Below are positions 1 to 64,000 of a stretch of DNA of 64,000 nt, in pieces. The translations under genes and the position numbers were made by a program. The notes beneath the pieces are model-generated. The model was not told the DNA's origin. It saw only the letters and a list, made by a program, of their open reading frames with translations, and ran no database searches. Source of the stretch: Botryobacter ruber (GTDB lineage Bacteria; Bacteroidota; Bacteroidia; Cytophagales; Hymenobacteraceae); NCBI RefSeq assembly GCF_003347595.2, contig NZ_QCZK02000041.1, forward strand, positions 62,001-126,000, written 5' to 3'. The stretch's first letter is position 1; the number at the start of each line of letters is the position of its first letter.

Positions 1-1
1 G

Positions 2-325
2 TCCAGCCTAGACGAGTTTCCGCAGTTCTTTAATGTTTTTTTAGGACATATGTCTATAGTAGGTCCGCGCCCGCACATGTTAAAGCTGAACGAGGAGTAT
101 GCCATGATTGTAGATAAATACATGGTACGGCATTTTATTAAACCCGGCATTACGGGCTTATCGCAGGTCAGGGGCTACCGCGGCGACACCAGCGAAGTCT
201 ACCAGATCCGGGGCAGGGTAAAACTCGACATCTTTTACCTGGAAAACTGGACCTTCCTGCTCGATCTCAAAATAATTTTCTTTACCGTTTATAACATGCT
301 GCGGGGCGACGACAAGGCTTTTTAA
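2..325 (+). CDS. bacterial sugar transferase, 3' part only
   Basis: This is the C-terminal end of a membrane phosphoglycosyl transferase that loads a sugar phosphate onto undecaprenyl phosphate to start exopolysaccharide or O-antigen synthesis. The reading frame is open from the window edge and reads LDEFPQFFNVFLGHMSIVGP, the signature of the catalytic C-terminal domain, followed by KPGITGLSQV and YLENWTFLLDLKIIF. The ATG at 50 is internal (the M of MSIVGPRP), so the true start and the N-terminal membrane part lie upstream of the window. The usual partner genes would also lie upstream. Assignment to this family is firm; the sugar is unknown. Confidence 0.93.
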   Translation, partial: SSLDEFPQFFNVFLGHMSIVGPRPHMLKLNEEYAMIVDKYMVRHFIKPGITGLSQVRGYRGDTSEVYQIRGRVKLDIFYLENWTFLLDLKIIFFTVYNMLRGDDKAF

Positions 326-430
326 AGCCCCCTCTCTCCTGTTAAAACTTCTCTCGTTCCTTCACAATGCCAGGGAGCGTAATTTCCTCCTGCTGCACAA
401 TTCGGCCTTCCCTTTGCGCTTGCAGCAGGT

Positions 431-456
431 GCAGCGGGAATGGTGGCAGCTGCAGC
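431..456 (+). repeat. GCAG dispersed repeat, copy 1
   Basis: Reads GCAGCGGGAATGGTGGCAGC then TGCAGC, followed by AAAT. The ends GCAGC and GCTGC can pair. Best matched by the copy at 60871. Confidence 0.7.
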
Positions 457-479
457 AAATAGTTTATCGCCGAAAAAGT

Positions 480-507
480 CTGCTGCCGCTGTTACCACAG
501 CCTCTGC
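480..507 (-). repeat. GCAG dispersed repeat, copy 2 (inverted)
   Basis: A diverged copy in the opposite orientation to copy 1, about 23 bases away. On the minus strand it reads GCAGAGGCTGTGGTAACAGC followed by GGCAGCAG. Confidence 0.6.
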
Positions 508-606
508 ACATCTTCTCCTGATTCTGCAGCATTAGCTCCCGAAGCCGCCAGCTAAATTTCCTGCATTTGCGCCGATTTTGTAACTTCGCAGGCAAACTCA
601 GAACAC

Positions 607-2094
607 ATGAGCAAAGAAAAACCATCTATACCAAAAGGAACACGCGACTTTGGCCCCGCCGTGGTGGTCAAGCGAAACTATATTTTCAGCGTTATCAAAC
701 GCACTTTTCAGAAATTCGGATACCTGCCCCTCGAAACGCCCGCCATGGAGCAACTGTCGGTACTGACCGGCAAGTACGGGGAAGAAGGCGACCAGCTGAT
801 GTTCAAAATCCTGAATAACGGGCTGCACGAAAAGAAGGAGGCCGAAAAGGAAAAACTGCAGGAGCACTGGAACAAGCTGCTGAGCCAGCCTTACTCAACT
901 CCGGCCATCACCGAACGTGCCCTTCGCTACGACTTAACCGTGCCTTTTGCCCGCTTTGTGGTGATGCACCGCAACGACATTACCTTCCCGTTCAAGCGCT
1001 ACCAGATACAGCCGGTGTGGCGGGCCGACCGTCCGCAGAAGGGGCGCTACCGTGAATTTTACCAGTGCGACGCCGATGTGGTAGGCACTAACTCGCTGCT
1101 GTGCGAGGCGGAGATTGTGCAGATGATCGACGAAGTGCTCACGACCCTGGGCCTGACCGACTTCACGATCAAAATAAACCACCGCGGCATATTAGCTGGC
1201 ATGGCTGAATCCATCGGCGCGAAAGGAAAAGAAGGCGAGATTTGCGTAGCTATCGATAAACTGGATAAAGTTGGTCAAGCAGGCGTGCGTAAGGAATTAC
1301 TAGAAAAAGGTTATTTAGATAGCCGAATTGATCAACTGTTTGAAATATTAAAAGTTTCTGGAACATTTGATGAAAAGCTCCTTTCACTGGCGAATAAAAT
1401 TAAAAGTCCAATTGGTGAAATCGATGATACTTTTGAATTGAATGAACAAAAAATAACAATTAACGATTTAAACAATCCGGATAACATAACAGACTGGAAA
1501 CACAAAAAAGCTATCACTGATTTAAAAGGTGTGGAAACTTACTTGAAAGGGTTTAAATTTAATCACTTTGAAAGATTAGAATTCGATCCAACCTTGGCTA
1601 GGGGCCTCTCCTACTATACCGGATGCATTTTTGAAGTAAAGGTAAACAACGTAAGCATGGGCAGCATCAGTGGTGGCGGCCGCTATGATAACCTGACGGG
1701 CATGTTCGGGCTTCCGGGCGTATCGGGCGTGGGTTTTTCGTTTGGCGTAGACCGCATTTACGATGTGCTGGAAGAGCTGCAGCTGTTCCCGGAAAGCAGC
1801 CAGGTGGGTACGCGGGTGCTGCTGGTGCAGTTCGATAAGGAGTCGGAGTTGTACGCGCTGCCGTTGTTGCAGGCTCTGCGCGATGCAGGCATTTCGGCAG
1901 AGCTTTACCCGGAAGCCACCAAACTGAAAAAGCAGATGAACTACGCCGACCAAAAGAAAATCCCGTTTGTGATTTTGATCGGGTCGGAAGAAATGGCCTC
2001 AGGTAAGCTGAAGCTGCGCAACATGCAGTCGGGCGAGCAGCAGGACATGACCTTGCCGGAAATCATCACGCAGTTACTTACACCAGAAGCCTGA
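607..2094 (+). CDS. hisS: histidine--tRNA ligase
   Basis: Class II aminoacyl-tRNA synthetase that charges tRNA-His in the cytoplasm; 495 residues, somewhat longer than many bacterial HisRS. Visible features are the N-terminal IPKGTRDF, the YDLTVPFARF segment near residue 108, the motif 2 region FKRYQIQPVWRADRP from about residue 129, the HisA-type motif ARGLSYYTG near residue 331 and a C-terminal anticodon-binding domain from about residue 400. The stop overlaps the hutH start by one base (TGATG), so the two genes are probably co-transcribed. Odd: bases about 1230-1600 are strongly AT-rich compared with the rest of the gene, with a different codon style, covering the insertion region between motif 2 and the HisA motifs. 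Confidence 0.97.
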   Translation: MSKEKPSIPKGTRDFGPAVVVKRNYIFSVIKRTFQKFGYLPLETPAMEQLSVLTGKYGEEGDQLMFKILNNGLHEKKEAEKEKLQEHWNKLLSQPYSTPAITERALRYDLTVPFARFVVMHRNDITFPFKRYQIQPVWRADRPQKGRYREFYQCDADVVGTNSLLCEAEIVQMIDEVLTTLGLTDFTIKINHRGILAGMAESIGAKGKEGEICVAIDKLDKVGQAGVRKELLEKGYLDSRIDQLFEILKVSGTFDEKLLSLANKIKSPIGEIDDTFELNEQKITINDLNNPDNITDWKHKKAITDLKGVETYLKGFKFNHFERLEFDPTLARGLSYYTGCIFEVKVNNVSMGSISGGGRYDNLTGMFGLPGVSGVGFSFGVDRIYDVLEELQLFPESSQVGTRVLLVQFDKESELYALPLLQALRDAGISAELYPEATKLKKQMNYADQKKIPFVILIGSEEMASGKLKLRNMQSGEQQDMTLPEIITQLLTPEA

Positions 2095-3584
2095 TGAGCA
2101 CGGTACACAGCATTTCCGCAGATCACCTGAGCCTGGAGCAGCTGGAAACTATTATCAGCCAGAAATATAGCCTCGCGCTTTCGCCGGAGGCCGAAGACCG
2201 GATTGTGCGCTGCCATGTGTACCTGCACCAGAAACTAAAAGGGACCCACACCAACCTGTACGGCATCAACACCGGGTTTGGGGCGCTGTACGATACTAAA
2301 ATTTCAGACAAAGACCTGGAGTTGCTGCAGCTCAACCTCCTCAAGTCGCATGCCTGCGGTACCGGCGGCGAGGTGCCGGCAGAAATAATAAAACTCATGC
2401 TGCTGCTGAAGGTACAGGCGCTGGCATACGGCCATAGCGGTGTGCAGCTGAAAACCGTGAAGCGGCTGGTCGATTTTTATAACCGCGATGTTTACCCGGT
2501 GGTGTACCAGCTTGGTTCGCTGGGCGCCAGCGGCGACCTGGTGCCGCTCGCACACCTGAGCCTCCCGCTGCTGGGCCTGGGCGAAGTGTATTTCCAGGAT
2601 TTTAAGCTCGACAGCAAACACGTGCTGGAAATGTTCGGCTGGGAGCCTGTCAAGCTGATGGCAAAAGAAGGACTGGCCCTGCTCAATGGCACGCAGTTCA
2701 TGACCGCCTATGGCACCTGGAGCCTGCTGAAAGCCCGTAAACTGGTAAAGCTGGCGGATGTGATCGGGGCGTTGTCGCTGGAGGCTTTCGACGGACGTTT
2801 GGAGCCTTTCAGTCCGCAGCTGCACCGTGTGCGGCCGCACCACGGCCATACCGAAACCGCCACCACCATCAGCAACCTGCTGGCAGGAAGTGAACTGATT
2901 TCCCGGGAAAAAACGCATTTGCAGGACCCTTACTCCTTCCGGTGCATACCGCAGGTGCATGGCGCCACGAAAGACGCGTTAACTTATGCCCTGGCAGCTT
3001 TTACAACAGAACTCAACGCCGTTACCGACAACCCGGTTATTTTTCCGGAGGAAGACGAGATAATTACAGGCGGTAATTTTCATGGGCAACCGCTGGCCCT
3101 GGCCCTCGATTTCCTGGCGATTGCCCTGGCGGAGCTCGGCAGTATTTCGGAGCGGCGCACGTTCCAGCTTATTTCCGGCGCCCGCGGGCTTCCCCGCTTC
3201 CTGGTAGCGGAACCGGGCCTGAATTCCGGGTTTATGATCAGCCAGTACACGGCCGCTTCTATCGTAAGCCAGAATAAGCAGCTCTGCACCCCTGCATCCG
3301 TCGACACCATACCTTCTTCCAACGGCCAGGAAGACCATGTAAGCATGGGCGCCAATGCCGCCACCAAACTCTACAAAGTGGTGCAGAACGTGGAACGGCT
3401 GCTGGCCATCGAGCTCATGAATGCGGTGCAGGCGCTGGAATTCCGCCGTCCGGCTAAAACCTCCCTGCAACTGGAGCAGCTGGTGGCGGCGTTTCGGAAA
3501 AATGTGCCCTTTGTTGCTGCAGACCGGGAACTGCACCAGGACCTGAAAACAAGCATCCGGTTTCTGAATGAGTATACGCTGTAG
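2094..3584 (+). CDS. hutH: histidine ammonia-lyase
   Basis: Converts L-histidine to urocanate and ammonia, the first step of histidine breakdown. The 496 residues match the usual length. The cofactor-forming tripeptide Ala-Ser-Gly lies in GSLGASGDLVPLAHL (about residues 145-147) and cyclises into the MIO electrophile. YGINTGFGAL near residue 56 and the SHACGTG segment, with the Ser-His pair typical of histidine rather than tyrosine lyases, support the substrate. It starts in a one-base overlap with hisS; no other hut genes are seen here, so urocanase and the rest must be elsewhere. The pairing of a histidine-charging and a histidine-degrading enzyme is unusual. Confidence 0.95.
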   Translation: MSTVHSISADHLSLEQLETIISQKYSLALSPEAEDRIVRCHVYLHQKLKGTHTNLYGINTGFGALYDTKISDKDLELLQLNLLKSHACGTGGEVPAEIIKLMLLLKVQALAYGHSGVQLKTVKRLVDFYNRDVYPVVYQLGSLGASGDLVPLAHLSLPLLGLGEVYFQDFKLDSKHVLEMFGWEPVKLMAKEGLALLNGTQFMTAYGTWSLLKARKLVKLADVIGALSLEAFDGRLEPFSPQLHRVRPHHGHTETATTISNLLAGSELISREKTHLQDPYSFRCIPQVHGATKDALTYALAAFTTELNAVTDNPVIFPEEDEIITGGNFHGQPLALALDFLAIALAELGSISERRTFQLISGARGLPRFLVAEPGLNSGFMISQYTAASIVSQNKQLCTPASVDTIPSSNGQEDHVSMGANAATKLYKVVQNVERLLAIELMNAVQALEFRRPAKTSLQLEQLVAAFRKNVPFVAADRELHQDLKTSIRFLNEYTL

Positions 3585-3612
3585 CTGACACTGTTATAAA
3601 TACTACCATTGG

Positions 3613-3634
3613 CTTTCCTGCGTTTGCAGGAAAG
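3613..3634. terminator. hairpin downstream of hutH
   Basis: Perfect 9-bp stem CTTTCCTGC / GCAGGAAAG with a GTTT loop, 29 bases after the hutH stop. No T-tract follows, so it may be a repeat end rather than an intrinsic terminator. A smaller stem CTCCT/AGGAG follows at 3642-3656. Confidence 0.4.
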
Positions 3635-3651
3635 AGGCATGCTCCTGCATG

Positions 3652-3684
3652 AGGAGGTGCAGTGGCTGTGGTGGCAGCTGCAGA
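3652..3684 (+). repeat. GCAG dispersed repeat, copy 3
   Basis: Near-consensus copy: GAGGTGCAGTGGCTGTGGTG then GCAGCTGCAG and an AAAA tail. It lies between hutH and the next gene. Confidence 0.75.
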
Positions 3685-3758
3685 AAACCTTTTGGCACCC
3701 AAAAATGGCAGGCTGAAGAAAGTTTCTGCCTGGCGGGAGTTGCAATCCGGCTTCCGTC

Positions 3759-5201
3759 ATGTTTATCAAACCAACTAAACAAGTAATTTTGAAGTACCTC
3801 CTGATCCTGTTTCCGCTCCTTTACCAAACAGCAGCTCTGGCGCAGGACACCCCGCCGCGGTGTTTTAAAGCCTATGACGCGCCTGTGGGAGGTAACGAGG
3901 TAAGCGTGTTTTGTGTAGGGCAGCAGGTGTACTTCCGGGACTGTGCCGGCATAGATGCCGACAAGGAATACTACGACTACGACAGCAGCAACGGCCTCGA
4001 CTTTAACACGCCCGAAGCCAGGGCAAAATCATTTACCTTTACCCGTCCCGGCACCTACACTGTTACCCAATTCGGTAACCTGGATGGCGAAAACGCCACC
4101 TACGCGCGCCAGTTTGTAGTAAAGGCCATAGCCGCACCTGCTTTTACAGCTGAAGTTTGCTCTGGTCAAACGGTAAAGGTTACGGTTACCGACCAGACCT
4201 ATGCACGCTACAGCCTTTCCTTTGGCGACGGCACATCTGCGGTCGAGATAACATCCGGGCAGGAAACGCCTCACACCTACGCAATCAACGGCACCTACAC
4301 CCTTACCCTGACCGGCAGGCATAATCAGGCTAACTGCGAAACAACTCCCGCAACGAAATCCATTACAACGCTTCCGGCTTTACCCGAACCGCAACTCGCA
4401 GAGCTGACGCTGGTAAGCAAAGGAACCACCGACGGAGTTGCTCAATTTGTGTTTAACCAGCTTGATCCGAACTTTACCTATTTCCTGGAAGAAATCAGCA
4501 GCAGCCAGGCGCTAATCTCCAGTGAGCCTGTCCAGGGTGTGCAGCAGGCAGGAACCATGACACTGACCAAGCAGCATCTAAACACGAACCAACCCCGCTG
4601 CTACCGTATCCGTGCTACCGATGCCTGCGGAACCGAACAAGTCAGCCCAACGGTGTGTACTGTTGTTCTCACGGCTTCAGCACTTGCTGAAGAACAGATT
4701 CTGTTAGAATGGTTAACGGCAGTTGGTGCACCAGGTAGTGCCAATCAGTTTATAGTGGAAGTGCTCGGCCTGCAAAACAATGTCATTTCAACAATTCCCG
4801 TTACCGGCAATACCTACACCCATAACCCTGCTGCTCTAAACGAACCTGTTCTGCGCTACCGCATCAAAGCCACCTCCGGCAACGGGAATTACGTATCTTA
4901 TTCAAATACCGAAGTGGTGCCGCAACCTGTGCGGCTGTATGTCCCCAGTGGCTTCACGCCAAACGGCGACGGACTGAACGACGTTTTTGAAGTAAAAGGG
5001 AAATTCTACCAGGATTTCAGTATCCGGATTTACAACCACCTGGGCCAGGTGGTATACACTTCTGCCGATGCCACAACAGGCTGGGACGGAACCTACCGGG
5101 GAAAACCCTTACCGCAAGCCGCCTACGTGTACGAAATAAACGTAAAAGCAGCAGACGGCACCTCCCGTACACGCACAGGAACAGTTACGTTAATTAGATA
5201 A
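3759..5201 (+). CDS. secreted PKD-domain protein with T9SS type B (CHU) sorting domain
   Basis: Predicted surface or secreted protein of 480 residues. It has a signal peptide ending near TAALAQ (residues 1-28), a PKD-like beta domain around residues 125-190 (LSFGDGTS, then TYTLTLTG), a middle beta-rich region with paired cysteines, and a C-terminal gliding-motility-type domain from about residue 390 (VPSGFTPNGDGLNDVFEVKG). That last domain directs export and anchoring by the type IX secretion system in Bacteroidota. The middle contains no recognisable enzyme, so the role (adhesion, matrix or binding) is unknown. It stands alone between repeat-bearing gaps. Confidence 0.88.
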   Translation: MFIKPTKQVILKYLLILFPLLYQTAALAQDTPPRCFKAYDAPVGGNEVSVFCVGQQVYFRDCAGIDADKEYYDYDSSNGLDFNTPEARAKSFTFTRPGTYTVTQFGNLDGENATYARQFVVKAIAAPAFTAEVCSGQTVKVTVTDQTYARYSLSFGDGTSAVEITSGQETPHTYAINGTYTLTLTGRHNQANCETTPATKSITTLPALPEPQLAELTLVSKGTTDGVAQFVFNQLDPNFTYFLEEISSSQALISSEPVQGVQQAGTMTLTKQHLNTNQPRCYRIRATDACGTEQVSPTVCTVVLTASALAEEQILLEWLTAVGAPGSANQFIVEVLGLQNNVISTIPVTGNTYTHNPAALNEPVLRYRIKATSGNGNYVSYSNTEVVPQPVRLYVPSGFTPNGDGLNDVFEVKGKFYQDFSIRIYNHLGQVVYTSADATTGWDGTYRGKPLPQAAYVYEINVKAADGTSRTRTGTVTLIR

Positions 5202-5221
5202 GGCATTTTGGTGCCATTTTG

Positions 5222-5229
5222 TATATTTG
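5222..5229 (+). promoter_or_regulatory. candidate -7 promoter element of ybaB
   Basis: TATATTTG matches the Bacteroidota -7 consensus TAnnTTTG exactly, with TTTG at 5207-5210 upstream and the ybaB start about 55 bases downstream. Confidence 0.5.
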
Positions 5230-5283
5230 TTTCACAAAACAGGCTGTTGCCAAAAAACAGCCTTACATAAAACTATAGAAATC

Positions 5284-5619
5284 ATGTTCGACATGTATGG
5301 AATGCTGGGCAAAATGAAAGAAGTCCAGGCAAAAATGAAGGAAGCGCAGGATAACCTGCAGCATATAACCGTTACCGCGGAGTCAGGTGCAGGACTGGTA
5401 AAGGCAACTGTAAACGGGCAGCGTAAATTGTTAAAAATAGAAATAGACGACTCTATTCTCAATACCAACGACCGCGACATGGTAAACGACCTGGTAGTGG
5501 CTGCCGTGAACAACGCGATGGAAAAAGCCGGCGAAAGAGCCCAGGAAGAAATGAAAAAACAAACGGAAGGCCTGCTTCCAAACATCCCCGGATTAGATTT
5601 AGGAAACTTTGGCCTATAA
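5284..5619 (+). CDS. YbaB/EbfC family nucleoid-associated protein
   Basis: Small DNA-binding protein that coats the nucleoid and is often linked to recombination genes. The start at 5284 gives MFDMYGMLGKMKEVQAKMKE and 111 residues, the normal length; the longer frame from 5227 adds an unlikely Cys/Gln-rich leader overlapping the promoter. The family pattern is clear: an amphipathic N-terminal helix, the VTAESGAGLVKATVNGQ strand region, then DLVVAAVNNAMEKA. Its stop overlaps the TTG start of the glycosyltransferase by 11 bases, suggesting translational coupling. Confidence 0.93.
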   Translation: MFDMYGMLGKMKEVQAKMKEAQDNLQHITVTAESGAGLVKATVNGQRKLLKIEIDDSILNTNDRDMVNDLVVAAVNNAMEKAGERAQEEMKKQTEGLLPNIPGLDLGNFGL

Positions 5620-6631
5620 TACCCGGCACACAGCCATTGTTATTCTTAACTGGAACGGCCTGCGTTTTCTGCAGGAGTTCCTCCCCTTGGTAGTAGCGCA
5701 TAGTACCGGCTGCGAGGTGATCGTGGCCGACAATGCCTCTACCGATACCTCGGTACAATTCCTGCAGGAGCATTTCCCGACTGTGCGCATTATTCGGCAC
5801 GAAACAAATTTAGGCTTCTGCGAGGGCTATAACCAGGCCCTGAAACAGGTGGAAGCTACCTATTATGTGCTGCTAAATTCGGATGTGGCAGTCACACCAA
5901 ACTGGATCGGGCCTGTCGTAAGCCTGATGGATGCCGACCGCCGGATTGCTGTCAGTCAGCCTAAAATAAAGGCTCAACTCCAACCCGACTTATTCGAATA
6001 CGCTGGTGCGGCCGGTGGCCTGCTCGATTCGTTGGGTTACCCCTATTGCCGCGGCCGCCTGTTCGAGCACATCGAAAAAGACACAGGGCAGTACAATGAT
6101 ATTAAAGAAGTTTTCTGGGCCACGGGCGCCTGCATGTTCGTCCGGGCTTCTGTGTATCATGCCTTGGGCGGACTGGAGCCTGCTTTTTTTGCGCACATGG
6201 AAGAGATAGATTTTTGCTGGCGCGCTAAAAATGCCGGGTATAAAATAATGTATAACGGCCACAGCCAGGTGTATCATGTGGGTGGCGGTACGCTGCACAA
6301 GTCCAACCCCCGTAAAACGTACCTGAATTTCCGGAACGGTCTGGCCCTGCTTTATAAAAACCTGCCCGGCTCACAGCTGGTGGCAACGCTGGTAACGCGG
6401 GTGCTGCTGGATTGGTTAGCGGCAGGACGTATGCTGGCATATGGGCAGACAAAAGATGCGCAGGCCGTGCTCAATGCACACGTCGACCTGATCCGAAACG
6501 GGCGCTACTGGCACCGGCGCAGAAAAGCGCAGCTTCACAAAGGCACTTTCCCCGATATGGTGGGCGTATTTAAAGGCAGTATTGTATGGGAATATTTTAT
6601 CCGGCGGAAAAAATCTGTTCAGGAACTATAG
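5609..6631 (+). CDS. family 2 glycosyltransferase
   Basis: Inverting GT-A glycosyltransferase of the rhamnosyltransferase-like group, 340 residues, probably adding a sugar to a surface polysaccharide. The N-terminus IVILNWNGLRFLQEF and VIVADNASTD bind the nucleotide; LLNSDVAVTP holds the NSD variant of the DxD metal motif near residue 92. EEIDFCWRAKNAGYKI near residue 195 is the usual acceptor-side ED/W motif. The TTG start used here overlaps ybaB by 11 bases; no nearby ATG gives a complete N-terminus. The stop overlaps the convergent pspC-like gene by 6 bases. Sugar and acceptor are unknown. Confidence 0.9.
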   Translation: MAYNTRHTAIVILNWNGLRFLQEFLPLVVAHSTGCEVIVADNASTDTSVQFLQEHFPTVRIIRHETNLGFCEGYNQALKQVEATYYVLLNSDVAVTPNWIGPVVSLMDADRRIAVSQPKIKAQLQPDLFEYAGAAGGLLDSLGYPYCRGRLFEHIEKDTGQYNDIKEVFWATGACMFVRASVYHALGGLEPAFFAHMEEIDFCWRAKNAGYKIMYNGHSQVYHVGGGTLHKSNPRKTYLNFRNGLALLYKNLPGSQLVATLVTRVLLDWLAAGRMLAYGQTKDAQAVLNAHVDLIRNGRYWHRRRKAQLHKGTFPDMVGVFKGSIVWEYFIRRKKSVQEL

Positions 6632-6844
6632 ATCCCAGATCGTGCTGCGCTCCCGTCTGAAATGTTTCTGCACATTCATCCAAAAAGCAAGCATCAGGTA
6701 TATTAAAACCGGCGATCCGAACGTTAGGAAGGACAAATAAATAAAGGATAAACGGATACTGCCGGAAGCAATTCCAAACTTTTCACCGAGCATGGTGCAG
6801 ACACCAAACGCCTGAGACTGAATAAAAAACTGGAGCTGTTTCAT
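6626..6844 (-). CDS. PspC domain membrane protein
   Basis: A 72-residue protein with the PspC layout: a short cytoplasmic N-terminus with GVCTMLGEKFGI, then hydrophobic stretches RLSFIYLSFLTFGSPVLIYL, and a basic C-terminal tail. PspC proteins take part in envelope stress responses (phage-shock type). No pspA neighbour is present. It is convergent with, and overlaps by 6 bases, the glycosyltransferase gene. Confidence 0.85.
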   Translation of the reverse strand: MKQLQFFIQSQAFGVCTMLGEKFGIASGSIRLSFIYLSFLTFGSPVLIYLMLAFWMNVQKHFRRERSTIWDL

Positions 6845-6976
6845 CTTGTACTTCTAATTTAACTTTAAAAATATCCGTTTTCCCGCTTACTTCAAAATTT
6901 TAAATAAAAAAGCCACACCACTACACGTAAAAAGCAACATATTCCTGTATTTTTACGGTTAATTTATAATCCGGAT

Positions 6977-8755
6977 ATGCTCTCTTACAAGAAAGAATTA
7001 TACCCTTTACTTTTACTCCTGCTGGTTACGTTTTGTTTAGGCTCCGCCGGCTGCAGCTCTTCCCGCATGAGCCGCCTGGCAAAAAAACAAAAGGTTCTGG
7101 TTACTCCTAATCCGCTGACTACCAGCGGCGATCAGGTTGAATTCGAATTAAAAGCTACTGTACCTGCCCGGCTTATTCAGGAGAAGTACGCCTACAAACT
7201 TGATATTTATTACGAATACGGTGATCAGCAGCGCGAAGATATTGTCACCTATAACTTCAGGTTTGGCGAGTTTATTTACGAACGCGGTAAGCCCACCATG
7301 ACCCGCCAACTGGCATTTCCGTACAGTCCGAAGAAAAATAATGGGCGGCTGATGGCACAGGGGCGTATCATTAATGCCAAAACAAAGGAAATTAAACACA
7401 CTGCACCGTTACAGGTTGCCACAGGCATTGTTACTACGCCGCAGGCTGTAGTCCGCAACAACACCATTACCTTTATCCCGGATAATTATGACGCGGAAGC
7501 AAAACCTGCCCTGCTGGAATTCTTTTTTGAGCAGGACAAGGCGGAGCTGCGAAACTACGTTGGCTCTAACCTGGACATCCTGAACCAGTACATCCTGGAT
7601 AATGCCGATGCCCAGCACGTAAAAGTATATGCCACCCAGTCACCCGACGAAAAAGATAAAACCCTTGCTGAAGACCGGGCCAAAGCCATTGAAGAATATT
7701 ACCGCGAACGACTGGCCATGCTCGATTATACCGGCAAAAAGGTTAACATCCGGACCAGGTTTACCCGCGATATCCGGGATGTGCTGACCCAGAAAGTACA
7801 GCGTTCGGCTCTGCCGAAAGAGCAGGTAGACGAGTTGCTCAGCATTATTAACCAGGAAACCGATCCGGATAAGCTGGACAAGGCCCTGCAGAAAGCGGAA
7901 GCCTACAACTACCTGCAGTTGTACATCTATCCCAGCATGCGTGCTGCCACCGTGGAAATTAACTACCAGCTAAACCGCCGCTCCGACTATGAAATTTACC
8001 TGCTGGCCAAACGTATTGCGCAGCAAAAAGTTAAAGCTGATGAACTGACGGAAGACGAGCTGCACTATGCCGCCACCCTCACGCCGTTGCTGGCCGAAAA
8101 AAGGGAACTGTACGAAGCCGCCGTAAAATCGACAAATAAATGGCCTGCCTATTATAACCTCGGTACCGTGTATATCGAAATGGCCCAGAAAGAGTACCGC
8201 CCGGCCGTAAAGCTGGCGCTGCTGAAAAAAGCCATTCATAACCTGACCTTTGCAGGCTACCGCAACCCCAGTTCTTCTGTTTTCTACAGCCTTGCCAGCG
8301 CCTACCACCTGAGCAACCAGAAACAGGAAGCCCTCGAAAATTATAAATATGCCATCAAACTGGGCGGCAAGGAAGAAGTGCTGAACAAAATTTTTGCAGA
8401 CAAGGCCGCCCTCGAAATTGAAATGGGCCTTTATAACGAAGCCATCGAAAGCCTCCGTTATGCCGGCGATAACTACCAGACCAACATGAACATGGGCCTG
8501 ATTTACATGCTGAAAGAAAATTACGAAGGAGCTGCCCGTTACTACAACCGCGCCCTTACCCATAAACCCGAAGATGCACATGCCAATTACAGTATGGCAG
8601 TGGTAGGCGCCCGAAGCAATAACGAGCAAATGCTGACGGAGCACCTGCGCAAGGCGGTAAAAAGTGACCCGGAACTTATCCGGAAAGCAGTAGAGGATAT
8701 CGAATTCAGGGCGTGGCACAGGAAACCATCCTTTGAGGAGGCGCTGCTCCGGTAA
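6977..8755 (+). CDS. TPR-repeat outer-membrane lipoprotein
   Basis: A 592-residue lipoprotein: signal peptide with lipobox SAGC (Cys26), then a beta-rich N-terminal domain of a type common in Bacteroidota, an OmpA-like stretch (FFFEQDKAELRNYVGSNLDI near residues 180-200, LAEDRAKAIEEYY near 235), and tetratricopeptide repeats from about residue 395 to the end (YYNLGTVYIEMAQ, VFYSLASAYHLSNQ, NMGLIYMLKENY). It is probably a periplasm-facing scaffold; a peptidoglycan-binding role is possible but the OmpA motif is partial. Monocistronic. Confidence 0.75.
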   Translation: MLSYKKELYPLLLLLLVTFCLGSAGCSSSRMSRLAKKQKVLVTPNPLTTSGDQVEFELKATVPARLIQEKYAYKLDIYYEYGDQQREDIVTYNFRFGEFIYERGKPTMTRQLAFPYSPKKNNGRLMAQGRIINAKTKEIKHTAPLQVATGIVTTPQAVVRNNTITFIPDNYDAEAKPALLEFFFEQDKAELRNYVGSNLDILNQYILDNADAQHVKVYATQSPDEKDKTLAEDRAKAIEEYYRERLAMLDYTGKKVNIRTRFTRDIRDVLTQKVQRSALPKEQVDELLSIINQETDPDKLDKALQKAEAYNYLQLYIYPSMRAATVEINYQLNRRSDYEIYLLAKRIAQQKVKADELTEDELHYAATLTPLLAEKRELYEAAVKSTNKWPAYYNLGTVYIEMAQKEYRPAVKLALLKKAIHNLTFAGYRNPSSSVFYSLASAYHLSNQKQEALENYKYAIKLGGKEEVLNKIFADKAALEIEMGLYNEAIESLRYAGDNYQTNMNMGLIYMLKENYEGAARYYNRALTHKPEDAHANYSMAVVGARSNNEQMLTEHLRKAVKSDPELIRKAVEDIEFRAWHRKPSFEEALLR

Positions 8756-8943
8756 AGGCAGCACATAGCCGGGTGAAGCTAAATTTTTCTGTTGATGCCT
8801 TCTTTAAGGCAAGGGTGAAACGAATAAAAAAGCCCTGGCCAGCAGTTGTTCCCCCTCCTGAAAAGTATAAATAGCAGGAAGCCATTGTAAATTGCCCGAG
8901 TTATTTTAATTTTACCTGCAGAACAGAGAAATTAACATCATAT

Positions 8944-9927
8944 ATGCGAAGTATACAGTTTAGAGAAGCCCTGCGCGAAGCCATGAGCGAGGAAATGCGC
9001 CGCGACAAAAGTGTATTCCTGATGGGTGAAGAAGTGGCTGAGTACAATGGCGCTTACAAAGTGAGCCAGGGTATGTTAGACGAGTTTGGCCCGGAGCGGG
9101 TACTGGACACGCCAATTGCAGAACTTGGATTTGCCGGTATAGGCGTTGGCGCTGCCATGAACGGCCTGCGTCCCATTGTAGAGTTCATGACCTTCAACTT
9201 CTCGTTGGTGGCTATTGACCAGATTATCAACTCTGCTGCTAAAATCATGTCTATGTCAGGTGGCCAGTACAGTGCTCCGATGGTTTTCCGCGGTCCAACT
9301 GGTAGCGCCGGTATGCTGTCTTCTCAGCACTCTCAGAACTTTGAGAACTGGTTTGCCAACACGCCTGGTTTAAAGGTGGTAGTTCCGTCTAACCCTTACG
9401 ATGCGAAAGGCCTGCTGAAGTCGTCTATCCGCGACAACGATCCGGTTATCTTTATGGAGTCGGAGCAGATGTATGGCGACAAAGGCGAAGTGCCTGAAGA
9501 AGAATACCTGATCCCGATTGGTGTTGCCGACATCAAACGCGAAGGTTCTGATGTAACTATCGTATCATTCGGTAAAATGATGAAAGTAGTTTTAGCTGCT
9601 GCCGAAGAACTTGCCAAAGACGGTATAAATGCTGAAGTAATTGACCTGCGTACCGTTCGTCCGATCGATTACAAAACACTGATTGAGTCGGTGAAGAAAA
9701 CCAACCGCATGGTGGTAGTAGAAGAAGCCTGGCCGTTATCGTCCATCTCTTCGGAACTGGCGTACCACATCCAGAGCAACGCCTTCGATTACATGGATGC
9801 TCCGGTTAAACGCGTAACCTGCCGCGATGTGCCGCTTCCGTATGCGCCAACGCTTATCGAAGCATCGCTTCCAAACGTAGAGCGTACCATTCAGGCTGTT
9901 AAACAGGTAATGTACAAAGAAGCTTAA
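8944..9927 (+). CDS. pdhB: pyruvate dehydrogenase E1 component, beta subunit
   Basis: Beta subunit of the thiamine-diphosphate E1 enzyme that decarboxylates pyruvate and passes the acetyl group to E2 lipoate. The 327 residues match the family. GEEVAEYNGAYKVSQGM near residue 28, DTPIAELGFAGIGVGAAMNG (with the glutamate that activates the cofactor) and RGPTGSAGMLSSQHSQ are characteristic; VIDLRTVRPID marks the C-terminal transketolase domain. The alpha subunit is not adjacent, so the complex is encoded at more than one place. A branched-chain 2-oxoacid E1 beta is the alternative; the overall pattern favours pyruvate. Confidence 0.93.
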   Translation: MRSIQFREALREAMSEEMRRDKSVFLMGEEVAEYNGAYKVSQGMLDEFGPERVLDTPIAELGFAGIGVGAAMNGLRPIVEFMTFNFSLVAIDQIINSAAKIMSMSGGQYSAPMVFRGPTGSAGMLSSQHSQNFENWFANTPGLKVVVPSNPYDAKGLLKSSIRDNDPVIFMESEQMYGDKGEVPEEEYLIPIGVADIKREGSDVTIVSFGKMMKVVLAAAEELAKDGINAEVIDLRTVRPIDYKTLIESVKKTNRMVVVEEAWPLSSISSELAYHIQSNAFDYMDAPVKRVTCRDVPLPYAPTLIEASLPNVERTIQAVKQVMYKEA

Positions 9928-9946
9928 TCAAAAGGCTTTTACATAA

Positions 9947-10927
9947 TTAAAGATGGCGGGGCTTTTCATTTTTGGAAGTCTCGCCATCTTCATTTTCTGC
10001 GTCATCTTCCAGGTCCTCCGGGTTCTCCGACTCTATTTCTTTTACTTTCACTTTCACGGCATTATCCTTGGGCTTGATGCCCCGGTCATGTTCGCGGGAA
10101 TAAACCTGCGTAAACTCTGCCCCAAACAGGAAAATAATGGAGGTGTAATACACCCACACCAGGATGAGCACCAGCGAACCGGCAGCGCCATAGGTGTCGG
10201 CCAGCGGGTCGTGCTGAAAGTAAATGTTAAGCACCGATTTCCCTATTGCAAAAAGTATAGCTGTAACGACGGCTCCTATCCATACATTTTTCCACTTTAC
10301 CCTGGCATCGGGTAACACTTTAAAGATGACGGCGAAAATAAGCGAGTTAATAAGGATCGATAAAAGTATGTTGGCAACCGTCATCACATAAACGGCAATT
10401 CCGGACAATTCCGCTTTCAGGTAATTGTTTAACAAGCCCAGTATCACATCGAGCGACAAGGAAACGAGGAGCAGGAAGCCCATGCTAACTACCATCGCCA
10501 AAGAAAGGAACCGGGCCATTACCAGTTTTACCCAGCCTTTTTCCGGTTTCGCTTTCACCTCCCACATGGCGTTAATAGAATCCTGCAAAGCCACGAATAC
10601 GGTTGTGGCTGTAAAAATCATGGTTGCCACTCCCACAATGGTCCCCACGGTTCCGGCATCCGACTGCCAGGCATTTTCTATGATGCTTTGTATCTGTTCG
10701 GCACTGCTGCGCCCTACAATGCCCCCCACCTGGGCAACCACCTCCCCCCGGACTGCATCCAGCCCGAACACAGAACCGGCAATCCGAATGACGATAATGA
10801 GCACTGCCGGAAGTGAAAAGATGGTATAAAACCCGATGATGGCGGCATAATCTAGGGGATTGTCGTTTATAAACTCCTTAAAGGTTTCTTTTGTAACCTG
10901 CCAGTTCGTTTTTAAGCCTTTGTACAT
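9947..10927 (-). CDS. YihY/virulence factor BrkB family membrane protein
   Basis: Integral inner-membrane protein of 326 residues with about six membrane segments (AAIIGFYTIFSLPAVLIIVI, then FLSLAMVVSMGFLLLVSLSL, LLSILINSLIFAVIF and YTSIIFLFGAEFTQVYS). The last motif, FGAEFTQVY, is the best conserved part of this family. The C-terminus is a long charged, acidic tail (about residues 285-326). The family is old and widespread but its function is unsettled; it was once mislabelled ribonuclease BN. Convergent with pdhB with only 19 bases between the stops. Confidence 0.9.
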   Translation of the reverse strand: MYKGLKTNWQVTKETFKEFINDNPLDYAAIIGFYTIFSLPAVLIIVIRIAGSVFGLDAVRGEVVAQVGGIVGRSSAEQIQSIIENAWQSDAGTVGTIVGVATMIFTATTVFVALQDSINAMWEVKAKPEKGWVKLVMARFLSLAMVVSMGFLLLVSLSLDVILGLLNNYLKAELSGIAVYVMTVANILLSILINSLIFAVIFKVLPDARVKWKNVWIGAVVTAILFAIGKSVLNIYFQHDPLADTYGAAGSLVLILVWVYYTSIIFLFGAEFTQVYSREHDRGIKPKDNAVKVKVKEIESENPEDLEDDAENEDGETSKNEKPRHL

Positions 10928-11068
10928 GTTTTTCTCTTTTCCTTAGCGCCTTTGTACTGCAACTATTACAATACTAAAACTGCCTTATGATACGGAGAAA
11001 ACGCTCACATGATGCTGTACACCTACACTACAGGCACAGGCCGGCCCTTTTCAGCCTCAATTTATTTG

Positions 11069-11097
11069 CTGCACCAGCCACCACAGCCGCTGCTGCT
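11069..11097 (-). repeat. GCAG dispersed repeat, copy 4
   Basis: Minus-orientation copy: GCTGCACCAGCCACCACAGC then CGCTGCTGC, between the yihY start and the methyltransferase stop. Confidence 0.65.
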
Positions 11098-11135
11098 GGT
11101 TACAAAGCCCTGAAAGGAACCGGCGGTTGAAAAAG

Positions 11136-11846
11136 CTACAGCGACAGGCGGGCCAGGTAATTGCCGTATTCGCCTTCATATACCAGCTCAAAGGTGTAGC
11201 CCCCGGCTTCGGCATAATCCTGAAGGATAGCAGGATCGATAAACAACCAGTTAAACCAGCCGCTCTCGTGCCCGTTGTAGCGCATGTTGTATTTCACTTC
11301 GCCATAGTAGCCCGCATTCAGATCGAGAAGCACGCCTCCTTCCTCGTCTTCGTACATGTACAGGATGTCGGAAGATTCCAGCAGGATCTGGCCCTGCGGC
11401 TTCAGCAGTTTTTTGGCGTGCTGCAGCAACTGCGTCAGGCCATGCAAACTGCCGGCGATGCCAATGCCATTCATCAGCAGCAAAAGCGTGTCGAACTGCG
11501 GCCCCTGCAGTTTAAAAATATCTTCCTGCACTACGTGCTTCACGCCTCTTGCAGCCATGGTCTTCACAGCCCCTTCCGAAATATCGAGCGCCGTAACCGC
11601 AACACCTCTTTTCTGCAGCTCCAGGCTATGGCTACCAGCACCGGCCCCCACATCCAGCACAGCACCCCTACATTCATCCAGCGCTAGCTGCTCCAGCTCC
11701 GGCATCTCGTTCAGGTTCCGGAAAAGGTAATCCACTGCAATCACATCGTCATCTGCAATGTTACTCTCTACTATTATCTCGGCCCCGGCAGCACCCTGCA
11801 ACCTGTCAGTCAGGGCGGCACCCATTGGGTCAGTTCTGTTTTCCAT
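11136..11846 (-). CDS. class I SAM-dependent methyltransferase
   Basis: A 236-residue Rossmann-fold methyltransferase. Motif I is VLDVGAGAGSHSLEL near residue 64, motif II VTALDIS near residue 87, and motif IV LLLLMNGIGIAG near residue 120. An N-terminal helical segment with DYLFRNLNEMPELEQLAL is typical of the small-molecule methyltransferases of this fold. The substrate cannot be told from sequence and no neighbour suggests one. Confidence 0.85.
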   Translation of the reverse strand: MENRTDPMGAALTDRLQGAAGAEIIVESNIADDDVIAVDYLFRNLNEMPELEQLALDECRGAVLDVGAGAGSHSLELQKRGVAVTALDISEGAVKTMAARGVKHVVQEDIFKLQGPQFDTLLLLMNGIGIAGSLHGLTQLLQHAKKLLKPQGQILLESSDILYMYEDEEGGVLLDLNAGYYGEVKYNMRYNGHESGWFNWLFIDPAILQDYAEAGGYTFELVYEGEYGNYLARLSL

Positions 11847-12046
11847 TGGTTTTTAGAAAAGCACAAAGTTCGGTACAAATGCGCTATTATAAAATCAGAC
11901 ATTTGAATAAACTTCAGACACGCCAGGCGCAACTCAAATAAAATTTTTACCGGATCAGTTGATTTTATCAAAAATATATAGTAACTACAATATTGTTAAA
12001 CACCAGCAATGTTGCACGGCCAAGCTCTTTTCAAGAAACACTGCTT

Positions 12047-12586
12047 ATGAATCTTAAACTTGAAGCCAGGTACCTGCAATTAGAAAAATCAAGAAACAAG
12101 CTCCTCAATGAGCTGTCGAAGCTGGATGACACCCTGCTGAACACCGCACCGGAACCCGGCAAATGGTCCATCAACCAGATTGTGGCTCACCTGGTACTTA
12201 CAGATGAAGTGACCGTAAACTACATACAACGGAAAATGCAGCAACCCGAAAAGCTGCAAACCTCTACGCTCACCAACACCATTAAATCGCTGCTGCTAAA
12301 GTTCGTATTGAAGTCGTGGATAAAATTTAAAGCACCTGCTGTTGTAGCTGCCGTACCCGAAACAGCATCCCTTCCTGCCTTGAGCAAACAATGGGACAGT
12401 ATCCGGTTCAGGCTTGAAGATGTGTTAACTGAACTCCCGGAAGCAGCCCTGGATAAATGCCCTTTCAAACATCCTGCTGCCGGTCCTTTAACCATTTTGC
12501 AAACGCTAACGTTTTTGCAGGACCACTTCCACCACCACCAGCAGCAAATACAGCAACTAAAAAAACGCCTCCTCGTGAAAGCCTGA
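12047..12586 (+). CDS. DinB-like four-helix protein
   Basis: About 179 residues from the ATG at 12047 (MNLKLEARYLQLEKSRNKLL); an upstream TTG at 11993 would add 18 poorly conserved residues. The pattern fits the DinB/YfiT metal-binding helical bundle: PGKWSINQIVAHLVLTDEV near residue 45 contains the first histidine, and FLQDHFHHHQQQIQQLK near the C-terminus the others. Members are often thiol transferases or stress proteins. Function here is unknown; it is monocistronic and precedes a long AT-rich gap. Confidence 0.75.
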   Translation: MNLKLEARYLQLEKSRNKLLNELSKLDDTLLNTAPEPGKWSINQIVAHLVLTDEVTVNYIQRKMQQPEKLQTSTLTNTIKSLLLKFVLKSWIKFKAPAVVAAVPETASLPALSKQWDSIRFRLEDVLTELPEAALDKCPFKHPAAGPLTILQTLTFLQDHFHHHQQQIQQLKKRLLVKA

Positions 12587-13149
12587 AACAAATTTCAGCT
12601 GCTTGTTTCCTTTTTGTCTTAGGGCAGTTTACAGGCACACGGTCGCCGATCCTTCAGCTTCGCAACGGAACCGGCAGCAACACGAACTGCGATTCAAAAA
12701 ACAAAAAATCAATCCGGCTCACCCCCCTTTCTCTTCACCGGGTACTTGTTAAGGAACAATGCAGGAACACACCATGCTGCCAGATAAACCAAATACAATT
12801 TTGGCAGTTTTTGCGGATTATCCGCGGCAGGCATTTCGTGTTTTTTTGACGAATTTTATTTTATCCTATTTATTTTAACCAACCCACCAACACGTCAGCA
12901 GCCTGCAACAGCATCACCAGTTCAAAACAAATTCAATTATCCAGTACAATTAATCCGCTGCACATTATTTAATAAGTGCAATTAATAAAAATTTATTATA
13001 AAAATAACAGAACCTTTATATAGTATTTTCTTCATGCAAAATTTGATATTTTTGCAATTTTTATTACTTTACAAGCTATTTTTTCAAGAATTTTAGCTCT
13101 TTGTAAAAAAAACATGAACAAGCATTCGCTTTTTAAAAATAACGCTTGT

Positions 13150-13157
13150 TACCTTTG
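13150..13157 (+). promoter_or_regulatory. candidate -7 promoter of lyase lipoprotein 1
   Basis: TACCTTTG matches TAnnTTTG exactly. The surrounding CTTGTTACCTTTGCATATCA is nearly repeated before the second lyase gene at about 15789-15808 (CACCTTTG there). Use of this promoter implies a leader of about 250 bases. Confidence 0.5.
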
Positions 13158-13277
13158 CATATCACTTATAACGAAATAGTTAAACAAGGATAAATTTTTA
13201 GTTCTACGTTTTTTTCTAATCAAACCGGAACCAACAACTGCAAAAACCGGTTACAAAAGCGAAACAAAAAACTTAGA

Positions 13278-13412
13278 ACAACCACAAAAACCCCTACTAC
13301 GGCACTTCAGTTAAAACTGAAGTTTTCAACCTGACGATCAATTTTTATTCTATTATTTTTAATTGAATAATACAATTCAAAAACAAACTTTTCAACTTTT
13401 AGCCAAAAAAAG
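13278..13412 (+). promoter_or_regulatory. conserved 5' leader of lyase lipoprotein 1
   Basis: This stretch before the ATG is almost identical to 15923-16057 before the paralogue, although the sequence further upstream has diverged. It contains a hairpin CTTCAG/CTGAAG at about 13306-13325 whose stem is kept and loop changed in the other copy, then an AT-rich arm pair (ATTCTATTATT with AATTGAATAAT) close to the start. An untranslated regulatory element or translation control is inferred. Confidence 0.45.
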
Positions 13413-14648
13413 ATGAACTTCAAATTTCGTAATGTTTTAACACCTTTCTTATTAGGATTAGCAGTAGTAGCTTGTGAGCAAAAAGAAATGGAGCAAATGT
13501 CTCCTAACGCAGCCATCACGGCACAGTCAACCAACGCAGCAACAACGGCCAACCTGCTTTATGAAGAGACATTTGAAGGAAGCTCTTATTTCCCGCTTTC
13601 CGGCTCTACCCTTAATAAAACCCATAATGTCGAAAACTGCGAAACAGACTGGACACTCTCCTCTGTAAGCAGCCCGGTTTTCCAGGGTTCTAAAGCTGCC
13701 CGCTTCGAGATCAGGCAAGGACAGCCGTTGGTAGGATCCGGTGAGAAAATCCGTTCTGAAGTAACGATTATCAAAGGAACAGAAGATTCCCGCTTCACCA
13801 AAGATATCTGGTACTCGTTCGCGGTGTATTTCCCTTCCGTTGGTTTTGAGTACGACGACGAAAGAGACTGCCTGAACCAGTGGTACGAAGACGGAAGCGA
13901 CGAAACAACTATCCGTGCCGAGAAAGACAAAGTGTTCCTGGAAGTAACGCCAAAAGAAGGATCTTCTTCTTTAATGAAGTACGACCTGTTCGGCTCTAAC
14001 TCAGGATCCAGCTCCAGCGCACTTTCTACCTTCAACAACATCCCGAAAAACCAGTGGAACGAATTTACTTTCCACTTCATCCACTCGGAAGGCTCTGACG
14101 GTCTGATTGAGGTATTCCGCAACGGGGTAAAAATCCACCACATTACCGGACGTAACATGCACCTGGAATATCCAAAATGGAAACTGGGTCTGTACAAGTC
14201 GTCATTCCTGGATGGTTCTTCCAAGCACCAGTCACGCGTGGTTTACTTCGACAATATCCGTGTAGGTAAAACTGCTGCCACTCTGGTAGACATGGTTTCA
14301 GGCGAAGCAACCGGTTCTAACACTGGCTCTACTAGCGAAACAGGAACAGGCACTACCACAGACACCAACACAGGGTCTACCACTGAAACAGAAACTGGTA
14401 CTACTACTGAAACGGAAACTGGTTCTACAACCGAAACTGAAACTGGCTCGACTACCGAGACTGAAACTGGCTCGACTACCGAGACTGAAACAGAAACGAC
14501 TACCGATTCCAACACTGGCTCTGAGACTGAGACAACTGTAGATTCACCTACAGATACAGACGCTGGTTCAGAAACAAAAATAAAAGGACCAAAAGGCAAA
14601 GGCCAAACCAAAGGAAAAGCTTACGGCCGAACAAATAAAGCTGCCTGA
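13413..14648 (+). CDS. polysaccharide lyase lipoprotein (heparin-lyase-I-like fold), copy 1
   Basis: Surface lipoprotein of 411 residues: signal peptide with lipobox VVAC (Cys21), then a beta-jelly-roll lyase domain (about residues 48-290) resembling the family that includes heparin lyase I and glucuronan lyases, with EKIRSEV, IWYSFAVYFPS, QWNEFTFHFIHSEGSDGLIE and RVVYFDNIRVG. It would cleave a uronic-acid polymer by beta-elimination; the substrate is not certain. Residues about 300-385 are a Thr/Glu/Gly-rich linker built from an 8-residue unit, and the C-terminus is a basic Lys/Gly tail. It is a tandem paralogue of the gene at 16058, near-identical up to the linker. Confidence 0.82.
   Translation: MNFKFRNVLTPFLLGLAVVACEQKEMEQMSPNAAITAQSTNAATTANLLYEETFEGSSYFPLSGSTLNKTHNVENCETDWTLSSVSSPVFQGSKAARFEIRQGQPLVGSGEKIRSEVTIIKGTEDSRFTKDIWYSFAVYFPSVGFEYDDERDCLNQWYEDGSDETTIRAEKDKVFLEVTPKEGSSSLMKYDLFGSNSGSSSSALSTFNNIPKNQWNEFTFHFIHSEGSDGLIEVFRNGVKIHHITGRNMHLEYPKWKLGLYKSSFLDGSSKHQSRVVYFDNIRVGKTAATLVDMVSGEATGSNTGSTSETGTGTTTDTNTGSTTETETGTTTETETGSTTETETGSTTETETGSTTETETETTTDSNTGSETETTVDSPTDTDAGSETKIKGPKGKGQTKGKAYGRTNKAA
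14326..14520 (+). repeat. 24-base minisatellite in lyase 1 linker
   Basis: Repeats a 24-base unit encoding T-T-T-E-T-E-T-G or S-T-T-E-T-E-T-G, with synonymous drift. The same unit occurs in the paralogue at 16966-17187. Confidence 0.85.
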
Positions 14649-14656
14649 TTTTTAGA

Positions 14657-14680
14657 GCACAGGTAAAGGTTTACCTGTGC
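14657..14680. terminator. hairpin after lyase 1
   Basis: Perfect 11-bp arms GCACAGGTAAA / TTTACCTGTGC with a GG loop, nine bases after the stop. No T-tract follows; it precedes a stronger terminator. Confidence 0.5.
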
Positions 14681-14696
14681 AGCTAAGCAAAGCTTA

Positions 14697-14740
14697 CCCA
14701 CAAAAAAAGGATACCAAGCCAGGTATCCTTTTTTTGTGGG
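14697..14740. terminator. intrinsic terminator of lyase 1
   Basis: Perfect 19-bp inverted repeat, arms CCCACAAAAAAAGGATACC and its complement, with an AAGCCA loop. The arm ends in seven T, so it can work in both directions. Confidence 0.8.
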
Positions 14741-14920
14741 CATACTAATTCCAACTTCCCGCTCTTCAGCAACACAAACAACTGCCACCACTTTCCTGCT
14801 TTAAACCAGGCGCACCACAGCTTAAAATTAAACCCTGTATGCCGGGCAGCACAAAAGACGCAATAGCTACATCTTAGCCCCTTTTACGCCAACCACCTTT
14901 AATTCGCTCTTGTTTAATAA

Positions 14921-14952
14921 GCAGCAGAGGCGCTGGTAGCAGGCACAGCAGC
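14921..14952 (+). repeat. GCAG dispersed repeat, copy 5
   Basis: Reads GCAGCAGAGGCGCTGGTAGC then AGGCACAGCAGC; diverged from the TGTGGTGGC core. Confidence 0.5.
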
Positions 14953-15164
14953 ATAAAACAGCAGAAGCCACCAACCTTAAACTGGCAGAAGATAATGCCA
15001 TGTACTGTTTCAGTACCTCAACTTACCGCTGCCAGGAGAACAGATTCAGCACCTGATCCAGCAGAAGCCTCCCCTCAGGACAATCGGAAGAGTTTTCCTT
15101 TTACAGACCAATGCTACGCAAACAACATTCACCCTGCTACAGCCAATCTTACAAAAAAAATTTA

Positions 15165-15196
15165 GCTGCAGCTACCACCATTGCCTTTGCTCCTGC
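15165..15196 (-). repeat. GCAG dispersed repeat, copy 6
   Basis: Minus-orientation copy GCTGCAGCTACCACCATTGC then CTTTGCTCCTGC, preceded by an AAAAAAAATTT run. Confidence 0.65.
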
Positions 15197-15922
15197 AACA
15201 ACTACTTCATAGCTTCAAATTGGCCATATCTAGCACATCCTGACGTCAACCGGCAAGCGGTACACAGCACGAGAAGAACCATAGCTTGTGTCGCCACAGC
15301 GCTTCACAAGCCTGCTGCTGCACCTCCAACAGGCACCTTTATGCCGACCTGGCTATACCACACAATATCATCAGCAAACAACACCCATCCCCTACCCGGG
15401 AACCACCCACACACCCAGCTGCACACCAGATAAATCAAATACAATTTCACCCAAACACACAAACTTACTTCCGCAGGCAATTCGTGTTTTTCTGACAAAT
15501 TTTATTTTTTACAATTTAAGGATAGAAAATTTTTTATTTCACAGCACACAATACACCATAACTTTATAGCGTTATGTGCAATTTAAAAATACAATAAAAT
15601 AGATCTTGTTTATGGAAATTGTTATAATTTAAAAATACTGCTAAAAATATTAGAAACATTTAATATATATTTTCGCCCGATAAAAACTTGCTATTTTTGT
15701 AATTTTTTACACTAGTTACGCTAATTTTTAAAGAATTTTGCAGTTTTACGAAAAATTTATTGACAAACATTATTCTGTTTTAAATAACACTTGTCACCTT
15801 TGCATATCAACTTTAACGAAAAAGTTAAAATTGATACCAATCACAGTTTCTGTGTTTTTTTATAACGTTGTGTGAACTTTAACTTTATTACATCGGTTAC
15901 ACAATCAGAAAACAAAACATAG

Positions 15923-16057
15923 ACAACCACAAAAACCCCTACTACGGCACTTCAGACAAAACTGAAGATTTCAACCTGACGATCAATTTTTATTCTATTA
16001 TTTTTAATTGAATAATACAATTCAAAAACAAACTTTTCAACTTTTAGCCAAAAAAAG
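15923..16057 (+). promoter_or_regulatory. conserved 5' leader of lyase lipoprotein 2
   Basis: Near-identical to 13278-13412. The hairpin is CTTCAG/CTGAAG with a changed loop (ACAAAA instead of TTAAAA or similar), so the stem is conserved while the loop drifts. Confidence 0.45.
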
Positions 16058-17548
16058 ATGAACTTTAAATTTCGTAATGTTTTAACCCCTTTCTTATTAG
16101 GATTTGCAGTAGTTGCATGTGAGCAAAATGAAATGGAGCAAATGACTCCAAATGCAGCCATCACGGCACAGTCAACCAACGCAGCAACAACGGCCAACCT
16201 GCTTTATGAAGAGACGTTTGAAGGAAGCTCTTATTTCCCGCTTTCCGGCTCTACTCTTAACAAAACCCACAACATCGAAAACTGCGAAACAGACTGGACA
16301 CTTTCCTCTGTAAGCAGCCCGGTTTTCCAGGGTTCTAAAGCTGCCCGCTTCGAGATCAGGCAAGGACAACCACTGGTAGGATCCGGTGAGAAAATCCGCT
16401 CTGAAGTAACGATTATTAAAGGAACGGAAGATTCCCGCTTCACCAAAGACATCTGGTACTCATTCGCGGTGTATTTCCCTTCTGTAGGCTTTGAGGCTGA
16501 CAGTGAAAGAGACTGCCTGAACCAGTGGTATGAAGACGGAAGTGATGAGACTACAATCCGTGCACAGGATGATAAAGTGTTCCTGGAAGTAACGCCAAAA
16601 GAAGGTTCTTCTAGCCTGTTGAAATACGACCTGTTCAGCTCAAACCCAGGTTCAACTTCGCATTCTTCCTTCAATAATATCCCGAAAAACCAGTGGAACG
16701 AGTTTACTTTCCACTTTATTCACTCTGAAGGTTCTGACGGCCTGATCGAGGTATTCCGCAACGGTGTGAAAATCCACCACATTACCGGACGCAACATGCA
16801 CCTGGAGTATCCAAAATGGAAAGTGGGTCTGTACAAGTCGTCATTCCTGGATGGTTCTTCCAAGCACCAGTCACGTGTGGTTTACTTTGATAACATCCGT
16901 GTAGGTAAAACTGCCGCTACCTTAGTAGATATGATTTCCGGTGAGGCTACTGGTTCTAACACTGGCTCTACTACCGAAACTGAAGTAGGTACTACAACTG
17001 ATACTGAAGTAGGTACTACAACTGAAACAGAAACTGGCACAACTACCGAAACGGAAACTGGTACTACTACCGAAACAGAAACCGGTACTACTACCGAGAC
17101 TGAAACAGAAGTAGGCACTACCACCGAGACGGGAACAGGTACTACGACTGAAACGGAAACTGGTACTTCTACCGGTTCAACTACAACTGGTGCTCAAGTA
17201 GTAAGCTTCACCCTGATCGATGCTTCTAAAGACAGGGAAATCATGACGATTACGAACGGCGCTGTAATTGACCTGAAAAAGCTGGATGTTGATAAAATTA
17301 ATATCCGCGCTAACACAAACGGTTCTGCAGTTGTAGAATTCAAGTTGAGCGGCGAAGAAAGCGATTACAGAGTTGACGATGTAGCGCCTTATGCACTGGC
17401 TGGCGACGATAGAAACGGGAACTACTATTCCTGGTCTCCTGACGAAGGCGATTACACGCTGCAGGCTACGCCACGTGCCGGTACCAAGAAGGATATGGGA
17501 GCACCAACTGGTCCTACCTATAAAATCAACTTCAAAATTGTTGACTAA
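16058..17548 (+). CDS. polysaccharide lyase lipoprotein (heparin-lyase-I-like fold), copy 2
   Basis: Paralogue of the gene at 13413, 496 residues, with the same lipobox (Cys21) and lyase domain (residues about 48-290) and only scattered changes, for example EADSERD for EYDDERD. After the Thr/Glu/Gly repeat linker (about residues 300-375) it carries an extra beta-sandwich domain (about 380-496: VVSFTLIDASKDREIMTI, then LDVDKINIRANTNGSAVVEF, ending TYKINFKIVD) of a kind common in Bacteroidota surface proteins and likely involved in binding. Copy 1 lacks this and has a basic tail. It is convergent with kduI and shares a terminator with it. Confidence 0.83.
   Translation: MNFKFRNVLTPFLLGFAVVACEQNEMEQMTPNAAITAQSTNAATTANLLYEETFEGSSYFPLSGSTLNKTHNIENCETDWTLSSVSSPVFQGSKAARFEIRQGQPLVGSGEKIRSEVTIIKGTEDSRFTKDIWYSFAVYFPSVGFEADSERDCLNQWYEDGSDETTIRAQDDKVFLEVTPKEGSSSLLKYDLFSSNPGSTSHSSFNNIPKNQWNEFTFHFIHSEGSDGLIEVFRNGVKIHHITGRNMHLEYPKWKVGLYKSSFLDGSSKHQSRVVYFDNIRVGKTAATLVDMISGEATGSNTGSTTETEVGTTTDTEVGTTTETETGTTTETETGTTTETETGTTTETETEVGTTTETGTGTTTETETGTSTGSTTTGAQVVSFTLIDASKDREIMTITNGAVIDLKKLDVDKINIRANTNGSAVVEFKLSGEESDYRVDDVAPYALAGDDRNGNYYSWSPDEGDYTLQATPRAGTKKDMGAPTGPTYKINFKIVD
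16966..17187 (+). repeat. 24-base minisatellite in lyase 2 linker
   Basis: About nine units encoding T-T-T-E-T-E-T-G and variants with E-V-G in place of E-T-G. Unit number differs from the paralogue at 14326. Confidence 0.85.
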
Positions 17549-17566
17549 TTACACCAACCTTTAAAT

Positions 17567-17604
17567 AAAAAAAGAGGCTGCCAGAATTGGCAGCCTCTTT
17601 TTTT
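17567..17604. terminator. bidirectional terminator between lyase 2 and kduI
   Basis: Perfect inverted repeat: seven A, GAGGCTGCC, loop AGAATT, GGCAGCCTC, seven T. It can end both convergent transcripts. Confidence 0.88.
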
Positions 17605-17658
17605 GCTTTTAATTGTTCTTTCGGTTGAAACAGCGATTCAGCTTGCGTTGTGTTCGGC

Positions 17659-18501
17659 TTATCGCAGTTCCGTGATTTTACGGATATCCATGTCGCCGTA
17701 GTCCAGGTTTTCGCCAGCCATACCCCAGATAAAGGTGTAGTTGGAAGTACCGGAACCGGAGTGGATGGACCATGGTGGCGAAATAACCGCCTGCTCGTTC
17801 TGCATCCAGATGTGGCGTGTTTCGGTTGGTTCACCCATGAAGTGGCAAACAGCCTGCTCGGCCGGCACATCAAAGTACAGGTAAACCTCCATCCTGCGGT
17901 CGTGCGCGTGCGCCGGCATGGTGTTCCATACGCTGCCGCTCTTCAGCTCCGTCATCCCCATCTGCAGCTGGCAGGTCTCGATAACGCCGGCAATCAGCAG
18001 CTTGGTAATGGTACGGGCATTGGCAGTTTCTGCCGAACCCAGCTCTACTACCTCTGCCTCGTTGCGTGTTACTTTTTTGGCAGGATAGGCATGGTGCGCA
18101 GGGGCCGAGTTGATGTAGAACTTAGCAGGAGCATCTGCACTGGCACTGGCAAAAGAAACTTCTCTTGTTCCGCGGCCCAGGTATAAGGCCTCTTTCGTAT
18201 TCAGTTCATAAGTAGTGCCATCGGCCGTTACTGTACCGGCTCCGCCAATGTTTACAATGCCCATCTCCCTTCTTTCCAGAAAGAAAGAAGCTTTGAGCGG
18301 ATCAATGGTTTCAAGGTTTACGGTTGTGTTAACAGGCATGGCGCCACCAGCAATGTAGCGGTCGTAATGGGTGTAGGTCAGCAGCACCTCATCAGCCCTG
18401 AATAGTTCTTCAATCAGGAAGTTTTTACGTAAAGCCGTGGTGTCCATTCGTTTGGTTTCTTCCGGACCAACGGCATAGCGCGATTCAAAACGTGTACTCA
18501 T
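17659..18501 (-). CDS. kduI: 5-dehydro-4-deoxy-D-glucuronate isomerase
   Basis: Isomerises the unsaturated uronate product of pectate or other uronan lyases (5-keto-4-deoxyuronate) to 3-deoxy-D-glycero-2,5-hexodiulosonate, in the cytoplasm. The 280 residues match the family. The zinc site is visible in MPAHAHDRRMEVYLYF (two His and a Glu near residues 195-202) with the fourth ligand in WSIHSGSGT near residue 243. It lies tail to tail with the lyase gene, which fits a shared uronate pathway; kduD and kdgK are not in the window. Confidence 0.95.
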   Translation of the reverse strand: MSTRFESRYAVGPEETKRMDTTALRKNFLIEELFRADEVLLTYTHYDRYIAGGAMPVNTTVNLETIDPLKASFFLERREMGIVNIGGAGTVTADGTTYELNTKEALYLGRGTREVSFASASADAPAKFYINSAPAHHAYPAKKVTRNEAEVVELGSAETANARTITKLLIAGVIETCQLQMGMTELKSGSVWNTMPAHAHDRRMEVYLYFDVPAEQAVCHFMGEPTETRHIWMQNEQAVISPPWSIHSGSGTSNYTFIWGMAGENLDYGDMDIRKITELR

Positions 18502-18736
18502 CGTTTGTGTTTATAGGTAAACAATATCTTTAACCCGCTGCAACCTGCTTTTTTCAGAAGCTGCGCAGGTGTTTCTTCCTGCATACAGCTGCAGCGGCAG
18601 TAGTTTCAGAGGTTAATTTCTTAATTTTTTCTTGAATCGCAATAATAAGTTTAGGATTTAGGCGCGCCTGACATGAACAACAGGCACTAATTTGCTCCTG
18701 CTCCGGCAGGATTACTGCCTGGTCTTCCTAAAAATT

Positions 18737-18768
18737 CTGCTGCAGCTGCCACCACAGCCGCTGCTCCT
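18737..18768 (-). repeat. GCAG dispersed repeat, copy 7
   Basis: One of the most regular copies: CTGCTGCAGCTGCCACCACA then GCCGCTGCTCCT, preceded on the plus strand by AAAAATT. Confidence 0.75.
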
Positions 18769-18818
18769 CAAACACCCGGATACAATACAAAAACCAGCGC
18801 TGCATCCGGCCAAAAACA

Positions 18819-18863
18819 GCAACGCCCTCAACCCCGGATTTACTCCGGGATTGAGGGCGTTGC
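18819..18863 (-). terminator. terminator of the DUF1573 gene
   Basis: Long hairpin with arms GCAACGCCCTCAA and TTGAGGGCGTTGC and an inner CCCGG/CCGGG pair around a short loop, 22 bases after the stop on the minus strand. Confidence 0.7.
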
Positions 18864-18884
18864 CTCTACAGGTAAGCTTACAGT

Positions 18885-19343
18885 TTATTCTGCTTTCGCG
18901 CTGCTAGTACCGGCTGCGCCTTTTTCTTTTACGTTAGCTACAATGTACACATACTTGGCTCCGTCGGCACTGTTGGAAACAACGGTAATGGCTTTTTTCT
19001 GGGTTCCTACTCGGCCGGCGCTGTTATATTTAGCTGTAATGGAGCCTGACTTTCCGGGCATTACCGGCTCTTTTGTCCAGGCGGGCGTCGTACAGCCGCA
19101 GCTTGCCGTTACGCGCTCTATTACCAGCGGTTGCGTACCGGTGTTTGTAAACTTGAATACGTGCTCCACCACATCCCCCTGGGTAATGTCGCCGAAGTTG
19201 TATTCCGTTTCTGCAAAGGTCATAACCGGACCGGTTACTGCCTGCTCCTGTGGAGCGGTTGCAGGGGCTTTAGGAGCTACCTGGGCCATGGCGCCTCCGG
19301 CCATAACGGTAGCAAATGCGAATGAAAGTAATATCTTTTTCAT
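18885..19343 (-). CDS. DUF1573 domain exported protein
   Basis: A 152-residue exported protein: signal peptide to about residue 20 (ends GGAMAQ), an Ala/Pro/Gln spacer, then a DUF1573 immunoglobulin-like domain with EYNFGDITQGDVVEHVFKFT, NTGTQPLVI, and the family pattern ASCGCTTPAW around residue 83. Such domains are abundant in Bacteroidota periplasmic and surface proteins; the molecular role is not known. It is monocistronic with its own terminator. Confidence 0.88.
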   Translation of the reverse strand: MKKILLSFAFATVMAGGAMAQVAPKAPATAPQEQAVTGPVMTFAETEYNFGDITQGDVVEHVFKFTNTGTQPLVIERVTASCGCTTPAWTKEPVMPGKSGSITAKYNSAGRVGTQKKAITVVSNSADGAKYVYIVANVKEKGAAGTSSAKAE

Positions 19344-19428
19344 GAATTTGTAGGTTTTAGGTGATTATACCCGGGCAATAATAGTTAATATATCAGTTAC
19401 AACTACGAATAACATGGCCTGCCTGTTC

Positions 19429-20835
19429 TTAATTAACCAGTAACTGCGGGTTAAAGTTCAGCAGGAACAGCTCTTCTGAGGAGCGGGTCAGGGCGGTGTA
19501 GAGCCAGCGGGCAAATTCTTCGTTTATCATCTCCTCCTTCAGAAAACCCTGGTCCACGAACACCGCTTTCCACTGGCCACCCTGCGCTTTGTGGCAGGTA
19601 AGGGCATAGGCAAACTTCACCTGCAGCGCGTTCAGGTACGGGTTCTTTTTCAGTTCCTTGCTCCGCTCCCGCTTGTTCGGGATGTCGAGGTAATCCTGCA
19701 GCACCGCCTCGTACAGCTTCTTGTTCTGGTCAGGGGGCAAAGCAGGCGAATCGGAGGTAAGCGTATCGAGCATAATTTTTACCTCCTGCTCTTCTGCCTC
19801 CGGGTAATCCACGAACCGCAGCCGCACATCGGCAAACCGGAAGCCGTACATGTCTTCGAAGTTAATAATTTTGGTTATTTCCACAAAATCGCCGTTGGCC
19901 ATAAAACCGATATCGGAATCTTTGGGCAGCCAGAAGTAGTTGTTGCGCACCACCATCAGGTAATCGCCCACGCCTATCTCGTCTTCGGCAAAAAAGATGC
20001 GCCGGCGGATGTGCTGGTTGTACAGGTTCGCCGACTTGTTGGACCTGCAAATCACAATCGTATTCTCTACCCCGAATTTATCGTAGGCATAGCGCAGCCC
20101 GTCTTCCAGCTTCTCGCCTGTCATTTTATACATGTCGCGCCAGCCACGGGTGGTCAGCTGTATCTCCAGCTTTTCCTTGCCCAGCTGGTTCCGGAGATTG
20201 GTGGCGTTCATCAGGATACCCGATGCTTCGGCCTGCCGCATCACCTGCTTCAGTTCCAGTTCATGCACATGGCACTTGAAGTTGTGTTTCAGGTAAGATG
20301 CCTCGAGCGACGGGCTCATAGCCTGGTTGACGGGTGGCAGCTGTGCCGTATCGCCAATGAGCAGCAGCTTGTTGTTCTTCTTTTCGAATACATAGCGCAG
20401 CAGATCCTGCAGCAGCCCGTTTTCGCCGAAACCGCTCTCATCCGATATCATCGATGCCTCGTCTACGATAAAAAACGTGTTATCCGACTTGTTTGGCTGC
20501 ATCTTAAACGACAGGCCTTCGGAATAAGGATTGGCTGTCTGGCGGTAGATCTTTTTATGAATCGTGAAAGCAGGCTTGCCGCTGTAAGAGGCCATTACTT
20601 TGGCAGCCCGGCCCGTTGGGGCCAGCAGCACGTATTTGTAGCCAAAACGGTTGAGGATCTTCACCAGCGACGTTACGACCGTGGTTTTACCGGTACCGGC
20701 ATAGCCCTTCAGCAGAAAAACAGGCCTGTCTTCTTCTTTTTCAAGAATAAATGCATCGAGTTTGGCAAAGAGCCGGGCCTGGTCTTCGGTGGGTTCAAAA
20801 GGAAAACTTGTTCGTAAGGCTTCTACCGGTCGCAT
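19429..20835 (-). CDS. RecD-like superfamily 1 DNA helicase
   Basis: ATP-dependent 5'-3' helicase of the RecD/Pif1-like group, 468 residues from MRPVEALRTSFPF; the longer frame to 20958 overlaps the thioesterase gene and has no family similarity. Walker A is GYAGTGKTT (about residue 49), motif Ia APTGRAAKVMASY, Walker B FFIVDEASM near residue 122, motif III LLLIGDTAQLPPV, and a UvrD_C-type end FAYALTCHKAQGGQWKAVF with YTALTRSSEELFLL. It lacks the long N-terminal region of RecD2. It follows the thioesterase gene in the same direction with a 32-base gap. Role in repair or replication restart is inferred. Confidence 0.9.
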   Translation of the reverse strand: MRPVEALRTSFPFEPTEDQARLFAKLDAFILEKEEDRPVFLLKGYAGTGKTTVVTSLVKILNRFGYKYVLLAPTGRAAKVMASYSGKPAFTIHKKIYRQTANPYSEGLSFKMQPNKSDNTFFIVDEASMISDESGFGENGLLQDLLRYVFEKKNNKLLLIGDTAQLPPVNQAMSPSLEASYLKHNFKCHVHELELKQVMRQAEASGILMNATNLRNQLGKEKLEIQLTTRGWRDMYKMTGEKLEDGLRYAYDKFGVENTIVICRSNKSANLYNQHIRRRIFFAEDEIGVGDYLMVVRNNYFWLPKDSDIGFMANGDFVEITKIINFEDMYGFRFADVRLRFVDYPEAEEQEVKIMLDTLTSDSPALPPDQNKKLYEAVLQDYLDIPNKRERSKELKKNPYLNALQVKFAYALTCHKAQGGQWKAVFVDQGFLKEEMINEEFARWLYTALTRSSEELFLLNFNPQLLVN

Positions 20836-20867
20836 CTTTTTACTTTTATATTTATTAATTCCCGCGC

Positions 20868-21302
20868 TCAAACATCGAGGGTAGCCATGGTAGCAGAGGC
20901 TTTGGCAATGAGTAAAGGCGGCTCCTCTCCTGCTACTACATACACTTCGGCTTCGCAAAAGTTAAGCTTCCTTCCCTGCTTCAGCACCCAACCTTTCGCC
21001 GTCAGTTTTTCGCCGACACCCGGGTGCAGGTAAGACACTTTGAGTTCGGCCGTTACCACCTGCTGCCCCTTCGGCACCAGGCTTACGGCCGCAAAGCCGG
21101 CCACGATATCGGCCAGGGTGGCAATAAGGCCGCCATGGGCAAAGCCTTTGTGCTGGCGGTGCTTTTGCTCCAAAATCAACTCCCCGGCTATGCAGCCTTC
21201 CTCAATTTTTGTAACTTGAAAGCCCAGGTGCTTCATAAACTCCTGGCGCCCGATTTTTTCGCGGATGTCTTTTTCAAAATCGGGATTCAATGTTTTTATC
21301 AT
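20868..21302 (-). CDS. PaaI-family hotdog thioesterase
   Basis: A 144-residue hotdog-fold acyl-CoA thioesterase. HKGFAHGGLIATLADIVAGF near residue 52 contains the catalytic-site HGG and acidic residue of the family, followed by VTAELKVSYLHPGVGEKLTA. Substrate unknown; members act on aryl- or acyl-CoA. It is the first gene of a two-gene minus-strand unit with the RecD-like helicase and is divergent from the Nudix gene, 41 bases away. Confidence 0.9.
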   Translation of the reverse strand: MIKTLNPDFEKDIREKIGRQEFMKHLGFQVTKIEEGCIAGELILEQKHRQHKGFAHGGLIATLADIVAGFAAVSLVPKGQQVVTAELKVSYLHPGVGEKLTAKGWVLKQGRKLNFCEAEVYVVAGEEPPLLIAKASATMATLDV

Positions 21303-21343
21303 GACTCTGTAAAGCTACCACCATTAAACCTTCTTCGCAAAAC

Positions 21344-21832
21344 ATGACCACATTAAACCCCAATGCCGCCATTTATGCTGAAAAAGTACGGGTGCGGGTA
21401 TGCGGTATCTGTATTCAACACGAAAAACTGCTCCTGGTACGGCACCAGGCTACCATCGGCAACTCAGCCTTCTGGTCTCCCCCCGGCGGCGGACTGACTT
21501 ACGACGAAACCATACAGGAGTGCCTGGTCCGGGAGTTTAAGGAAGAAACCGGTCTGGACGTACAAGTAACCCGGTTCCTGTTTGTGAACGAGTTTTTGCA
21601 GCAGCCTTTGCACGCCGTAGAGCTTTTCTTTGAAGTGCAGCTAACCGGCGGAACCCTTTCAACCGGCACCGACCCCGAAGCTGCGCCTGAGGAGCAACTC
21701 ATCGAAAACGTGGCGTTTCTAAGCCGGGAAGAAATAAACCAGCTGCCTACCCAGGACAAGCACCGCATCCTGCACTACCTGTTCTCCCTCGACGACCTGC
21801 TGGGCCTGCCGCACCATTTTCTGAACCGTTGA
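21344..21832 (+). CDS. Nudix hydrolase
   Basis: A 162-residue Nudix enzyme that hydrolyses a nucleoside-diphosphate-linked compound. The Nudix box is complete from about residue 48: GGGLTYDETIQECLVREFKE followed by ETGLDV (G-x5-E-x7-REuxEExGu). The stop codon and the last few codons (ctgaaccgttga) lie inside a large nested inverted-repeat cluster (21820-22270). Substrate unknown; the family is diverse. Confidence 0.92.
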   Translation: MTTLNPNAAIYAEKVRVRVCGICIQHEKLLLVRHQATIGNSAFWSPPGGGLTYDETIQECLVREFKEETGLDVQVTRFLFVNEFLQQPLHAVELFFEVQLTGGTLSTGTDPEAAPEEQLIENVAFLSREEINQLPTQDKHRILHYLFSLDDLLGLPHHFLNR

Positions 21833-22270
21833 TGGTAGTGATTTTATATTTGTCTGAACCTTTGATTTACGCTGATTTAATTGATTTACTTGATTAGTTT
21901 TCAGAATCAGGATTTACAGAATTAAATTGTCTGAACACGATTAAGAAGATTAATAGATTACCAGGAGCAGAGGCAATGGTGGCTGGAGCTGCAGAGCCAG
22001 ACTACCATCAGACTTGAGTGAAATATCTCACCAATTTTGAAAATTCTAAAAAATCTGTAAATCCTGATTCAGAAAAAAAAATCAAGTAAATCAATTGAAT
22101 CAGCGAAAATCAAAGGTTCAGACAAATAATCCTGTTAATCCATTAATCATTCAATCGTGTTCAGACAAACATAAAATCACAAACATCATTTCATCACTAC
22201 CATCAACGGTTCAGAAAAATATAACATCACAGCAATCAATTAAATCAGCGTAAATCAAAGGTTCAGACAG
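21820..22270. repeat. nested inverted-repeat cluster of GATTTA/GTTCAGA units
   Basis: Several arms pair across this 450-base stretch. Arm CTGAACCTTTGATTTACGCT at 21854 is inverted at 22246-22266; a close version is inverted at 22103-22123. CTGAACCGTTGATGGTAGTG at 21821 is inverted at 22194-22213. CTGAACACGATT at 21931 is inverted near 22154-22165. The inner sequence repeats GATTTA every 9-11 bases. A GCAG repeat sits in the centre (21964) and another just past the end (22275). Confidence 0.75.
21964..21995 (+). repeat. GCAG dispersed repeat, copy 8
   Basis: Reads GGAGCAGAGGCAATGGTGGC then TGGAGCTGCAGA, in the loop of the nested inverted-repeat cluster. Confidence 0.65.
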
Positions 22271-22274
22271 GAAT

Positions 22275-22303
22275 AGCAGAGGGTGTGGTGGCAGCTGCAG
22301 AAC
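22275..22303 (+). repeat. GCAG dispersed repeat, copy 9
   Basis: Reads AGCAGAGGGTGTGGTGGCAG then CTGCAGAAC with an A-rich tail, directly after the inverted-repeat cluster. Confidence 0.7.
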
Positions 22304-22411
22304 AAAATAGCACACCTTTTTTGCCAATTGATTTAGCAAAAAAAACTCTTATTTGGCTAAAATATTTAGCACCTATATTGCCTTTGCCCCGCCAGCTGCG
22401 TATGTTTGGAT

Positions 22412-23476
22412 ATGATAAAAGCAGCTGATTTTTTAAAAGGGCGCGGTGCGCAGTTCAATCCCAACAACCCCTACCTGAAGCAGGAGTATGTGGTAGAACA
22501 CATAGAGGGACTCGACGAGGAGATGCTTTCCAACTCCAGAACTGAGTTTTTCATGGAGCATCCCAAAAAGATTGTTAACAAGGTGGAGAGCCCTGACCTG
22601 GGCCTGTCGTACTCGCTCAACCCCTACCAGGGCTGTGAGCATGGCTGCATTTACTGCTATGCCCGCAACACCCACCAGTACTGGGGCTATGGAGCCGGCC
22701 TTGATTTTGAGCGCAAAATCATTGTAAAGGAAAATGCGCCGGAAGTGCTGGCGGCCCAGTTCGAAAGTCCTTCCTGGCAGGTGATGCCCCTCATGCTGGC
22801 GGGCAACACCGACTGCTACCAACCCATCGAAGCCAAAAAACAGCTCACACGCCGCATTCTGCAGGTGCTGCTGCAGTACCGCCACCCTGTGAGTATCATC
22901 ACCAAAAACGCGCTCATCCTCCGCGACCTGGACCTGCTGCAGGAGTTAAATAAACTGGACCTGGTGCACATCAACATCAGCATCACGACACTCGATGAAA
23001 AGCTGCGCCAGAAACTCGAGCCACGCACGACTTCCGGGGTAAAACGGCTGCAGGTAGTAAAGACATTGGCAGATGCCGGTTTGCCTGTAAATGTGATGGT
23101 TGCCCCGGTTATTCCCGGCCTGAACGATTCGGAAATACCTGAGATTATAAAACGTGCGGCAGATGCTGGCGCCTGCAATGCTGCCTATACCATCGTGCGC
23201 CTGAACGGGAGCATTGGCCCGATTTTCGAAGACTGGATCCGGCAGGCCTACCCCGACCGGGCTGACAAAGTGCTGCACCAGGTAGCGGCCTGCCACGGCG
23301 GCAAACTCAGCGACAGCCGCTTTGGGGTGCGCATGCGGGGCGAAGGACAGTTCGCCGACATAATTGCCCGGCTCTTTAAAATCAGCAAGCAGAAGTACAT
23401 GAGCGGGCGCAGCACCAAACCATTCAACTACACCCACTTCTGCACCAGGGCCGGGAAACAGTTAGGGCTATTTTAG
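22412..23476 (+). CDS. PA0069-family radical SAM protein
   Basis: A 354-residue radical SAM enzyme of the PA0069/Rv2578c group, related to spore photoproduct lyase-like proteins. The cluster motif is CEHGCIYC (Cys75, Cys79, Cys82), within SLNPYQGCEHGCIYCYARNT, which is diagnostic. HINISITTLDE, VMVAPVIPGLNDSEI and a basic C-terminus FNYTHFCTRAG follow. Reaction and substrate are not known. ATG 22412 is chosen over the TTG six bases earlier. Upstream is the repeat cluster; the FRG-domain gene follows 99 bases later in the same direction. Confidence 0.92.
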   Translation: MIKAADFLKGRGAQFNPNNPYLKQEYVVEHIEGLDEEMLSNSRTEFFMEHPKKIVNKVESPDLGLSYSLNPYQGCEHGCIYCYARNTHQYWGYGAGLDFERKIIVKENAPEVLAAQFESPSWQVMPLMLAGNTDCYQPIEAKKQLTRRILQVLLQYRHPVSIITKNALILRDLDLLQELNKLDLVHINISITTLDEKLRQKLEPRTTSGVKRLQVVKTLADAGLPVNVMVAPVIPGLNDSEIPEIIKRAADAGACNAAYTIVRLNGSIGPIFEDWIRQAYPDRADKVLHQVAACHGGKLSDSRFGVRMRGEGQFADIIARLFKISKQKYMSGRSTKPFNYTHFCTRAGKQLGLF

Positions 23477-23575
23477 CAGGCACGGCACCTCCACCCTTTC
23501 CTGCTGCACTTTGTAACCTCCCCTCCTAAAACCAGTACTATCCCAGTAGTCCCCCCCGGAATCAAACGATAAAAA

Positions 23576-24397
23576 ATGAAAGCAGAAAAAGACATCGTGG
23601 TAAACAGTTGGGAAGAAGCGCAACAAGCCTTGTTTGGCCATAGCTGGAACGAAAGCATTCAACGTTACCGCTCTAACTTTATCTACAGGGGCTCCTGGAA
23701 CAGCAAGTACAACCTGGATACAAGCATCAGCAGGCTCGGTCCGCAGTACGCCAGCCTGGAACAGCACGTGCTGCGAAATTTTAAAAAGTATGCCCACAGC
23801 AATGCCTCCCCCGGAAATTCCGTCTGGAACTGGCTGGCGGTGGCCCAACACCACGGGCTGCCCACCCGCCTGCTCGACTGGACTTACTCTCCGCTGGTGG
23901 CGCTGCACTTTGCTACCCTGAACCTATCCAAATACAACGAGGAAGGAACCGTGTGGTGCATCAATTATGTAAAAGCAAAAGAATTTTTACCCATGCCGCT
24001 GAAGGTGGCACTGGAGGCGGAAGGCTCCAATGTGTTCACGCCCGAAGTGCTGGAGCCTGTCTGCGAATCGTTAAAAACCCTGGCCAACCTGCAACAGGAG
24101 CCCTTCGTGCTGTTCCTCGAGCCCCCTTCGCTCGACGAGCGCATCGTGCACCAGTATGCGCTTTTCTCGCTGATGTCGGACGTGAAAGCAGAGCTAAGCG
24201 TGTGGCTGAAGGAACACGAGGAGCTCTACTTCAGGGTCATTATCCCGCCTGAACTGAAGTGGGAAATACGGGATAAACTGGACCAGGCAAACATTACAGA
24301 ACGGGTGCTGATGCCCGGGCTTTCGGGACTGAGTGCGTGGCTGAAGCGGCATTATACCCATACCCACCTAAAAAATCCGGACGAAATGAATATTTAA
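23576..24397 (+). CDS. FRG domain-containing protein
   Basis: A 273-residue protein whose N-terminal half is an FRG domain: FIYRGSWN at residues 35-42 carries the name-giving [FY]RG, followed by WNWLAVAQHHGLPTRLLDWT near residue 85 and SPLVALHFAT. The domain is widespread in bacteria and phages and its biochemistry is unknown; fusions suggest roles in defence or stress. The C-terminal half (DERIVHQYALFSLM and VIIPPELKWEIRDKL) also fits full-length family members. No toxin-antitoxin or restriction gene is adjacent. Confidence 0.88.
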   Translation: MKAEKDIVVNSWEEAQQALFGHSWNESIQRYRSNFIYRGSWNSKYNLDTSISRLGPQYASLEQHVLRNFKKYAHSNASPGNSVWNWLAVAQHHGLPTRLLDWTYSPLVALHFATLNLSKYNEEGTVWCINYVKAKEFLPMPLKVALEAEGSNVFTPEVLEPVCESLKTLANLQQEPFVLFLEPPSLDERIVHQYALFSLMSDVKAELSVWLKEHEELYFRVIIPPELKWEIRDKLDQANITERVLMPGLSGLSAWLKRHYTHTHLKNPDEMNI

Positions 24398-24487
24398 CAG
24401 GCTAATTCAAACCGGAATGCGTAAATTTAAACAGCCTAGTGCTATACCTGTTTCTATAGAGCTTACCGTTATAGTATAAAAACCAAT

Positions 24488-25609
24488 ATGTCTGAAGTAC
24501 GAATCCCGTTGCGCGTAGCATCTTTCCTTGCTGATTTTAAACTGACCCGACTTACGCGCAGAACCGCGTTTGTACTTTGCCTGCTTTTGGTTGGTAGCTC
24601 CTGCCAGCAGGAGCAGCAGGCCGCCGAACAGCAACAGGTAACAGAACATCCTGCCTTCGCCTCAACCAACAGCGCCCTGGCCACACCTGTGAAGCTATCC
24701 ATCGAAAAAAAGGATACCACCAATGCCGATTCCACCAAAGCAGATACTGTAACAACAGAAAATATTAGCCCGGAAGCGAACACTTCCGGTTCGGAATGGA
24801 ATTATCCCGGTCCTAAACCCTTGCCAGGCGCTATACTGCCACAAAAACGTATTGTTGCTTTTTACGGGAACCTGCTCTCGAAGCGGATGGGCATTTTAGG
24901 CGAGCTTCCGCCGGACGAGATGCTGCAAAAGCTGGATAGCGAAGTAGCAGGCTGGGAAGAAGCAGACCCGGACACCCCTGTGCAGCCCGCCCTGCATGCC
25001 ATTGTCGTAACAGCCCAGGGCCAGCCCGGGAGCGGCAGCAAATACCGCTTGCGCATGACCGACAAGTTTATTCATGATGTACTGGAAATTGCGAAAAAGC
25101 GCGATGCCATTGTTTTCCTGGATGTGCAGGTAGGGCAAAGCACGCTGCAGGAAGAGTTGCCGCGCTTAAAACCTTTTTTACAGCTTCCGAACGTGCACCT
25201 CGGGATAGACGCCGAATTTTCGATGAAAAACGGCGGCGTACCCGGTAAGCGTATCGGCACCTACGATGCCGCCGACATAAACTATGCGACTGGCTTGCTG
25301 GCTGATCTGGTAACAGAGCATAATATTCCGCCAAAGATCCTGGTGGTACATCGCTTTACGCAACGCATGATTACCAATGCTTCCAAAATAAAACTGGACG
25401 AGCGGGTACAGGTGGTTATGCACATGGACGGCTGGGGACATCCCGTCCTGAAGAAAGATACCTACAGAAGCTATATTGCCAAAGAGCCGGTGCAGTTTAC
25501 AGGCTTTAAGCTGTTTTATAAAAACGACACCAAAAATGGCTCCCGCCTCATGACCAGGAAAGAAATCCTGGCGCTAAAGCCAAAGCCGCTGTACATTCAG
25601 TATCAGTAA
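24488..25609 (+). CDS. lipoprotein with a conserved uncharacterised domain
   Basis: A 373-residue lipoprotein: long basic N-region, hydrophobic core and lipobox VGSSC (Cys39), then a Gln/Glu/Ala/Thr-rich linker to about residue 100. The C-terminal domain (about 120-373) starts IVAFYGNLLSKRMGILGELP and contains HAIVVTAQGQPGSGSKYRLR, AIVFLDVQVG, LPNVHLGIDAEFSMK, VVHRFTQRMI and VVMHMDGWGHP. Its regular spacing of strands with Asp/Glu/His at the ends (FLDVQ, IDAEF, HMDG) looks like a TIM barrel with an acidic active site, so a secreted glycosidase-like activity is possible. I do not recognise a characterised family. Confidence 0.7.
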   Translation: MSEVRIPLRVASFLADFKLTRLTRRTAFVLCLLLVGSSCQQEQQAAEQQQVTEHPAFASTNSALATPVKLSIEKKDTTNADSTKADTVTTENISPEANTSGSEWNYPGPKPLPGAILPQKRIVAFYGNLLSKRMGILGELPPDEMLQKLDSEVAGWEEADPDTPVQPALHAIVVTAQGQPGSGSKYRLRMTDKFIHDVLEIAKKRDAIVFLDVQVGQSTLQEELPRLKPFLQLPNVHLGIDAEFSMKNGGVPGKRIGTYDAADINYATGLLADLVTEHNIPPKILVVHRFTQRMITNASKIKLDERVQVVMHMDGWGHPVLKKDTYRSYIAKEPVQFTGFKLFYKNDTKNGSRLMTRKEILALKPKPLYIQYQ

Positions 25610-25656
25610 TAACAGTACTGAATTTGATCTGTTTTGTAAAATAAACTGGGAAAGAA

Positions 25657-25690
25657 GAGCAGCAGAAGCTGTGGTGGCAGGTGCAGCAGA
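25657..25690 (+). repeat. GCAG dispersed repeat, copy 10
   Basis: Reads GAGCAGCAGAAGCTGTGGTG then GCAGGTGCAGCAGA, followed by ACAAAAAAAG. Between convergent genes. Confidence 0.75.
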
Positions 25691-25750
25691 ACAAAAAAAG
25701 CTAAAGAAGCACTTGGGAAGGAAATTTGAATCAGGCAGCAGCAATTCCTT

Positions 25751-27466
25751 TTAAGACTGAACGGTTACAGGTTTATTCGCCCATTTTTTAAGCAAAGTAA
25801 TCAACTCATTCTGTTCAAAAGGTTTGCACAAGTGGTCATTCATACCCGATTCCAGGCTTTTCCGGATATCATCTTTATAGGCATTGGCAGAAAAGGCAAT
25901 AATCGGATTGTTGAAATCAGACTGGCGGAGCAGGTTGGCAGCTTCCAGCCCGTTCATGTCCGGCATCTGAACATCCATAAACACCAGGTCGAATTTATCT
26001 GATTTTGCTTTTACCAATGCTTCTTCGCCGCTTTTGGCTGTGGTAACGGTTGCTCCGTAATTTTCGAGCACATTCTCCATCAGCATCACATTCATCTCGT
26101 TATCGTCTACCACCAGTATTTTTACGCCCTCACTCAACGCAAACGAATCGTAACTTTCAGTAGTAACATCCGGGTACTCGTGCTCCTGTACGCGCTTTAG
26201 CGTTACCGAAAATGTAAAACAAGTGCCATGGAGCAGGCCCGGCAGCGGACTTGTAACTTTTATGTCGCCCTGCATCAGCTCCACCAATCGTTTACTGATA
26301 GCCAGGCCCAGCCCGAACCCACCAAATTTGCGCGTAGTGGAATGGTCGGATTGGGTAAATGACTCGAATATCAGCGCCTGCTTGCCGGCAGGAATTCCTG
26401 CACCCGTATCGGTTACTGTACAGGTAAGCTGCAACGCATCTGCTTCACCGGCAACATCACCGGCACTGAAATGAACATGCACACTACCTGATTCGGTAAA
26501 CTTAATGGCATTGCTCACCAGGTTGATGAGTACCTGGCCAAAACGGGTAGGGTCACCCTTTACCAGATGCGGAACCTGTTCCTCAAAATCGTAGGAAAAA
26601 GCAAGGTTTTTACTTTGGGCCAGGAGCCGGTAAGGTTCCAGGTTGGCCGTTATATTATCCCTGAAATTATACGGGATAATTTCAATGGAGATTTTGTCCT
26701 GCTCAATCCGGTGCAGGTCAAGTATATCGCTGAGCAGTTTTGTTAAGGTAGAGCCGGAGGTTTTAATCAGGTGCACATAATTGGCCTGTACTTCATTCAG
26801 TTCGGTAGCCAGCAGCAGGTTGGTAAAACCCATGATACCGTTAAGCGGCGTCCGGATTTCATGGCTCATGCTCGACAAAAAGCTGCTCTTTGCCTCGTTG
26901 GCTGCTTCCGCCCTGTTTTTTGCCTCCTTCAGCTCGCGCTCTGTCTGTTTTAGTGCCGTAATATCTTTAGCGATGATCAGTATACCATCTATGTTCTGCC
27001 TGCTGTCCAGCAGATAAGAAAAGGAACAGGAAACAGGAATTGTCTGCCCTTGCCTGGTGCTCACCAACAGCTCCGCGTTCAGGCATTTGCCTTCGGTTTT
27101 TAACTGTTGCAGGAGCGCATCCAGCGCAGTATTGTTGGCTAATTGAAACAGCTCCGTCAGCTCAACCTCTTGCAGCTCATCTTCCTGGTATCCCAGTAAA
27201 TCGGCACAGGCTTCGTTTACATTGCGGATCGTGAAATCTGTGTTCAGCACCAGCAGCATATCGACCACCCCCTGGTAAATGCTCTGCATAAAATCCCTGG
27301 ACACGGTAGAACTTTTCAGTTCCTGCCCAAGCATACTGATCCCTGAGATGATGGCATCTAATTCATCACCTGTGGAAGAGGCCTCAATTTCATAGTCGAA
27401 ATTCCCGTTTGCTACTTCAGCAATCAGTGTGATAATTTCCTCTATTCTTTCCTTCAGTACTTTCAC
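25751..27466 (-). CDS. cytoplasmic hybrid sensor histidine kinase
   Basis: A 571-residue kinase with no membrane segment. In order: a HAMP-like helix pair (residues 1-55, with [14 protein letters not shown]), a PAS domain (about 60-180, [20 protein letters not shown]), a coiled linker, HisKA with the phospho-acceptor in [19 protein letters not shown] (about residue 204), HATPase ([31 protein letters not shown]) and a C-terminal receiver domain ([10 protein letters not shown], phospho-Asp in [11 protein letters not shown] near residue 500, Lys in HLCKPF). The isolated HAMP suggests loss of, or independence from, a membrane sensor. No response regulator is adjacent. Confidence 0.93.
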
Positions 27467-27593
27467 GTAAAACTAAAATAAGTGTAACTGGACCAAACTA
27501 CTTTTACTTCATGCTAACAGCCTTCCTGAAACCAGAAAGTCGAACTATGCTAAAAAAAGCAAAACCTGCTACGACACTAAAACTATACAATAA

Positions 27594-30032
27594 CTACTCC
27601 TTTTCTATGGCGATGGTCGCACGCATCATTTCCATCGCAAAATTATCTTTTGCCTGATAATAACCTACTTTCGGGTAAAGTGTTGCCCCAAGTTTCCGTT
27701 TTTCAAGGGAAGCAGACACCCCCAGGTTCATTTTTTTACAGTTCAGGGCATTGGCTCTTTTTACAACCTGGTAAAGCGATTGCCTGTAAACGCCGTACTC
27801 CTTCAGGTAATCATAATCCATACCAACAAACATAGGGCTATACACCTTGTCGGCATTTTTATAGCAGAACCCGACTGAAACAGGCTTCCTGTTATCGGAA
27901 AATTCTTCTTTCAGGTAGAGCACCACAAATTCCCAGTTCCCGCTTTCGTTCATCAGGTGGAAAAGCTTTTCAGGTAGCGAAAAGTGATTGATAGCCATGT
28001 TGTTCTTCCGCACATTCTCGAAAAGGAACATGGCATGCTGTAACTCATCCTCCGGTAACTGCTCTTTTATCTGCACATCGTAGCAGTGCTCAAACCTTTT
28101 GATCTTCTGCATCAGGTGCGCTCTGCTCTTGGCAGACAGCGTTTTCTTGTATTCTTCTTCCGTTTTCCAGGATAAGTTCTCCACCACACACGACTCCGGT
28201 AAATCAATTTTGACGAAATCATGCTCGATCATAAACTCATCCATTTCCTTATCGTTGGCATCGAGGTCACGCAGCAGTATGTTACTGGCGCCATGGCGCT
28301 CCTGCTCCCTGTAAAATTCTCCTATCAACGCTTTCAGGGCTTTTTTCCAGTAAGGGCTTTCCCTGTCGAGGTACAGGTGGTTTCCTTCTGTAAACAGGCT
28401 ACCCATAATAATAGCTGTGGAGGTCAGGTAATACGGGTTAAGCATACGCTCCAGCTCAATTGCTTTAGAGATCGAAGCCTCTAAAAACATGTCTTCTTTG
28501 TGCAGCCCGACAATGGCAAAAGTCATAAGGACAATTTTGCCCTGCGGGTCTTTTACCACATAATACCGGAAGTCCCAGTTGTTTTCTCTTTCTTCATTGC
28601 CCTTAAATGCCTGCTCCAGGAATTTTAGCCCGTTCCAGTCGAACATTGCGCGGTTACCCAGGCAGTGGTTCCATTCCGTTTCCGCTATATCCACGATAGT
28701 AGTGAAGCGATCAACAGTAAGCGCCTGGAGAACGGCAGGCTTCTGAACTGTTTTGGTATCAGCCAGTACCGGCATTTTAAAAGCTTTCCGGATCTTTTCA
28801 TTCGTCTGGCTCGTTTCCTGCAGCGCTCCTTTAAAATGGATTTTTAACTTATCCACCAGTTCCTCTATGGCCTCGTAGGAGTTACGCAGCGATATGGTAA
28901 TCCGGATACCGATGTTTTTGGCGGGCACTGCCGGAAAAGTTGCCAGGTTCACATAAATACCATCGTTTAGCAGCTCCTGAACAAGATGATTGCCCATATC
29001 CATGGTACCAGTACCAATAAAAAAGATCGGGCTTTTGCTCTCGTGCACCAGCGGCAGATCTGTTTTTTCCAGCAGGGCATTGAAATACGCGATTTTGTTC
29101 TGCAGTTCCTGCTGATAATCATAGATTTCGTCGCTCATATGGATCCTGGCAGAGGCCAGTGCAGCTCCTAAGGTAGCAGGTTCAATCTGCACGGAGAAGG
29201 TCAGGGGTCCTCCGAAATTGTTCACCTTGTTATACCACTCCTCATTCGGGAAAAGCGACAAACCGCCACAGGCCCCAAAACCTTTACCTAGGTTGGCTGT
29301 CAGTATCATTTTACGGTACAGCCCTTCCGGCATCTGGCTCATGACGTAGCCGGTGCCATGCTTGCCTGCCCAGCTCATGCCGTGGGCATCGTCCACATAC
29401 AAGTGCAGCTGCTCGTATTTTTCTGCCAGGGCAATCATTTCCTGGATGGGAGCAAAATCGCCATACATCGAATACACCCCGTCGGCCATATACCAGATCC
29501 TTTCGTATTTGCTTCTTACCTTCAGGATGCGATCTTCGAGCATTTCGAGGTTATTGTGCCGGATCATTTCGACAGTTATCCCTTGGCTCAAAAGTTTCTT
29601 CACGGCCTCCTGCACACTGGCATGCACCTGGTGGTCCAGGATAACCAGGTCCGACTGACGGATAATGCTTGGAATGGTAGTTAAATGCGAGAGGGTACAG
29701 TTTTTGGAAATAACAACAGGCGCATTATACATCGCCTGAATTCTTTCCTCGAGTTCACGGTACAGCGGGTTCGAAACATAGGTTCTGGACATCGGGAACT
29801 GGGTTCCGTACCGCTCTATGGCTTCTATGGCACCACGCTTTACTTCCGGATGATGCTCCAGCCCAAGGTACCCGCAGGTACCGAAGTGCAACACCTTACG
29901 TCCTTTTAAGGTAAGTGTCTGCCCATCCAAAGCATCATCTTCTGCGTGCAGGTGAATAATACCCTTCTTCTTAGATACAGATAGCACAGAATCTACCGTA
30001 TCCAGGATATTATTATGCCTTATTTTTGCCAT
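27594..30032 (-). CDS. alpha-oxoamine synthase fused to a GNAT/FemAB-like acyltransferase
   Basis: An 812-residue two-part enzyme. Residues about 1-405 are a PLP-dependent alpha-oxoamine synthase (the family of AONS, KBL, ALAS and serine palmitoyltransferase), which condenses an amino acid with an acyl-CoA: FGTCGYLGLEHHPEV near residue 50, DHQVHASV with the ring-stacking His137, VDDAHGMS at 213-220, and Lys250 in TANLGKGFGACGG as the Schiff-base lysine. Residues about 430-812 resemble an acyl-CoA N-acyltransferase of the GNAT/FemAB type (for example LYLDRESPYWKKALKAL, SAKSRAHLMQKIKRFE and NLGVSASLEKRKLGA). A lipid-biosynthetic role (sphingolipid or sulfonolipid) is inferred. It is divergent from a small STAS-like gene, 61 bases away. 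Confidence 0.82.
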   Translation of the reverse strand: MAKIRHNNILDTVDSVLSVSKKKGIIHLHAEDDALDGQTLTLKGRKVLHFGTCGYLGLEHHPEVKRGAIEAIERYGTQFPMSRTYVSNPLYRELEERIQAMYNAPVVISKNCTLSHLTTIPSIIRQSDLVILDHQVHASVQEAVKKLLSQGITVEMIRHNNLEMLEDRILKVRSKYERIWYMADGVYSMYGDFAPIQEMIALAEKYEQLHLYVDDAHGMSWAGKHGTGYVMSQMPEGLYRKMILTANLGKGFGACGGLSLFPNEEWYNKVNNFGGPLTFSVQIEPATLGAALASARIHMSDEIYDYQQELQNKIAYFNALLEKTDLPLVHESKSPIFFIGTGTMDMGNHLVQELLNDGIYVNLATFPAVPAKNIGIRITISLRNSYEAIEELVDKLKIHFKGALQETSQTNEKIRKAFKMPVLADTKTVQKPAVLQALTVDRFTTIVDIAETEWNHCLGNRAMFDWNGLKFLEQAFKGNEERENNWDFRYYVVKDPQGKIVLMTFAIVGLHKEDMFLEASISKAIELERMLNPYYLTSTAIIMGSLFTEGNHLYLDRESPYWKKALKALIGEFYREQERHGASNILLRDLDANDKEMDEFMIEHDFVKIDLPESCVVENLSWKTEEEYKKTLSAKSRAHLMQKIKRFEHCYDVQIKEQLPEDELQHAMFLFENVRKNNMAINHFSLPEKLFHLMNESGNWEFVVLYLKEEFSDNRKPVSVGFCYKNADKVYSPMFVGMDYDYLKEYGVYRQSLYQVVKRANALNCKKMNLGVSASLEKRKLGATLYPKVGYYQAKDNFAMEMMRATIAIEKE

Positions 30033-30039
30033 TTTGTTT

Positions 30040-30047
30040 TATATTTG
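30040..30047 (+). promoter_or_regulatory. candidate -7 promoter of the 30094 gene
   Basis: TATATTTG matches TAnnTTTG exactly, with TTTG at 30025-30028 upstream. Confidence 0.5.
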
Positions 30048-30063
30048 TCAGTGTTCTATTCAA

Positions 30064-30071
30064 CAAACATA
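30064..30071 (-). promoter_or_regulatory. candidate -7 promoter of the oxoamine synthase gene
   Basis: On the minus strand this reads TATGTTTG, an exact TAnnTTTG match, 32 bases before the ATG. It lies 16 bases from the opposing -7 box, so the two divergent promoters overlap. Confidence 0.5.
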
Positions 30072-30093
30072 GCGTAAATAAATTCATTTTTAT

Positions 30094-30501
30094 ATGGAAG
30101 ATAATGGTAAAAAAAACACTGTTAAATCGAAAGAAACGAAATATTCAATTACTTTCATAGAAAATGATATTGCGCAATGTATTTATAAGGAGATTGAGGA
30201 GGTAGATCTGAATAATGCCAAAATTAATGTTAAAGACCGGGTAGAATTTTTTGATGGTGTAGCCTATCCCTGCCTGTTCGATATCACTAAAATCAAGCAT
30301 TCCACCAAAGAAGCCCGCGACTACCTGGCTAACGAAGGAAGTGAGTTGATAGTAGCCAGTGCCATTGTCGTAAATTCTCCTGTTATTAAAATGATGGCGA
30401 ATTTTTACATCACGGTAAACAAACCCCAAATTCCTACCCGCATGTTCACCGACAGGGAGAGTGCGATGGAATGGCTCAGCCAGTTTAAGAAGAAAGCCTG
30501 A
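30094..30501 (+). CDS. small STAS/SpoIIAA-like protein
   Basis: A 135-residue cytoplasmic protein with alternating strands and helices: YSITFIENDIAQCIYKEIEE, then VEFFDGVAYPCLFDITKIKH, ELIVASAIVVNSPVIKMMAN and FTDRESAMEWLSQFKKKA. The layout recalls the STAS/SpoIIAA-like fold found in Bacteroidota proteins that sit next to the oxoamine-synthase fusion. Divergent, overlapping promoters (30040 and 30064) suggest co-regulation. A regulatory or partner role is inferred only. Confidence 0.6.
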   Translation: MEDNGKKNTVKSKETKYSITFIENDIAQCIYKEIEEVDLNNAKINVKDRVEFFDGVAYPCLFDITKIKHSTKEARDYLANEGSELIVASAIVVNSPVIKMMANFYITVNKPQIPTRMFTDRESAMEWLSQFKKKA

Positions 30502-30650
30502 CCTGCTACCACTGCTTCACAACGCCGCCAGGGCAACAGTTCTTTTTCACACAGATTTACCTGTCCTTTCAGGAATCCCCCTTCCCTTTATTTGCACATC
30601 AGCTTCTTTTACTTTTACTTTACATATTACTGGAACAGGTTCCTTTCTAT

Positions 30651-31472
30651 ATGGCAAAGCAAGATTCCCGGATACCGAAAACAGCAAAACCTATCCGCAA
30701 ATCGACTCTACGAAAATCCGGGAGAAAAAAGAAAAGGACGCGAAGCCTCTGGCCGCTGGCCCTCTTCTTCTTTTTTGCTGTGCTGGCCATTGCCACTTAC
30801 GGAATCTACCGAAAGCTAAACCCGGTGTGGTACAACATCGACAAGCGCGAATTCCCGATCTCCGGCATCGACGTTTCCAAACACTCCGGTAAAATAGACT
30901 GGCTGAAAGTGAGCCGGCAGCAGATCGATTTCGCTTATATCAAATCCACAGAAGGCGTCAGCTACCTCGACCCGAAATACAAGGTAAACTACGAGGGGGC
31001 AAAGGAGCATGGGCTGAAAACGGGCGTCTACCATTTCTTCCGCTTCAACAAGCCGGGCAAAGAGCAGGCAGATAACTTTCTGAAGCATTCTTCGATCCGG
31101 GAAGAGGACCTGCCGCCGGTGATCGACGTGGAAGATTGGGGCAACAAAAACCACAGGAAAACCCGCCTCGAAATTACCGGGGAGATCCGGCAGTTTATTG
31201 AGCTGGTAGAAAAGCGCACCGGTCGCGAGGTCGTGATCTACACCAACGAGAGCTCCTACAAAAGCTACATAGAGGGCCACTTCGACAGCAACCTGATCTG
31301 GATCTGCACCTTCCGGAAAAAGCCGCTGCTGGAGCAGGATATGTGGGTGTTCTGGCAGCACGCCCACGACAAGCGCCTGGACGGCGTGGAAGGCTATGTA
31401 GACTGGAACACCTTTAACGGGGGGGCGGAAGACTGGATGCACTTTGCCCGCAAGCAGGTTCCGGGCTTGTAA
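30651..31472 (+). CDS. membrane-anchored glycoside hydrolase family 25 lysozyme
   Basis: A 273-residue N,O-muramidase-type protein: a very basic cytoplasmic N-terminus (residues 1-32), one membrane segment (WPLALFFFFAVLAIATYGIY), then a GH25 barrel in the periplasm. The catalytic acids are in GIDVSKHSGKIDW and PPVIDVEDWG (the DxE pair near residue 158); GLKTGVYHFFRF and VFWQHAHDKRLDGVEGYVDW complete the family pattern. It cleaves the glycan chain of peptidoglycan and probably serves cell-wall remodelling rather than phage lysis, as no phage genes are near. Confidence 0.93.
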   Translation: MAKQDSRIPKTAKPIRKSTLRKSGRKKKRTRSLWPLALFFFFAVLAIATYGIYRKLNPVWYNIDKREFPISGIDVSKHSGKIDWLKVSRQQIDFAYIKSTEGVSYLDPKYKVNYEGAKEHGLKTGVYHFFRFNKPGKEQADNFLKHSSIREEDLPPVIDVEDWGNKNHRKTRLEITGEIRQFIELVEKRTGREVVIYTNESSYKSYIEGHFDSNLIWICTFRKKPLLEQDMWVFWQHAHDKRLDGVEGYVDWNTFNGGAEDWMHFARKQVPGL

Positions 31473-31486
31473 CAGCCGTTGTTATA

Positions 31487-31517
31487 CTGCTGCAGCTGCC
31501 ACCACAACCACTGCTCC
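31487..31517 (-). repeat. GCAG dispersed repeat, copy 11
   Basis: Minus-orientation: CTGCTGCAGCTGCCACCACA then ACCACTGCTCC. Confidence 0.75.
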
Positions 31518-31667
31518 TTTGACTGAACTGTGATTCAGGTGATGTGATGCTTCACCTGATTTAAAAAATGCTGGAAAGCCATCTCCCACACCCAACTTCC
31601 TGCGTCACCAAATCCTGTTAGTCCTGTACATCAGAAAAACCAGCGGAATCAGTGGCTCAGAAGGCAA

Positions 31668-31708
31668 CTGCACCTGCCACTACAGCCACTGCACAGGCTG
31701 CTGCTCCC
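31668..31708 (-). repeat. GCAG dispersed repeat, copy 12
   Basis: Minus-orientation: CTGCACCTGCCACTACAGCC then ACTGC, followed by a partial second end CTGCTGCTCC. Diverged. Confidence 0.55.
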
Positions 31709-31855
31709 CTTTTTCCGGTAGCAGGATTTCCAACGCTTCAGGACCGCCGCTTTTATTGTTCTAAACATTTGTTACTCAGCAAATAATCCCTTACTTTCGA
31801 GAATTATCATATATAAATAAAAAATTTACATATAAACACATCCAGATAACCGTAT

Positions 31856-34633
31856 ATGAAAAACACTTTACAGTTGTTATACAAACGTTTGTTCCTGAAC
31901 CGCAGAAGCAACCAGTGCCTGGCACTGCTGCTTCTGCTGGCTTCAACAACCGCTGCGCTGGCACAGCAACCGGTGGTGAAGGTGGATTTTAACCAGTATG
32001 GCCGACAGGAGGCAGAGGTGCATGAGCAGGGGTACGAACCCTGGACATTTCCTGCCTCCAGCTCCGTTAGCCGTACCTTTGGCGCCGTTACCATAACCTT
32101 TAAAGCCGCGGGCTCATCTACCTTCAGCACCGACTGGTACAAAGCCGGCATACAGGCTCCTTACTACGCCCGGCTCGTCAACGACGGGCTTAGCGCCGAA
32201 AAGGTTGAAATGCACATCAGTGGGTTGCCCGAAGGAACGCATACGCTCCTCAGTTTCCACAACACCTTCGCCAACCCGCTTACGAACACCTTCAGCCCCA
32301 TCGATATTTCCGTGGACGGCACACAGGTAGTGAACAACCTGGTACCCAGCAACCGCGTCAGCACCACATCGGAAGCAGCTACCGCTTACCTGACCTTTAC
32401 GGCCCGTGCCGGCCAGGATGTGGTGGTGCTGTTTTCGCCGGAAATGTCTTCTACTGCCAACCTGAAGCAGGTAACCATCAGCGGCTTTGAACTAAACACG
32501 CCCAATGCACAGCACCAGTCCCGCCTGCCCCTGCCAGCCGACGGCGACGAACATGCCGATGCCGATGCAAAAAACATCACCCTGAAATGGACTGCAGCCA
32601 CCGGCGCCGTGTCGCATGATGTGTATTTCGGTACTGAAGCTGCCACCATTGCCACTGCCGATCGCAGCTCCGGCCTGTACCGCGGAAACCAGGCTGCCAC
32701 AGAGCACCAGGTAAACGGCCTCTACAGCATGGAAACCTACTACTGGCGTGTAGATGAGGTGGATGCCGCAGGCAACATTACGAAAGGCAACGTCTGGTAC
32801 TTCCGGCCCCGCCAGCTGGCGTTTGCCGGTGCCGAAGGCTATGGCCGCTATGCCCGCGGCGGCCGCGGTGGCAAGGTAGTGGAAGTGACCAACCTCAACG
32901 ACAGCGGACCGGGCAGCCTGCGCGAAGCCGTAACCAATGACATTGGCCCGCGCACCATTGTGTTTGCAGTTTCGGGCATTATCGAGCTGCAGTCGCGCCT
33001 GGTGCTCAACCAGCCTTACGTAACCGTAGCCGGACAAACGGCTCCGGGTAAAGGCATCACCATCCGCAGCGCCCCCTTCGGCGTTACCGGAAACGATGCC
33101 GTGCTCCGCCACCTGCGGGTGCGGCTGGGCGCCGGCACTACCTACGACGGCATGGGCCTGACTGGCGCCGACCACAGCATCATCGACCACAGCTCCATCT
33201 CCTGGACCATCGACGAGGCTTTCAGCTCGCGGGGCGGGAAAAACATCACGCTGCAGCGCACGCTCATTTCGGAGGCGCTCAATATTGCCGGGCACAAGAA
33301 CTACCCCGCCGGAAGCCAGCATGGCTATGCGGCCACCATCGGGGGCGATATCGGCAGCTTCCACCATAACCTGCTGGCCCATTGCTATGGCCGTAACTGG
33401 AGCCTGGGCGGCGGCCTGGACGGCAACGGCGCCTATGCCGGCAGGCTCGACATCCGCAACAACGTGGTGTACAACTGGGGCGCCCGCACCACCGACGGCG
33501 GCGCCCATGAGGTGAACTTCGTGAACAATTACTACAAACCCGGATCTGCCTCTACCTACTTCTACGCCCTGAACGCACAGCACGAGGCAGTAGGCACCGG
33601 CACGCAACGCTACTTCTTTGACGGCAACGTGATGCCGGGCCGTTTCGACGAGAGCAACCAGGCTGCCGGCCGCCGCATCAGCGGCTCCGCCTCCTACGAA
33701 ACGTTTGTAAATCAGCCTTTCTTCCCCTCCTATGTTACCACCCAGTCGGCAGGCGATGCCTACAAGCTGGTGCTGTCGGATGTGGGATGTACGCAGCCGG
33801 TGTTCGACGACCACGACATCCGCATCATCACCGAAACCCTGGGCGGAACCTTTACCTACCGGGGCAGCGTGAGCGGCAAAGCGGGTCTGCCGGACTCGCA
33901 CCTGGATGTGGGCGGCTACGAAGATTACCCGCTAGTGCAGCGTCCGGCCACCTGGGACAGCGACCACGACGGCCTGCCCGACTGGTGGGAAAATGCGCAC
34001 GGCCTCAATCCGAACTCCGGCCAGGGCGACTTCTCCGACGCCAACGCCGACCCCGACCGCGACGGCTACACGCAACTCGATAACTACCTCGGCTGGATGG
34101 CTGCCCCGCACTTTGCCACTACCCAGGGGCAGCAACTGGTGGTAGACCTGCAGAAGCTCTCCCGCGGCTTTACGGACCAGCCCACCTACACCGTATCGGG
34201 AGCAGAAAACGGCACCGTAACCGTAGAACCCAACAGCAGCGTGGCCTTGTTTACCTCCGCCAACCCCGGCCTGGCCTCTTTCCGCTTCACCGTTACCGAC
34301 GCCTCCGGCAGCTCCATGACACGTACAGTGGGCATTTACGCAGCTGGAAATCCGCTGGGGCTGGAAGAAGAGCTAAGGCCGTTCCAGGTGCAGTGCTACC
34401 CAAACCCTGCTTCGGGGAACGAACTGGCTGTTGCCGTATTTATGGAGAAAGCTGCTCCTGCCTCCATTACAGTTACCAATGTGCTGGGCAGCCAGGTGCT
34501 GCTGAAAGAGTGCCGGTTTGCAGCTGCTGAAAACAAAATTACGCTGGATGTTTCAGGCCTTTCAACAGGTTTGTATTTTGTTACGGTTACAACCCCGGAT
34601 AAGCAACTGACGGTGAAAGTGCTGAAAAAGTAA
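31856..34633 (+). CDS. secreted pectate lyase with T9SS type A sorting domain
   Basis: A 925-residue multidomain enzyme. Signal peptide to about residue 38 (ends AALAQQ); a beta-rich N-terminal domain (about 40-215); a fibronectin-III-like domain (about 220-315); a right-handed beta-helix pectate-lyase-like domain (about 322-690) beginning AFAGAEGYGRYARGGRGG, with GPRTIVFAVSGII, VTVAGQTAPG and DHSIIDHSSISWTIDE; an Asp-rich calcium-binding segment (DSDHDGLPDWWENAHGL near 700); another beta domain; and a C-terminal type IX sorting signal (about 845-925, CYPNPASGNELAV and STGLYFVTVTT). It would cut polygalacturonate outside the cell by beta-elimination. The uronate products could feed KduI. Confidence 0.92.
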   Translation: MKNTLQLLYKRLFLNRRSNQCLALLLLLASTTAALAQQPVVKVDFNQYGRQEAEVHEQGYEPWTFPASSSVSRTFGAVTITFKAAGSSTFSTDWYKAGIQAPYYARLVNDGLSAEKVEMHISGLPEGTHTLLSFHNTFANPLTNTFSPIDISVDGTQVVNNLVPSNRVSTTSEAATAYLTFTARAGQDVVVLFSPEMSSTANLKQVTISGFELNTPNAQHQSRLPLPADGDEHADADAKNITLKWTAATGAVSHDVYFGTEAATIATADRSSGLYRGNQAATEHQVNGLYSMETYYWRVDEVDAAGNITKGNVWYFRPRQLAFAGAEGYGRYARGGRGGKVVEVTNLNDSGPGSLREAVTNDIGPRTIVFAVSGIIELQSRLVLNQPYVTVAGQTAPGKGITIRSAPFGVTGNDAVLRHLRVRLGAGTTYDGMGLTGADHSIIDHSSISWTIDEAFSSRGGKNITLQRTLISEALNIAGHKNYPAGSQHGYAATIGGDIGSFHHNLLAHCYGRNWSLGGGLDGNGAYAGRLDIRNNVVYNWGARTTDGGAHEVNFVNNYYKPGSASTYFYALNAQHEAVGTGTQRYFFDGNVMPGRFDESNQAAGRRISGSASYETFVNQPFFPSYVTTQSAGDAYKLVLSDVGCTQPVFDDHDIRIITETLGGTFTYRGSVSGKAGLPDSHLDVGGYEDYPLVQRPATWDSDHDGLPDWWENAHGLNPNSGQGDFSDANADPDRDGYTQLDNYLGWMAAPHFATTQGQQLVVDLQKLSRGFTDQPTYTVSGAENGTVTVEPNSSVALFTSANPGLASFRFTVTDASGSSMTRTVGIYAAGNPLGLEEELRPFQVQCYPNPASGNELAVAVFMEKAAPASITVTNVLGSQVLLKECRFAAAENKITLDVSGLSTGLYFVTVTTPDKQLTVKVLKK

Positions 34634-34665
34634 CAGCAGAAAACGCGCAACCTGCACAGACTGGT

Positions 34666-34704
34666 AAAAAGCGGCTGTACCGATTACCCGGACAGCCGCT
34701 TTTT
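34666..34704. terminator. bidirectional terminator between pectate lyase and AsmA-like gene
   Basis: Perfect 13-bp arms AAAAAGCGGCTGT / ACAGCCGCTTTTT with a 13-base loop, between convergent genes. Confidence 0.85.
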
Positions 34705-34747
34705 GCTTGTATTTACTGAAGTATTTGAGCCAAGGCGGCAGGCGTGT

Positions 34748-37700
34748 TTACAACCCTCCGGTAATTGTATTCATCAGGCGGTAGATCAGTTCCGGCATCA
34801 GGCTGGAAGCGATACCGCTCAGCAGCGACTGGCTCATGTGGTGGAAAACCGACCGCTGGTAAACGCGTTCCTTTTTAATTTCCCCCTCCCTGAAATTTCC
34901 CCAGTGGGTCGGGTTGTTGGATTTGATGACCAGGGTGTTCAGGAGCCAGGTTCCGGCATGCAGCATAAAGCCCGGGTTGCCGGGGTCCTGCTTGCTCAGG
35001 AGCTGGATTTTCAGTTTGCTGTAGGGGAAGTGCAGCCTGCCGGTGGCCAGGTGCTCCGTTGCTTCTACCGAAAAAGAAGCCTCGAAAATCTGGCCGCGCT
35101 CCACCCGGATAAACATCATGGGTGCGATTAAGGGGTTGAAAGCCGTAAAATCCATGGGCGCCAGCGTGCCTTCGTAGGTGTACAGGCTTTCGGGGTGGTC
35201 CAGGTAAAACAGGAAACGGACCTTCAGGATACTTTTGCCCATAAACAGTGCAGCGGCATCGGCGGTAATTTTGTTATTCTGCCGGATGAGCGAAGAGTCG
35301 TTGGTTACGTTCAGCAACTTCAGCTGCATCTCTTCGAGCAGGAGCACTCCCGGCTCCCGGGCATTAACGGCAATCACCGGGTGGACGAGCTTCCCGTTTT
35401 CCAGTTCCACGGTATCTATCCTGATGTACAGGCCTGCCTGCAGAAGCCGCTGCTGCAGGGTAGGCGGTTTTCTTTCGGGGTTGATGCCGATGCGGTTGTC
35501 GCGGTAAATTTCCACTTCCGGACGCTCAATCTGCATTTTCTGCACGACCAGGCGCTGGTTGTTAAACAGCGCCCGGAAACTCATGCCCTGCAGCCTGATA
35601 GCCGGCACCACCATATCGATCCGGTCCTCGGCAAATTCCAGTTTTTCGGCATACTCGGCTTTGGAGTAAAGGGGCTGGTAACGCAGGCTGTCGATGGCGA
35701 GGGTGTGGTTGTGCAGCGAAGACCGTATCTCTTTTATGTGCAGGGCATACAAACTGTCGGCGGAAATGTGGGTGTAATCGCGCACGACGATGCCAAACGC
35801 ATCAAAGTCAAAAATATTCAGCGGTTCGGTAGCATCCAGCGAGACCAGCCGCAGCTGCTCTATGGCAACGGCAATACGCGGTATGGTGTGGCTTTGGCGG
35901 GTGGTATCTTTCAGGAGGTGGATGCTGAAGGTGCCTTCTGTCACGCGCAGGCGCTCTACCCGGAACACATCCACCCGCTGGTCTACCTGTTCCATCACCT
36001 GGTTATTTGCTGCGCCTCCTTCAGCAGCCTTCGGCTTCCGGGCCTGCACGTTCTGGTCCTGCAGCACTTCCACTTCGGGCGCCGTCAGCAGCATTTCCTC
36101 GATGGTATACTGCCCGGTGGCATAGGCCCGGATCAGGTCCAGGCCGGTAACACGGAGGCGCTTCGACCGGATGTCGAAGAGGTTGCGGCTGGCTTTTGCC
36201 GGGCTTTCTTTTTTCAGACGTTCGTTTACCTCTTTGTCGGAATTAACGGTGAAGGTACGGGCGTCAAGCTCCTGGCTCCGGCTGGAATAATGCACACTGT
36301 CAAGCTTAATGGTGTAGAGGCTGTCGGCGGATAGGAAGGTGTAGTCCTCGGCTGTCAGGCGCACCTCCTGCACCGGCAGCGCCTCTTCCAGGTTGGCCAC
36401 ACTGGCAGGTGTCAGGTGAAGTTCTGAGACCGTGGCAGAAACACGCTCCAGCACATGCACGTCGGTTATGTCAGCACGCTTTTCGCGCAGCATAAACGTG
36501 CCGTCCTCCAGCCGCAGGGTAGTTACCGTGACCGGATTCAGCAGTCCGAAAAGTCCGTTGGCATAATCTTCTGCCTGGTCGGGGGGCGCTGCCGCGATGT
36601 TGCGGTCCAGCATCATTTCAAGGTCGGGCTGCCGGATGACCACCTGGTCGGCCGACAGCCTGCCGGTGTTCAGGGCTTTTACCAAGTCTACACCCGTCGC
36701 CCTGACAGAGGAAGCGGAAATATCGTAGCGGTTGCGGCTGGCCTGGTCTTGCTGCATCAGCCGTGCCCTTGCTTCCCGGCCGGAGTTTACGGCCAGCGAC
36801 TGCGCACTGAGCACCTGCTCCCGGGTAGAATACCGCAGGCTGCCCAAGGAAAAATCGTAGGTATTGTCGGGCTTGTGGTAGGTGTAGTGGCGGGCGGAGA
36901 GCACCAGCTCGTCCAGCGGCAGCGTTGCCTCCGGATGATACACAAAGGCAGAATCTACGGTGAGGCCGGTAGCTGCCAGGGAAGCGTGCTCTAGTTGTTG
37001 CAGGAGCTGCACATGCCGGTCTTTGATGTGGTGTGTGAGCGAAGCGCCTGTAACGTTTATATTCCCGATCTCAAGCGCCGAAAAAATATCTGAAACGTGC
37101 CGGTAAATTTCCTGCAGGTCCGGCCCCTCCCCCTGCTTTGGCACCTGCCGGTCGGTATGCACCCCTACAGCCGGATTAGCGACCACCACACTCCCAATCG
37201 AGAGCCGGGACGTCTGCAGCGCCTTCAGCAGCTCCAGGTTGCGGAAGCGCAGCTGCGGAATGCTGATGTCGTAAAACGTACGCTGTGCCTTGCCCACCCT
37301 TTTCAGGCTGTCGTTTTTGTTCCAGTCGCCTTCCATCCTGACATTTGTGGCCTGCAGGTAATTACCGGTGGTAGACAGCTCTGTTTTTTCTGCCTTCAGC
37401 ACATAAGGTTTGTTAAGGGGAGTATAGGTGTATTCTGCCGCTGTTACAACAGCCTCTGCTGCAAATAACTTTTCTTTCGGGCGGAACAGAGACACGGAAT
37501 CGAGCTGTACATCCTGCAGGGCAAGGGAAGCTTTTTTAAGCTGGTGAATGGTGTACACTTCCTCCTGCTGCCGGCGGTACCGGAAGCCTGCATCTGCCAA
37601 ACGGAACTCCTCCATCCCCACCGCCTTCAGGTAAGGCGACAGCTTTGCATACAGCTCCTGCAGCCCCTGAAAACCGCCGGAACCGGGCACGGTGGTGTCT

Positions 37701-38653
37701 TCGAGCATCTCCAGCATGGGCTGCTGCACCAGGAAGCGGTCCAGTTGCAGCGCTTTGGTGCGCCAGACTTCCGGCAGGTCCAGGCCCGTGATCTGCAGCA
37801 GGGGCACCCGCAGCTGGTATAACATGCGGCTTGCTTTTTCCGGGTCCAGCGCCCGGTTCGACTTTGCGCTGGACTGCACCTCCACCGCCTCAGCCTTCAG
37901 TTCCTCCCGGCGGGTGGAATAGGAAAACAGCCCTACCCGCACCTTGTACACGCTGTCGGGCGCCTGGTAGGCGTACTGTTGCGCCTCCAGCTCCAGGTCG
38001 TCCACCGCTGCCAGTTGCGAAAAATCGGGTTGCTGCAGGTCGTCCAGCAGCAGGTCGTGTACCCGCAGGGTGAGCTTCGGCACCTGGTGCACCGGCCTCT
38101 CCTCCGTCCCCTGCACCAGGTAGCGGTAGCTTCCCTCCTGCAGGCGAAGTTCCCCGATACGGAGCGATTTTAGTCTGCTGCCGCTGCCACCATTCCCGCT
38201 GCTCCTGTCTGCACCGGCTGTAACTTTCGTATGCGTGACAGCAGGCTTTCGGGCTGTTACCGTGCCTATGTTTAACCTGTTCCGCAAAAGTAAATCGAGC
38301 ACCCGGATGCCTTCAAAAGAGATTTTCGGCGACTTCAGTTCAAAAAGACTGCCTGCTGCCTGGCCTGACTTTTGTTGCTGCCGGAACGCAGCCGTATCGG
38401 GGTACAGGTGCACCTCGTGCAGGGTAACACTAACGGTAAAAGGCTTCAGCTGCACCTCGCCAAGCTCCAGGTGGTAGCGTCCGTTGGTTTGCTGCGCTAC
38501 CTGCTTTTTCAGATACCCCTCCACCAGCGGCTCAGCCCAGAAAAACAACACCACCAGCGCTACCAGCAACAGGCCGGCCAGGCTGACAAGTACAATACCT
38601 GCCGCTTTCAGAATTCCGGAACCTGTACCGTTTTTTTTAGCGGGTTGTGCCAT
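34748..38653 (-). CDS. giant AsmA/TamB-like envelope protein with internal repeats
   Basis: A 1301-residue protein with an N-terminal membrane anchor (residues about 14-40, KAAGIVLVSLAGLLLVALVV) and a long beta-rich region facing the periplasm, as in AsmA/DUF748 proteins thought to bridge the membranes and move lipids. A unit of roughly 180-220 residues recurs about six times, each with a core such as VTGLDLIRAYATGQYTIEEM and a tail xxPxxExxxDxN (LQITGLDLPEV, LRFRNLELLKAL, VRATGVDLVKAL, LRVTGLDLIRAY, IRLQGMSFRALF). A GCAG repeat lies in frame near residues 150-160 as a Ser/Gly-rich linker (SSGNGGSGS). It is monocistronic and convergent with the pectate lyase. Confidence 0.7.
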   Translation of the reverse strand: MAQPAKKNGTGSGILKAAGIVLVSLAGLLLVALVVLFFWAEPLVEGYLKKQVAQQTNGRYHLELGEVQLKPFTVSVTLHEVHLYPDTAAFRQQQKSGQAAGSLFELKSPKISFEGIRVLDLLLRNRLNIGTVTARKPAVTHTKVTAGADRSSGNGGSGSRLKSLRIGELRLQEGSYRYLVQGTEERPVHQVPKLTLRVHDLLLDDLQQPDFSQLAAVDDLELEAQQYAYQAPDSVYKVRVGLFSYSTRREELKAEAVEVQSSAKSNRALDPEKASRMLYQLRVPLLQITGLDLPEVWRTKALQLDRFLVQQPMLEMLEDTTVPGSGGFQGLQELYAKLSPYLKAVGMEEFRLADAGFRYRRQQEEVYTIHQLKKASLALQDVQLDSVSLFRPKEKLFAAEAVVTAAEYTYTPLNKPYVLKAEKTELSTTGNYLQATNVRMEGDWNKNDSLKRVGKAQRTFYDISIPQLRFRNLELLKALQTSRLSIGSVVVANPAVGVHTDRQVPKQGEGPDLQEIYRHVSDIFSALEIGNINVTGASLTHHIKDRHVQLLQQLEHASLAATGLTVDSAFVYHPEATLPLDELVLSARHYTYHKPDNTYDFSLGSLRYSTREQVLSAQSLAVNSGREARARLMQQDQASRNRYDISASSVRATGVDLVKALNTGRLSADQVVIRQPDLEMMLDRNIAAAPPDQAEDYANGLFGLLNPVTVTTLRLEDGTFMLREKRADITDVHVLERVSATVSELHLTPASVANLEEALPVQEVRLTAEDYTFLSADSLYTIKLDSVHYSSRSQELDARTFTVNSDKEVNERLKKESPAKASRNLFDIRSKRLRVTGLDLIRAYATGQYTIEEMLLTAPEVEVLQDQNVQARKPKAAEGGAANNQVMEQVDQRVDVFRVERLRVTEGTFSIHLLKDTTRQSHTIPRIAVAIEQLRLVSLDATEPLNIFDFDAFGIVVRDYTHISADSLYALHIKEIRSSLHNHTLAIDSLRYQPLYSKAEYAEKLEFAEDRIDMVVPAIRLQGMSFRALFNNQRLVVQKMQIERPEVEIYRDNRIGINPERKPPTLQQRLLQAGLYIRIDTVELENGKLVHPVIAVNAREPGVLLLEEMQLKLLNVTNDSSLIRQNNKITADAAALFMGKSILKVRFLFYLDHPESLYTYEGTLAPMDFTAFNPLIAPMMFIRVERGQIFEASFSVEATEHLATGRLHFPYSKLKIQLLSKQDPGNPGFMLHAGTWLLNTLVIKSNNPTHWGNFREGEIKKERVYQRSVFHHMSQSLLSGIASSLMPELIYRLMNTITGGL
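38175..38206 (-). repeat. GCAG dispersed repeat, copy 13, inside a coding region
   Basis: Same element as the intergenic copies (plus strand CTGCTGCCGCTGCCACCATT then CCCGCTGCTCCT), but inside the AsmA-like gene, where it encodes SSGNGGSGS in frame. Confidence 0.7.
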
Positions 38654-38818
38654 AGGTTTTAGTTGACGCGGGGAAACAGCGAATCACTGTGTTATACCAC
38701 TGAGATGTATTACGGACTTTGGCGCTTTGGGATATTCCAAAGCGGTTTCCTTGCCTGCCTGCCGAGCCGTTGTGCTTATCCTTACACGGTTTCAGCATTT
38801 TGCAAGAGAAGGCAGTTC

Positions 38819-39064
38819 TGTAGGGACAAGCCGCGACTCAATGCCGTCTGCTTAGGGACTTTCAAATTCCAGGTGTAGTTTTCTTTAAGTTGACGGCATT
38901 AGGTCGCGACCCAATTCCTTAAGTTGATGGCATTGGATCCCGACCTGTCCAATCGGCTGCGATCAAATCCTGCAGGCGCTATTGTTCAGGTAAAGAAATG
39001 GCGAAATGTAGAACGGCAGGAATTGCCGGTGCACGATCAGGACAAGTCGCGACTTGTCCCTACA
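38819..39064. repeat. MITE-like element with TGTAGGGACAAG ends
   Basis: The ends are inverted: TGTAGGGACAAG at 38819 and CTTGTCCCTACA at 39053-39064. It includes the perfect 20-base palindrome GGACAAGTCGCGACTTGTCC (39040-39059) and inner GTTGACGGCATTAGGTCGCG and GTTGATGGCATT repeats. Related to the element at 48569. Confidence 0.7.
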
Positions 39065-39075
39065 AGAGAACAATT

Positions 39076-39105
39076 GCACAGCGGCTGTGATGGCAGGCGC
39101 TGCAG
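39076..39105 (+). repeat. GCAG dispersed repeat, copy 14
   Basis: Reads GCACAGCGGCTGTGATGGCA then GGCGCTGCAG, followed by AATAAA. Confidence 0.6.
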
Positions 39106-39156
39106 AATAAATCCAGGCAATATTTCCTGGAAAAAAAATTCCTGCAGCGGCCCCTC

Positions 39157-40215
39157 CTACTTCCGCGACTGTTCAAAGGAGAGGTTCCTGGCAAAAAAGT
39201 CGAGCATCGTGGTGCGGATGCGTTCGGCTACGCGGTTGGTGTGGTTGCCCTGGTACTCTTCGTACTCGTGTTTGATGCCGTAGAGGTCGAGTACCTTGTC
39301 GAGCTCCCTGATGCTGGCGGCAATGCTGCGGTCCTGGTGGCCGGCATCGAAGGCCAGCGCGTTGAGCTTCCGGATGTTGTAAATGTGTTGGTCGATGGTT
39401 ACCAGCGGGCGGTTAGCCGACCATTTGGTCAGCACCGAGGGCTGTACCTGCCCGTTTTCCACCGGAAGGTCGAGGTAAAAAGGCGGCTTTACAGGATTAG
39501 GCGACCAGGCAGCTGCCGAGGCAAAGATGATCCTGGTAAAGAAATCGGCTTTCTCCAGGTCGGCCTGCGTTTGCACGGCTTCTACGCGGGCCCGGGCGGC
39601 GCTGTCCTGGGGCATAAAGCTCTGGGGTTCCAGGCAGCAGGGGCTCAGCAGGTAGAGGGCCGAAAACACCTCCGGGAACTTCTGCCCGATGCGCATGGCC
39701 CCGTAGCCGCCCATGGAATGCCCGGCCAGTCCGCGGCTACCGGCTTTTGGGATGGTGCGGTAGTGGCTGTCGATGTAGGCCACGAGCTCTTTGGCGATGT
39801 AGTCTTCCCAGTTGCCGGTAGTGGCGGAGTTGGAATACATGCTGCCCTGGAAACGGGTGTAGGCATTGGGCGTGACCACAATCATCTCAGGCTTGTTGCC
39901 TTCGGAAAAAGCTTTGTTCAGTTCGTTGGGCAGGCTCATCCAGTGTTTCTCCAGCCCAAAGGTTTTAGCATCGGAATCGGTGTAGCCATGCAGCAGGTAC
40001 ACGACTGGGTACCGCCGCTTCTTCTCCTTGCCATAGCCGGGCGGCAGGTACACCGACACCTCCCGGTCCGGCGAGTCGCCCGCCAGGTTTCCTTCCAGCG
40101 CCTTGCCATGCACCTTAATGCGTTCGATGGTGCCTTGCTTCTGGGCGAATGCAGGAAGTGCTGTGAGTATGGTGAGTGCTGCAGTAAGGGATAGCAGGAG
40201 GCGGAGTTTTTTCAT
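39157..40215 (-). CDS. secreted alpha/beta-hydrolase esterase (esterase D-like)
   Basis: A 352-residue exported esterase: signal peptide to about residue 25 (LPAFAQ), then an alpha/beta hydrolase of the putative esterase family that includes feruloyl and acetylxylan esterases. VSVYLPPGYG and YPVVYLLHGYTDSD give the oxyanion-hole region, and the nucleophile Ser lies in GLAGHSMGGYGAM near residue 170. AFDAGHQD near residue 290 and a later His (YQGNHTN, about residue 326) supply the acid and base. It may remove ester groups from plant polysaccharides, but this is inferred. The gene is preceded by palindromic DNA at 40266-40331. Confidence 0.85.
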   Translation of the reverse strand: MKKLRLLLSLTAALTILTALPAFAQKQGTIERIKVHGKALEGNLAGDSPDREVSVYLPPGYGKEKKRRYPVVYLLHGYTDSDAKTFGLEKHWMSLPNELNKAFSEGNKPEMIVVTPNAYTRFQGSMYSNSATTGNWEDYIAKELVAYIDSHYRTIPKAGSRGLAGHSMGGYGAMRIGQKFPEVFSALYLLSPCCLEPQSFMPQDSAARARVEAVQTQADLEKADFFTRIIFASAAAWSPNPVKPPFYLDLPVENGQVQPSVLTKWSANRPLVTIDQHIYNIRKLNALAFDAGHQDRSIAASIRELDKVLDLYGIKHEYEEYQGNHTNRVAERIRTTMLDFFARNLSFEQSRK

Positions 40216-40265
40216 GGCGTTTTGGTAAGGGTTTGGAGGGGGAAGTTACGGATTTTTGGAGAAGA

Positions 40266-40277
40266 AAACCCGGTAGG
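40266..40277 (+). repeat. half copy of the CCCGGTAGG palindrome
   Basis: AAACCCGGTAGG, the left arm only, 32 bases before the complete palindrome. Confidence 0.6.
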
Positions 40278-40297
40278 TTGAATACGGGGTGCGTTAA

Positions 40298-40331
40298 AAA
40301 CCCGGTAGGTCTTTGGAGACCTACCGGGTTT
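40298..40331. repeat. 34-base palindrome, left of the RES/Xre pair
   Basis: Perfect inverted repeat with 15-base arms AAACCCGGTAGGTCT / AGACCTACCGGGTTT and a TTGG loop. An identical copy lies at 41378-41411 on the other side of the toxin-antitoxin genes. It could also act as a hairpin at the end of the minus-strand operon. Confidence 0.9.
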
Positions 40332-40342
40332 GGTGTCGAATG

Positions 40343-40795
40343 TCAGCCAGATTTAATCCGGGGATCGAAGAAAAAATCTTCCACGGCTTTGATCTTTAGT
40401 TGAGCGAAATCCGGATGGCGTGTGTTCAGGATGAAATTATGCTCTTCCGGAATAATGGCAGAAGGCACGCGCAAAACTGCCGATTCGCCTCGTTCGTACC
40501 AGGCGTTGCCCAATTCCTGACAGACAGGGTAATCTTTTGTTTCCTGCCAATTTGCAGGTAAGGAATCAGCAGCAACAACTTCTACAGGCAATTCATCCGG
40601 AACAGCGATGACTACTGTTTTAAAAACATCGCTCAAACCTTCGCCACTTCGGTGTACTACATTCTCTAGGCAGGCAAGCGCCCTGCTTTCAGCCGTATAG
40701 ATCACAAAATTTCCTTTCCGGTTCCAGCGGGCACGCAGGCCGGAGGCCACCAGTTCGCCGGCATACTTTGCAAGGCAAATTCTGTAAACATCCAT
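40343..40795 (-). CDS. RES domain toxin
   Basis: Toxin of a RES/Xre toxin-antitoxin pair, 150 residues; family members degrade NAD and stop growth. The name-giving residues are visible: Arg in the N-terminal VYRICLAKYA, Glu in YTAESRALACLENVVH after the ARWNRKGNFVIY segment (residues about 22-50), and Ser in LRVPSAIIPEEHNFILN near residue 112. It starts directly after the antitoxin stop (no spacer), so the two are translated together. The pair is bracketed by identical 34-base palindromes. Confidence 0.92.
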   Translation of the reverse strand: MDVYRICLAKYAGELVASGLRARWNRKGNFVIYTAESRALACLENVVHRSGEGLSDVFKTVVIAVPDELPVEVVAADSLPANWQETKDYPVCQELGNAWYERGESAVLRVPSAIIPEEHNFILNTRHPDFAQLKIKAVEDFFFDPRIKSG

Positions 40796-41269
40796 TTAAG
40801 CCAGGTCGCCGAAAGCAATTCGTTCGAGTTCTTCCATCACCAGGTCAATACCACCGCTGGTTTCCAGCAGGGAGAGCGGTGCCTGTCCATCCAGGCCATA
40901 GGCAGGTTTCTCCAGCCAGCGGCGAAAGGCATCCGGAGCACCAAACACGTCATTGCCTTTGAGCTGTAAGGCCAGTAGTTTCAGGGTTTGCTCGCTCTGT
41001 GCCGGATTAAGTTTCTTCCTGCTCTGCCGGTAGTTCTGCAGTGTTTTGGCAGAGGTATGCAGCAGGCTCGCCAGTTGGTTCAGGTGCAACTGCAACCGCT
41101 CCGCCACACCGAATGCTACACCAGCCTTTATCCCCTCCCGCGCTGTCATCACCAGCTTAAACGGCTCCAGTACTACAGTTTCCAAATCCAGAAGCTCGGC
41201 ACCAGCGCTTCGGGCGGCAGTTTTCCTTTTTTTGGGCGTCTGGTTTTGCGGTGTGGTGGTAGCGGGCAT
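40796..41269 (-). CDS. Xre/MbcA/ParS-type antitoxin
   Basis: Antitoxin of the RES/Xre module, 157 residues. A basic N-terminus is followed by a Xre-like helix-turn-helix (LQLHLNQLASLLHTSAKTLQ near residues 77-96) and a DUF2384 toxin-binding end (NDVFGAPDAFRRWLEKP then LDGQAPLSLLETSGGIDLVM). It neutralises the RES toxin and probably represses its own promoter; two GAAAATTTTC palindromes 21 bases apart lie 28-60 bases upstream of the start. Confidence 0.92.
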   Translation of the reverse strand: MPATTTPQNQTPKKRKTAARSAGAELLDLETVVLEPFKLVMTAREGIKAGVAFGVAERLQLHLNQLASLLHTSAKTLQNYRQSRKKLNPAQSEQTLKLLALQLKGNDVFGAPDAFRRWLEKPAYGLDGQAPLSLLETSGGIDLVMEELERIAFGDLA

Positions 41270-41297
41270 AGTGGATAGCGTTGTTACTCCAATGTAC

Positions 41298-41328
41298 GAA
41301 AATTTTCAAAGATTGCCGGAAAATTTTC
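41298..41328 (-). promoter_or_regulatory. paired operator upstream of the RES/Xre operon
   Basis: Two identical 10-base palindromes GAAAATTTTC at 41298-41307 and 41319-41328, start to start 21 bases (two helix turns). Between them, on the minus strand, lies AATCTTTG, one base from the -7 consensus, so bound repressor would cover the promoter. Autoregulation by the antitoxin is inferred. Confidence 0.6.
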
Positions 41329-41377
41329 TGGTAAGCAAATTAAGCTGGTGTGTTGGAGGGAGTGGCTGAAATGAGGG

Positions 41378-41411
41378 AAACCCGGTAGGTCTTTGGAGAC
41401 CTACCGGGTTT
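41378..41411. repeat. 34-base palindrome, right of the RES/Xre pair
   Basis: Identical to 40298-40331. It lies between the divergent toxin-antitoxin operon and the McrB-like gene. Confidence 0.9.
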
Positions 41412-41449
41412 GGGTGGAAAGATGTTTGGAGGGTTTAAAGGGAAGAGAA

Positions 41450-41471
41450 TTATATCTTGTACCAGATATAA
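41450..41471. promoter_or_regulatory. inverted repeat upstream of the McrB-like gene
   Basis: Perfect 8-base arms TTATATCT / AGATATAA around TGTACC, about 75 bases before the start codon; a plausible operator or promoter-overlapping site. Confidence 0.4.
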
Positions 41472-41545
41472 CTTAATTATGAGAATATTGATTTAAACTT
41501 TATATATTGAGACTTGAATCTTTATATCTGCATGAAGCTTATAAC

Positions 41546-43450
41546 ATGTCTTTACCCACTAACATTCGAAGAGAGCACATTCTTAATGCTATAAAAAAAA
41601 TTGATATAGAAGGAATACCTCCTCAAGCACACTCTTCAACTTATGATGTTGATTTTAATGGTAAGAAGTACCCACCAAAACTTGTGGTATCTTATGCTAA
41701 CATCTATGCCAATGGAGATAAACTTGATAGGAAAACATTTGACGGTGGCTTAAATACAGAATGCTTTGAGATGTTAGAGGAAAACGGTTTTACAATAGTC
41801 AAAAAAGACTCCTCCTTTTGGGAGATTCTTCGCAATTTTCTGAGACAAGCACAGTCTTCAGATTTAAAAACTAAGTCATATCCAAAATCATTTAACGACT
41901 TAAGTGTACAGGTAAGCTTTGGTCAAGGCAATCAGGCACGTGTTCCTTGGATAGCTTTTTTGAGGGAAGGACAGGCCGTATCGAATGGTATTTACCCTGT
42001 ATTCCTTTATTATAGACACGAAAATTTATTGGTTTTAGCATATGGCCTAAGTGACACCAAGGAACCTAAATTCAAGTGGAACTTGGGCTCAGAAACTAAA
42101 ACCATTGATAGTCTTTTTAAAGAAAGATTTCAAAATAAACCAGACCGTTATGGTGAGTCTTATGTATATAGTTATTACTCAATTGATAGTAATAGTTTTG
42201 ACTTTGGATTAAGCAAAGCAGAAATAGACAATGATTTATTGACATTAATAAACCTGTATAAAGAACTACCACTGGAGACCAGTAAAAGACAATTAAATTT
42301 CGTATCAGAATCAAAGTCAATACTAAATAAGGCTTTTGATTTTAAAATATTTAAGACTCATACAGAAATAGCTAGATTATCTTTTTCTGAGAAGCTTATT
42401 ATCCGCTTTATTTCCTCCCTCTGTACTAAACCGTTTGTAATTCTTACCGGTCTTTCAGGTTCAGGAAAAACCAAACTGGCACAAGCTTTCGCACATTGGA
42501 TTAGTGAAGATGCCAACCAAATCTGTATTGTACCAGTCGGAGCAGACTGGACAAATCGAGAACCCTTACTTGGATATCCAAATGCGTTAGAACCTGAAAG
42601 ATATGCTGTTCCAGAAAACGGAGCATTAAAGTTACTGATAGAGGCTAACAAACCAGAGAATGCAGATAAGCCTTATTTTTTAATTTTAGATGAAATGAAC
42701 CTCAGCCATGTAGAAAGATACTTTGCAGACTTTCTTAGTGCTATGGAGTCTGGTGAAGCTATTCCACTTCATGCAAATGATAAGAATCTGGAAGAGGTTC
42801 CTCCTAGAATTTTTTTACCAGCAAATGTTTTTATTATTGGCACTGTCAATATCGACGAGACAACCTATATGTTCAGTCCTAAAGTGCTGGATAGAGCAAA
42901 CGCTATAGAATTCAGAGTTACGCTTGATGAAATGTCAGCTTACTTTGCTGAGCCTGCTAAAGTGGATTTTGATTTATTAGTTCATCGGGGGGCTAACATG
43001 GCTACAGACTTTTTAAGGGTAGCAAAATCAACCGGTTCAGGTTATTCTGATGCAGCGAAATTGAGTTCAACTATGCTGGATTTTTTTAGAGAATTAAAGA
43101 AAGTCGGAGCCGAATTCGGCTACAGAACTGCATCAGAAATAAACAGGTTTGCTGAGACTGTAAAGACAATAAATCCAGATTGGTCTACTGATGAGATAGT
43201 GGATGCTGCAGTAATGCAAAAACTGTTACCCAAAATACATGGCTCCAGACGCAAAATTGAGGCAAGCCTGAAAGCCCTTGCTACACTCTGTGTGGTTCGA
43301 AGTGAAGACGCAGTAGCTGTACTTAATAATTCGGAAGAATTTAATTTTGATGATACTTCTAAAGTAAAATTTCCTCTCTCGCTGGAGAAAATTTATCGCA
43401 TGCATAAAGCTGTTGTTCAGGACGGATTTACCAGTTTTGCAGAAGCTTAA
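41546..43450 (+). CDS. McrB-like AAA+ GTPase with MrcB N-terminal domain
   Basis: A motor subunit of a McrBC-type restriction system, 634 residues from MSLPTNIRREHIL; the TTG at 41507 would add 13 residues. The N-terminal about 95 residues resemble the head domain of Streptomyces McrA-like proteins (IPPQAHSSTYDVDF), then an MrcB/DUF3578 domain (about 100-220, WEILRNFLRQAQ and ARVPWIAFLREGQ). The AAA+ domain has Walker A GLSGSGKT near residue 302, Walker B LILDEMN near 380 and GTVNIDETT near 431, the McrB-type NTP sensor. It is AT-rich compared with neighbours and directly followed by its nuclease partner. Confidence 0.9.
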   Translation: MSLPTNIRREHILNAIKKIDIEGIPPQAHSSTYDVDFNGKKYPPKLVVSYANIYANGDKLDRKTFDGGLNTECFEMLEENGFTIVKKDSSFWEILRNFLRQAQSSDLKTKSYPKSFNDLSVQVSFGQGNQARVPWIAFLREGQAVSNGIYPVFLYYRHENLLVLAYGLSDTKEPKFKWNLGSETKTIDSLFKERFQNKPDRYGESYVYSYYSIDSNSFDFGLSKAEIDNDLLTLINLYKELPLETSKRQLNFVSESKSILNKAFDFKIFKTHTEIARLSFSEKLIIRFISSLCTKPFVILTGLSGSGKTKLAQAFAHWISEDANQICIVPVGADWTNREPLLGYPNALEPERYAVPENGALKLLIEANKPENADKPYFLILDEMNLSHVERYFADFLSAMESGEAIPLHANDKNLEEVPPRIFLPANVFIIGTVNIDETTYMFSPKVLDRANAIEFRVTLDEMSAYFAEPAKVDFDLLVHRGANMATDFLRVAKSTGSGYSDAAKLSSTMLDFFRELKKVGAEFGYRTASEINRFAETVKTINPDWSTDEIVDAAVMQKLLPKIHGSRRKIEASLKALATLCVVRSEDAVAVLNNSEEFNFDDTSKVKFPLSLEKIYRMHKAVVQDGFTSFAEA

Positions 43451-43461
43451 TATCCCAGGAT

Positions 43462-45732
43462 ATGGCTGATTTGAAAGAAACCGTAAAAGTATCTTTGTCT
43501 GACGGAAGCAAAATAGATTTCACAATTTTTGCCGAGTCGAACAAGAAACATTCGCTACAGTTAATAGATGAGTCCGAAGCAGCTGACTTTGGCGAGGCGC
43601 CGCTACAGTTACTGGAAGGTTTTGGCTATGAGTATGTAGTTTCCGGAGAATATAAACTAAAGGAAATACCTAAAGTTGTTAATTCATCAAGAGTAAATGA
43701 ATCTACTGGTCGGATAACACCCAATATTTATGTAGGGACTTTGATGCTTGATGTGTTAGATAAAACTACATCAGAACTTAAAGGTACTTTTCCCCTGGAA
43801 GTAAGATCTGTAAAGACAACATATCGCCAAGATTACAGGTTTATGCTGGAAGATATCACGGAGAGATGTACAGACCTTCTGATGCAGCATTCATCACCGG
43901 TAACACAAAACTACACTATAAATTTTAACAATAACCCTCAAACTCTTTATCAACGTTTTGCATTTGTTAACTCTGTTATTGGTTCATCAGATTTTAAAGA
44001 GGCCGTCCATCGAATAGTTTCATTTCCTGTAACCCTATGGGCTGAGAAAGAAGAAGTAAGAGATATCAGAAGAGCCAGACGAATGGGTAATGCAATAATA
44101 AAACAATTTGCATCTGGTCCAGACAGAATTAAAGTTCCTGAGCAACATCGTTTACAAAATAGGTTTGCTTCCATTCCGGCGCAGTTAACAGTTAAAAGTA
44201 AACATGAAACAGTAGATACACCTGAAAACAGATTTATAAAGCATGCACTTACAACTTTCTCTCAATTTTGTGCGGATATCCGCTCCCATCTTAAACCAGG
44301 TGACAGGGCATTTAGGGAAGCTGTCCTATTAGAAGAAGTTTTAGAGAACCTGCTTAGCCACTCTTTTTTTAAAGATATATCACCTCCCTCTTCCCTGGCA
44401 CTGAACAGTCCTGTTTTACAGCGGAAAGAAGGATACCGTGAGGTATTACGCGTATGGCTAATGTTTGACCTTGCAGCTAAACTGGTTTGGAGTGGTGGTG
44501 AAGATGTGTATAGTGCCGGTAAAAGAGATGTAGCTGTTTTATATGAATACTGGCTGTTCTTTACTCTTTTGGATTTATTCAAAGAACTTTTTCATATTAA
44601 TTCAGCAGCCATAGGTGCTTTAATAGAGCCGACATCCGACGGCTTAGGATTGAAACTTAAATCCGGCAAATACATTCCGCTTGAAGGTGTTTATGAAACC
44701 GGAAGCAGAAAACTAAATATCAGATTCAGCTTCAACCGCACCTTTACTGGTGAGCACAAATATCCTTCCGGAGGGAGTTGGACAAAAGATATGCGACCAG
44801 ATTATACATTAAGTATTTGGCCAATAGGAATTACTGCATCTGAAGCTGAAGAACAGGAGCTAATCGTTCATATTCATTTCGACGCGAAGTATAAAATTTC
44901 AGATCTTAATGAAATTCTGGGAGAAGAAGATGAAGATCTGGAGGAAGAAAAAAGGGAGCAAAAGAAAGGAAATTATAAACGTGCCGATCTCTTTAAAATG
45001 CATGCATACAGAGATGCAATAAGAAGGACTGGAGGTGCTTATATTCTCTATCCCGGATCACAAAGTTATAACAGAACAGGCTTTCACGAATTAATACCTG
45101 GCCTTGGTGCATTTCCTATCAAACCATCCAGAACAGACAATGGCATCCCAGAGCTAAAAGAATTCATACACGAAATTATTAACCATTTTCTCGACAGATC
45201 ATCACAACGTGAAAGAGCATCCTATCACATTTATGATATCCACCGAAATCAGAATGATGATATACTGCATGAACCTCTCCCTGAATTTTATGGACAAGAC
45301 AGAGCACTTCCGCCAGATGAAACAAACGTACTGATTGGCTACTATAAAGATGCAACACATCTTGAATGGATTAAGAAAGAAGGGTTGTATAATGCAAGAA
45401 TGGATAGTAACCGAGGCTCTTTACAATTAGGACCTGCAGAAGCCGGTGCAAGATACTTGTTACTCCACACCAAAGGCCAATTAGTCTCGGGTGAAATCTG
45501 GCGCATTAAGGGAAAAGGACCACGTGTATTTTCAAAACAAAAGATGACAGCAAGAAACTACATTAATCAAACTCAAGATTTTTATCTGGTGTACGAAGTT
45601 GAAAAGGTAGGTAGTGCTGAGTTTGTGAATGCAGAATGGGATATAAGAAAACTAGAAGAACATAAATCTGGAAGAGGCTCAGCCTTACCATTTGCAGTAT
45701 CCCTTACTGAACTGATGCAAGCTAAAGTTTGA
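43462..45732 (+). CDS. McrC-like DUF2357/PD-(D/E)XK nuclease with C-terminal extension
   Basis: A 756-residue partner of the McrB-like protein, 11 bases downstream. The N-terminal region (about 1-300, VKTTYRQDYRFMLEDITERC) is DUF2357-like. The nuclease core follows: VAVLYEYWLFFTLLDLFKEL near residue 350, then VHIHFDAKYKISDL near 472 with the metal-binding D-x-K, and RADLFKMHAYRDAI. After about residue 610 comes an extra domain (VLIGYYKDATHLEWIKKEGL, YLLLHTKGQLVSGEIWRI, DFYLVYEVEKV) whose strand pattern resembles PUA/EVE-type modified-base readers. It would cut modified foreign DNA together with the McrB-like motor. AT-rich. Confidence 0.85.
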   Translation: MADLKETVKVSLSDGSKIDFTIFAESNKKHSLQLIDESEAADFGEAPLQLLEGFGYEYVVSGEYKLKEIPKVVNSSRVNESTGRITPNIYVGTLMLDVLDKTTSELKGTFPLEVRSVKTTYRQDYRFMLEDITERCTDLLMQHSSPVTQNYTINFNNNPQTLYQRFAFVNSVIGSSDFKEAVHRIVSFPVTLWAEKEEVRDIRRARRMGNAIIKQFASGPDRIKVPEQHRLQNRFASIPAQLTVKSKHETVDTPENRFIKHALTTFSQFCADIRSHLKPGDRAFREAVLLEEVLENLLSHSFFKDISPPSSLALNSPVLQRKEGYREVLRVWLMFDLAAKLVWSGGEDVYSAGKRDVAVLYEYWLFFTLLDLFKELFHINSAAIGALIEPTSDGLGLKLKSGKYIPLEGVYETGSRKLNIRFSFNRTFTGEHKYPSGGSWTKDMRPDYTLSIWPIGITASEAEEQELIVHIHFDAKYKISDLNEILGEEDEDLEEEKREQKKGNYKRADLFKMHAYRDAIRRTGGAYILYPGSQSYNRTGFHELIPGLGAFPIKPSRTDNGIPELKEFIHEIINHFLDRSSQRERASYHIYDIHRNQNDDILHEPLPEFYGQDRALPPDETNVLIGYYKDATHLEWIKKEGLYNARMDSNRGSLQLGPAEAGARYLLLHTKGQLVSGEIWRIKGKGPRVFSKQKMTARNYINQTQDFYLVYEVEKVGSAEFVNAEWDIRKLEEHKSGRGSALPFAVSLTELMQAKV

Positions 45733-45753
45733 ATTGAACGAAGTCTTTAAAGG

Positions 45754-45916
45754 CGGGTACAGAGACCTGTAACAAAAAAGCTACATCCTTCCGTCCCTAA
45801 ACCTCTCTCGGGCTTACCAGAAATTAACAAAAGTGCAGCAGGCTCAAAAGACCTCGCAGTGTGCGAAGCTCCTGCGAGTGTCTGTTCCGCAGCAGAGGCT
45901 ATGGTAGCAAGAGCAG
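45754..45916 (+). repeat. direct repeat left of the HigBA pair
   Basis: Starts CGGGTACAGAGACCTGTAAC, contains CTTCCGTCCCTAAACCTC, GTGCAGCAGGCTCAAAAGAC and the hairpin CTCGCAG/CTGCGAG, and ends in a GCAG repeat (45889-45916). The same 160-190 base unit, same orientation, is at 46595-46783 on the other side of the toxin-antitoxin genes. Confidence 0.85.
45889..45916 (+). repeat. GCAG dispersed repeat, copy 15
   Basis: Reads CGCAGCAGAGGCTATGGTAG then CAAGAGCAG; forms the right end of the direct repeat. Confidence 0.6.
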
Positions 45917-45938
45917 AGTAGTTTATTCGGTTTCAATT

Positions 45939-46229
45939 TTACGCGGCAGGTTTAAGCAGCTGCTCGATATCCGACACATCAACGCGTTGTTTTGCCTGCC
46001 ACAAATCGTACTGCTTTTGCAGGTTAATCCACAAGTCGGGGCTGGTACCGAAAGCGGCGGAGAGTTTCCAGGCCATTTCCGCACTGATACCGGCATGGCC
46101 GTTAAGTATCTGCGAAAGCACCTTACGGCTAATGCGAATCTTTTCTGCAATCTGGGTAACAGATAAGCCGGTGGCATCAGTGTAATTCCTCAAAATTTTG
46201 CCTGGGTGGGCGGGATTGTGCATGATCAT
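45939..46229 (-). CDS. higA: HigA-family antitoxin
   Basis: A 96-residue antitoxin of a HigBA module. It begins IMHNPAHPGKILRNYTDATG, then the helix-turn-helix SVTQIAEKIRISRKVLSQIL and GHAGISAEMAWKLSAAFGTS, typical of HigA/VapI. It lies 24 bases downstream of the HigB gene, the normal HigB-first order. The frame is intact and could repress transcription even though the toxin is damaged. Confidence 0.9.
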   Translation of the reverse strand: MIMHNPAHPGKILRNYTDATGLSVTQIAEKIRISRKVLSQILNGHAGISAEMAWKLSAAFGTSPDLWINLQKQYDLWQAKQRVDVSDIEQLLKPAA

Positions 46230-46252
46230 GGGAGCATTGAGTTACGTTTAAC

Positions 46253-46534
46253 TTAATAATAGTCTATGTAGTTCACATCCAGCACCTCTATGTTTTTGCC
46301 GATAAACCTGAAGGTTATTCTCCAGTTCTCGCTGACTTTCACTGCCCAATGTCCTTTCAGGTTGCCTTTGAGCTGATGCAGCGCGTATCCTGGAACATTA
46401 ACGTCCTGAATACTAACGGCTGCGTTAAGTAAAGTAAGTATCTCGTTTATCCTGTCCAGGTGCATAGGGTTTAGTTTGGAGCCGTCTCCCTTTAAGAAAA
46501 ACCGCTAAAACCCCATGAGCTTAAAACTAACTAT
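46253..46534 (-). pseudogene. higB: HigB/RelE-type toxin with early stop (decayed)
   Basis: Ribosome-dependent mRNA interferase of the HigBA module. The intact frame from the ATG at 46465 gives only 70 residues (MHLDRINEILTLLNAA, then GYALHQLKGNLKGHWAVKVS and NWRITFRFIGKN), about 22 short of the usual length. Reading upstream in frame gives IVSFKLMGF, a TAG stop at 46505-46507, then RFFLKGDGSKLNP, which are the missing N-terminal residues. The codon before the Ile is AAG, so the usual ATG is also gone. The gene is therefore damaged; translation from the internal ATG is possible. Confidence 0.82.
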
Positions 46535-46594
46535 CTTTCTACAACTATAACATATTACTTTAAAAGTAACAATGGGTTTTCAGGTTTTAGTTGA

Positions 46595-46783
46595 CGGGTA
46601 CAGAGACCTGTAGCAACAAAGCTACAGGCTTCCGTCCCTACACCTCTCTCAGGCTTACCAGAAAATAATAAAAGTGCAGCAGGCTCAAAAGACCTCGCAG
46701 TGTGCGCACCTGCCCCGAAGAATTTCGGGGGCTCCTGCGAGTGTCTGGCCAGCAGCAGTGGCTATGGTGACAGCAGCAGAAAA
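46595..46783 (+). repeat. direct repeat right of the HigBA pair
   Basis: Second copy of the 45754-45916 unit, starting ACGGGTACAGAGACCTGTAG. It has an additional inner hairpin CCCCGAAGAATTTCGGGG and ends in GCAG repeat copy 16. Confidence 0.85.
46751..46783 (+). repeat. GCAG dispersed repeat, copy 16
   Basis: Reads AGCAGCAGTGGCTATGGTGA then CAGCAGCAGAAAA. Confidence 0.6.
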
Positions 46784-46933
46784 GTTTTGCGACCGGAAAT
46801 GAACCGGAAAACGCCGGCTTTGCTGGCACCAAACGCTCGCAGGTCCCCGAAATTCTTCGGGATCTTCGACCTGAAGACGCTGCGAGGTTTTTGGAGACAC
46901 CGCTCCGGGTATTTTCAGCTTTTGTTTCCGCGC

Positions 46934-48454
46934 CTACACCACCTCAAAGGTACTCTCGTTAATGCCCAGTTTGTTTTTGGAGTGCAGCTCCACCGGGAAA
47001 CCCCACAGGTAGCGGATGTATTCGAGCGTGGACTTGGTTTCTTCCGGGTCCAGTTTGCGGTCTTTCTGCATGAAGTGCGTCAGGTGCATGCGGTTGGAGT
47101 TGTGCAGGTCTATTTTGGTGACCTGTATGTTGGGGATGTGGTAGAAGCGGTCGTACTGCTGGCTGAGCTGCTCGCGCAGTTTGCGGTAGCCGCGCTCGTT
47201 GTGGATGGCCCCGATCTCGTACTCCTTCTCGTGCTCATCGTCGATGATGGTGAAGAGCTTCATGTCGCGCATCACCTTGGGCGAAAGGTACTGCAGGATA
47301 AAACTGTCGTCGCGGAAGTTCTCCATCACGTAATGCACCTGCTCCAGCCAGTCCTTGCCGATCAGGTCGGGGAACCACTGCCGGTCCTCCTCCGTCGGGT
47401 TTTCGCAGATGCGCTTGATGTCCATGAAAATGTTGAAGCCCAGCGTGTAGGGGTTCAGGCCGGAGTAAAACTTGCTGTTGTAGTCGGGCTGGTAGAGCAC
47501 GGCGCTGTGGTTTTTGATAAACTCGAGCATGAAGCCGTCGTTCACGTAGCCTTCGTCGTAGAGTTTGTTCACGATGTGGTAATGCACAAAGGTCGCAAAG
47601 CCTTCGTTCATCACCTTAGTAGCCGACTGCGGGTAAAAGTACTGCGACACCTTCCGCACGATCCGGATGATTTCGCGCTTCCAGTCGGGCAGCTTCGGCG
47701 AATTTTTCTCGATGAAATAGAGGATGTTTTCTTCCGGCTCTTTCGGGTAGCGCTGGTGCTCGTCGCGCAGGGCCGCCTCTTTCAGTTTGCCGCCACCCGA
47801 CGGAATGGTGCGCCACAGCTCGTTGTAGTTTTCGCGCTTCGCCGACACCAGTTTTCGCAGCCGCTCATTTTCTTCGAGTGCCGATTTTTTGGTAGGCTTC
47901 TTATACTTGTCGATGCCGTGGTTCATGAGCGCATGGCAGGCATCGAGCACGTTCTCCACTTCCTCCTCGCCATACTCCTCCTCGCACTTCAGAATATAGT
48001 CGCGGGCAAACACCATGTAATCTACGATCGATTCGGCGGCCGTCCAGTCCGTGAACATGTAGTTGTTGGCGAAGAACGCGTTGTGGCCCTGGCAGGCGTG
48101 GGCGATCACGAGCAGCATCATACAGGTAGAGTTGTTCTCCATGTTGTAGCTGATGCAGGGGTTGGAGTTGATCACCATCTCGTACGAAAGCCCCATGCGG
48201 CCCTTGGTGTAGTTGTTCTGGTTCATCACGAAGTCCTTGCCGAACTTCCAGTGCGGGTAAGACGTGGGCAGCCCGATCAGCGAATAAGCATCGATCATCT
48301 GCTCCGACGTCACGATCTCGATCTGGTTGGGGTAGGTTTTCAGCTTGAGGTAGTCCCGCCCGATGCGGCTGATAATTTCGTCGGCGGCCTCCAGTGTTTC
48401 GTAGTCCCAGTTCGGGTTACAAAACATCGCTCTGTATTTCTCTATATCCATCAT
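46934..48454 (-). CDS. SpoVR family protein
   Basis: A protein of about 507 residues from MMDIEKYRAMFC (the frame is open to 48505, but this start fits better). The family is clear from YPNQIEIVTSEQMIDAYSLI, GLPTSYPHWKFGKDF, YEMVINSNPCISYNMENNST and IAHACQGHNAFFANN. SpoVR/YcgB proteins are found with PrkA and YeaH in many bacteria and act in stress and stationary-phase survival by an unknown mechanism. Here it is third in the minus-strand order prkA-yeaH-spoVR, but separated from yeaH by a 340-base repeat-filled gap. Confidence 0.95.
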   Translation of the reverse strand: MMDIEKYRAMFCNPNWDYETLEAADEIISRIGRDYLKLKTYPNQIEIVTSEQMIDAYSLIGLPTSYPHWKFGKDFVMNQNNYTKGRMGLSYEMVINSNPCISYNMENNSTCMMLLVIAHACQGHNAFFANNYMFTDWTAAESIVDYMVFARDYILKCEEEYGEEEVENVLDACHALMNHGIDKYKKPTKKSALEENERLRKLVSAKRENYNELWRTIPSGGGKLKEAALRDEHQRYPKEPEENILYFIEKNSPKLPDWKREIIRIVRKVSQYFYPQSATKVMNEGFATFVHYHIVNKLYDEGYVNDGFMLEFIKNHSAVLYQPDYNSKFYSGLNPYTLGFNIFMDIKRICENPTEEDRQWFPDLIGKDWLEQVHYVMENFRDDSFILQYLSPKVMRDMKLFTIIDDEHEKEYEIGAIHNERGYRKLREQLSQQYDRFYHIPNIQVTKIDLHNSNRMHLTHFMQKDRKLDPEETKSTLEYIRYLWGFPVELHSKNKLGINESTFEVV

Positions 48455-48520
48455 TGCCTTCGTATTTTCTGGTGATTTCAGATAATAATGCCCGGAGCCT
48501 GCCACAAGCCCCTAAAATAA

Positions 48521-48552
48521 TTTCAGCACCAGCCACCATTGCCTCCGCTCCT
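48521..48552 (-). repeat. GCAG dispersed repeat, copy 17
   Basis: Minus-orientation: TTTCAGCACCAGCCACCATT then GCCTCCGCTCCT. Confidence 0.6.
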
Positions 48553-48568
48553 GGTGCCACGTAGTTTC

Positions 48569-48742
48569 GTAGGGACAGGTCGCGACCTGTCCAATCGTTC
48601 CCGATCCACAGCAGCCGATCCAATCGTTCCCAGTCCAAATAAGTAGATTCGATTATTCCTGAACCATTGCGGCCTTCACCTACTTCATTACCTGTGCATG
48701 ATTGGTTCGCAGCCGATTGGACAGGTCGCGACCTGTCCCTAC
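48569..48742. repeat. MITE-like element with GTAGGGACAGGTCGCGACC ends
   Basis: A 174-base element whose two ends are inverted copies: GTAGGGACAGGTCGCGACCT then GTCCAATCG at the left, and CGATTGGAC then AGGTCGCGACCTGTCCCTAC at the right. Each end contains the 20-base palindrome GGACAGGTCGCGACCTGTCC. No gene inside. It splits spoVR from yeaH. Confidence 0.82.
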
Positions 48743-48763
48743 ATTATTTCTTTCGCCCCCTGC

Positions 48764-48803
48764 AACTCCCAAACTCTCTAACTCCCAAACTTCCTAACTT
48801 CCC
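48764..48803 (-). repeat. AACTYYC heptad array at the end of the yeaH-like gene
   Basis: Repeats of AACTCCC, AACTCTCT, AACTTCCT in seven-base steps. The stop codon of the yeaH-like gene (TAG, 48794-48796 on the minus strand) lies inside it. Confidence 0.65.
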
Positions 48804-50062
48804 ACCGTCTCGCTTTTCTTCCGGAACAGCCCCTGGAACACCGGCCAGATTTCGTAGACCTGGAAGAGGTGCCGGATGGCGAATGTTTCGTCGTTGGCCA
48901 GCTGGCGGTAGGCCTGCCAGAGGTCGCTCTCGCGGCTTTTGTTGTTGATCTCGATGTAGGCCATGTACTGCACTTCGGGCAGGATGGTGTCCTGCAGGAT
49001 GCGGCGGCAGTCCATCGCGTCCTGCTTCGACCACACATCGCCATCCGAAGCCTGGCAGCAGTACACGTTCCAGCCTTCGGCGTAGCGTTCGTGTATGATC
49101 TTATCCATCAGCTGCAGCGAGGGCGCCACAATGGTACCGCCGCTTTCCTTCGAGTTGAAAAATTCTTCCTCGTCTACTTCTTTGGCTTCGGTGTGGTGGC
49201 GGATAAACACCAGTTCCACGTTCTCGTACTGGCGCGTCAGGAAGATGTAGAGCAGCGTGAAGAAGCGTTTGGCCACGTCTTTTTCGTGGTAGCCCATGGA
49301 GGCCGACACGTCCATGATGCAGAACATCACGGCGGAGGTAATGGGCTTGGGCACCCGCTCGAAATTGTTGTAGCGCAGGTCCAGGTCTTCGAAAAACGGG
49401 ATGGTCTGGGCCTGCCGGCTCACCTTCTCGATCTCCTCCTGCAGCGCTTCCTTTTCTTTCTTTTTGGTAGTGGCGGCCAGCTGCTCGTTTAGTTTCTGCA
49501 GCTTCTTGTCGAACACGCCTTTCAGCGCCAGCTGACGGCCCAGCGACTGCTGGTAACTGGTTTTGATGTTGAGCCGGGAAGGCACGCTGTCGCGCACGTA
49601 ACCGGCCCGTTTCATCTCGAAGCTCTCCGTGTTTTCCATCAGCTTCTTGACCATGTTAGGCAGCGCCAGGTCTTCGAAGAAGTACTTCATAAACTCCTCT
49701 CGCGAGAGTACCACCGTAAACTCATCCTCAGTGGTACCGGGACTGTTGGAGCCCTTGCCGCCGCCACTGCCGCCCCCGCCTTCCTTGGGTTTGGGCAGAC
49801 GGTCGCCTTCGTTAAAGCGGTCGTTTCCGGGCTTCACGATCTGGCGGGTACCGGTCCTGGAATCGTGCCGGAAGCTGGGTTCGGTAATGCCGCGCACCGG
49901 CACTTTCACACTCCCCCCCGCGTCGGCATCCTTAATGCTTTCCTGGCTGATAATATCCGGTATCGCCTTTCTGATCTGGCTTTCCACCCGCTTCAGGAAC
50001 TTCTGCCGGTTACCCGTCGACTTCCCTTTGTCGTTCTTTCTTCTGTCGATGATACTGCTCAT
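48794..50062 (-). CDS. YeaH/YhbH (DUF444) family protein
   Basis: A 422-residue protein with a basic N-terminus (MSSIIDRRKNDKGKSTGN), a Gly-rich linker near residues 95-110 and a von Willebrand A-like domain in the C-terminal half. CIMDVSASMGYHEKDVAKRF near residue 244 is the MIDAS-like D-x-S-x-S motif, followed by VELVFIRHHTEAKEV and ESGGTIVAPSLQLMDKI. It is the usual partner of PrkA and SpoVR. Both ends touch AACTTYC heptad arrays; the one at the 3' end provides the stop codon. Confidence 0.95.
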   Translation of the reverse strand: MSSIIDRRKNDKGKSTGNRQKFLKRVESQIRKAIPDIISQESIKDADAGGSVKVPVRGITEPSFRHDSRTGTRQIVKPGNDRFNEGDRLPKPKEGGGGSGGGKGSNSPGTTEDEFTVVLSREEFMKYFFEDLALPNMVKKLMENTESFEMKRAGYVRDSVPSRLNIKTSYQQSLGRQLALKGVFDKKLQKLNEQLAATTKKKEKEALQEEIEKVSRQAQTIPFFEDLDLRYNNFERVPKPITSAVMFCIMDVSASMGYHEKDVAKRFFTLLYIFLTRQYENVELVFIRHHTEAKEVDEEEFFNSKESGGTIVAPSLQLMDKIIHERYAEGWNVYCCQASDGDVWSKQDAMDCRRILQDTILPEVQYMAYIEINNKSRESDLWQAYRQLANDETFAIRHLFQVYEIWPVFQGLFRKKSETVGS

Positions 50063-50063
50063 G

Positions 50064-50260
50064 GGAGTTTGGAAGTTAGAAAGTTAAAAAGTTAGAAAGT
50101 TTGGGAGTTGAGAAATTTGAAAATCTGGAAGTTAGAAACTGGTAAAAATGAAACCGGAATTCTGTAATTTCTAAAATTCAGCAAATCCTCATTCAGACGA
50201 CAATAATCATCTGACTCTTAACTTTCTAACTTTCTAACTTCCAAACTTTCTAACTCTCTA
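50064..50260. repeat. inverted AACTTTC heptad arrays between yeaH-like and prkA
   Basis: Bases 50064-50139 are a run of GGAAGTTAGAAAGTTA-type heptads; bases 50215-50260 are the complementary TAACTTTCTAACTTTC run, so the gap can fold into a long hairpin. The prkA stop (TAG, 50258-50260 on the minus strand) lies in the second arm. Confidence 0.75.
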
Positions 50261-52186
50261 GGCCATCGTTTTTCTTACGCGCATAAACCAGTCTACCAGG
50301 ATTCGGATTTGCTTGTCGGTGTAGCCACGTTCGCGCATCCTCCTGGTGAAGTCCATGTGTTTCTTTTCGTCCTCCTCGTTCGATTTGGCGGTGAAGGAAA
50401 CAACTGGCAACAGATCTTCGGTGTTGGTGAAAATCTTTTTCTCGATTACGTTTTTGATCTTCTCGTACGAATCCCAGCGCGGGCTCTTGCCGCCGTTGTT
50501 GGCTTTGTAGCGCAGCGTGAAATTGGTTACCTCCGACCTGAAATCTTTCGGGTTGGCAATGCCTGCCGGCTTCTCGATTTTCTCGAGCTCTTCGTTCAGA
50601 ATGCGGCGGTCGAAAATCTCTCCTGAATCCGGATCGCGGTAGTCGTTGTTCTGAATCCAGTGGTCGGCGTAGATCACGTACTTCTCAAAAATATTCTGAC
50701 CGTACGAGCTGTACGACTCGATATAAGCTTTCTGAATTTCGTCGGAAATAAAGGACGCGTACTTGCTGGCCAGCACCGATTTGATCAGGGTCAGGTACTT
50801 GGTTTCGGTTTCGGGCGGAAGCATCATTTTAATTACTTCCTGCTCCAGCACATACAGCAGGTGAACCGGGTTCGCCGCAATTTCCTCGCTGTCGTAGTTA
50901 AACACCTTGGACAGGATCTTAAAGGCAAAGCGGGTAGAGATACCCTGCATCCCTTCGTTGATACCGGCATCGTCGCGGTACTCCTGGATGGACTTGGCAT
51001 TCGGATCGGTTTCCTTCAGCGTTTCGCCGTTGTACACCCGCATCTTGGAATAGATGCTGGAGTTTTCCGGCTCTTTGAGGCGCGACATCACCGAAAACTC
51101 GGCCAGCAGCTCGATGGTTTTCGGGGCGCAGGGAGCAGCCCGCAGCGAACTTTCGCGGATCAGCTTTTCGTAGATTTTTATTTCTTCGCTCACGCGCAGG
51201 CAGTACGGCACCTGCACTTTGTAAATACGGTCCAGGAAGGCCTCGTTCTTTTTATCGTTCAGGAACTTGGCCCACTCGCTCTCGTTCGAGTGCGCCAGGA
51301 TAATGCCGTCGAACGGAATGGCGCCAATCGGCTCCGTACCTTTGTAGTTCTTTTCCTGGGTGGCGGTCAGCAGCGGGTTGAGCACTTTGATAGGCGCTTT
51401 AAACATCTCCACGAACTCCATCAGGCCCTGGTTGGCCAGGCAGAGGCCGCCTGTATAGGAGTAGGCATCCGGGTCGCTCTGCTGGTATTCAGCCAGCTTC
51501 CGGATGTCTACTTTACCTACCAGTGTAGAGATGTCCTGGTTGTTTTCGTCGCCAGGTTCTGTTTTGGAAATGGCAATCTGGTCCTGGATAGAAGGGTGCA
51601 GCCGGATAACTTTGAACCGGTTGATATCGCCGTCAAATTCCCGGAGCCGTTTGGAGGCCCAGGGGCTCATGCAGCCGGGCACGTAGCGGGCCGGAATCCC
51701 GTATTCCGCTTCCAGCTCGTCTGCATAATCGGCAAACAGCCCCAGCGGACTCTCGAACACCGGGCTGATCTGATCGTTGGCTTTGAGCACGTAAATAGGA
51801 AACTCCTGCATTAAGTGCTTCAGCTTTTCGGCCAGCGAACTTTTACCGCCGCCCACCGGCCCCATCAGGTACAGAATCTGTTTCTTTTCTTCCAGCCCCT
51901 GAGCCGAGTGGCGGAAGTAGGAAACAATCTGTTCGATGGTGCTTTCCATGCCGTAGAAGTCCTTGAAGGCCGGATAGATTTTCACCTTTTTATTAGAGAA
52001 GATCCTGCTCAGCACGGGGTCCTGCCGGGTATCCAGAATTTCAGGATCCCCAATTGCATCCAGTATTCTTTCGGCAGGCTTTGCGTACATTTTCGGATCT
52101 TTTTTACATTCCTCCAGGTAGGCAGCTACTGTCATTTCATTGATAGAGGAACTGTAATTGGTCTTTATTTTTTCTAAGATACCCAT
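50258..52186 (-). CDS. prkA: PrkA/YeaG serine protein kinase
   Basis: A 642-residue AAA+ type protein of the PrkA family. Residues about 20-400 are the AAA core with Walker A GPVGGGKSSLAEKL near residue 110, and the C-terminal part is the kinase-like PrkA domain. Family-diagnostic stretches include FYGMESTIEQIVSYFRHSAQ, ALFADYADELE-like GLFADYADELEAEYGI, and GIILAHSNESEWAKFLNDKK. It is the first gene of the prkA-yeaH-spoVR set. Members act in stress and carbon-limitation responses; whether kinase or protease activity dominates is debated. Confidence 0.95.
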   Translation of the reverse strand: MGILEKIKTNYSSSINEMTVAAYLEECKKDPKMYAKPAERILDAIGDPEILDTRQDPVLSRIFSNKKVKIYPAFKDFYGMESTIEQIVSYFRHSAQGLEEKKQILYLMGPVGGGKSSLAEKLKHLMQEFPIYVLKANDQISPVFESPLGLFADYADELEAEYGIPARYVPGCMSPWASKRLREFDGDINRFKVIRLHPSIQDQIAISKTEPGDENNQDISTLVGKVDIRKLAEYQQSDPDAYSYTGGLCLANQGLMEFVEMFKAPIKVLNPLLTATQEKNYKGTEPIGAIPFDGIILAHSNESEWAKFLNDKKNEAFLDRIYKVQVPYCLRVSEEIKIYEKLIRESSLRAAPCAPKTIELLAEFSVMSRLKEPENSSIYSKMRVYNGETLKETDPNAKSIQEYRDDAGINEGMQGISTRFAFKILSKVFNYDSEEIAANPVHLLYVLEQEVIKMMLPPETETKYLTLIKSVLASKYASFISDEIQKAYIESYSSYGQNIFEKYVIYADHWIQNNDYRDPDSGEIFDRRILNEELEKIEKPAGIANPKDFRSEVTNFTLRYKANNGGKSPRWDSYEKIKNVIEKKIFTNTEDLLPVVSFTAKSNEEDEKKHMDFTRRMRERGYTDKQIRILVDWFMRVRKTMA

Positions 52187-52436
52187 AACAACACATTTTA
52201 AAACCTATATAATTTAGTGATTTTTAACCTTATATGAAAATCACTTTTTAACCAAATGCAGGAGCAGTATCTCGTCGTTTCTTTCCGGGGCTTTCCGCTA
52301 CTCCTCAATAATCGATCTGAAAAACCCTGTTTCACTAACAAACATTTGTTAGGTTTAGCTACACTCCCAGAAAATACCTTGCCAGTTTTGGCTATATGCC
52401 AGCCTTTAAATAAAAGTATTTTTAAAAGAGCGTATT

Positions 52437-52444
52437 TAACTTTG
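52437..52444 (+). promoter_or_regulatory. exact -7 promoter motif of the candidate RNA
   Basis: TAACTTTG matches TAnnTTTG exactly on the plus strand; transcription would start near 52451. No clear -33 TTTG is seen. Confidence 0.5.
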
Positions 52445-52449
52445 TACAC

Positions 52450-52735
52450 ACTGCAGGAACGGGTGACGGCTTCGCCTGCCCGAAAATAACAGCGGCTTAT
52501 CAGAGGTGGTCCGGGTAAGTTTTCCGGTTTAGGAGGAAAGGTCCGGAACTACATGAGGGGTAAGCGGCTCTTGCCCACGGATGCATGACTCTGATGTCAG
52601 TTTTTCCCGCTGTTCCATCGCCGGAACAGCGTCAGTTGGTGGATTCTGTTAAGATAACGTGTCGGGCAGCTCGTGCCTGTTACGGGTTGGAAGATTTGGC
52701 CCGCCTGCGTTGTCTGATCTTTTTTCTCTCTGAAA
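52450..52735 (+). ncRNA. candidate structured noncoding RNA, family not recognised
   Basis: A GC-rich stretch of about 285 bases with several strong stems and no frame: CGGG...CCCG around 52460-52482, ATCAGAG with CTCTGAT (52499-52505 and 52588-52594), GGGTAAG/CTTGCCC at 52558-52575, the perfect 9-base stem CGCTGTTCC/GGAACAGCG at 52608-52631, GGCA/TGCC near 52665-52679, and a T-run ATCTTTTTT at 52727-52735 as a possible terminator. AGGAGGAAAGGTCCGGAAC at about 52531 recalls a conserved RNase P segment, but the rest does not fit RNase P, tmRNA or SRP RNA. Confidence 0.45.
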
Positions 52736-52844
52736 CCATCCGGATGCAGGGGCTATTCCTGTAACAGAACGGTTGAATTAAAAATTCAATATTGATAATG
52801 TTTTTTTGAAATTATTTTACAGAAATATTATAAGACATTTAGTA

Positions 52845-54101
52845 TCAAGCTTTTCCTTTCCTAAGTTCCAGCACGGTAATCTCCGGCCAGATGCCAACCC
52901 GCCCCGCAAAACCAATAAAACCAAAGCCACGGTTCACATAAAGCTGTCTGTTGTTATGGTAAGCCAGGCCTGCCCAGTTTTCATACCGGTACTGCACCGG
53001 GCTCCATTTCCCCAGTGGCGTTTCCACCCCGAACTGCATCCCGTGCGTATGCCCCGACAAGGTCAGGTGTACGTGGGTGGGGTGCTGTTTTACAACCTCC
53101 GTCCAGTGCGAAGGGTCGTGCGAGAGGAGGACCTTAAACGCTTTTTTGTCTACTCCTTTCAGGGCATTATCCAAATTCCCTTTTACGATAAAGCCCCTCC
53201 CCCAGTTTTCCACGCCAAGCAGCACGAGTTCTTCGCCTCCTTTTTTAAGGACCACATGTTCATCCAGCAGCAAGCGGTAGCCCATTTCCGCATGGTGACG
53301 CTTCAGCTTTTCCAGGTTCTCCTCCCGGGCGGCGTCGCTGGGCCACTCGTGGTACATGCCGTAGTCGTGGTTGCCCAAAATCGCGAACTGCCCGTAGGGC
53401 GCTTTCAATTGGCTGAAGCTTTCCATAAAGGGCTCGATCTCCGAGGCAAAGTTATTTACCAGGTCGCCGGTAAACACATACAGGTCCGACTGCTGCGCCT
53501 GTGCCAGCTCCACACCCCGCTGCACGGCTGCGGCATCGTCGAGGCTGCCGGCATGCACATCCGATACCTGCGTAATGGTAAAGCCATCAAATGCCTTGGG
53601 CAGGTCCTCGAAGTACAGCACCTGCCGCCGCACTTTAAACGCATATTTGCCTTTGGTAACACCATATACAAACGCGGAAAACGGAACGGCTGCCAATGCC
53701 AGCGCCAGTTGACTCACAACCTTCCGGCGGCCCGGCAGCAGGGGCTTCGGCTTCGGATCGTCTTTCCCTGCATGCCTGAAAAAGCGGAATGCCGCTACAA
53801 ACATCCGGCTGATGTCTTCGGCCAACAACACCAGGACAAACACCAGCTTGGTGATCAAAAAAGTCAGGAAGGCATTGATAAACCACTGCACCACCGGCGT
53901 TGCCCGGTCGGTGGAGAAACGCACATAAATGGAAGCCCCAAATCCGACGATCAACCCGGTAAACAACACCCAGTAGCCCCAGCGTATGGCCAGCCGCAGC
54001 TGCCGCGATTCCAGGCCTGCTGTCAGTCTCTTAATGCCCTGGTACACGTACCAGTCCAGGATGAGGGTGATGATCACCAGGATCAGGATAAAGCGCTGCA
54101 T
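52845..54101 (-). CDS. membrane-anchored metallophosphoesterase
   Basis: A 418-residue calcineurin-type phosphoesterase from MQRFILILVIITLILDWY; the longer frame to 54320 lacks family support. The N-terminal 160 residues carry four membrane segments, the rest faces outward or inward as one domain. The metal-binding blocks are ITQVSDVHAGS near residue 185, FTGDLVNN, ILGNHDYG, and SGHTHGMQFG near 345, the usual order of two-metal phosphoesterases of the YkuE/TMEM62-like group. Substrate unknown; lipid-linked phosphates are possible. The gene ends 38 bases from the RNA candidate's far side. Confidence 0.88.
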   Translation of the reverse strand: MQRFILILVIITLILDWYVYQGIKRLTAGLESRQLRLAIRWGYWVLFTGLIVGFGASIYVRFSTDRATPVVQWFINAFLTFLITKLVFVLVLLAEDISRMFVAAFRFFRHAGKDDPKPKPLLPGRRKVVSQLALALAAVPFSAFVYGVTKGKYAFKVRRQVLYFEDLPKAFDGFTITQVSDVHAGSLDDAAAVQRGVELAQAQQSDLYVFTGDLVNNFASEIEPFMESFSQLKAPYGQFAILGNHDYGMYHEWPSDAAREENLEKLKRHHAEMGYRLLLDEHVVLKKGGEELVLLGVENWGRGFIVKGNLDNALKGVDKKAFKVLLSHDPSHWTEVVKQHPTHVHLTLSGHTHGMQFGVETPLGKWSPVQYRYENWAGLAYHNNRQLYVNRGFGFIGFAGRVGIWPEITVLELRKGKA

Positions 54102-54550
54102 GGTGCTGAGTTTTCTCGCCGGGTACAGGAGCCTTTCCTGCTTTGCCCGCTGCTGTTTTACAACAGTTGTCGTTACAAGAGTTTTAACGATGTTAAAGGA
54201 AATTGGATGTGTGCAGCAGTTATTTAGATATTTTCTACCTGAATGGGTTACCTCCTGGTCTCCAAAAAGCACTCCTATAGGCGTACTCCGGCTTGTTGCT
54301 GCGCAGGTGCTGAACTGCAACCTGATTTTCTTCTGCTGGAATAGCTAAGCGAGGAACAGCAGCCGGTTACCACTGTGTTTGCTCTTGCTCGCCCGGCAAT
54401 TTAGTTTCAGTCTTATAGTTTCTGTTAGTACCTTGCGTCTTACGATAGATTTAAGAGCATATAGATCTAAGAGTATGTTTAAATTTCGTTATTGCAAGCG
54501 AAATCTAAACATACTCTAACATTTACCAAAAAAGAAGAAGACGAGACGGT
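54102..54550. other. 449-base gap upstream of two hypothetical genes
   Basis: The minus-strand frame through it shows no family similarity. Its clearest feature is the long inverted repeat at 54470-54517. Confidence 0.5.
54470..54517. repeat. inverted repeat AGAGTATGTTTA
   Basis: Arms AGAGTATGTTTAAATTTCG and CGAAATCTAAACATACTCT around a TTATTGCAAG-type centre; one unpaired position per arm. It resembles two insertion-sequence ends joined head to head, but no transposase is present. Confidence 0.6.
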
Positions 54551-54991
54551 ATGATAAACCCGGAGCAAATGCCCCTGTTTAAAAAAGGCCAGGAAATTTT
54601 TGAGCTGGTAAAAAATATTGCCGGCCTGATTTCGGAAGAAGACCAGGTGCTGGATTCCTTAAAGTCGATGCTGCTGCAGGATGCCATGCTGCTCACCATA
54701 AAAGTGTCCGGCGCCGAGGCAGGCGACCTTTACGACATCCGGATGGAAAATGCCGTCATTATCCGGAAAGCAGCACGCGAAATCCTGACCCACTGCACCT
54801 CGCTGGAGATGTTCGGTTTCAGCGAAGTGCAGTACCTCTTCCTTATCCGGGAAGCCATTGAAGAATACCGCCAGCTGTTTGTGGAGTGGGTGAAAGGCTT
54901 CGACCCCTGGAACTACGTGACAGACCCCTGGGGACTCTTCAACCCGCCGGGCATCGATGCCGAGGGTCCGGCACCGGATGAAGAATTTTAA
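54551..54991 (+). CDS. hypothetical acidic protein
   Basis: A 146-residue, mostly helical acidic protein with no signal peptide (MINPEQMPLFKKGQEIFELV, LLQDAMLLTIKVSGAEAGDL, VQYLFLIREAIEEYRQLFVE, ending FDPWNYVTDPWGLFN). I do not recognise a characterised family. It could pair with the gene at 55283, which is also small, acidic and Trp-rich at the end. A palindromic element follows directly after the stop. Confidence 0.65.
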   Translation: MINPEQMPLFKKGQEIFELVKNIAGLISEEDQVLDSLKSMLLQDAMLLTIKVSGAEAGDLYDIRMENAVIIRKAAREILTHCTSLEMFGFSEVQYLFLIREAIEEYRQLFVEWVKGFDPWNYVTDPWGLFNPPGIDAEGPAPDEEF

Positions 54992-54994
54992 TCA

Positions 54995-55217
54995 AACTCC
55001 CCTCCTTGAAGCTAATTTTGTAGGGAAACGGGTGCGCTGGTGCGAGCTTGTAGCTCGTACTTTCATTTTCCAAGTTAAAATGCTGCATATTTACTAACCA
55101 TCATGCTTTTTATCGTGGTAAGTAAGTACGAGCTACAAGCTCACACCAGCAAATTAAACTTTGCTCCAGTACCTTTTCTTTTTCCCTACAAGATTAGCCT
55201 TGGACAAGGGGGGAGTT
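54995..55217. repeat. 222-base palindromic element
   Basis: Nearly a full palindrome: ends AACTCCCCTCCTTG and CAAGG-GGGGAGTT, then GCTAATTTTGTAGGGAAA inverted as TTTCCCTACAAGATTAGC-like, and inner arms GCGAGCTTGTAGCTCGTACT (55042) and AAGTACGAGCTACAAGCTCA (55126). MITE or large hairpin; no gene. Confidence 0.82.
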
Positions 55218-55282
55218 TTGTTCTACTTTTGAACCTGAAAGTATATCAATGGTTTTGGAGAAAGAGAGAGATTTAAGATAAA

Positions 55283-55591
55283 ATGGAAAACATGCAACCG
55301 GAAAACTGGAACGAAGATCGCTATAAAGAACTGAACACTTACTTCAGGATAAAAATAGAGCAGCTGCTGCGCACCAACACCGCCCTGCAGGAAAAGATTG
55401 CAGAGGCGTGGAACGTGCAGCTAAGTGACCTGGTAGACCACATGGAAAACGAGGACCAGCAGCTCTGGGAGGAGTTCCTGGTGCTCGACAAGCAGAAACT
55501 GGAGATAGACATGTGGAACCACCTCCACGGCACCGGCACCCGTTACAGGCCGGGCTTTGGCTTTACCAGCGCCTCCGATACCGAATGGTGA
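55283..55591 (+). CDS. hypothetical protein
   Basis: A 102-residue acidic, helix-rich protein (MENMQPENWNEDRYKELNTY, RTNTALQEKIAEAWNVQLSD, LWEEFLVLDKQKLEIDMWNH) with no signal peptide and no family that I recognise. It ends in a Gly/Tyr-rich tail. It shares orientation and general character with the gene at 54551; the 222-base palindromic element lies between them. Confidence 0.65.
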   Translation: MENMQPENWNEDRYKELNTYFRIKIEQLLRTNTALQEKIAEAWNVQLSDLVDHMENEDQQLWEEFLVLDKQKLEIDMWNHLHGTGTRYRPGFGFTSASDTEW

Positions 55592-55611
55592 GCGGCTGCC
55601 GGTAATTTAAT

Positions 55612-55643
55612 GAGCAGCAGAGGCTGTGGTGGCAGGTGCAGCA
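55612..55643 (+). repeat. GCAG dispersed repeat, copy 18
   Basis: Reads GAGCAGCAGAGGCTGTGGTG then GCAGGTGCAGCA and an A-rich tail, between convergent genes. Confidence 0.75.
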
Positions 55644-55654
55644 AATAAAAACAC

Positions 55655-56473
55655 TTAAATCAGCCCGTTGCAGATGGCAAACTGCACCAGTTCGGTGGTA
55701 TTCCGGGTATGCGTTTTCTCTATTATTTTTTGCCGGTGGGTGTTCACCGTATGGAAACTGATGAACAACTTATCGGCGATGTATTTGCTGCTGTAGCCTT
55801 CCGCCATTAGTTTGACTATTTCCAGCTCGCGTTTGCTTAAAATTGCCCTGGGCGAGCAGTTGCCTTCCTCATCGGAGGATAAGAACAAACAGGAGTTATC
55901 CAGCGTCGAAATAACAGAAGCCAGCTGGTGGTCGTTGCGCTTCCAGTGGGAGATATCGGTGCAGACACCCAGCACATGCGTAATGTTGCCGTTTCTGTCC
56001 TGTTGCAGCACTGAGTTTTGCTCCAGTATGCGCGCCTGTTTGCCGTTGGCTTTTATGATGCGGTAATCGTAGTTAAACTTGTACTGTCCGCGATTTTCCG
56101 GCTCTACGCTGCTGATCAGGTCCCAGATGGTCTTGTTGAGTTTCCAGGTTCGGGCCAGGTCGTCGGGATGAATAATTTCATTGCAGAAATCCAGCCCTTC
56201 TTCTGTAAAGCGGCTGGTATCGTACCCCAGCAAAGAATTTGTATTACAGCTGATAAAATCGAAACGCTGTGTGCGCAGGTCCAGGATCCAGGTAACACAG
56301 GGAGACTGGTTCAGGACAGTGGCGAACGCGGCACTTGATTTTATCAACTGCTGGTAATCAGCCGGTACAGGTGCATAGTCTATATTTTTCCAGATTTGAA
56401 CCAGTTCCATGTACGCTTTCGGCAGTTCTGCTTTCGCAGACACTGCTGGTTTTGTTATTGGTGTTTGTTTCAT
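55655..56473 (-). CDS. PAS-LuxR transcriptional regulator
   Basis: A 272-residue regulator from MKQTPITKPAVSAKA; the longer frame to 56548 has no support. A PAS domain spans about residues 45-185 (VTWILDLRTQRFDFISCNTN, then LGYDTSRFTEEGLDFCNEII and ITHVLGVCTDISHWK), followed by a LuxR/FixJ helix-turn-helix in the last 65 residues (LSKRELEIVKLMAEGYSSKY, then FISFHTVNTHRQKIIEKT). It lacks a receiver domain, so it is probably a direct sensor-regulator. Target genes are not evident. Confidence 0.9.
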   Translation of the reverse strand: MKQTPITKPAVSAKAELPKAYMELVQIWKNIDYAPVPADYQQLIKSSAAFATVLNQSPCVTWILDLRTQRFDFISCNTNSLLGYDTSRFTEEGLDFCNEIIHPDDLARTWKLNKTIWDLISSVEPENRGQYKFNYDYRIIKANGKQARILEQNSVLQQDRNGNITHVLGVCTDISHWKRNDHQLASVISTLDNSCLFLSSDEEGNCSPRAILSKRELEIVKLMAEGYSSKYIADKLFISFHTVNTHRQKIIEKTHTRNTTELVQFAICNGLI

Positions 56474-56548
56474 GGGCGTAGAATTAGAGAGCGGTATAGA
56501 AGAAGTCCGGGTGCGGCAGGTTGGTACAGGCGCTCCCCTTGCAGGCAA

Positions 56549-57368
56549 GCAGATCAGCCGTAAAACCTGTTACATACAGCGAAGCAGGAGGAGAAGACCG
56601 GTACAGGTTAGCCCCTGGTCGTTGGTTTCCCTCCACTACCCTATACCAGGTCCGTTCCCGGCTCAAGCGCAAGAAAATACGCTGTTGCTCCGGAAGACCT
56701 GTTGCGATACCACAAGAAATAATTTGCCTGATTTTTATAATCGTGTTGCTAAAGGTGCTACGAATCTGCCAGACAGGTACTGAGACGAGAAAATGTGCAT
56801 GTAAAACGGAAAGAGCGGTTCAGCCCGGGAGACGGCAACATGTAGAACCGCGAACGGTAAGTTGGTAAAGTCTTCATAGGTAAAAAAGTAGTATGGAGTG
56901 AACAAATACATCAGTAAAGTATAATTAAATACAGCTATCGGAGTTTTTTACCTGGTATTCTAAAATCAGGCAGCCTCCTTCCGGGATAAAGCAACAGAAT
57001 GAAAAACTGCAATAATAAGCTGAGATATTAATTAAAAAGCTTGAAAGAACACAAGCTGTACAAAATTATTTACTTCATATATAGGTTAAACCTAATAACT
57101 ACAACTTTAAAAGTCAATACCAAACCTAAGTTTTTTGCACAAATTTTATTATTTAAATTCTTTCCAGAACACGATTTGTTTCTGTCGGCGGCCAGGTTAT
57201 GGTTTGTGCAAAAATTCAGTTCACGTGAAGCAGAGTTATACTTCCCGTTCATGGCCTTTCCGGTAATTCAAAAACACCTGCCCTGCTTGCAGGAAAAGCA
57301 AAAAGACCTGTAATTTTATAGCGGCGAATTTTTAGAAGTTGCCAGACAAAAACCTTAACTGCTGATTC
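56549..57368. other. 820-base gap between the PAS-LuxR gene and DUF3820
   Basis: AT-rich. A 91-residue frame at 57041-57313 is Lys/Phe-rich without family similarity and is not called. A perfect 12-base inverted repeat TTTTTGCACAAA (57132-57143) and TTTGTGCAAAAA (57203-57214) is the only clear structure. Confidence 0.5.
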
Positions 57369-57614
57369 ATGTTTTTAAATGCGGAACCAAACCCGGCGCT
57401 GCTGCTCGAACTGGTGAAAATGAAGATGCCCTTTGGCAAATATAAAGGTACGCTCCTGTGCGACCTGCCCGTGCACTACCTGGAATGGTTTCAGCGGGAG
57501 GGTTTTCCGGAGGGGAAACTGGGCATGCTGCTGGCTACAATTTATGAGATCAAACTGAACGGGTTGGGCCATTTGCTAACGCCACTCAAAAATAAACAAA
57601 ATTATTCTCGTTGA
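57369..57614 (+). CDS. DUF3820 family protein
   Basis: An 81-residue protein of the DUF3820 group, of unknown function and sometimes found near DNA-processing genes. The core KMKMPFGKYKGTLLCDLPVH then YLEWFQREGFPEGKLGMLLA is characteristic. It is monocistronic; a T-rich hairpin region follows at about 57728-57765. Confidence 0.85.
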   Translation: MFLNAEPNPALLLELVKMKMPFGKYKGTLLCDLPVHYLEWFQREGFPEGKLGMLLATIYEIKLNGLGHLLTPLKNKQNYSR

Positions 57615-58065
57615 TTTTCAGCATGTTATAAATTTATTTTCCTTTTTTTGAGATGGTCGTAACCTTCACCCCGGTGGCTCCCGTATAAAAGAATGGCTAA
57701 AGTTGAAGATTTCGATCTTAATGATAAAAGGAAGGCTCCCGGAAACAGGAGTCTTTCTTCTTTTTATAGCCCCTCCAAAAGCTCTTCTCCCTTTCTTTTG
57801 CTTTCGCTGTCAACACATAAAAATTTGCGGATTCGAAAATATTAACGTTTCCTTTTCTCCTCACTAACAATTTCATTGTCAGCCAACTAAAATTTCCCTT
57901 TTACTTTTCGGCGGTAAAGCTGCACAAAACGTGGGCAAACCGGCATAGCTGTTACCATCCATAGTTTAAAATTTACGTAATTAGCTTTAGTGCTGCTCCT
58001 GCTTTTACTGTTGCTGCAGGCCTGGCATCCCTTTTAAGCTCCGTTCCACCCTTACCCCTATACGT
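57615..58065. other. 451-base gap before the PIN-PhoH gene
   Basis: It contains a small stem GGCTCC/GGAGTC with a CTTTCTTCTTTTT run (about 57734-57765), a plausible terminator for the DUF3820 gene, and AAGAT-TTCG-ATCTT just before it. The rest shows nothing clear; a CTGCTCC/GCTGCAGG fragment near 57991-58020 only resembles the GCAG repeat. Confidence 0.45.
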
Positions 58066-59493
58066 ATGCTAAAAGCGTCAAAAGCATCCACCCCGGCTAG
58101 TACAGAAACAACCGATCCGAAAACAGTTAAAAAGAAAAAAACGGCAAACAAAAACGCATCGCCGGCAGGCAATTCCAAATCAAAAAAAATATTTGTACTC
58201 GATACCTCCGTTATCCTGTACGACCACAGCGCCATCCAGAACTTCATGGAACACGACGTGGCCATCCCGATTACCGTACTCGAAGAGCTCGACAACTTTA
58301 AGAAAGGCAACGACATTAAAAACTTCGAGGCCCGGGAGTTTATCCGCTTTATTGATAAGCTGTCGGCGGAGCACATGCTGCAGGAGTGGCTCCCGCTGAA
58401 CGGGAAAAACAAGGGCATGTTTAAAGTGCTCATGGACGATTCGTCGCACCTGGATGCCACCAAAATCTTTGGCGACAAAAACGACCACCGCATCCTGAAC
58501 GCCGCCCTGGCGCTGCAGCTCGAACAACCCGATGCTAAAATTGTGCTTGTTACCAAAGACATTAACCTGCGCCTGAAAGCCAGGGCGCTCAACCTGGTAT
58601 CCGAAGACTATGAAACCGGCAAGATACAGGATGTAGCCGAACTCTACACCGGCAACGACACCCTGGATGATATTCCGGCAGACCTGGTAAATGAGTTGTA
58701 TGAGAAAGGCTCCTGCGATGTTTACAAACTCTTTACGGAACCGCCAGCCGACAATCACTTTTTCGTGCTGAAGAGTTTCCAGAACTCGGTGCTGTCTTTT
58801 TACAACCAGCAGGAAAAACAGCTGGAGCGGATTGATAAACTGACCGCTTTTGGCGTGAAACCCCGCAATGCGGAACAGGCTTTTGCCATGCATGCCCTGC
58901 ACAACCCGAACATCAAACTGGTAACGATACAGGGAGTGGCCGGCACCGGGAAAACCCTGCTGGCGCTGGCGAGTGCGCTGGAGCAACGTCGCAACTACAA
59001 GCAGATTTACCTGGCCCGCCCGGTGGTACCCCTGAGCAACAAAGACATCGGCTACCTGCCCGGTGATATCAAATCGAAGCTGAACCCCTACATGGAGCCG
59101 CTCTGGGATAACCTGAAGTACATCCAGAACCAGTTCCCGGAAACAAGCAAGGAGTACCAGAAAATAAAGGAGCTGGTGGAGCTGGAAAAGCTGATGATCA
59201 CGCCGCTGGCTTACATCCGCGGACGCAGCTTGTCGAATATCTTCTTTATTGTAGACGAGGCCCAGAACCTGACGCCGCACGAGGTAAAAACCATCATCAC
59301 CCGTGCCGGCGAAAACACCAAGATCATTTTTACAGGCGATATTTACCAGATCGACACCCCCTACCTCGACTCCCAAAGTAACGGGCTGTCGTACCTGATC
59401 GATAGAGCCAAGAATCACCCGCTCTACGCGCACATCACCCTGCTGAAGGGAGAGCGGTCGGAGCTGGCCAACCTGGCAAACGAGTTGCTGTAA
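58066..59493 (+). CDS. PIN-PhoH fusion protein (PhoH2-type)
   Basis: A 475-residue protein with an N-terminal PIN nuclease domain and a C-terminal PhoH ATPase, a fusion known to unwind and cut RNA. A Lys-rich N-terminus (residues 1-40) precedes the PIN domain with metal-binding acids in FVLDTSVILYD (about 44-54) and IPITVLEELDNFKKG, and later KIFGDKNDHRILNAAL. The PhoH part has Walker A GVAGTGKTLLALA near residue 292, ARPVVPLSNKDIGYLPGDI, Walker B FIVDEAQN, and TGDIYQIDTPYL. Monocistronic with a strong terminator. Confidence 0.95.
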   Translation: MLKASKASTPASTETTDPKTVKKKKTANKNASPAGNSKSKKIFVLDTSVILYDHSAIQNFMEHDVAIPITVLEELDNFKKGNDIKNFEAREFIRFIDKLSAEHMLQEWLPLNGKNKGMFKVLMDDSSHLDATKIFGDKNDHRILNAALALQLEQPDAKIVLVTKDINLRLKARALNLVSEDYETGKIQDVAELYTGNDTLDDIPADLVNELYEKGSCDVYKLFTEPPADNHFFVLKSFQNSVLSFYNQQEKQLERIDKLTAFGVKPRNAEQAFAMHALHNPNIKLVTIQGVAGTGKTLLALASALEQRRNYKQIYLARPVVPLSNKDIGYLPGDIKSKLNPYMEPLWDNLKYIQNQFPETSKEYQKIKELVELEKLMITPLAYIRGRSLSNIFFIVDEAQNLTPHEVKTIITRAGENTKIIFTGDIYQIDTPYLDSQSNGLSYLIDRAKNHPLYAHITLLKGERSELANLANELL

Positions 59494-59502
59494 AGCTTTA
59501 TT

Positions 59503-59548
59503 AAAACAACAGGGCCAGAGATGCTAGCGTCTCTGGCCCTGTTGTTTT
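59503..59548. terminator. bidirectional terminator of PIN-PhoH and SRPBCC genes
   Basis: Long inverted repeat with arms AAAACAACAGGGCCAGAGA and TCTCTGGCCCTGTTGTTTT around TGCTAGCG. It overlaps the stop codon of the minus-strand gene. Confidence 0.85.
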
Positions 59549-60101
59549 ACCTGGAAGCACTTTTCTTTTGCGTCTGCCCGAGCAGCGCCTGGAGCCCCGA
59601 CAGCCCCTGTTCTACTTCTTTTCCTGTTTTGTATTTGCGCCAGGCGCGTTTAAGCCGCTGCAGTTTGTTATCATCAAAAGAAGTTGTCTGCCGCCACACC
59701 AGGCGAGTGCCTTCCGGCACTTTCTCCAGCAGAATCGTACCTGCCGTGGTATCAGTTTCGCCGGCAGCTGTCTGCTCAAAAGTAAGCACGAACGGCTGGT
59801 TGCTCTCGGTAAACACCCGCTGCCCGCTGCCGCACTTGTCGCTGATCCAGCTGTGGCGTGCACCGGCACCAGCCAGCGGGCCGCCATACATATGCACAAT
59901 ATCCGGGTCGTTTCGCTTGCTCCACACGCTCCAGTTTTCCCACTGGGTTGGGTTGTTCAGATAGGTAATAATACGTTCGGGGGAAGCCTGCAGCACCGTA
60001 CTGTACTCCACAACACAGGTGGCAGGAAGGGTAAAAGAATACGCGCCCAATGCCACGGCTGCCACCAGCAGCAGGATCAGCAACTTAGCTAGCCATTTCA
60101 T
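59547..60101 (-). CDS. SRPBCC/START-like membrane-anchored protein
   Basis: A 184-residue protein with an N-terminal membrane segment (AKLLILLLVAAVALGAYSFT) and an SRPBCC ligand-binding fold (VEYSTVLQASPERIITYLNN, WENWSVWSKRNDP, then LVWRQTTSFDD). The fold binds a hydrophobic ligand, but which one is not known here. Its stop lies inside the shared terminator with the PIN-PhoH gene. Confidence 0.85.
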   Translation of the reverse strand: MKWLAKLLILLLVAAVALGAYSFTLPATCVVEYSTVLQASPERIITYLNNPTQWENWSVWSKRNDPDIVHMYGGPLAGAGARHSWISDKCGSGQRVFTESNQPFVLTFEQTAAGETDTTAGTILLEKVPEGTRLVWRQTTSFDDNKLQRLKRAWRKYKTGKEVEQGLSGLQALLGQTQKKSASR

Positions 60102-60296
60102 AAAATCAGGTATTAGAGTAAAGTCAGGAGCTTCGGTATTCTGCGGATTAAGTAAAGCAATTTATGCTATCTTTCCGATAGCTTTTACATTATCCGGCTA
60201 ATTTTTTTTAGTTTCAGCAAGAAGCACCAGAAAATAACAGCCACTGTGTGTTATACCTCGTATTGTAGGTGATGCACACTAAAAATAACCGTAAAT

Positions 60297-60746
60297 ATGG
60301 TACACGATCTCGTTAATAAAGGACTGAAGCTAACCCAGCACCCCTTATTCAAATCTTTACTTGGCAAAGCAGGCGGAATACTGGCCAAACCGGCAAAAAT
60401 CGGAATGCTGATTACCACAGCCTATGCAAAATTAGTTGACACGGAAAGTACCCAAAGTGGCTTTGAGCAACTGAAAGAGGTAATGTTCACTTTCATGCGC
60501 TTAGTGAAAGCCTATGCTACGGGCAGGTACCGCAACGTGGCCACCAAATCGATGCTGATTGGCGTGGGCGTGCTGCTCTACCTGGTAACGCCCCTGGACG
60601 TGATCCCGGACTTTATTCCCGTGATTGGCCTGCTGGACGACATCAGCCTGATGGCCTGGTTTATCGAGGCGTTCCATTCTGAAATCGAAAAGTTTAAAGA
60701 GTGGGAAGAAATTGCAGACATGGAGCCTGGGATCGGCACACTCTAA
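60297..60746 (+). CDS. YkvA/DUF1232 family membrane protein
   Basis: A 149-residue protein with the DUF1232 core in its C-terminal half: LIGVGVLLYLVTPLDVIPDF then IPVIGLLDDISLMAWFIEAF, a two-helix hydrophobic region with the conserved P-x-D-x-I-P-D. The N-terminal half is basic and helical. Function unknown; often near envelope genes. Monocistronic. Confidence 0.88.
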   Translation: MVHDLVNKGLKLTQHPLFKSLLGKAGGILAKPAKIGMLITTAYAKLVDTESTQSGFEQLKEVMFTFMRLVKAYATGRYRNVATKSMLIGVGVLLYLVTPLDVIPDFIPVIGLLDDISLMAWFIEAFHSEIEKFKEWEEIADMEPGIGTL

Positions 60747-60823
60747 CTTAGCAATAGTTAACATAATAAGAAAACTACTGAAACAGGTTACCGGCTTCCC
60801 CGAATAGTTAAGCCCGTGGCTTG

Positions 60824-60857
60824 TTTTGCAGCCGCCACCATTCCCGCCGCTGCTCCT
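60824..60857 (-). repeat. GCAG dispersed repeat, copy 19
   Basis: Minus-orientation: TTTTGCAGCCGCCACCATTC then CCGCCGCTGCTCCT, the outward-facing partner of copy 20, 13 bases away. Confidence 0.75.
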
Positions 60858-60870
60858 CCGTACATTTGGC

Positions 60871-60904
60871 AGGAGCAGCGGGAATGGTGGCGGCTGCAGC
60901 AAAA
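60871..60904 (+). repeat. GCAG dispersed repeat, copy 20
   Basis: Plus orientation: AGGAGCAGCGGGAATGGTGG then CGGCTGCAGCAAAA. With copy 19 it forms a near-perfect 33-base inverted pair; this is the clearest instance of the element boundaries, including the A tail. Confidence 0.8.
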
Positions 60905-61042
60905 CTTTTCCGTACATGCAAACGCACCTTTCCTCTCGGGGTATGGCGGTAACACTGCTTGTAGGCCCTGGCAGGAAATTTGTTATGGGATGTAGCCAAC
61001 TACGGCTCCCTTCTTATCATTGCAGCCTTAACCTGTATTGCG

Positions 61043-61050
61043 TAATTTTG
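61043..61050 (+). promoter_or_regulatory. candidate -7 promoter of the DPP11-type gene
   Basis: TAATTTTG matches TAnnTTTG exactly, 34 bases before the start codon. Confidence 0.55.
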
Positions 61051-61083
61051 AGCCATACATCTACATCACAAGCTAACGTACAC

Positions 61084-63372
61084 ATGATCCTGAAAAGAAT
61101 CGTATTATTTTTTGCGGCCGCACTGCTGAGTTCGGGGCTGGCAAACGCCCTGCCCGACGAAGGCATGTGGCTCCCGATGCTCCTCAAACAGCTCAACGAA
61201 GCTGACATGCAGCAGAAAGGTCTGAAGCTCTCGGCCGAAGATATTTACAGCATTAACCAGTCCAGCCTGAAAGATGCCATTGTTTCGTTTGGCGGCTTCT
61301 GCACCGGCGAAATGATATCGCCCGAAGGCCTGCTGCTCACCAACCACCACTGCGGCTACGGACAGGTGCAGGCGCACAGCACCGTGGAGAACGACTACCT
61401 CACGAAGGGCTTCTGGGCCATGAACCGGGAACAGGAGCTGCCCAACCCGGGCCTGACCGCCACCTTTATCGTGCGCATGGAAGACGTAACCAAACAGGTG
61501 CTTTCCGGCATCCCGGCCACTGCAACGGAAGCAGCACGCGAAGCAGCCATCCAGAAGAATATCGCCAGAGTGCGTAGCGAAGCGATTGCCGGCACTGATT
61601 ACAATGCGATCATCCGCCCGTTCTTCTATGGCAACGAGTATTACATGTATGTGACGGAAACTTTCCGCGACGTGCGCCTGGTAGGTGCTCCCCCTTCTGC
61701 TATCGGTAAATTTGGCGGCGACACCGACAACTGGATGTGGCCCCGCCACACAGGCGACTTCTCCATTTTCAGGATTTACGCCGGCCCCGGTAACAAACCC
61801 GCCGATTACTCCCCGAACAACAAACCTTACAAGCCGAAGCACCACCTGCCTATTTCGCTGAATGGTGTTACGGAAGGAGACTTCACGCTGGTCTTCGGTT
61901 TCCCGGGCCGCACCAGCGAGTACCTTACCTCGCATGCGGTGCAGGAGATTTACGAAGTTTCCAACCCCGCCAAAATCAACATCCGCGACACCAAACTGCG
62001 CATCCTGGACAAGGACATGAAAGCGTCGGATGCTGTCAGAATTCAATATGCGGCTAAATATGCCAGCATTGCTAATTACTGGAAAAAATGGATCGGCGAG
62101 AACCGTGGACTGCAAAAGGCCAACACCATAGCCCGGAAGCAGCAACTGGAGCAGCAGTTCCAGCAATGGGCGGCCACCAACGACAAACGGCAGCAGCAAT
62201 ACGGTAACCTGATGGCGGATTTTGAAAAGAACTACCGCAGCCTGGATGGCATCACGATCTCGCGCGACTATATAACCGAGGCAGCCCTTGGAATTGAACT
62301 AATCAAACAGGCGGCAGATTACATGAAGCTGCAGGAGCTGCTGGATAAAAAAGCGTCGGAGTCGCTGATTAACTCCACTGCCGATCAGTTGGCCGATGCT
62401 GCGGCTGGGTTCTATAAAAATTACAACGCACCTACCGATAAGAAAGTGTTTGCCGCCCTGATGGCCCTGTATTATAACGACATCGATCCGAAACTGCACC
62501 CGGAGGTGTTTAAAACCGTGCAACAGCAGTATAAGGGTGATTTCGAAAAATACGCGGATGCTGTCTATGGCAAGTCCTTCTTTACATCGGAGGCTGGCGT
62601 AAAAGAAGCGATGGCAGCCATTAAGGCAGGCAAAACGCAGGTGCTGAAAAACGATCCGGCTTTTCAGCTGGCCAGCGGCATTGTGTCGCACTACCGCGCA
62701 AACATTCTGCCCACCTACACCCAGGTAAACGACAACCTCAACCTGCTCTACCGCACCTACATGACCGGCCTGCGGGAAATGCAGCAGGATAAAAAGTTTT
62801 ACCCGGATGCCAACTCCACACTGCGCGTTGCTTACGGCGAAGTAGAGCCATACGAGCCACTGGACGGCATCAAATATAAATACTACACCACCCTGGAAGG
62901 CGTGATGGAAAAAGCGGCCATGGAGGGCATTGAGGATTACGTGATTCCGGCCAGGCTGAAGGAGCTGTACGAGCAGAAAGACTATGGTCCTTACGGTGTA
63001 AACGGTGAAATGCCGGTTGCCTTTATCGCTTCCAACCACACCACCGGCGGTAATTCCGGCAGCCCGGTCATTAATGCGCACGGGCAGCTGATCGGCACTA
63101 ACTTCGACCGTAACTGGGAAGGCACCATGAGCGACATTTCGTACAACCCGGACCAGGTGCGCAACATTGCCATCGATGCCCGCTACATGCTTTTCATTGT
63201 CGACAAATTTGCCGGAGCCGGTCACCTGGTGCAGGAAATGACACTGGTAACCGACGATACCTCCGGCCTGGCGCACGTAGACAGCAAACGAAAGTCATCG
63301 GAAAAAGAGGCTAAGAAAGAAAAGAAGAAGGAAAAGAAGCGTAAGCGTAAAGAAAAAGAGCCAGCCCTTTAA
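61084..63372 (+). CDS. S46 family dipeptidyl-peptidase, DPP11 type
   Basis: A 762-residue exported serine peptidase from MILKRIVLFFAAALLSSGLA; the frame is open to 60826 but this start fits the promoter and signal peptide. The chymotrypsin-type triad is visible: His in LLTNHHCGYG near residue 88, Asp in the FRDVRLVGAPPSAIGKFGGD region, and Ser658 in TGGNSGSPV. Arg676, 18 residues after the serine in TNFDRNWEG, corresponds to Arg673 of the Porphyromonas gingivalis enzyme that makes DPP11 prefer Asp/Glu at P1 (DPP7 has Gly there). The C-terminus is a long Lys/Glu tail. It releases acidic dipeptides for uptake. Confidence 0.93.
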   Translation: MILKRIVLFFAAALLSSGLANALPDEGMWLPMLLKQLNEADMQQKGLKLSAEDIYSINQSSLKDAIVSFGGFCTGEMISPEGLLLTNHHCGYGQVQAHSTVENDYLTKGFWAMNREQELPNPGLTATFIVRMEDVTKQVLSGIPATATEAAREAAIQKNIARVRSEAIAGTDYNAIIRPFFYGNEYYMYVTETFRDVRLVGAPPSAIGKFGGDTDNWMWPRHTGDFSIFRIYAGPGNKPADYSPNNKPYKPKHHLPISLNGVTEGDFTLVFGFPGRTSEYLTSHAVQEIYEVSNPAKINIRDTKLRILDKDMKASDAVRIQYAAKYASIANYWKKWIGENRGLQKANTIARKQQLEQQFQQWAATNDKRQQQYGNLMADFEKNYRSLDGITISRDYITEAALGIELIKQAADYMKLQELLDKKASESLINSTADQLADAAAGFYKNYNAPTDKKVFAALMALYYNDIDPKLHPEVFKTVQQQYKGDFEKYADAVYGKSFFTSEAGVKEAMAAIKAGKTQVLKNDPAFQLASGIVSHYRANILPTYTQVNDNLNLLYRTYMTGLREMQQDKKFYPDANSTLRVAYGEVEPYEPLDGIKYKYYTTLEGVMEKAAMEGIEDYVIPARLKELYEQKDYGPYGVNGEMPVAFIASNHTTGGNSGSPVINAHGQLIGTNFDRNWEGTMSDISYNPDQVRNIAIDARYMLFIVDKFAGAGHLVQEMTLVTDDTSGLAHVDSKRKSSEKEAKKEKKKEKKRKRKEKEPAL

Positions 63373-63388
63373 GGCTACTTCGCTTAAA

Positions 63389-63429
63389 TAAAAAAAATCC
63401 CCGCCTGCACAGCACACGGGGACTTTTTT
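63389..63429. terminator. bidirectional terminator between the peptidase and GH28 genes
   Basis: A run of A then TCCCCG, a 13-base loop and CGGGGA followed by TTTTTT; it suits both convergent genes. Confidence 0.75.
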
Positions 63430-63443
63430 GTATAGGTAAAAGG

Positions 63444-64000
63444 TTAATTCCTGCTGGCAAAGTTGAGCAGGTTCTGGTGGATGTGGTTCTGGTCCTGAAC
63501 GGTAGCCGCCGTTACATTATCCAGCACGATGTTTTCAACGGGTAGCTCCTGCTGCCCCAGCACCCTGGAGATAAATTTCACATTGGTTGCTTCCACATTC
63601 GTCAGGAAAACATCTTTGATCGGCGTCAGCTTCCGCTCATAGGTCGGCACCAGGTCTTTCCACTGGTACAGCACGTTTGTTTCGATGCCGAGGATGCCCT
63701 GGTCTATTTTGCCGGATTTGATGTTGGTTACATAGATATTTTTCACATAGCCGCCCCGGCGCTCGTTGGTCTTGATAAACACCAGGTGGTTGAGTTTGGC
63801 GCCGTCTACCACCGTGCAGTTGTCCATAAACAGGTTCTCGATGCCGCCCGAAAGTTCGCTGCCGATGGCCAGCAACTGGTGCCCGTTCTTCACGGTGCAG
63901 TTGCGGATCACGATGTTTTTGGAAGGTGTGTTCAGGCGCCAGGCATCCTGGTTGCGGCCCGATTTTACGGCAATGGCATCGTCGCCCTGGTCGAACGTGC
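63444..64000 (-). CDS. GH28 polygalacturonase, C-terminal part
   Basis: Partial; the gene continues past the window edge, and the frame is open to base 64000. It carries the right-handed beta-helix pattern of GH28: TFDQGDDAIAVKSGRNQDAW holds the catalytic DD pair, followed by NIVIRNCTVKNGHQ, then ENLFMDNCTVVD, VKNIYVTNIKSG and VFLTNVEATNV. GH28 enzymes hydrolyse polygalacturonate from inside or from the end. It matches the pectate lyase and kduI genes of this window. Confidence 0.9.
   Translation of the reverse strand, partial: TFDQGDDAIAVKSGRNQDAWRLNTPSKNIVIRNCTVKNGHQLLAIGSELSGGIENLFMDNCTVVDGAKLNHLVFIKTNERRGGYVKNIYVTNIKSGKIDQGILGIETNVLYQWKDLVPTYERKLTPIKDVFLTNVEATNVKFISRVLGQQELPVENIVLDNVTAATVQDQNHIHQNLLNFASRN

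Follow-up and report, generated by a model that had tools for sequence, protein, structure and literature searches.

An abundant repeat, restricted to Botryobacter ruber among the genomes searched, with a double-helix signature in its spacing and flanks

Introduction

The sites of DNA gyrase in E. coli, as described from Topo-Seq, the Mu SGS and BIME-2, share a motif in which two periodic arms of 47 bp flank a centre of 36 bp (PMC6379681). Such periodicity is described for DNA laid round a protein surface in nucleosomes and with gyrase, and very strong sites slow the enzyme (PMC6379681). Gyrase enrichment downstream of E. coli genes is described as not encoded in the sequence. Published preferences for the gyrase cleavage core are -4G/+8C, -2A/+6T and +1G/+4C (PMC12324340). 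Two other classes of abundant short sequence have been described. A REP element consists of a GT(A/G)G head followed by a GC-rich palindrome, and the associated RAYT gene is flanked by inverted copies (PMC2817692). DNA uptake sequences, known from Pasteurellaceae and Neisseriaceae, are built by point mutation, favour neither orientation and are scarce in segments that a genome has newly acquired (PMC7811141, PMC1939737).

Here we analyse a repeat of Botryobacter ruber, whose genome comprises 5.84 Mb in 62 contigs. The starting point is a stretch of 64,000 nucleotides (the window), and the genome sample analysed is 2,055,156 bases (2.06 Mb), window included. The repeat is real, very abundant and restricted to one species among the searched genomes, and it carries a strong and unexpected signature of the double helix. 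No description of it was found among the titles and abstract openings that our literature searches returned.

Results

The original prediction placed a high-copy dispersed repeat at 20 positions of the window, all of which fall on copies scored by a position matrix trained on the genome. A 20-mer taken from the prediction has 19 matches in the window with at most 3 mismatches, against 0.27 expected; two of them (1658 and 1661) overlap each other and score at most 9.1 bits by the later matrix. The matrix finds 23 window copies above 15 bits, namely the 20 predicted ones and three more inside genes (32634, 37435 and 40157; marked as new below).

428..455, + strand, core copy, 42.8 bits
483..510, - strand, core copy, tail-to-tail with 428, 33.1 bits
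3656..3683, + strand, core copy, 45.8 bits
11069..11096, - strand, core copy, 47.7 bits
14921..14948, + strand, core copy, weaker, 26.6 bits
15166..15193, - strand, core copy, 39.2 bits
18740..18767, - strand, core copy, 48.7 bits
21964..21991, + strand, core copy, 42.6 bits
22273..22300, + strand, core copy, 41.0 bits
25659..25686, + strand, core copy, 46.2 bits
31490..31517, - strand, core copy, 42.1 bits
31668..31695, - strand, core copy, 32.9 bits
32634..32661, - strand, core copy in gene 31856-34633 (T9SS sorting tail, Pfam), new, 29.8 bits
37435..37462, - strand, core copy in gene 34748-38653 (DUF748-like, Pfam, below curated cut-off), new, 28.0 bits
38178..38205, - strand, core copy in gene 34748-38653, 42.1 bits
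39075..39102, + strand, core copy, weak, 22.5 bits
40157..40184, + strand, core copy in gene 39157-40215 (putative esterase, Pfam), weak, new, 24.8 bits
45889..45916, + strand, core copy, 32.8 bits
46752..46779, + strand, core copy, 42.8 bits
48524..48551, - strand, core copy, 36.9 bits
55614..55641, + strand, core copy, top score in the window, 50.0 bits
60826..60853, - strand, core copy, head-to-head with 60872, 29.1 bits
60872..60899, + strand, core copy, head-to-head with 60826, the pair folding strongly, 40.7 bits

Across the 2.06 Mb the matrix finds 730 core copies, one per 2.8 kb, and the anticipated spread over both orientations is borne out (382 on the + and 348 on the - strand). If the remaining DNA is alike, extrapolation gives about 2,000 copies genome-wide. 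More than a thousand copies had been expected, and this is probably right: the whole genome holds 1,521 matches to a 20-mer at up to 2 mismatches, compared with 2 when the pattern is reversed as a control. A wider matrix applied to 1.26 Mb returns 452 matches above 16 bits, against 1 in one equal-length fourth-order Markov simulation, so that enrichment over controls, the proposed genome-wide check, holds by either measure. The motif carries 40.6 bits of information where 12.5 bits would suffice at the observed density, and the score distribution of the copies is broad, with intermediates present; taken together, this excess and these intermediates indicate drive or several contacts.

The core has a consensus close to GSAGCAGHGGSWRTGGTGGCWGSWGCAG. 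The tract described as an A tail is present, but consists of either A or T; it lies at about core +33 to +37, with columns 34-35 reading TT in 248 and AA in 143 of 606 copies. Fifty-nine of the 861 column pairs are dependent at z >5, and the dependence is mostly local: among 40 listed of these 59 pairs, 35 lie within four columns, the widest joining columns 28 and 39. Near-identical cores are commoner than independence predicts, with 69 rather than 11 of 606 matching their nearest neighbour at 33/34 positions or more, and close inverted pairs share variants beyond random pairs (for example tail-to-tail pairs below 60 bp, n=36, p=0.004, in one of 20 bins tested). Local duplication or conversion of some copies is therefore likely. 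Beyond about -4 and +38 the flanks have no letters in common and agree only in AT/GC phase. By eye, a GSWGCAG repeat with a spacing of 21 bp is seen inside the motif.

Neighbouring copies are helically phased. For all three orientations together, the 138 neighbour distances below 170 bp, measured centre-to-centre with core position 15.3 as the centre, fall on multiples of 10.40 bp (R=0.63, against a maximum of 0.29 in 2,000 null sets). Taken by class, tail-to-tail pairs give R=0.78 with a period of 10.5 (n=63), direct pairs R=0.63 with a period of 10.2 (n=43) and head-to-head pairs R=0.51 (n=24, p=0.033). Measured from first core base to first core base, the phasing reaches about 200 bp in tail-to-tail neighbours and 130 bp in direct ones; pairs beyond this range, 9-10 per class, show none.

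The flanks carry the same period. Around isolated intergenic copies the AT content oscillates at 10.4 bp on both sides, with peaks at about 21, 31, 41, 52, 62, 72 and 83 bp from the centre. The profile was drawn from copies of at least 24 bits and flank amplitudes from 290 copies of at least 28 bits; for 540 strong intergenic copies the flank amplitude is 0.063, against at most 0.014 in 300 controls whose anchors were jittered by up to 5 bp. Only core columns -1 to 28 entered the scan, so the copies were not chosen for their flanks. Copies inside genes (n=98) show the oscillation within about 40 bp on each side. The mirror symmetry of the flanks is highest about +15.5 (r=0.67; 0.65 at 15.0 and 0.60 at 10.0). 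The AT pattern of the core alone gives r=0.29 at 15.5 and 0.52 at 12.5, and the core is not palindromic.

With copies placed by midpoint on simple in-house gene calls, 590 of the 730 lie outside called genes and 140 inside, though 79% of the DNA is coding. Convergent gaps are the densest, at 2.65 copies per kb (167 copies), followed by tandem gaps at 1.25 (317 copies) and divergent gaps at 1.10 (95 copies). Within tandem gaps, 234 of 317 copies are closer to the upstream stop than to the downstream start, and orientation is balanced (163 sense, 154 antisense). The preference for intergenic sites and gene 3' ends, raised earlier as a point to check, is thus evident. Copies inside genes have a frame bias, 42 of 57 same-strand copies sharing one frame and 60 of 77 opposite-strand copies another. 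An origin as a coding peptide was considered on this basis and rejected; the bias agrees with peptides rich in Ala/Val or Ala/Pro/Thr being tolerated, but the 590 copies outside called genes do not fit such an origin.

The longest stretch free of copies spans 48,252 bp, where random placement gives a maximum of 24.7 kb on average, with a 95% point of 33.2 kb. Ten of its proteins were scanned, and five are a Mutator-type transposase, a MobA/VirD2-like relaxase, a DUF5906/VapE-like protein, a RadC-like protein and a DDE transposase; the other five comprise three T9SS or cohesin-domain proteins, one weak PLD match and one protein with no match. We conclude that the stretch holds a mobile island lacking the motif.

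Among related genomes the motif is confined to Botryobacter ruber. A first exact pattern matches 148 times there and not once in 98 relatives (49 of the same genus, 11 of the family, 38 of the order); a second matches 740 times, with at most 2 matches in any of the 4 of 203 other family genomes that have one. A relative whose PhoH-type gene is 79% identical (G020) has no match above 15 bits in 400 kb, its best reaching 12.8, against 159 in the first 400 kb of Botryobacter ruber contig C17. At up to 2 mismatches, two relatives, G026 (21 matches) and G041 (16), stand somewhat above the others. Seven of the 21 in G026 lie on one 128-kb contig (C14), 40 kb of which hold seven copies above 20 bits amid what appear by eye to be carbohydrate-hydrolase genes; compared with the 2.06 Mb of Botryobacter ruber DNA, these 40 kb give only two matches, of 76 and 87% identity. 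The segment may have been acquired from a motif-bearing lineage, a possible trace of transfer. A pattern scan of a broader contig collection gave at least 2 single matches in unrelated MAGs, which we take as chance, and a plasmid collection searched with two motif stretches gave weak matches to unrelated genera, 6 for one stretch and 2 for the other. T9SS sorting domains in its proteins, and a PhoH gene whose best plasmid match falls in Parabacteroides and Bacteroides, agree with the placement of the organism in Bacteroidota.

Several copies inside genes arose by base substitution. A copy of 39-41 bits lies in a conserved stretch of FolP that has the same length in all nine orthologs compared, out of 11 retrieved; at the same offset these nine score -19 to +10 bits. 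Screening 134 in-gene copies against 800 kb of G020 yielded 15 alignable across the copy. Within the copy and the few residues next to it, the relative shows no gap for 8 of these, one of 1-3 aa for 4 and one of 6-7 aa for 3; gaps of core size (at least 9 aa) do not occur. For the nine copies of at least 30 bits the corresponding counts are 4, 2, 3 and 0. Gaps further from the copy escape this count, and C38_72353 has a 10-aa gap downstream in a separate alignment; C17_257317 had a 19-aa gap over the copy in a smaller search set and one of 2 in the present count. These gap counts point to substitution as the main route in genes, with some gain of length in a minority. Conserved gaps between genes are longer here than in G020 by a median of 198 bp where they hold one copy (n=10), 97.5 where they hold two (n=4) and 4 where they hold none (n=53); the intergenic sequences of G020 are too diverged for alignment with copy-bearing gaps.

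The region holds other repeats. GTAG-headed perfect palindromes of the GTAGGGACAGGTCGCGACCTGTCC type lie at 39041-39063, 48569-48591 and 48720-48742 (3 matches, none expected); they form a second, different repeat that looks like a true REP family, and have no match at the three Y1 transposase-like loci of the genome, one of which (L033, contig C46, about 1501-1941) has an internal TGA. Inverted repeats of TGTCTGAACC...AATCAGCG adjoin motif copies at 21847-22292, and similar sequence borders copies elsewhere in the genome. Positions 13038-17182 hold a tandem duplication (about 2.6 kb; parts of it 73-96% identical), each copy with an array of 24-base tandem repeats, and AGTTAGAAAGTT-like short-repeat blocks stand round a DUF444 gene (48763-48802 and 50065-50260). 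In a search of the 800 kb of G020 for a second dispersed motif, the commonest words, of about 30 bases and in 82 copies, look by eye like a CRISPR array.

Discussion

Based on the above data, we propose that each copy is the centre of a putative site at which a protein wraps double-stranded DNA round itself or bends it strongly, a reading that we hold to be probable, though by no means secure. The protein would read the core and have some 65-85 bp on each side lying against its surface; these flanks are AT-rich at every helical turn, and such phasing would help the DNA to wrap. Cores separated by 30-100 bp and on the same face of the helix would share one complex. Strong selection or drive would have shaped the copies, largely in place, through base substitution, for the most part in gaps close to gene 3' ends and with convergent gaps favoured over all others. 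The swing between AT and GC seen here is that of DNA laid round a protein surface, as described for nucleosomes and gyrase (PMC6379681). While the phasing of neighbours and flanks and the symmetry of the flanks are observed, both the wrapping and the protein responsible are what we infer from them.

The first candidate for this protein, put forward tentatively, is DNA gyrase, with positive supercoils at gene ends as its substrate; otherwise, a nucleoid protein special to this lineage may be the binder. The layout speaks for gyrase, with arms of 10-11 bp GC/AT periodicity lying symmetrically round a centre of about 36 bp, as in E. coli, where the sites likewise number in the thousands and gyrase is likewise drawn to regions downstream of transcribed units (PMC6379681). 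However, the E. coli motif is described as too degenerate for standard motif finders, whereas the core here holds 37 bits, and the periodicity extends to about 83 bp rather than about 65 (PMC6379681). Nor does the cleavage core agree: compared by hand with the matrix at centre 15.5, only +1G of the six preferred letters is the main base, with -2A a minority base. Also against gyrase stand the non-palindromic core, whose own AT pattern does not favour the centre 15.5, the E. coli enrichment downstream of genes, which the sequence does not encode, and the slowing of the E. coli enzyme by very strong sites. At profile level the genome's own gyrA scores like the gyrA of the genus, so that it does not account for a species-specific motif; divergence of gyrase A was considered as the cause and set aside, none being seen in this comparison. 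A search for extra HU/IHF-type genes gave 2 matches in this genome, and 1 or 2 in each of the other 49. The gyrase consensus of Lockshon and Morris seemed to fit the centre; it carries no weight as evidence. A further, speculative possibility is a nucleosome-like code, in which a lineage-specific protein would wrap about 170 bp at some two thousand sites near gene ends, with cores sharing wraps and drive writing a 40-bit address by substitution.

The main rival to wrapping, in our judgement an unlikely one, is a DNA uptake (self-recognition) sequence: putative competent cells would prefer DNA bearing the motif, and biased uptake with recombination would build up copies through point mutation. 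Much of what is seen here resembles the uptake sequences of Pasteurellaceae and Neisseriaceae, which are likewise abundant, species-typical, spread over both strands, scarce in new DNA and accompanied by an AT tract near the core, as in the Haemophilus USS (PMC7811141, PMC1939737). The copies are mostly without core-sized gaps, with the reservation that three gained 6-7 aa, the strands are even and the mobile island is free of them; drive could explain the information excess, and copies of intermediate score exist. Yet the Botryobacter ruber core is far longer, and helical phasing over 170 bp, of neighbours and of flanks on both sides, is not among the uptake-sequence traits described in the available parts of these papers (PMC7811141, PMC1939737). 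Moreover, none of 49 sister species has the motif, and ComEC is found only below cut-off (116 against 190 bits), by a model that also misses most control genomes at that cut-off.

The earlier suggestion of a non-autonomous REP- or MITE-type mobile element, moved by a transposase acting in trans, now seems very improbable. Like REP/BIME elements with their RAYT (PMC2817692), the copies are short, intergenic and numerous, occur in both orientations and sometimes form inverted pairs, and the two such pairs that were folded give strong hairpins (z -12.0 and -9.4); three Y1 transposase-like matches exist in the genome, copy-bearing conserved gaps are longer here than in G020 and some close pairs have variants in common. 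Against this, the matrix lacks the GT(A/G)G head characteristic of REP elements (PMC2817692), and the GCAGC/GCTGC hairpin proposed for the single copy is not supported, three idealised singles folding no better than shuffles (z -0.92, 0.50 and 0.54). The predicted Y1/TnpA-REP gene with an adjoining copy did not emerge either: within about 1.5 kb on each side, none of the three Y1 matches is flanked by copies, two having no copy and the third having one good copy (2 mismatches) beyond a neighbouring gene, unremarkable at one per 2.8 kb, and a poor 5-mismatch match. The in-place origin within genes, where 15 of 15 alignable copies lack a core-sized insertion, the copy-free mobile island, the mostly local column linkage and the absence of shared flanking letters likewise argue against mobility. 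Still less probable is an RNA-level signal or transcription terminator at gene 3' ends, the other role that had been suggested. The 3'-end preference and the strong folding of inverted pairs would suit it, but equal numbers of sense and antisense copies in tandem gaps, a tract that is A or T and phasing at the period of B-DNA disfavour it, as do the unfolded single copies and a window in which no Rfam family reaches its gathering threshold.

Should the motif instead serve uptake, this bacterial group, for which our literature search on the point listed no uptake sequence, would have one. If the copies are wrapping sites, chromosome folding and supercoil control would be readable from the sequence at thousands of sites in a bacterium, and if gyrase is the binder, they would form a natural library of strong gyrase sites. 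Lastly, because the motif is restricted to a single species in a family as well sampled as this (204 genomes searched), the origin of a genome-wide binding code, by selection or by drive, becomes a question that can be addressed.
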